DNA of 20,469 bases from a virus. Below are positions 1 through 20,469 of the stretch, piece by piece. A model generated the notes under the pieces. That model was not told the origin of the DNA. It did not search any database and saw only the letters and a program-made list of their open reading frames with translations. Position 1 is the stretch's first letter; every line of letters begins with the position of its first letter. The translations under genes and the position numbers were made by a program. The stretch is from IMG/VR virus record IMGVR_UViG_3300032288_001473, positions 1 to 20,469 of that record, one strand, 5' to 3'.

Positions 1-738
1 AGCTATTGCAACCGGGCTGGATTGACCTGGGTTGGCCAGGATCGGATTGGCAAGGATCTGGGTGTCTCCAAGCAGTCGATCAATAAGCAGGTTAAGCGCT
101 TAGTCGAGCTCGGCTATCTCGAGGTAGTGAGCAAAGGATTCAGAGGCGAGCGTGCCAACACCATGCGGGTGATCTTCGATCCAGCAATCAAGACCGAGGA
201 TGCCATTGCTATCACCAGCGGCCAGGAAGACACCAGAGCGCCTCATATGGCCAAGCAGGAGACCAGGAAGATGACCGAGCCTGAACCAGAATTCACAGAC
301 GAACAGATGGCCGCTAACCGACAGAGATTGAGAGAGATGCTGTCGGGTATGGCACCAAAGAATCACACCACTCACGGATTGCAATCGATAGGAGATGTCA
401 TGGGAACAACACGCAAACTGAAGGCTAAAAAGCCATCACATAGTCAACCCAATACGGTTGACAATGACAAGGGCTTACATAGTCAACTTCATAGTCAACC
501 CAATGGAGTTGACGGAACACGAAAAAACATAGGTTTAGGAGAGGTTATAAGTCTTTATGAAGAAATAATTAAAAGAAGGTTTATGGTTTCTGTTACGACA
601 ACCGAAGTTGATTTGAAAGCTGCGGAAATCTTGTGCGAGGTTGGTGTGACTGCCAGCGAGCTCGATGCCGCGATGTCGGAGCAGCTGCCGATGGTGCTGA
701 TTGCAGAAAAGATCCTCAATGCGAGGGTGTCGCGCTGA
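1..738 (+). CDS. Phage replication initiator, winged-helix (lambda O-like role), 5'-partial
   Basis: The frame is open from base 1, so the true start lies upstream; a TTG at base 22 is only the first possible start inside the window. The first 60 or so visible residues form a winged-helix DNA-binding domain of the kind found in phage and plasmid replication initiators (HTH_36-like): W-x-G-Q-D-R-I-G-K-D-L-G-V-S, a recognition helix with S-I-N-K-Q-V-K-R-L, then a wing around L-G-Y-L-E-V-V. A long polar linker follows, then a C-terminal helical part of about 65 residues starting at GEVISLYEEI. The linker DNA (439-513) contains inverted repeats and is followed by AT-rich DNA, as in lambda O, whose gene contains the origin. 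The likely role is to bind the origin and recruit a helicase or its loader (inference). It could instead be a transcriptional regulator. The stop overlaps an ATG at 738. Confidence 0.72.
   Translation, partial: SYCNRAGLTWVGQDRIGKDLGVSKQSINKQVKRLVELGYLEVVSKGFRGERANTMRVIFDPAIKTEDAIAITSGQEDTRAPHMAKQETRKMTEPEPEFTDEQMAANRQRLREMLSGMAPKNHTTHGLQSIGDVMGTTRKLKAKKPSHSQPNTVDNDKGLHSQLHSQPNGVDGTRKNIGLGEVISLYEEIIKRRFMVSVTTTEVDLKAAEILCEVGVTASELDAAMSEQLPMVLIAEKILNARVSR
439..513. repeat. Iteron-like inverted repeats inside the initiator gene
   Basis: Two full copies and one half copy share the start CATAGTCAAC. Copy 1 (439-462) has GTCAAC at 443-448 and its reverse complement GTTGAC at 457-462, separated by 8 bases. 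Copy 3 (490-513) has GTCAAC at 494-499 and GTTGAC at 508-513, again 8 bases apart. Between them, 478-487 is a half-site, CATAGTCAAC. Copies 1 and 3 also share CCCAAT in the spacer. This is the expected form of binding sites for a dimeric initiator. They could also be operators or a simple coding duplication. Confidence 0.6.
439..600. other. Candidate replication origin (iterons plus AT-rich region)
   Basis: The iteron cluster at 439-513 is followed directly by a stretch (521-600) that is about 71% A+T by hand count, in a genome that is otherwise GC-richer. Iterons beside an easily melted region inside the initiator gene is the lambda ori arrangement (established for lambda). That this sequence fires replication is inference. 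It could also be an AT-rich recombination joint within the gene. Confidence 0.45.
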
Positions 739-882
739 TGGCAATACCGTTTAAAAGCGTTTTAAGGTACCTACAAGCTGCTGCTGTAGGTGGGTGGCTA
801 CCCTTGCCTAGGTCGGGTAGTAGAAAGCCCTCTGAGAGCCTCTATTCCATTCTGTCCAATCTCCAATCGTTCGTCTGGATTA

Positions 883-911
883 TTGACAGGGTAGGCAGAG
901 GGTGGTGTCAT
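883..911 (+). promoter_or_regulatory. Possible sigma70-type promoter
   Basis: TTGACA at 883-888 is a perfect -35 hexamer. With a 17-base spacer the -10 position reads TGTCAT (906-911), a 4/6 match to TATAAT. It would drive the small genes starting at 1061. The weak -10 makes this tentative. Confidence 0.25.
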
Positions 912-993
912 CTGGCTGGTGGCAGGCAGATCCAAGTGCCTGGCGTGGGGATTGGGCGTTGGACGGCTGCCGGCAGAGGCGACCCTTTCCCCT

Positions 994-1018
994 CCCCCCC
1001 TACGTCCATAGGCGGGGG
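994..1018 (+). other. Strong GC hairpin upstream of gene at 1061
   Basis: A C-run at 994-1000 pairs with the G-run 1011-1018, with one bulged C at 1013, and the stem extends inward by TA/TA to a 6-base loop. No U-run follows directly (U-rich sequence starts about ten bases later), so it is not a canonical terminator. It may be a weak terminator, a processing site or a packaging-related element. Confidence 0.35.
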
Positions 1019-1060
1019 TGTTCCCCTGAAATTTTCCTTACTTTTCCTTGGAGGAGTTTT

Positions 1061-1219
1061 ATGACTGTTGAAGACATTTTGCACGACTTTGTTTTGCAGC
1101 TGCTGAGGCGTGGCTTTACGACCGGCCAGATAGCGCAGGCGTTGGCCTCGCAGAAGGTCAAGATCATGCAGGCCGATGAGTATCTGTCTGCTTTTAAAGA
1201 ATCAAAACTATCACCCTGA
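1061..1219 (+). CDS. Small hypothetical protein, 52 aa
   Basis: An ATG at 1061 sits 5 bases after a very good ribosome-binding site (GGAGGAG, 1050-1056), which decides this start over longer upstream options. The product is 52 residues, mostly helical. An amphipathic first helix (VEDILHDFVLQLLRRG) precedes F-T-T-G-Q-I-A-Q-A-L-A-S, which has the look of a helix-turn-helix or a small regulator. The family is not recognised. It leads a run of closely spaced genes running to the terminase, and the next start is 11 bases downstream. A role in gene control or as a small accessory protein is a guess only. Confidence 0.6.
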   Translation: MTVEDILHDFVLQLLRRGFTTGQIAQALASQKVKIMQADEYLSAFKESKLSP

Positions 1220-1230
1220 AAGGCATCGAG

Positions 1231-1533
1231 ATGGCATACGAACACAAACCAGGTCAAGGCACGCTTGGCAAGGCGAAGACCAAAACCAAAGACACAAGCC
1301 CTGACATGACCGGCAAGATCAAGCTCATGGACGGCAAGGAATACTGGCTCTCGGGCTGGGTTAAGAAGACAGCCAACGGTGGTGAGTTCTACTCGCTCTC
1401 GCTTGGCCAGGAAGTGCAGGCGATGGGTGGGAATAACTACTCAGCTGCGCACTCACCCTTCCCTGCCCAGAGTGCGCACAACCAGGCGAAGGCCAACGGA
1501 TTCCAAGAACTAGACGACGACGTCCCGTTCTGA
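1231..1533 (+). CDS. Small protein with SSB-like acidic C-terminal tail
   Basis: The protein is 100 aa, with a ribosome-binding site GAAAGG at 1218-1223, 7 bases before the ATG. Residues 1-30 are basic and lysine-rich. Residues 26-60 form a likely beta-rich core (TGKIKL...EYWLSGWVKK...EFYSLSLGQ). Residues 61-92 are a flexible Asn/Ala/Gln-rich linker, and the last residues are L-D-D-D-V-P-F. An acidic tail ending in D-D-D-hydrophobic-P-F is the hallmark of bacterial single-stranded DNA-binding proteins, where it docks replication and repair partners (established for SSB). Here the core is only about half the usual OB-fold length. It is probably a phage ssDNA-binding or replisome-docking protein (inference). 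The stop overlaps the next ATG (TGATG). Confidence 0.6.
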   Translation: MAYEHKPGQGTLGKAKTKTKDTSPDMTGKIKLMDGKEYWLSGWVKKTANGGEFYSLSLGQEVQAMGGNNYSAAHSPFPAQSAHNQAKANGFQELDDDVPF

Positions 1534-1970
1534 TGACTAAGGCTCGCGTTTCACAGCAGATTCCATCGCTCAAAAATTGGGGCGGTGTGCGCTCGATCCA
1601 GCGCCGACTTGAGCGCTCGGCCACGATCGTGGAAAACCGAGAGGCGGTCGCCTTTTCGCTGCTGTCTATGGCCAACACCAAGATCACCGATATCTTGACC
1701 TGGGACGAAGACGGCAACGTGAAGGTCAAAGCCGCCTCTGCTATCCCTGACCACGCCCTGCAGGCGATTAAGAACATCAAGGTCACAAAAGGCAAGGACG
1801 GCGCCCAGACACTCGACATCGAGCTCTACGACAAGATCGGTGTGCTACGCCTACTGGCCAAAGCATCGGGACTCTTGGACAACCCAGACGATGGAGACAA
1901 ACCATCGGTGATCGGAATCAACGTACAAGCACCAGACATTCAAGACGCGGAGGTGAAAGATGACGTTTGA
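1533..1970 (+). CDS. terS: Terminase small subunit
   Basis: The product is 145 residues and starts in a TGATG overlap with the gene before. The region from about residue 50 on (ITDILTWDEDGNVKVK, then IPDHALQAIKNIKV) and the helix around residues 93-115 (LDIELYDKIGVLRLLAKASG) match the C-terminal pattern of phage small terminase subunits, where a charged beta hairpin precedes the D-K-x-x-x-L-x-x-L-A-K helix. The N-terminal helix-turn-helix is short, so this is a compact member. TerS recognises the packaging site on phage DNA and loads the large subunit. The large subunit lies 476 bases downstream, after three tiny genes. A shorter start at 1668 is possible but would remove half of the domain. 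The tail after residue 117 is acidic and probably disordered. Confidence 0.75.
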   Translation: MTKARVSQQIPSLKNWGGVRSIQRRLERSATIVENREAVAFSLLSMANTKITDILTWDEDGNVKVKAASAIPDHALQAIKNIKVTKGKDGAQTLDIELYDKIGVLRLLAKASGLLDNPDDGDKPSVIGINVQAPDIQDAEVKDDV

Positions 1971-2190
1971 AGAGTGGATATCTCAACGCCAGGATGCGCG
2001 AACCTGGTCAGAAGATGAAAAAGCTATTGCCGAGCTCACCTGGCGTGAGGCGGCCAAGATGGTTAACGGCCAATGGGACTTGGCCAATCAAATTTCCAAA
2101 AGCCGCATTTCAGATCTTGAACGAGAAATCTCATGGCTCAGTCATGAGAATTGGAATTTGAAAAACATCAAAGGAGGAGCTGACGAATGA
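1960..2190 (+). CDS. Hypothetical protein, 76 aa, between terminase subunits
   Basis: The ATG at 1960 overlaps the end of the small terminase gene by 11 bases and is preceded by a strong ribosome-binding site (GGAGGTG, 1949-1955). The protein is charged and helical throughout, with many Trp and Glu residues (EEWISQRQ, TWREAAKM). Residues 45-70 (SKSRISDLEREISWLSHEN) have coiled-coil heptad character. No signal peptide or membrane segment is seen. The family is not recognised. A dimeric helical accessory protein of the packaging or late-control region is possible. Its stop overlaps the next start (ATGATG). Confidence 0.6.
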   Translation: MTFEEWISQRQDARTWSEDEKAIAELTWREAAKMVNGQWDLANQISKSRISDLEREISWLSHENWNLKNIKGGADE

Positions 2191-2303
2191 TGCCAACACC
2201 CGTATTGATTCATCCGCACGCCGAAGGCCCAGGCGTTTTTCTGTTGTGGATGGTGGCGCTGATCGTCGTAACTATCTGGCGAGCTATCCGGAGCGAGCGC
2301 TGA
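2187..2303 (+). CDS. Tiny single-pass membrane protein, 38 aa
   Basis: The ATG at 2187 follows GGAGGAG (2173-2179) at 7 bases, a very good ribosome-binding site, and overlaps the preceding stop. The ORF encodes 38 residues: a short N-terminus with two His, a hydrophobic segment (GVFLLWMVALIVVTIW) long enough to cross a membrane, then a basic tail (RAIRSER). The stop codon overlaps the next ATG at 2303. Such pairs of tiny membrane proteins are common in phage late regions and may act as holin or antiholin, but nothing here proves lysis function. Confidence 0.55.
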   Translation: MMPTPVLIHPHAEGPGVFLLWMVALIVVTIWRAIRSER

Positions 2304-2446
2304 TGGCCAGCTGGTTGATAGGTGGCATAGGTTTGGTCTACATGGCGGTGAGCGTGCAGCTGCTGCTCGATGGAAAAATCGGTCTAAGTATCGCATTTTT
2401 GGGATATTCGATCGGCAATGTTGGCCTCTACATGGCAGCGAAATAA
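2303..2446 (+). CDS. Tiny two-segment membrane protein, 47 aa
   Basis: It starts in a TGATG overlap with the previous gene and ends in a TAATG overlap with the terminase large subunit, so translation is probably coupled on both sides. Longer starts upstream (such as 2246) would run through the well-supported gene at 2187. The 47 residues form two hydrophobic stretches (WLIGGIGLVYMAVSVQLLL and IGLSIAFLGYSIGNVGLYM) joined by the short polar turn DGK, a hairpin with two membrane passes. Small proteins of this type are frequent beside phage terminase genes and usually have no known role. A holin-like role is possible (inference). Confidence 0.6.
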   Translation: MASWLIGGIGLVYMAVSVQLLLDGKIGLSIAFLGYSIGNVGLYMAAK

Positions 2447-4002
2447 TGGCTAGAACTAAAGAAAAATCTTCTAAAGAATTGCCGATTACAGGCCTTAATC
2501 TCAACTTTTCAACAAGCCCCGAGGTCTACAAGTTCATCCAAAGTAACAAATTTGTTCAAGGGCTCATGGGGCCGGTGGGATCAGGCAAGAGCTACGCCTG
2601 CGCAGCCAAGATCATGATCAAGGCCGTGCAGCAGAAACCCTCGCCAATCGACGGCATCCGGTATTCGCGCTGGGCAATCGTCCGAAATAGCTATCCGATG
2701 CTGAAGACCACAACGATAAAAACCTGGCTCGACCTGTTTCCCGAGAACACCTTCGGCCCGATGTTGTGGACGCCGCCAATTACGCACCACATACGGCTCC
2801 CATCCAGGGGAGATGCAGCCGGCATCGACTGCGAAGTCATATTTCTGGCGCTCGACCAACCAAAAGACGTCAGAAAGCTGCTCTCTCTCGAGCTCACCGG
2901 CGCCTGGGTAAACGAAGCACGCGAATTACCCAAGGCAGTCATCGATGGTCTCACACACCGTGTTGGCCGATATCCCACAAAGCGCGACGGTGGCGCGTCC
3001 TGGCACGGTATCTGGATGGATACCAACCCGATGGATGATGACCATTGGTGGCACCGCCTGGCCGAGAAAGAAAAGCTCGATGGCCAATACGGGTGGGAGT
3101 TTTTTAAGCAGCCTGGTGGCGTGATCGAGGTCGATCCCGTCGATCTTCCAGAAAACCCAGAGGCAAATGACCACATATTTGCGGCCGGCAAGTGGTGGAA
3201 GATCAACTCTAAGGCCGAGAACCTGGGCAACCTACCGGCCGGTTACTACCCACAGATGTTGTTGGGGAAAAACCTTGATTGGATTCGCTGCTATGCCGAG
3301 GGTAAGTACACCTATGTGCAGGAAGGCAAGCCCGTCTGGCAGGAATACGACGACAACCTGATGACGGGTGATGTTGAATACGACCCATCGGTGCCGCTGC
3401 AAGTGGGCTTAGACTTTGGTTTAACGCCAGCTGCGGTGGTTGGCCAGCGGCTAAGTAACGGCCGCTGGGTAATCCTGCATGAGATCGTAACCTTCGACAT
3501 GGGCCTTGAGCGCTTTGGCCAGCAGCTGCTCGCAGATCTCAATGCTCGCTTTCCAAAAGCGCAGATCATGATCTGGGGTGACCCGGCCGGTATGGCCAGG
3601 GATGCAATCTATGAGGTGACCGCGTTTGATCACCTTCGAACCTTGGGGCTCAGAGCTCAACCAGCTCCAAGCAATGATTTCAAAGTGCGACGTGAAGCAG
3701 CTGCTATGCCTATGCAAAGACTGATCGTGGGAAAGCCTGGCCTCATTGTGAACCGGCAATGCAATCTCCTCCGGAAATCGTTAGCCGGTGGCTATCATTT
3801 TAAGAGGATCGCAATTGGTGCCGGGCAGGAGCGATATCGGGATATGCCCAACAAGAACGAGCACTCGCACGTCGGCGACGCCTTTGGCTATCTGCTGCTT
3901 GGTGGCGGCGAACACAGGCGCATGACGAAGACGCCGCTTGGCGTTGGTGGCCAACCAACCACACCGGTCACCGTGTCGATGGACTTCAATGTCTTTGAGT
4001 AG
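2446..4002 (+). CDS. terL: Terminase large subunit (packaging ATPase/nuclease)
   Basis: The product is 518 aa, a normal length for TerL. The N-terminal ATPase has a Walker A motif G-P-V-G-S-G-K-S at residues 42-49 and a Walker B/catalytic Glu region around 150-159 (L-T-G-A-W-V-N-E-A). The C-terminal RNase H-like nuclease shows three expected acidic metal ligands: D323 in GLDFG, D379 in WGDPAG and D478 in HVGDAFGY. It powers DNA translocation into the procapsid through the portal and cuts the concatemer. The start overlaps the previous stop (TAATG) and lacks a clear ribosome-binding site, which suggests coupled translation. It is the last gene before a palindrome and a promoter-like motif, so it may end a transcription unit. 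Confidence 0.95.
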   Translation: MARTKEKSSKELPITGLNLNFSTSPEVYKFIQSNKFVQGLMGPVGSGKSYACAAKIMIKAVQQKPSPIDGIRYSRWAIVRNSYPMLKTTTIKTWLDLFPENTFGPMLWTPPITHHIRLPSRGDAAGIDCEVIFLALDQPKDVRKLLSLELTGAWVNEARELPKAVIDGLTHRVGRYPTKRDGGASWHGIWMDTNPMDDDHWWHRLAEKEKLDGQYGWEFFKQPGGVIEVDPVDLPENPEANDHIFAAGKWWKINSKAENLGNLPAGYYPQMLLGKNLDWIRCYAEGKYTYVQEGKPVWQEYDDNLMTGDVEYDPSVPLQVGLDFGLTPAAVVGQRLSNGRWVILHEIVTFDMGLERFGQQLLADLNARFPKAQIMIWGDPAGMARDAIYEVTAFDHLRTLGLRAQPAPSNDFKVRREAAAMPMQRLIVGKPGLIVNRQCNLLRKSLAGGYHFKRIAIGAGQERYRDMPNKNEHSHVGDAFGYLLLGGGEHRRMTKTPLGVGGQPTTPVTVSMDFNVFE

Positions 4003-4019
4003 ATATCTCTGAGATATCT
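4001..4019. repeat. Perfect 9-bp palindrome after the terminase gene
   Basis: AGATATCTC (4001-4009) and GAGATATCT (4011-4019) are exact reverse complements around a single base, and overlap the terL stop codon. No T-run follows, so it is not a standard terminator. A further GATATCTC lies at 4065-4072, just before the next gene. Operator site for a dimeric regulator is the simplest reading. Confidence 0.55.
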
Positions 4020-4029
4020 GTTGCACATA

Positions 4030-4061
4030 TTGCAGTCAAATGCCCAATAGAATCCATTGAA
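4030..4061 (+). promoter_or_regulatory. Promoter-like motif, copy A
   Basis: TTGCA (4030-4034), GTCAA (4035-4039), then after six bases AATAGAATC followed by CATTGAA (4046-4061). The same elements, with identical GTCAA-to-AATAGAAT spacing, occur at 7956-7992 before the capsid gene. TAGAAT (4048-4053) is a 5/6 match to a -10 hexamer, but no -35 sits at the usual distance here, which points to an activator- or phage-factor-dependent promoter (inference). Confidence 0.5.
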
Positions 4062-4082
4062 ACTGATATCTCGGAGAACATT

Positions 4083-4508
4083 ATGCCCTGGATCATTGCA
4101 GCTGCAACTCTTGCCGCAACGGCCTATTCAACCAGCCAACAACGTAAAGCTGCTAGCGACGCACAGCGCCAAGCGCGTGATGCCGCATCAGCTGCAGCCA
4201 AGCAAGCTGAATCATCTTTGCAAGTTCAACGTGAGCAGGCAGCTGTGGCCAAGCAGCGCCTCGAAGCTGACATTGCAAAAAATGCTGATGAGAAAGCGCG
4301 TTTGGAGAAAGCCGCTAAAGAACAAGCTTCAACACTTGAGGCAGAGCGCCGTGATTACGCCGAGAAGGAAGCCGGCCGCTTGCGTGCAGCTCGCCGCTCT
4401 GGCCGCCGCTCGCTGATCTCTGATGTGCGCTTAAACCCCGAACTTGGGCTAGGTGCGCTTGGTGGTGATACGGCTGCCAACACGCTTGGCTCAACCACGA
4501 TGCAATAA
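4083..4508 (+). CDS. Coiled-coil structural protein, 141 aa (putative)
   Basis: The start follows a GGAG ribosome-binding site (4073-4076). The first 15 residues are hydrophobic and Ala-rich (WIIAAATLAATAY) and could anchor in a membrane or interface. Residues 18-95 form a long Ala/Gln/Lys/Glu coiled coil. The C-terminus has an Arg-rich stretch (RLRAARRSGRRS, about residues 99-110) followed by a Gly/Thr-rich tail. The next gene has a similar plan. Small proteins of this form precede the portal in several podoviruses, but the family's role is not known to me. Minor virion or assembly protein is an inference from position. First gene of the unit running to the terminator at 7907. Confidence 0.6.
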   Translation: MPWIIAAATLAATAYSTSQQRKAASDAQRQARDAASAAAKQAESSLQVQREQAAVAKQRLEADIAKNADEKARLEKAAKEQASTLEAERRDYAEKEAGRLRAARRSGRRSLISDVRLNPELGLGALGGDTAANTLGSTTMQ

Positions 4509-4521
4509 GTAAGGAGAGAAC

Positions 4522-4917
4522 ATGGGTTTAAGAAAATTTATTAGTAAAGTCACATCGCCGGTCACCAAAGTTTTAAACAAGGTAGACAACGCGATTGGCC
4601 TTAACCTGATCCCTGACCCTCCAAAGGACACCGGGCCGACACCAGAAGAAACCGCTGCGTTAAAGGCATTGCAAAACGAAGAGGCTGCTTTCCAAAAGCA
4701 AGTCGCGGAGTATCAGGCACAACAAAAACTCATGGAAACCGAGCTTGCCAAGGCGCAAGAGGATGCGGGTGCTCAAACAGCCAAGCTCAAAGGTGAATCT
4801 GAGGTGATTCAGCGTGAATCTGCCGAGCGCCGTCTGGCGCGTATGCGTTCTCGCAAGCGCTCAACTAGCCGCCCAATGCTGGCCTCTGCCGGCATCAACA
4901 TGAAGAACGAATCATAA
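4522..4917 (+). CDS. Second coiled-coil structural protein, 131 aa (putative)
   Basis: An AAGGAGAG ribosome-binding site precedes the ATG at 4522. The N-terminal 30 residues are basic and amphipathic (LRKFISKVTSPVTKVLNKV), followed by a Pro-rich linker (PDPPKDTGPTPEE) and a helical coiled coil across residues 45-100. The C-terminus holds an Arg/Lys/Ser stretch (RRLARMRSRKRS) and a short tail. The plan (helical body, then an R-R-S-type basic cluster, then a short Gly/Ala/Ser tail) echoes the previous gene, suggesting a paralogous or co-functioning pair. Placed three bases before the portal gene, it is probably part of the head-assembly module. No enzymatic motif is seen. Confidence 0.6.
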   Translation: MGLRKFISKVTSPVTKVLNKVDNAIGLNLIPDPPKDTGPTPEETAALKALQNEEAAFQKQVAEYQAQQKLMETELAKAQEDAGAQTAKLKGESEVIQRESAERRLARMRSRKRSTSRPMLASAGINMKNES

Positions 4918-4919
4918 AG

Positions 4920-6554
4920 ATGTCTGAAATTTACGAGAACGGCAAGAAGTATCAAGGCAATCGCTTAAAGACCGAAGAGATTATCAAGCGTGCGGAAACT
5001 GCGCAGCGCAAGAAAGACCTCTTTGAGGATCTCTATCGCGATGCCTATGAATTTGCCTTGCCGCAACGCCAGCTCTATGGCTATTGGGAAGGCAACTCTG
5101 TCGGCAACAAAAAGATGGCGCGGGTGTTTGATTCAACCGCGATCAACTCGACACAGCGTTTTGCTAATCGCCTGCAATCCGGCATTTTCCCGCCGCAGCG
5201 CAAGTGGGCTCGCCTCGAGCCAGGCACCGACATCCCAGCCGAAAAGAAAGCTCAGGCTCAGGCCATCCTCGATGTTTACGCCGAAAAGATGTTTGCCGTG
5301 CTCAAGCAATCCAACTTTGACATCGCCGTCGGTGAGTTTATTCTGGATCTATCTGTAGGCACGGCTTGCATGATGGTGCAGCCTGGCGACGACGTGCAGC
5401 CGCTCAATTTCATCCCGGTGCCAATGTTCCTGGTCTGCTACGAGGAAGGCGCTAACGGCCAGATCGACAAGGTTTACCGCAAGATGCGCATGAAGGGCGA
5501 GTCGATCACCCAGCAATGGAAGGATGCCGAGCTGCCAATCTCTGTCAAGCAGCGCATCGACACCAAGCCTACCGATGAGGTTGAGCTTCTCGAGGCGACG
5601 GTCTATGACCCAGAGCGCGGCGATTGGTGTTATCACGTCATCGACAAGGCAAGCAAGGAAGAGATTGTCTACCGTCGCATGAATAGCTCGCCCTGGGTGA
5701 TTAGCCGCTACATGAAGGTGGCCGGCGAGATCTATGGACGCGGCCCGTTACTAACCGCCCTGCCCGATATTAAAACCCTCAATAAAACACTTGAGCTCTT
5801 ATTAAAGAATGCTTCACTAGCGATCGCTGGTGTCTACACCGCGGCTGACGACGGTGTGCTTAATCCCAATACCGTCAAGATCGCGCCAGGCGTGATCATT
5901 CCGGTCGCCCGCAATGGTGGGCCTCAAGGTGAATCGCTCAAGCCCTTACCCAGAGCTGGAGACTTCAACGTGTCGCAGATCGTGATCAACGACCTGCGTC
6001 AGAACATCAAGCGCATCCTGCTTGATGAGAGCCTGCCGCCAGACAACATGAGCGCCCGGTCGGCAACCGAAGTGGTCGAGCGCATGAAGGAATTGGCTCA
6101 GAACCTGGGCTCGGCCTTTGGTCGCCTGATCAACGAGACCATGGTGCCGCTGGTTGCACGCATCCTGCAGGTGATGGATGAGCGCGGCCTCATCGACCTG
6201 CCGCTGCAGGTCAACGGCCTTGAAGTTAAGGTCGCACCGGTCGCACCGCTTGCCATGGCGCAGAACATGGAAGAGGTCAACTCGATCATGCAGTTTATGC
6301 AGATCACCGCGTCTATGGGTAATGAGGGTGCGATGGCGGTTAAGACGGGCGAGCTGATCGACTACCTGGGCGACAAGCTCGGTGTGCCAATTTCGGTTCG
6401 CACAACATCTGCCGAGCGTGCATTCCTGATCGAAGAGCAGCGCAAGCTGGCCGCTCAAGACCAAGCAATGATGGCGATGGCCGGCAATCAAGAGGCCGTC
6501 ATGACTAACCAAGCGGCGGCAGTCACACCCGATGCAACCTTTAATCAAACATAA
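4920..6554 (+). CDS. Portal protein (T7-like head-tail connector)
   Basis: The product is 544 aa, close to T7 gp8 (536 aa). The N-terminal region has the conserved look of the podovirus head-tail connector family: DAYEFALPQR at residues 41-50 and VFDSTAINSTQRFANRL at 69-85, followed by an F-P-P-Q-R-K-W segment. The C-terminal third is helical and Gln/Met/Ala-rich (crown region). The portal forms a dodecameric ring at one capsid vertex, acts as the DNA gate, nucleates head assembly with the scaffold and docks the adaptor encoded at 9327. The ribosome-binding site is weak, so translation may be coupled to the gene ending three bases upstream. Its last 23 bases overlap the cupin gene. Confidence 0.92.
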   Translation: MSEIYENGKKYQGNRLKTEEIIKRAETAQRKKDLFEDLYRDAYEFALPQRQLYGYWEGNSVGNKKMARVFDSTAINSTQRFANRLQSGIFPPQRKWARLEPGTDIPAEKKAQAQAILDVYAEKMFAVLKQSNFDIAVGEFILDLSVGTACMMVQPGDDVQPLNFIPVPMFLVCYEEGANGQIDKVYRKMRMKGESITQQWKDAELPISVKQRIDTKPTDEVELLEATVYDPERGDWCYHVIDKASKEEIVYRRMNSSPWVISRYMKVAGEIYGRGPLLTALPDIKTLNKTLELLLKNASLAIAGVYTAADDGVLNPNTVKIAPGVIIPVARNGGPQGESLKPLPRAGDFNVSQIVINDLRQNIKRILLDESLPPDNMSARSATEVVERMKELAQNLGSAFGRLINETMVPLVARILQVMDERGLIDLPLQVNGLEVKVAPVAPLAMAQNMEEVNSIMQFMQITASMGNEGAMAVKTGELIDYLGDKLGVPISVRTTSAERAFLIEEQRKLAAQDQAMMAMAGNQEAVMTNQAAAVTPDATFNQT

Positions 6555-6840
6555 CTTTGCAGATGGTCTCTATGCTAAAGAAACTTTTATCCCTGCTGGT
6601 CTCCAGCTGGCGAAGCACACACACACCTTCACCCATCTCAGTATCCTCGCCGCCGGCAGCGTGCTCATTAGAGCCGGTAACAAAGCCAAAATCTACGAAG
6701 CGCCAACCTGCATTGAAATTAAAGCCGGCATCGAGCACGAAGTCCAAGCGCTCACAGACTCGGTCTGGTACTGCATCCACGCGGTTAACGAAACCGACGA
6801 AACAAAAGTAGACGAAGTAATCATAACTAAGGGGGCGTAA
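6532..6840 (+). CDS. Cupin-domain protein, 102 aa
   Basis: A single small beta-barrel cupin. The first cupin motif G-X5-H-X-H-X3-E-X6-G is matched exactly in spacing by G23, H29, H31 and G42, except that the usual Glu is His at position 35. H69 (GIEHE) fits the motif-2 metal-binding His. Bound metal is therefore likely, possibly with an all-His site. Cupins include dioxygenases, isomerases and non-enzymatic binding proteins, so the substrate cannot be told. It overlaps the portal end by 23 bases, and its stop overlaps the next start (TAATG), so it is firmly embedded in the head-assembly operon. A virion or assembly role, or a metabolic function in the infected cell, are both possible. Confidence 0.75.
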   Translation: MQPLIKHNFADGLYAKETFIPAGLQLAKHTHTFTHLSILAAGSVLIRAGNKAKIYEAPTCIEIKAGIEHEVQALTDSVWYCIHAVNETDETKVDEVIITKGA

Positions 6841-7097
6841 TGGCCGGATGGGAAGACCTGGAAGCGATCCAGCAATCGCTGGAGCCGCCGCCTCATCGCG
6901 AAGAAGATTTGCTGTGCCTGCGAGTCTTTGGCACGGAAGAAGGACAGAGGCTGTTGAAATGGCTGCGCGAGCAGACCGTTGAGCAGCCCTGTTGGGGGCC
7001 AGGCTCAGACCCGAGCTATGGCTATTTTCTAGAAGGCCGCTGCTCGCTGGTTAAGGAGCTCGAGGCCCGAATTAAACGAGCAAGGAACTTTAAATGA
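6840..7097 (+). CDS. Bbp19-like phage protein, 85 aa
   Basis: The protein starts in a TAATG overlap after a G-rich ribosome-binding region. It contains R-V-F-G-T-E-E-G-Q-R-L-L-x-W-L (about residues 28-42) and near the end Y-F-L-E-G-R-C-S-L-V-K-E-L. These features match the small Bbp19-type family, named from Bordetella phage BPP-1 and found near portal and scaffold genes in many podoviruses. Its function is not established; a head-assembly role is suggested by constant position. Two Cys residues and a Trp-rich centre are notable. It overlaps the scaffold start by 4 bases (ATGA). Confidence 0.6.
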   Translation: MAGWEDLEAIQQSLEPPPHREEDLLCLRVFGTEEGQRLLKWLREQTVEQPCWGPGSDPSYGYFLEGRCSLVKELEARIKRARNFK

Positions 7098-7870
7098 GCG
7101 ACGAGCAACAAGTCGAGCCCAGCGGATCTGTTGGCCTACTCGACGGTGTGGAAGCATCGGACGGTGGCCAAGAAGATTCCCAGGCTCAAGAAAAGACGAT
7201 CGAGCACCGCAGCACGGAATCGATCCCCGAAGACGAACCATTAGAGCGGCCAGAGTTTTGGCCAGAAAACTTTTGGAACAAGGAAGAAAACAAACCAGAC
7301 CTGGAAGGCATAGCTAAGAGCTGGACGGATCTTCGCAAGATGATCTCCAAGGGTGCGCACAAGGCGCCGCCCGAAGGTAAGTACGACCTAGCAGCCTTTG
7401 GCGACCAGGCCGAAAGCTTGCCAATGGTTCCGGTGTTCAAGGATTGGGCAGCCAAGAATGGCGTGAGCCAGGCGGCCTTCGATGAGCTCGCCGGCCAACT
7501 GACGCAGATGGCCTCAGAGTTTACTCAGCAGCCAGAGATCGATGCAGCTGCAGAAAAAAAATCATTAGGCAAAAACGCTGACGCGGTGATCAACGGCATG
7601 GTCAATTGGGCGCGTGGTATGGTTAATAAGGGCGTCTGGTCTGCCGAGGACTTCGATGAGTTCAAGGTCATGGGCGGCACCGCCCGCGGTCTGCGAGCTC
7701 TGATGAAGATTCGCGAATCCTATGAAGGCCGTATACCTGTCGAATCAGCTCCGATCGACGGAGCCCCGACCGACGACGAGCTGCAGCAGATGGTGGGCGA
7801 CCCACGGTATACGACCGACCCCTCCTATCGCAAAAAGGTCGAGCGGCTCTATGAGCAGCGTTACAACTAA
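7094..7870 (+). CDS. Capsid assembly scaffolding protein
   Basis: The product is 258 aa. Residues 1-50 are acidic and disordered. The middle is helical with a W-P-E-N-F motif near residues 55-60 (PEFWPENFWNKE) and P-P-E-G-K-Y-D-L, which is common in podovirus scaffolding proteins. The C-terminus (TDDELQQMVGDPRY...YRKKVERLYEQRYN) is a charged helix ending in basic/aromatic residues, the capsid-binding end in known scaffolds. Position directly before the major capsid protein is as in T7 (gp9 before gp10). It fills the procapsid and leaves during packaging. The start (ATGA overlap) has an AAGGAAC ribosome-binding site. It is the last gene before a strong terminator. Confidence 0.85.
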   Translation: MSDEQQVEPSGSVGLLDGVEASDGGQEDSQAQEKTIEHRSTESIPEDEPLERPEFWPENFWNKEENKPDLEGIAKSWTDLRKMISKGAHKAPPEGKYDLAAFGDQAESLPMVPVFKDWAAKNGVSQAAFDELAGQLTQMASEFTQQPEIDAAAEKKSLGKNADAVINGMVNWARGMVNKGVWSAEDFDEFKVMGGTARGLRALMKIRESYEGRIPVESAPIDGAPTDDELQQMVGDPRYTTDPSYRKKVERLYEQRYN

Positions 7871-7906
7871 TTTTACTTTCTCCTCCCCTCCTTCAAGCGA
7901 GGATTT

Positions 7907-7933
7907 AGCCCGGCCAAGCGCCGGGCTTTTTTT
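7907..7933 (+). terminator. Rho-independent terminator after scaffold
   Basis: AGCCCGGC (7907-7914), loop CAAGC, GCCGGGCT (7920-7927), then seven T's (7927-7933). A perfect 8-bp GC-rich stem with a T-run is a textbook intrinsic terminator. It separates the portal/scaffold unit from the capsid unit. Confidence 0.9.
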
Positions 7934-7955
7934 GTACAAAAATCAATTGTATCTA

Positions 7956-7992
7956 TTGCATTTTGTCAACTAACTAATAGAATCACATTGAA
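7956..7992 (+). promoter_or_regulatory. Promoter-like motif, copy B (capsid promoter)
   Basis: TTGCAT (7956-7961) and TAGAAT (7978-7983) are separated by 16 bases, a good sigma70-type fit. The flanks GTCAA (7965-7969), AATAGAATC (7976-7984) and CATTGAA (7986-7992) repeat copy A at 4030-4061 with identical GTCAA to AATAGAAT spacing. It directly follows a terminator and would transcribe the leader and capsid gene. Confidence 0.65.
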
Positions 7993-8124
7993 GGCTTATT
8001 CCGCAAGGAACCCTTTGATGGTTGTGCTCAACCGGCTGGCACCCTACTGCAAGCAAACGGCCCACGTCTGTGGCTTACCGATGGCGAGAGAGATTTTTCT
8101 TAACCCAATCGAAAGGATTTTCAA
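7993..8124 (+). ncRNA. Structured 5' leader of the capsid gene (putative)
   Basis: About 130 bases between the promoter-like motif and the capsid start hold three successive small hairpins: TTCC-GCAA-GGAA with a GNRA tetraloop (7999-8010), GGTTG-TGCT-CAACC (8020-8033), and CCAC-GTCT-GTGG (8062-8073). A T-run follows at 8094-8098. A short reading frame with AGGAA before its ATG (8018-8155) also runs through it. The leader may stabilise the mRNA, set capsid expression, or be an attenuator. No known RNA family was recognised. The capsid ribosome-binding site AAAGGA is at 8112-8117. Confidence 0.4.
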
Positions 8125-8964
8125 ATGGCTATCAATCTATCGACCGCCTTTGTAACCCTGTTCGACGCGGAGGTTAAGCAGGCATATCAGGCATCCGCCG
8201 TTCTCCGTCCTGCCATCCGTGTTCGCTCAGGTGTTGAAGGCTCTACTTACAAGTTCCCCAAGATCGGCAAGGGCGTTGCGCAAATTCGCGTTCCCCAGAC
8301 CGATGTATCCCCACTTAACGTAACCTACGGACAAGTTACCGTTACTTTGGCTGACTACATTGCAGCCGAGTACAGCGATATCTTCATGCAAGCCAAAGTC
8401 AACTTTGACGAGCGCCGTGAGTTGGTACAGGTGGTGTCCAATGCTATTGGCCGTCGTCAAGACCAGCTGATCCTCGACGCGCTTTCTGCTTCGAGCACAT
8501 CGCTTACCGTGGCAAACAGCGTTGGTGGCTCTACAACCAACATGAACGTGGCCAAGCTGCGCGATGCCAAGCAAAAGCTCGACGCTGGTAACGTACCAAT
8601 GGAAGGCCGTCACATCATCATCCACGCATCTAGCTTATCTTCGTTGCTATCAGAAACGGCTGTTACCAGCTCTGACTTCAACACGGTCAAAGCATTGGTG
8701 CAAGGCGACATCAACACGTTCCTCGGCTTCACCTTCCATGTATTGGGTGACCGCAGCGAGGGTGGCCTGCCCAAGGATGCTAGCAACGACCGCACCTGCT
8801 ACGCATTCCACAAGGATGCCGTTGGTATGGCCGAAGGGATTGCTCCGAAGACCGAAGTTAACTACATACCTGAGAAAACGTCATTCCTAGTTGCGTCGAT
8901 GTTCTCGGCCGGCGCCGTTGCAATCGACGACGAGGGTATTGTCAAGATCACCTGCCGCGAATAA
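8125..8964 (+). CDS. Major capsid protein
   Basis: The product is 279 aa, short for an HK97-fold capsid protein but within the range of this podovirus capsid family. The N-terminus (NLSTAFVTLFDAEVKQAYQ) is the typical first helix. It continues with TYKFPKIGKG and V-P-Q-T-D-V (the extended loop region), ADYIAAEYSDIF, ERRELVQVVSNAIGRRQDQLILDAL (the long spine helix) and A-K-L-R-D-A-K-Q-K-L-D-A-G-N-V-P. The C-terminus (PEKTSFLVASMFSAGAVAIDDEGIVKI) is a classical capsid ending. AAAGGA lies 7 bases before the ATG. It sits alone with the next gene between a promoter-like motif and a terminator, as expected for the most abundant virion protein. Tailored expression may be set by the leader. Confidence 0.92.
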   Translation: MAINLSTAFVTLFDAEVKQAYQASAVLRPAIRVRSGVEGSTYKFPKIGKGVAQIRVPQTDVSPLNVTYGQVTVTLADYIAAEYSDIFMQAKVNFDERRELVQVVSNAIGRRQDQLILDALSASSTSLTVANSVGGSTTNMNVAKLRDAKQKLDAGNVPMEGRHIIIHASSLSSLLSETAVTSSDFNTVKALVQGDINTFLGFTFHVLGDRSEGGLPKDASNDRTCYAFHKDAVGMAEGIAPKTEVNYIPEKTSFLVASMFSAGAVAIDDEGIVKITCRE

Positions 8965-8975
8965 GGAGATAGACG

Positions 8976-9254
8976 ATGGCATTTTCAGCAACTGGTTGGG
9001 CAACCGTAGCGGCCTCTAAGCGTGGCCAAGCCCCTTCAATTTTCGCTTACAAGACGACCGACTCGATAGCAGATGTAAACACGGCCGGCTATTTCAACGC
9101 ATTAACCAACACGCTCGAAGTTGGCGATCTGATTTATTGCGTAACTTCGACGGGTTCAACCGCTGTCTGCACGTTGGCACAGGTTCTCAGCAACGCCTCT
9201 GGCGTCGTTGACGTGGCTGACGGCACAACGCTGTCCGCAACCGACACCGACTAA
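8976..9254 (+). CDS. Putative capsid decoration/head protein, 92 aa
   Basis: The ATG at 8976 follows AAGGAG at the capsid stop. The protein is Ala/Thr/Ser/Val-rich, with T-T-D-S-I-A-D-V-N-T-A-G-Y-F-N (residues 27-41) and V-G-D-L-I-Y-C-V (48-55) then a beta-strand-rich tail. Small proteins with the A-G-Y-F-N ... V-G-D-L-I pattern commonly follow the capsid gene in phages and are often considered head decoration or stabilising proteins. Direct evidence for this one is lacking. Co-transcription with the capsid gene only, ending at the terminator 9274-9310, favours a high-copy virion protein. Confidence 0.6.
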   Translation: MAFSATGWATVAASKRGQAPSIFAYKTTDSIADVNTAGYFNALTNTLEVGDLIYCVTSTGSTAVCTLAQVLSNASGVVDVADGTTLSATDTD

Positions 9255-9273
9255 ACGGTAAGGTAGCAAATGA

Positions 9274-9310
9274 GGGCTGACAACTGTGATCCAGGGGTCA
9301 GCCCTTTCTT
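9274..9310 (+). terminator. Terminator after capsid unit
   Basis: GGGCTGAC (9274-9281) pairs with GTCAGCCC (9297-9304) across a 15-base loop, followed by TTTCTT. The 8-bp GC-rich stem and U-rich tail support an intrinsic terminator, probably leaky given the long loop and interrupted T-run. Confidence 0.75.
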
Positions 9311-9326
9311 ACATTGAGAGGGTGAA

Positions 9327-9941
9327 ATGGCTGCAGGTGATACCGGAATTTCAATCTGTTCTGATGCGCTAATTTTGCTTGGCGCAAAAACCATTTCATC
9401 TTTTAACGATGGCACAGATGAGGCCAACACAGCCGACCGCCTGTACCCAAATGTTAGAGACAGTACGCTAATGCTGTACCCGTGGAGCTTTGCGTACAAA
9501 AAAACCCAGCTTGCACGGTTAATTACTACTCCAACCACAGAGTGGAAATACGAATTTCAATTGCCAGGCGATAGGCTTGGAAATCCAAGGGCGGCGTATA
9601 CAACTAATAGTCCTAGTGCTAGACCACTTAAAGATTGGGAAATTCAAGGCGACAAACTGTTAACCAACGAAACCACAATCTACATTGATTATCCGTATCA
9701 AACGCCTGAGTATTCAATGCCGCAATACTTTGTTCAGCTAATGAAATACATGATGGCTTGGCACATGGCGTATCCCGTGACCGAACAGCAAGACAAGGCT
9801 GTTTATTGGCAGAATGTTGCTATTGGAACGGCAGCGGAAAACGGCCGCGGCGGGTATTTTCGGCAAGCTGTCAACATGGATAGTTACGGACAACCGCCGC
9901 AGCAAATTGATGACTTTTCTCTAGTTGCTGTGAGGTTTTAA
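9327..9941 (+). CDS. Tail tubular protein A / adaptor (T7 gp11-like)
   Basis: The product is 204 aa (T7 gp11 is 196). Signature residues are visible: A-L-I-L-L-G-A-K at about 14-21, S-F-N-D-G-T at 25-30, and L-Y-P-W-S-F-A at 50-56. These belong to the adaptor/tail tubular protein A family, which forms a 12-mer ring joining the portal to the nozzle. The C-terminus ends in F-S-L-V-A-V-R-F. A G-rich ribosome-binding site lies just upstream of the ATG, after the terminator. The gene is clearly more AT-rich than the next one: about 42% GC in 9541-9720 against about 62% in 10021-10080 (hand counts), suggesting exchange of this gene. The stop overlaps the nozzle start (TAATG). Confidence 0.9.
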   Translation: MAAGDTGISICSDALILLGAKTISSFNDGTDEANTADRLYPNVRDSTLMLYPWSFAYKKTQLARLITTPTTEWKYEFQLPGDRLGNPRAAYTTNSPSARPLKDWEIQGDKLLTNETTIYIDYPYQTPEYSMPQYFVQLMKYMMAWHMAYPVTEQQDKAVYWQNVAIGTAAENGRGGYFRQAVNMDSYGQPPQQIDDFSLVAVRF

Positions 9942-11929
9942 TGGCCAGGTTTGTTGACCTGCAGACCAACTTTTCGACGGGTGAGCTCGATCCCTTGTTG
10001 CGATCACGCATTGACCTGCAGCAATACCAGAACGCGCTGTCCAAGGCGACCAACGTGGTGGTTCAGCCACAGGGCGGGATTAAGCGCCGGCCAGGCACAA
10101 AACACATTTTTGAGCTGCCAAATAGCGGATCCGAAAGCGCTGCCAACGGTGTGCGCCTGGTGCCGTTTGAGTTTAGCGTTGACGACAGCTATATGCTGGT
10201 ATTTGTGCATCAACGTATGTATGTGGTCAAGAACGGTGCGCTAGTGACAGCCATCAACGGTGGCGCCAATAACTACCTAACGACAACGGTCACAAGCTCG
10301 ATGTTGAGCGCAATCAACTGGACGCAATCGGCTGACACGCTGATCGTTGTGCATCCTGACCTGCAACCCATCAAGATTGTGCGCGGCGCAACGGATGCCA
10401 GCTGGACGGCAACATCAATCACCTTTGATTCAATTCCACAGTACGCATTCACCATCACAACCAGCAACCCTTCTGCGACGCTAACTCCGTCAGCGGTGTC
10501 TGGCAATATCACGTTGACTGCGTCTTCGTCAGTTTTTTTGAGCACGCACGTCAATCAATACATCAACGTCAGCCCACAGGGCCGGCTGCGCATTATTCGC
10601 TACACCAGCGGCACGTCTGTGGACGCTGTGATCGAGTTTCCGTTATTCAACACTAGCGTGATCGCCAACGGCGCCTGGGAGCTTGAGACCGGGTATGAGG
10701 ATGTGTGGAGCTCGGGCCGGGGCTGGCTACGCACGGTAACATTCCATGAAGGGCGTTTGTATTTTGGTGGCAGCAAGGCCCGGCCATCGACCATCTGGGG
10801 CTCGAAGATCAACATTTTCTATGACTTCAAGCCATCTGAAAATTTGGACGATGACGCGGTTGAAGCAACGCTAGACACCAATCAGCTCAACGTGATTACC
10901 GACATGATCTCTGGCCGTGATCTGCAGGTGTTCACAACCGGTGGTGAATTCTATGTACCGCAAACTGGAACGGATCCAATCACGCCATCTGCGTTCACGT
11001 TTAAGGGTGTCTCTCGCAACGGCATGAAGCCTGGCACCCGCGTCGAATCGCTCGAGAGCGGCACGCTGTTTATTCAGCGCCAGGGCAAGGCACTCAACGA
11101 GTTCCTGTTTTCGGACGCGCAGCTCACCTATATCACGCAGCGGATTTCGCTGCTCTCTGGCCATCTGCTCAAGACACCAACGCGCCTGGCATTGCGTCGG
11201 GCAACGTCGACCGATGAGGGTGATCTGCTTCTTATTATCAACGATTCTGACGGATCAATGGCCGTGTATTCAATTTTGCGTGGCCAGAATGTAATTGCGC
11301 CGTCTGAGTTCACAACCGACGGCAGATTCCTAGATATTGGTGTGGACGTCACGCAGATCTACACCGCGACCAGGCGCACCTTCAACGGTACAAACCGGTA
11401 TTTTGTCGAGCGCTTTGGCGGTGAGTATTTCACAGACTGTGCATTTGTCGGTAGCTCGGCCGGCGGTGTTGGCTCTGGCCTGCCGCACATTGGCAAGAGC
11501 TTGAACGTAATTTGCGACGGTGTGCCGCAAGCTAATGAGACCGTGTCTGCCGGTGGCGCGGTGACATTTGACCGTCAGAGCACAACATCCTATGAGGTGG
11601 GCCTACCGATCAGCGTCTATGTTAAGACCATGCCGGTGGAGATTCAGCTGCAGACCGGAACCCGCGTCGCGTTTAAAAAACGCATCGTGCAGGTCAACGC
11701 GATCGTTGACGACACCCAACACCTGAACATCAACAACCAGCCGGTGCCATTCCAGAATTTTGACAACCCGCTGCTTGATGACCCAATTGCAGAGTTCACC
11801 GGCGTCAAGCGCCTGGATGGCGTGCTTGGGTATTCACGCGACGCGGCAATAGAAGTCACTCAGAACCTGCCTCTCAAGATGACCCTGTTGGGTATTGAGT
11901 ACAAGGTCGCGGTGCATCAAGGGACATAA
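9941..11929 (+). CDS. Tail tubular protein B / nozzle
   Basis: The product is 662 aa, in the size range of podovirus nozzle proteins (T7 gp12 is 794 aa). The N-terminus has N-F-S-T-G-E-L-D-P-L-L at residues 10-20 and P-Q-G-G-I-K-R-R-P-G-T at 43-53, both characteristic of this family. The body is beta-rich, with W-S-S-G-R-G-W-L-R-T-V-T-F-H-E-G-R-L-Y-F-G-G (about 254-275), fitting a beta-propeller and platform build. Nozzle proteins close the tail below the adaptor and carry the fibres. It is translationally coupled to the adaptor. No enzymatic domain is seen. Confidence 0.88.
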   Translation: MARFVDLQTNFSTGELDPLLRSRIDLQQYQNALSKATNVVVQPQGGIKRRPGTKHIFELPNSGSESAANGVRLVPFEFSVDDSYMLVFVHQRMYVVKNGALVTAINGGANNYLTTTVTSSMLSAINWTQSADTLIVVHPDLQPIKIVRGATDASWTATSITFDSIPQYAFTITTSNPSATLTPSAVSGNITLTASSSVFLSTHVNQYINVSPQGRLRIIRYTSGTSVDAVIEFPLFNTSVIANGAWELETGYEDVWSSGRGWLRTVTFHEGRLYFGGSKARPSTIWGSKINIFYDFKPSENLDDDAVEATLDTNQLNVITDMISGRDLQVFTTGGEFYVPQTGTDPITPSAFTFKGVSRNGMKPGTRVESLESGTLFIQRQGKALNEFLFSDAQLTYITQRISLLSGHLLKTPTRLALRRATSTDEGDLLLIINDSDGSMAVYSILRGQNVIAPSEFTTDGRFLDIGVDVTQIYTATRRTFNGTNRYFVERFGGEYFTDCAFVGSSAGGVGSGLPHIGKSLNVICDGVPQANETVSAGGAVTFDRQSTTSYEVGLPISVYVKTMPVEIQLQTGTRVAFKKRIVQVNAIVDDTQHLNINNQPVPFQNFDNPLLDDPIAEFTGVKRLDGVLGYSRDAAIEVTQNLPLKMTLLGIEYKVAVHQGT

Positions 11930-11932
11930 GCC

Positions 11933-12559
11933 ATGACGATCAACGCAACCACTTTCAGCGCCGGCCTTAATGCCACAGCCGGCCTTATGTCGAGCATTGG
12001 CTCGGCCTATGCCGCCCAGGCTCAGGGCTATTTGCAGCAAGCTGGCTATGCCGTCCAGGCTCAGGAAGCCCTGCGCATGGCCGATCTGCGTGCCGATAAG
12101 GCGATTGAATACGCCGAGCTGCAATCAGAGCGGCGCCGGTTCCAAACCGACATCGAGCAGCTCAACTACAAGGTGCAGGCCAACAGTCTGCTCTCAAACC
12201 TGCGCAAGACTAACGCAGCTGCGCGGGCGCGAGCTGCAGCCAATGGCGTCGATATCGGATCTGGATCAGCAATGGGCGTGCAGCAGCAAAACGTGATGGA
12301 CACCTATCGCGATGTGGGGCTCATGGATTTGTCGGCGCTGGTGTCGCGGGTGTTTGGAATGGAAGACGCAACCAACATTTTGAAGGCTGGTTTTGACAAC
12401 GCATTTTATGAGCGCGAATCGGCCATCAGTAACGCCCGCACATTGCAGCAGGCCGGCAGCACATCAGCCAAACAAGGCGGCCTGTTGGCTACAGCCAAGC
12501 TTACCGACGGTGTCATCGGCTTTGCCAAGACTGTGCCAACCAAAGGCTATTTCACTTAG
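11933..12559 (+). CDS. Internal virion protein (T7 gp14-like)
   Basis: The protein has 208 aa (T7 gp14 is 196). It begins with a hydrophobic, Ala/Gly-rich segment (GLNATAGLMSSIGSAYAAQAQ) and continues as long Ala/Gln/Arg helices (RADKAIEYAELQSERRRFQTDIEQL). Residues 97-107 (RARAAANGVDIGSGSA) match the conserved A-x-G-V-x-x-x-G-S pattern of podovirus internal virion protein gp14-type families. These proteins leave the virion at infection and insert into the outer membrane as part of the DNA-ejection channel (known for T7). Position after the nozzle fits. The gene starts 3 bases after the nozzle stop. Confidence 0.78.
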   Translation: MTINATTFSAGLNATAGLMSSIGSAYAAQAQGYLQQAGYAVQAQEALRMADLRADKAIEYAELQSERRRFQTDIEQLNYKVQANSLLSNLRKTNAAARARAAANGVDIGSGSAMGVQQQNVMDTYRDVGLMDLSALVSRVFGMEDATNILKAGFDNAFYERESAISNARTLQQAGSTSAKQGGLLATAKLTDGVIGFAKTVPTKGYFT

Positions 12560-12568
12560 GACTAAAAC

Positions 12569-14287
12569 ATGGCACAGCTTCCGCAAGTTCAATCATTTCG
12601 CGCCCAGGTGCAGCAGGCTCCGTCTGCCGTCACACCTGGTGTGAGCTTTGGCCAGCAACGTCCCGAGATTGCATTAGAGGCGCAGGCTCGCTATCAAGGA
12701 ACGGTTAGCCAGGTGCTAGATCGCATCAGCGAGCGGGTCTTTGGTGTGGCCGCAGATCAGAGCCAGCGTGCCGGGCTGCAATTTGCAGCTGAGAATCCGC
12801 TGACCGACACGCAGCTCAGAGCAATGGCCACGGGTGACAGCAGCGAGCTCGACCTTGGCAGCCCGCTCAACGTGTTTAATAACGCGGTGCGCAAAGCTCG
12901 CGCCGTGGAGGTCTCTGCCCATGCCGAGATCGAGGGCCGCGACAAGATGGTGGAGCTGCTCAAGAAAGCTGAGAGCGGTGAGGTAGATACCCAGCAGGTG
13001 CGCGACCAGATCGTTGCCCTGACCAACGGATACAGCCAATCGCTGGCTCAAATTGATCCAGAGGCGTCATACAAGTATCGCGCCTCGATGGCGACAATGG
13101 GCTCAAAGGTGATCGACAAGATTGCCGAGCTCGAGAGCAAAAAGCGACTGATTGCCAACCGCACCAAGCTTGACCGCGACTACAACAATTTTCTGACGGG
13201 TGTGTCGGCATACGCTAGCTCAGAGATGCAAATTAACCCGGCGACCGGGCAAAAGTTCACGTTAAATGAAGTGACCGACGCAATGAAGCAAAACTTCCTG
13301 AACAACGCCCTGATGTTGGGTGGCGTCCAGGCAGCTGACCTTTATCTTGCCAAAATTGAAAAAGATATTAACGAGGCCAAGATCAACGCGATCACGCAAT
13401 ATGTTGTTACCGACGAGAAATTTTCTGGTGACGCCAGCGCCATCAAGCGCCTGCAGATGGGTGACGCCGGCAATGTGACCGACGCCTATCAGTCGCTGCT
13501 GCCACAAGATCGAGTCAAGGTTATGGCCGCATTCATGACAGCTGATGCAAACAAATACACATTCACAGAGCGAGCTCGCAAAGAGCAGGAAATCAAAGAC
13601 AAGAACACAGCGCTCGATTTATACGAGCAATGGCTGGTGGCCAAAGATGGCGGCACCAAGCGCACCCTGCAGCAGAAGCTTCTCGACCTTAATGTGCTGT
13701 CTTTTGATCAGACTAAAAACCTGCTCGAGGGCGATGGCACAACCAACCCAAATGTGCTGTTCCACATCGAGGACATGATCGACAACGGCCAGATTACGAA
13801 CTCAACAGATCTCATGGCCGAGGCTACCCGCCGCGGTGTGACCGGAACGTCGCTGGTGCAACTGCGCCGTCGTATGAGCGAAAAGGTATCGCCGCAAGTT
13901 AAAGCGATGCAGAAGCGGGTCGCTGGATTGCCTGAAGGTATGGGCGCAATCATTGATCCGAAGAGCGCGGAGTTCCGTGAATACATGAGTATTCAGGAGC
14001 GCCGGGATCAGGCACGGGCTGCTGCCATTGGTGCTGGCAAGCCGTTTGACGAATACGCTTGGACGCTGGAACTGCAGCGTGAGAAGGAAGAAAAGCTCAA
14101 CACTCAAGATGCTAAGAGCGCACGCGATACGTTAAAGAATGTTTACGAGAAACGCGCTGGTGGGCCGATCACATCTAGCACCCTGCCCTATCTCGAGGAG
14201 CAGGTAAAGAAAGGCAAGAGCCAGATCAAGCCGCGTGAATTGGAAGAGATCAAAAAGCTGGTGTTGCGGGCAGAGGGAAAACAATAA
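12569..14287 (+). CDS. Internal virion protein (T7 gp15-like by position)
   Basis: The product is 572 aa (T7 gp15 is 747), almost wholly alpha-helical, with little hydrophobic core and high Gln/Lys/Glu. It starts with VQSFRAQVQQAPSAV and PGVSFGQQRP, an N-terminal pattern common to ejection proteins of this class. No catalytic motif is visible. The gene lies between the gp14-like and the large ejection proteins, so it probably forms part of the periplasmic DNA-ejection tube. Assignment rests on order, length and helical makeup. The ATG at 12569 has a nearby AGGA; the end is directly followed by the next ATG with no gap. Confidence 0.7.
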   Translation: MAQLPQVQSFRAQVQQAPSAVTPGVSFGQQRPEIALEAQARYQGTVSQVLDRISERVFGVAADQSQRAGLQFAAENPLTDTQLRAMATGDSSELDLGSPLNVFNNAVRKARAVEVSAHAEIEGRDKMVELLKKAESGEVDTQQVRDQIVALTNGYSQSLAQIDPEASYKYRASMATMGSKVIDKIAELESKKRLIANRTKLDRDYNNFLTGVSAYASSEMQINPATGQKFTLNEVTDAMKQNFLNNALMLGGVQAADLYLAKIEKDINEAKINAITQYVVTDEKFSGDASAIKRLQMGDAGNVTDAYQSLLPQDRVKVMAAFMTADANKYTFTERARKEQEIKDKNTALDLYEQWLVAKDGGTKRTLQQKLLDLNVLSFDQTKNLLEGDGTTNPNVLFHIEDMIDNGQITNSTDLMAEATRRGVTGTSLVQLRRRMSEKVSPQVKAMQKRVAGLPEGMGAIIDPKSAEFREYMSIQERRDQARAAAIGAGKPFDEYAWTLELQREKEEKLNTQDAKSARDTLKNVYEKRAGGPITSSTLPYLEEQVKKGKSQIKPRELEEIKKLVLRAEGKQ

Positions 14288-16231
14288 ATGGCCTATTCAG
14301 AATTTGAGCAGTCTTTCATGGATAGTGTGTCTGGATCCTATTTTCAGGAACCGCCGCCCGAACCCACTCAAACAGCAGCCGGCCCAACGCAGATTGCAGC
14401 CGAGGCAACAACTTCAGCGGCTGCCTCGGTGCCTGAAATAAAATCCTATGATCCGACCATGCGTGAGCGCATTGCCTCATTTCTGCAGGCCGGGTTTGAG
14501 GGTTTAGGTATGGAGCGCTCAAATGCCCGCAAGAATGCGCAGAGCATCATTGGTGGCCCGTCATCTGGCGGCCCGCTAGGTTTGGGTATAGCAGACATTG
14601 TCCCGTTCCTGGGAACCGCCCTGCAAACGGAAGAGGCTGGCCGCAGCCTGGGTAACGCTGCAACATTGGTTCAGCAAGGCGACATAACTGGCGCCGCGAT
14701 CGAAGGCACCATGGGCGCGGTAGGCATGATTCCCGGAGCAGCTGGCACTATCAAGTATGGCAAGCAGGCGATCAACGCGACCAAGGATCTACCTTCCGGA
14801 CTAAGCATTAAACCAGTTGGTCAAATTCCAACCGGGGCTCCAGCGCCAAATGTGGTGAGCACCAGGCTTCCAACAGCGAAAAAAGCAACAGAAGACCCAA
14901 TTGCCAACAAGTTAGTAATTGATTTGCCAACTATGAAAGCAGATCCAAACGCTTTTACAGAAAACATAAACCTAATTCGCGAGTATCCAAACTTTGTATC
15001 TAACGCTGCCAACACAGACCAGGCCGCAGAAGATTTTATTGGTCAGGTCAAAGACAATTTGCTCTGGCTATATGACCAGGTTCCAGACCAAACTCGAAAC
15101 CGTTCCCGGCTTTGGTATGACGGAGCACGCAATATCGTTGACCAATGGGGTAACGAATTTAGTCAGCCTGACCAGGCAATCTCTGGGGTGCTTGCCGTGC
15201 TATCCCCGCAAAAAGATTGGTTTATGAATGTGTCGCTTGGCAATCGCGTGCTGGACATTGCGCTCAACAAAGGCAGTTCGGGCTGGGACGATGCAATGGA
15301 GCAGACCGCCGGCCGCATTTGGGCAAAGGAAAAATACGCGCCAGTTTTAAATCTGGTTCGGGGAAAATCCTACAATGAGTTGACATCTCCTGCCGAAAAA
15401 GCGTTGTGGTTGCGCACCTATGACGAAACATTTAATGACCGCGCTCATCAGATTGTGACACCAGAAGGAACCTTTGCCGGCGTGCGCTTGAAGATGGATG
15501 GCACGCCGTTTGGCACCGGATGGGGGTCTTTAAATGAAATTGGTAAAGCTGTTGCCATTCTCGAGAACCCATCTTTGGAAAACATCAGCTTAATGCTTGG
15601 CCAACAACATAAGGTGCGCAATTTCTACAACAACATTTATGCGCCAAACGACCAAGCCGGTCATGTAACGATCGACACCCACGCGGTTGCCGCTGGCCTT
15701 TTGCGACCATTATCTGGAAACAGCAGAGAGGTGGCGCACAATTTCGGAAGCAACATAAAAGGCGAACGCGGCCCGGTTAACAGCTCTGTCTCTGGAGCTC
15801 AAGGAACTTATGGGCTATACGCAGAGGCATATCGCCGAGCAGCTGCAGATCGCGGAGTGCTTCCGCGTGAAATGCAATCCATTACCTGGGAAGCTGTTCG
15901 TGGGTTGTTTCCAGACCGCTGGAAAACTGAAAAAAATTCTCAACTAATTGATAACATTTGGGTAGAATATCGAAAGGGAAAGATATCTCTTGAAGAGGCG
16001 AGAAATGAAGTTATCAGAACAGCAGGTGGAATCAACGCCCCAGAATGGGAATCAGCAGGACTTCGTGGTGGAGCTGCTGGCCAAAGCGAAAATGCCGTTG
16101 ACCAGGGACAATTATCTGGGTCTAGCTTATCCGGACGGAGTGCCGAAAGATCTAGACGAAACAAGTCTGCCGCCGGAAATTCGACAAGCGTAATTGGGGG
16201 CCAGGCGGCTCCCGCAATGGGAGCTGAGTAA
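14288..16231 (+). CDS. Ejection-type protein with glycosylase-like central domain
   Basis: The product is 647 aa. Residues 20-50 are Pro/Ala-rich and disordered. Residues 95-160 are Gly/Ala-rich and hydrophobic (GLGIADIVPFLGTAL, GAVGMIPGAAG), suited to membrane contact. Residues about 245-545 form a folded domain of a type seen in phage virion proteins (DUF7178-like): L-S-P-Q-K-D-W-F-M-N-V (305-315), K442 in QHKVRNFYNNI, V-T-I-D-T-H-A (460-466), and M-Q-S-I-T-W-E-A-V-R (529-538). The S-P-Q and I-D-T-H motifs recall HhH-GPD DNA glycosylases, where the Asp is catalytic (inference). DNA for this domain is AT-rich (35-37% GC in sampled parts), unlike its neighbours. The C-terminus is low complexity and overlaps a nested frame. 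The stop overlaps the next start (TAATG). Confidence 0.62.
   Translation: MAYSEFEQSFMDSVSGSYFQEPPPEPTQTAAGPTQIAAEATTSAAASVPEIKSYDPTMRERIASFLQAGFEGLGMERSNARKNAQSIIGGPSSGGPLGLGIADIVPFLGTALQTEEAGRSLGNAATLVQQGDITGAAIEGTMGAVGMIPGAAGTIKYGKQAINATKDLPSGLSIKPVGQIPTGAPAPNVVSTRLPTAKKATEDPIANKLVIDLPTMKADPNAFTENINLIREYPNFVSNAANTDQAAEDFIGQVKDNLLWLYDQVPDQTRNRSRLWYDGARNIVDQWGNEFSQPDQAISGVLAVLSPQKDWFMNVSLGNRVLDIALNKGSSGWDDAMEQTAGRIWAKEKYAPVLNLVRGKSYNELTSPAEKALWLRTYDETFNDRAHQIVTPEGTFAGVRLKMDGTPFGTGWGSLNEIGKAVAILENPSLENISLMLGQQHKVRNFYNNIYAPNDQAGHVTIDTHAVAAGLLRPLSGNSREVAHNFGSNIKGERGPVNSSVSGAQGTYGLYAEAYRRAAADRGVLPREMQSITWEAVRGLFPDRWKTEKNSQLIDNIWVEYRKGKISLEEARNEVIRTAGGINAPEWESAGLRGGAAGQSENAVDQGQLSGSSLSGRSAERSRRNKSAAGNSTSVIGGQAAPAMGAE
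16005..16193 (+). CDS. Nested small gene in +1 frame, 62 aa (putative)
   Basis: This frame lies wholly within the 3' end of the preceding gene. The ATG at 16005 follows a purine-rich GAAGAGGCGAG. The product contains F-V-V-E-L-L-A-K-A-K-M-P-L-T-R-D-N-Y-L-G, then L-A-Y-P-D-G-V-P-K-D-L-D and L-P-P-E-I-R. The P-L-T-R-x-x-Y-L-x-L-A-Y ... L-P-x-E-I pattern recurs in small phage proteins of unknown role (from memory, not searched). The overlapping frame is Ser/Gly/Arg-rich low complexity, as expected if this frame carries the constraint. A TTG at 15990 is an alternative start. Confidence 0.6.
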   Translation: MKLSEQQVESTPQNGNQQDFVVELLAKAKMPLTRDNYLGLAYPDGVPKDLDETSLPPEIRQA

Positions 16232-19203
16232 TGGCCATAAAACCGCTCGAGCAGCGTCTCGAAACAATCCTTCCTGATGTAGCACCGGCACCGGCAGACC
16301 TGCCCGAGCCAATCTTCCCCGAAGACAATTCATCGATTACCGAAGCAGCTGGTGAGCCTGGCGCACCGGCGATGGACGACAACGTACAGCTGGCCGGCCT
16401 AACAGGGGTTGGCGCCAGGTTGCGCGGTGTGATCAAGCAAAAGACTGAAGACGCAGCTGCAGCTCTGAAGGCAAAGCCCGAGGCAACGCAGCGCCCAATT
16501 GTGACCAACGAGGTCGGCCCTGACGGTCTGCCCAAGGTTAAGTCGGTAACCACAACCACGATTACCGATGAAGCCGGCGGCACGGTGGTCGAGAAGAGCA
16601 AGACACGCATCATTCCCGAGGCGCCGCAAGACACGGTCGATAAGGTAGGGGCTGCAATCGAAAACCGTGTGGCAACCGGCAAGCTCGATGGCAAGCCGCC
16701 CGAGGAAGCATTTAATCTGACCAATATGCAAAACGACAACGTCGCTGCAATTATTGGTGGCGTTGGCGATGCGCTAGGTATTCAGACCAAGAAAGTAACT
16801 TTTGAAGAAATCAAGCAAAAAGCAACCGACCTGGGCGTTGATGAGGTGTTCCTCAACCGCCTGTTGGATTCCAACGGAAAGATGCTGCCGTCAGCTGTAG
16901 ACACCTATCGCGCATTCCAGGTGCTCGAATCTTCAGCTGATGAGCTGGGCCGCCTATTTAGCCTGGTCAACTCTGGCCAGGCAAGCGAGGCTCAGATGCT
17001 GCAGCTGCGCCAGCAGATCACGTTCCATGGCCTGGTGCAAAAGGCTGTGAAGGGTGTGCAGACTGAAACCGCCCGAGCATTGGCTGTGATGCGCATTCCG
17101 CGTGAAGGTAGCGTTGATGTAATCCGGCAGACGCTGGATCAGACCGGTGGCGCCGCATCGCTGCAGGATCTGGCGCGTGCCTATATGACGCTAGACAACG
17201 CAGCGGATCGCAACAAGCTGGTGGAAAAATCGATGATGTCCACGGCCAAGGATGTCTGGTTTACAACCTACATCAATGGCCTACTATCGCTGCCAACCAC
17301 GCACGCCAAGAACATCATTGGCAACACGCTCTTTGGTGCGTATCAAATCCCTGAGCGCATGATTGCATCCTTCTATTCAAACGTGCTGCCGGATGGCGTG
17401 CGCAGCTGGCGTGCCTTAGTACCTGGCTCTGCCAAAGAGAAGGTGGAGTTTGATGAGGTACTGACCGAATTGCAATCGCTGCGCCTGAGTGTAAGCGAAG
17501 GCTTAACCCTAGCTCGCCGCAGCTGGTCGCAAAATGCGCCGACCGATCCAATGAGCAAGCTTGAGCTCAAGCGCACAGGTGACCAGCCAGACATCTCTGC
17601 AGCTGCGCTTGGCATGGAGCCCGACACCTGGCTGGCCAAGGGTGTGGATCTGTATGGCAAGGTGATCACCTTGCCTGGCCGGGCGCTGATGACCGAGGAT
17701 GAATTTTTTAAGGGCTGGTTTTACCGCACCGCATTTAATCGCCTCGCGCTGCGCCGCTCAAAGTCTGTCTACCGCGATGCCATCGAGGGTGGAGCCGATG
17801 AGGCCACAGCTGCGGCCAGGGCAGAGACCGAGCTCGATAGTATTTACAAAAACCCGCCGGCAGACCTGGATGAGCAGGCAATGAATTACGCCCGCAAAGG
17901 CACATTCACCATGGATCTGCCGCCAGCTCTCAAGAACCTTGAGGGTAGCTTTCAGCATCCAATCGCCAAAATGATCGTGCCGTTCTTTAGGACGCCTGCA
18001 AACATTGCACTCGAGGTAATTGAGCGCACGCCGTTTGCACCGATCTCTTCTCGGTTCCGTGATGACTTAGCCAAGGGTGGGCCTGACCGTGACCTGGCGC
18101 TTGCCAAGGTAACCATGGGCTCTGCCCTGCTGGCAACTTTCGCCGGCTTCTCTGGCGAGGGTTATCTAACCGGCCGCGGGCCTGCGCGTAAGGCTGACCG
18201 TGAGGCGCTAATGCGCGGTGGCTGGCAGCCCTATTCTCTGGTGCTGCCCAAGGATATGTTTGGCGACCAGATCGAGCGGCTCAATTCTATCGGCCGGGTG
18301 TCGATCTCTGACGACAAGATTTATGTGAGCTTCAACGGCATGGAGCCGATCTCGGCATTCCTGGCCATGGCCGCGGATTATGCCGAATACGCCCGCTATG
18401 AGGACGACGCCGGCAAGACCGAAGAAGTCTTCATGGGTGCGCTCTATGGGATGTATCACTACATGAGCGAGCAGCCCTGGCTCACCGGTATCGCAGATAT
18501 CGCATCGGCTTTGGGTGGCACGCTGCCCAATGCCAACAAGACCGTGGTGGATGTGGTCAACGCGATCGTCAAACAGGGAACGAGCTTTGGCATCGGTGGA
18601 TCCCCTGCCGGCGCCTATAACTCAGCCGTGGCCGGAATCGAGCGATTTATGGCGCCAGAGGCATCAGACACATCGGTCAAGGGTCAAGACCTACCGATGG
18701 GCGTCAAGGGCTTCTATGAGGGTTTAAAGAGGTATATGGCCAGAGTTCCCGGATTGTCTAATTCCCTACCGGAACGATTGAACCTTTGGGGTGACACGAT
18801 CATTCAGGGCCAAGGCAGCGCCCTTGAAATGGTATTACCAACCCGCGTGTCGCCTGGGCAATTTAGCCCTACCGATGACGTCCTTGTTCGCCTAGGCTCT
18901 CCGATCGGGATGCCTGCCCGCAAGGTTGAGGGCGTGGAGCTTAATGCCGACCAATACAACAGGCTGCTCACAATCTATGGCAAGCAGCTGAACGCCAAGC
19001 AGATTCTTTTTGAGGTGGCTACCGCCCCTGGGTTTGGCGAGGCATCGCTAGACGTCCAGCAAACCCTCATCAAAAAGAAGCATGAGGATCTAATGGGCAA
19101 GGCCCGCGAGCTGCTAGTGGCCGAGGATCCAGACATCCGGGCTCGGATGGCCGAGCAAAGAGCCAAGAGAAATGCGTTTGGCCTCTTCTATAAAGACCGA
19201 TGA
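16231..19203 (+). CDS. Large internal virion / DNA-ejection protein (gp16 position)
   Basis: The product is 990 aa (T7 gp16 is 1318). Residues 1-160 are Pro/Ala/Thr-rich and probably disordered. The helical part contains W-F-T-T-Y-I-N-G-L-L-S-L-P-T-T-H-A-K-N-I-I-G-N (about 341-360), typical of large phage virion proteins, and later H-P-I-A-K-M-I-V-P-F-F-R-T-P-A-N-I (about 575-592), also common to them. A hydrophobic segment at about 620-640 (KVTMGSALLATFAGFSG) may cross a membrane. No lytic transglycosylase motif is visible, although T7 gp16 has one at its N-terminus. It probably forms the inner-membrane part of the ejection channel (inference). It is coupled to the previous gene. Confidence 0.75.
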   Translation: MAIKPLEQRLETILPDVAPAPADLPEPIFPEDNSSITEAAGEPGAPAMDDNVQLAGLTGVGARLRGVIKQKTEDAAAALKAKPEATQRPIVTNEVGPDGLPKVKSVTTTTITDEAGGTVVEKSKTRIIPEAPQDTVDKVGAAIENRVATGKLDGKPPEEAFNLTNMQNDNVAAIIGGVGDALGIQTKKVTFEEIKQKATDLGVDEVFLNRLLDSNGKMLPSAVDTYRAFQVLESSADELGRLFSLVNSGQASEAQMLQLRQQITFHGLVQKAVKGVQTETARALAVMRIPREGSVDVIRQTLDQTGGAASLQDLARAYMTLDNAADRNKLVEKSMMSTAKDVWFTTYINGLLSLPTTHAKNIIGNTLFGAYQIPERMIASFYSNVLPDGVRSWRALVPGSAKEKVEFDEVLTELQSLRLSVSEGLTLARRSWSQNAPTDPMSKLELKRTGDQPDISAAALGMEPDTWLAKGVDLYGKVITLPGRALMTEDEFFKGWFYRTAFNRLALRRSKSVYRDAIEGGADEATAAARAETELDSIYKNPPADLDEQAMNYARKGTFTMDLPPALKNLEGSFQHPIAKMIVPFFRTPANIALEVIERTPFAPISSRFRDDLAKGGPDRDLALAKVTMGSALLATFAGFSGEGYLTGRGPARKADREALMRGGWQPYSLVLPKDMFGDQIERLNSIGRVSISDDKIYVSFNGMEPISAFLAMAADYAEYARYEDDAGKTEEVFMGALYGMYHYMSEQPWLTGIADIASALGGTLPNANKTVVDVVNAIVKQGTSFGIGGSPAGAYNSAVAGIERFMAPEASDTSVKGQDLPMGVKGFYEGLKRYMARVPGLSNSLPERLNLWGDTIIQGQGSALEMVLPTRVSPGQFSPTDDVLVRLGSPIGMPARKVEGVELNADQYNRLLTIYGKQLNAKQILFEVATAPGFGEASLDVQQTLIKKKHEDLMGKARELLVAEDPDIRARMAEQRAKRNAFGLFYKDR

Positions 19204-19236
19204 CCCAATAAAATTCCCAATAGGAGCAAATGATAA

Positions 19237-20469
19237 ATGTCCATTCTAATCTCTAATGTATCGCGCCGCGTGGTCTTTGCCGCATCAGGCACAGGCCCGT
19301 ATGCGTTTACTTTTGAGATTCTTGATCAGGACGACGTCGCGGTATATGACGGCAGCACATTGCTGGCCCTTACCACAAACTACACCGTAGCAATAAATGC
19401 AAATGGAACCGGGTCGATAACCCTTGTCAGCGCCCCCTCCGGAGCGACCATAACAATTGTTGGAAACCGAACCGTGGAGCGTATTACAGACTTCACAACT
19501 GGTGGAGATCTGTTTGCCAACGTGCTGAACCAAGAGCTCGATAGCTTAACTATTTTTGACCAGCAAAATGCCGAAGCAATTGAAAGGTCTATTCGAGCTC
19601 CGCAAACAGACCCAACGACCATCGATATGGTTCTGCCGGGTGCGACCACCAGGGCCAACAAGGTGTTGTCATTTGATGCGGACGGAAATCCTGAGACAGT
19701 CAACAGCGTAACAAATATAAATCAGATTTCTCAAATCGTATCTCAAATTATTCAGGTCTCCGGAATTGCGTCGGCAATTGAAGAAATAGATGACATTAAG
19801 CAAGACATTGAGGATCTAAATTCAATTGGAAGTGACATCTCAACTCTTGCTGCAAAGTTTACAGAGATTGGTGTTATTGGCGATGACCTGGCCGGTACTG
19901 GATGGTCTTATGACCTCGGTTCCGTCAATGACGTTGCCAACCCGGCCCCAGGCGCGTCGCCGGACGGATACCTGGTTACTGTATACAACAACTTAGCTGA
20001 CATCATAACGGTCGCTGACGACCTCAATGAGGCAACTTCTGAGATTGACACGGTTGCGGGGAGCATAGCAAACGTCAATGCCGTCGGGACAAACATTGCC
20101 AACGTATCTACCGTTGCCACAAACCTTGGCGGCTCTAACACCATTGGCACGGTGGCAGGATCAATTGCTAATGTGAATGCAGTTGGCGGATCGATTGCCA
20201 ATGTCAACACAGTTGCAACAGATATTGCCGATGTCAACACAGTTGCAGGAGATATTGCAGATGTCACTACAGTCGCAACAGACATTGCCGATGTCAGCGC
20301 CGTTGCTGCAGACATTGCAGATGTCAGCACAGTTGCTGGAATCTCAGGCAATGTCACTACAGTCGCGGGCATATCCGCAAATGTCACCACCGTTGCCGGA
20401 GTGTCAGCAAATGTCACAACAGTCGCTGGCATATCTGGAAATGTCACGACAGTCGCTGGAATTGCAGCA
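19237..20469 (+). CDS. Tail fibre / receptor-binding protein, 3'-partial
   Basis: The frame is open from the ATG at 19237 (AGGAG at 19222-19226) to the right edge, giving 411 residues without a stop. Residues 1-120 match the virion-attachment domain of T7 gp17-type fibres: Y-A-F-T-F-E-I-L-D-Q-D-D-V-A-V-Y (22-37) and a strand followed by R-I-T-D-F-T-T-G-G-D-L-F-A-N-V-L-N-Q-E-L-D (82-102). Residues 160-215 look like a coiled coil. From about residue 276 the protein is built of 10-residue repeats of the form D-I-A-D-V-x-T-V-A-G. The fibre binds the host receptor, and its distal, specificity-setting part lies beyond the window. Confidence 0.88.
   Translation, partial: MSILISNVSRRVVFAASGTGPYAFTFEILDQDDVAVYDGSTLLALTTNYTVAINANGTGSITLVSAPSGATITIVGNRTVERITDFTTGGDLFANVLNQELDSLTIFDQQNAEAIERSIRAPQTDPTTIDMVLPGATTRANKVLSFDADGNPETVNSVTNINQISQIVSQIIQVSGIASAIEEIDDIKQDIEDLNSIGSDISTLAAKFTEIGVIGDDLAGTGWSYDLGSVNDVANPAPGASPDGYLVTVYNNLADIITVADDLNEATSEIDTVAGSIANVNAVGTNIANVSTVATNLGGSNTIGTVAGSIANVNAVGGSIANVNTVATDIADVNTVAGDIADVTTVATDIADVSAVAADIADVSTVAGISGNVTTVAGISANVTTVAGVSANVTTVAGISGNVTTVAGIAA
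20062..20469 (+). repeat. 30-bp tandem repeats in the tail fibre gene
   Basis: About 13 copies of a 30-base unit run to the window edge, each encoding 10 residues, with consensus (D/S/I)-I-(A/S)-(D/N/A)-V-(N/T/S)-T-V-A-(G/T). One copy near 20122 is diverged and three residues longer. Early copies use IANVN, the middle DIADV and the last ones S-A-N-V-T-T-V-A-G, so groups of neighbours are most alike. Such repeats suit a rod-like fibre shaft; repeat number can change by slippage or recombination. Confidence 0.85.

Follow-up and report, generated by a model that had tools for sequence, protein, structure and literature searches.

The closest described systems to the gene examined here are the ejection proteins of T7 (gp14, gp15 and gp16), the polyvalent proteins of phages and conjugative elements, and the Ogg2 and AGOG types of HhH-GPD DNA glycosylase. 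In T7 itself, gp15 and gp16 are not known to be separated by a further gene. In Ogg2, a conserved C-terminal lysine is implicated in the recognition of 8-oxoG. Giant proteins that join disparate domains are a hallmark of the polyvalent class, and the text of the paper describing them makes no mention of a glycosylase (Iyer et al. 2017, PMC5512222). The HhH-GPD protein of Streptomyces phage Sf3 is a conventional PF00730 member that is not linked there to the virion (PMC5336643).

The stretch of DNA analysed here (the window) is an IMG/VR virus record of 20,469 bases whose gene content looks like that of a T7-like podovirus late module. One of its genes encodes a 647-aa protein with a domain that belongs to the Pfam family DUF7178 (PF23802), a phage domain of unknown function. 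We give about even chances to the reading in which this protein is cargo of the ejection cassette: a variable leader joined to a divergent HhH-GPD domain, delivered as a base-excising enzyme. The initial annotation held that a DNA-repair or DNA-modifying enzyme delivered with the genome would be new for this class of protein. That claim has to be narrowed, as a Pfam family already exists and its standalone members in actinophages are in some cases labelled “glycosylase”; what appears to be unreported is the identity of DUF7178 as cargo of ejection-cassette and polyvalent proteins. Literature searches found no prior report of DUF7178, of ejection proteins with a glycosylase, or of a polyvalent protein with one.

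Genomic context

Downstream of the tail tube genes, four large genes lie in a row up to position 19203 (Table 1). These form the ejection cassette, of which the gene at 14288-16231 is the third. The order of tail tubular B, gp14-like, gp15-like, domain and gp16-like genes is kept in 87 close loci, a count that includes contigs retrieved more than once, and in all of these the cargo gene sits between the tail tube and gp16-like genes, the position of an ejection protein.

Slot proteins that are otherwise unrelated share a C-terminal “GAE”, which was considered as a protein signal and rejected. At window positions 16214-16233, the last codons of the cargo gene (Gly-Ala-Glu) double as the Shine-Dalgarno sequence GGAGCTGA of the overlapping downstream gene, and it is the presence of this element that accounts for the conserved C-terminus.

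Table 1. Features of the window, in window coordinates; residue numbers refer to the 647-aa protein.
Feature	Position	Strand	Basis or remark
Terminase	2446-4002		
Portal	4920-6554		
Capsid	8125-8964		
Tail tube proteins	9327-11929		
Tail tubular B-like (nozzle) protein	9941..11929	+	phrog_376 tail protein, E 2.6e-124; Pfam nozzle match weak
T7 gp14-like candidate internal virion protein	11933..12559	+	Weak match to phrog_418, internal virion protein (E 7e-4); position
gp15-like position	12569..14287	+	Position alone; no family match
Cargo-slot gene, 647 aa	14288..16231	+	ORF; Pfam DUF7178, E 3.7e-24; position kept in relatives
N-terminal leader, residues 1-186	14288..14845	+	Poorly conserved; common to slot proteins with other cargo
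Recently exchanged DNA block	14820..16270	+	DNA 95% identical to that of L001; flanks saturated
Expanded DUF7178 domain, residues 187-597	14846..16078	+	Predicted divergent HhH-GPD (Ogg2/AGOG-like) fold; AlphaFold2, hhalign
S-P-Q-K-D-W-F-M-N motif, residues 306-314	15203..15229	+	Corresponds to the S/T-x-Q segment in Ogg2 and EndoIII
Insertion, about residues 329-414	15272..15529	+	Missing from minimal DUF7178 proteins; profile-profile alignment A3 to A7
Predicted helix-hairpin-helix, residues 430-451	15575..15640	+	Helix 430-437, GQQ turn, helix 441-451; DSSP of model
D463, candidate catalytic aspartate	15674..15676	+	Invariant; directly precedes helix 464-471 of model
C-terminal helix motif REMQSITWEAVRG, residues 527-539	15866..15904	+	Aligned with the Ogg2 helix ELDLxLW
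gp16-like internal virion protein	16231..19203	+	phrog_6651 internal virion protein, E 1.9e-22

An expanded form of DUF7178

The domain scores 86.2 bits against DUF7178, well above the curated Pfam cut-off of 27, and scans recovered 535 relatives in viral contigs and 12 in genome contigs. Its border is visible in the conservation profile, which jumps at residue 190 from 0.2-0.5 in the leader to 0.6-1.0 in the domain. The family also exists in a minimal, standalone form of about 200 aa, found in actinophages, cyanophages and roseophages and mostly annotated as hypothetical, with “glycosylase” as the label in several actinophages. Mycobacteriophage DroogsArmy (gp83) and cyanophage S-CBP42 are two phages with a standalone member. 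Many of these standalone copies lie near genome ends, which in such phages commonly hold early genes.

The motifs that the initial annotation had picked out within residues 245-545 are all present: LSPQ at 305-308, KVRNFYNNI at 442-450, and VTIDTHA at 460-466, which includes D463. LSPQK shows 100% conservation at every residue, as do K442 and D463, in a set of 29 non-redundant close homologues, in which the longer S-P-Q-K-D-W-F-M-N motif is likewise invariant. Across 50 diverse homologues (33-76% identity), the invariant residues are S306, P307, K442, D463 and about 36 more, Q308 is kept in at least 90%, and the REMQSITWEAVRG helix retains an invariant R, Q, S, E and R. In the 34 minimal standalone proteins the invariant set is G, WY, L-S-P, W, N, K, F, D, Q and W. 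It includes the equivalents of the S, P, K and D above, the S, P, W and N of the longer motif, and the Q and W of the C-terminal helix. The expectation that D463 and the SPQ motif would be conserved was thus borne out for the aspartate and for S-P, but not for Q, which in the minimal family gives way to R, N, G or T.

Relationship to Ogg2 and AGOG

Both the window domain and a minimal DUF7178 member give confident AlphaFold2 models (pLDDT 94.1 and pTM 0.92 for the former, pLDDT 94.5 for the latter). Foldseek comparison of the minimal member with 350,542 PDB chains places two glycosylases at the top, AGOG (1xqp, probability 0.94) and MjaOgg (3knt, 0.89), although these matches are weak by E-value (0.16 and 0.27) and by TM-score (0.38-0.45). 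Below these two, the next-best probability is 0.21, again for an OGG1; the lower matches include mouse OGG1 and a Deinococcus AlkA. The same search with the expanded window domain gave nothing significant; its best probability, 0.30, belongs to AGOG, the sole HhH-GPD protein matched. In BFVD, the same fold occurs in proteins labelled ART-PolyVal-like or large polyvalent.

Sequence profiles point to the same relatives. The window domain matches the minimal DUF7178 family by hhalign at E 9e-30, and the minimal family matches the Ogg2 profile at E 3.4e-6 (probability 88). The score of this second match is 43.6, against a maximum of 18.5 for 100 column-shuffled profiles, none of which (0/100) came near. 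When its profile was compared with Ogg2 directly, the window domain gave no significant match, also after the insertion had been trimmed from the window profile, and the link of the window domain to Ogg2 is therefore transitive, because only the minimal family matches Ogg2 significantly. The window domain found no match in the PDB by hmmsearch or phmmer, and Pfam HhH-GPD (PF00730) had no match in the window. An hmmsearch of the PDB does yield the Ogg2 chains 3fhf, 3knt, 9o00 and 9o02 at E 0.035-0.13, with TRF2, an implausible match, ranking just above them. The NCBIfam N-glycosylase/DNA lyase family is the one matched by most members of alignment A7, yet this amounts to only 2 of 34. EndoIII and MutY, proposed by the initial annotation as the structures for comparison, were rejected as nearest relatives, as hhalign against their profiles was not significant, direct comparison with the window domain included; the nearest are Ogg2 and AGOG.

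The alignment with Ogg2 preserves the order of hairpin lysine, aspartate and C-terminal helix, and the LTPQS of Ogg2 occupies the same relative place as the LSPQK of the window protein. In the model, the helix-hairpin-helix is followed by a G/P-rich loop, APNDQAG, and then by D463 at the start of a helix, as is characteristic of HhH-GPD proteins. The second helix of the hairpin carries the lysine that marks bifunctional members, K442, which is invariant together with its equivalents and is a candidate catalytic lysine of the predicted hairpin. The agreement is incomplete: the K-to-F spacing is one residue off that of Ogg2, and the C-terminal lysine that is invariant in Ogg2 is absent from DUF7178.

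Together, these models and profiles make a divergent HhH-GPD-type fold very probable in our own estimate, and catalytic activity of the domain fairly probable. The glycosylase assignment of the initial annotation is supported as a likeness in fold, seen in the top PDB matches and the Ogg2 profile match of the minimal form, for which the predicted fold is not unrelated to HhH-GPD; what fell away is the tie to EndoIII and MutY.

Exchange of the cargo domain

The domain had been taken for an insertion on the ground of a GC content of 35-37%. This argument is rejected: residues 245-545 are encoded at 51.3% GC (51% at third positions), the same as the whole gene (51.3%) and close to the window (53.6%). 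Within the gene, GC falls to 32% in the poorest 100-base stretch, and comparable dips occur elsewhere in the window.

Exchange is nevertheless visible by comparison with a related contig, L001. The DNA of the domain is 95% identical between the two, with a dS of 0.17, and the last 50 codons are 100% identical, whereas the surroundings are near saturation (dS 2.4 for the leader, 1.5 for the gp14-like gene and 2.0 for the tail tube gene) and the gp16-like proteins are only 28% identical. The breakpoints are sharp, one near 14,820, at the border of leader and domain, and one near 16,270, just within the next gene. Such a block between saturated flanks indicates that the cargo module is one recently swapped between related phages, so that the claim of an inserted domain survives by way of recombination breakpoints.

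A second block shared with L001 lies past the gp16-like gene, where window positions 19204-20469 and L001 positions 10940-12205 are 99% identical over 1266 bases. No family was matched by the ORFs tested in it.

A variable slot in relatives

Relatives located through the tail tube gene have, in the loci examined (L338-L417), an ORF that separates the gp15-like gene from the gp16-like gene and is 157 to 953 aa long. Its content varies: DUF7178 of the window type in L354, a divergent DUF7178 in L366 (Pfam E 1e-8) and, weakly, in the L377 group, an ART-PolyVal domain alone in L385, and domains without a family match elsewhere. In L347, L357 and L382 the slot holds a bare leader of 157-200 aa. The leader of the window protein is found by blastp in slot proteins with other C-terminal parts (L384, L402, L386, L416 and L405), the match to L384 reaching 44% identity over 175 residues (E 9e-31). 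A DUF7178-like domain was scored in 10 of the 29 loci that extend at least 5.5 kb downstream, a sample skewed to relatives of one gene.

Two further slot proteins drew attention. The one at L414:4869-7037 matches phrog_7348 (E 4e-24), a phage family that bears the label endolysin, and may be another delivered cargo. In those at L384:5766-8012 and L403:13209-15587, a NKV-SF-LLVSGR-DV-V-DR stretch resembles the lysine/aspartate region of Ogg2 by eye; no HMM supports an Ogg2-like reading of this KV-SF...DR pattern, which was set aside.

DUF7178 is also a module of giant proteins in other phages, where it is joined to ART-PolyVal, LPD38, LPD22, InPase, PBECR5, RadC, GGDEF and glucosaminidase domains. 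The window protein has one recognised domain and so falls short of the two or more disparate effector domains that define a polyvalent protein; homologues of it do reach that number. In Rhodobacteraceae phage LS06-2018-MD07 (OP947163.1; L260), the domain is part of a very large ORF, more than 9 kb long and annotated as a methyltransferase only. Roseobacter phage CRP-738, an isolate, has it in a protein of the structural module, gp40.

We give somewhat less than even chances to a broader reading, in which podovirus ejection cassettes have a dedicated cargo slot whose leader delivers interchangeable effectors to the host along with the genome, with a base-excising glycosylase/AP lyase among the commonest, editing or attacking DNA within the first minutes of infection. 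Its occupants would then include several sequence-divergent glycosylase-like lineages and an ADP-ribosyltransferase.

Proposed function

The computations show a resemblance in fold, an invariant K and D, a conserved place in the cassette and modular exchange; packaging, ejection, catalysis, substrate and target of the cargo protein are what we infer. The protein would be packaged with the internal virion proteins and enter the cell alongside the DNA. There, the helix-hairpin-helix would grip DNA, while the SPQ region and the C-terminal helix would frame a base pocket. D463 would activate the glycosidic bond and K442 attack the sugar, as in bifunctional glycosylase/AP-lyases, so that particular bases would be removed and the strand nicked at the very start of infection, which is when an early-expressed or particle-borne enzyme would act. 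The target would most likely be host or defence-related DNA, not generic repair, since in relatives the slot may instead hold an ADP-ribosyltransferase or cargo without a family match, or be empty.

Could the delivered enzyme serve repair after all? With the same fold and the same delivery, an ejected glycosylase might clear the phage genome of oxidised bases as it arrives, ahead of any action by host repair. The nearest folds are 8-oxoguanine glycosylases, and we know of no means by which DNA in a virion could be repaired within the capsid. However, specificity for 8-oxoG is not indicated, because the C-terminal lysine of Ogg2 is missing and the Q of the C-terminal-helix pocket is specific to the family, and the slot of relatives holds an ART or nothing; the repair reading is unlikely. 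It is improbable that the domain is a non-catalytic, HhH-GPD-derived module that holds or guides DNA at ejection. HhH domains do bind DNA non-specifically, and the gene sits among genes for DNA ejection, but every lineage has a catalytic-type K and D and dense polar invariants (R, Q, W, H, N), the standalone proteins from outside ejection cassettes among them, and relatives with a leader only show that the domain is not needed for ejection.

Weak Foldseek E-values, the lack of a Pfam HhH-GPD match in the window and the non-significant EndoIII/MutY comparisons would suit an unrelated all-alpha enzyme with HhH-GPD-like motifs arisen by chance. This we consider quite improbable, since profile comparison and fold search, which are independent, meet on the same small subfamily, and the order of the motifs, the spacing of K and D and the layout of the helices fit HhH-GPD.

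A delivered base-excising enzyme, the preferred reading, assigns DUF7178 a testable function, ties the family to Ogg2/AGOG and puts it among virion-associated proteins. If the domain is active, phages would have base excision as a further chemistry to bring in with their DNA, next to ADP-ribosylation, nucleases and peptidases, and as a counterpart to bacterial glycosylase defences. The phage may thus bring a DNA-editing tool with its genome, and a simple way to look for more delivered effectors is to read whichever gene stands after the gp15-like and before the gp16-like one.

Comparison with known systems

The standalone DUF7178 proteins (PF23802; phrog_3842) share a homologous core with the window form, with WY, S-P-W-N, K, D, Q and W as common invariants. 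The window form differs in its insertion of about 85 residues, its long N- and C-terminal parts, its fusion to a leader and its location in an ejection cassette, whereas standalone members often lie near genome ends. Likeness to Ogg2 (NF002305; MjaOgg 3knt, 3fhf), seen by profile and fold for the minimal family, extends to the [ST]-P-Q segment, the helix-hairpin-helix lysine, the IDxH aspartate and a C-terminal helix ending in W. Unlike Ogg2, DUF7178 has no C-terminal lysine, carries Q where the last helix of Ogg2 has D, has an additional WY-containing N-terminal helix motif and stays under every curated cut-off. Pa-AGOG (1xqp) is the best fold match of the minimal form despite its low TM-score, and has no sequence-level match to DUF7178.

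Polyvalent proteins share DUF7178 with the window protein, and the slot also accommodates ART-PolyVal on its own; the window protein is small by comparison and has a single recognised domain. The order of the cassette genes and their place after the tail tube genes are those of T7 gp14, gp15 and gp16, and the gp16-like product has its own match among internal virion proteins. The Brig1-type DNA glycosylase defence (PMC11078745) is similar by role, as an instance of base excision in the conflict between phage and host. In that case it is the host that attacks phage DNA, whereas here the phage would carry the enzyme.
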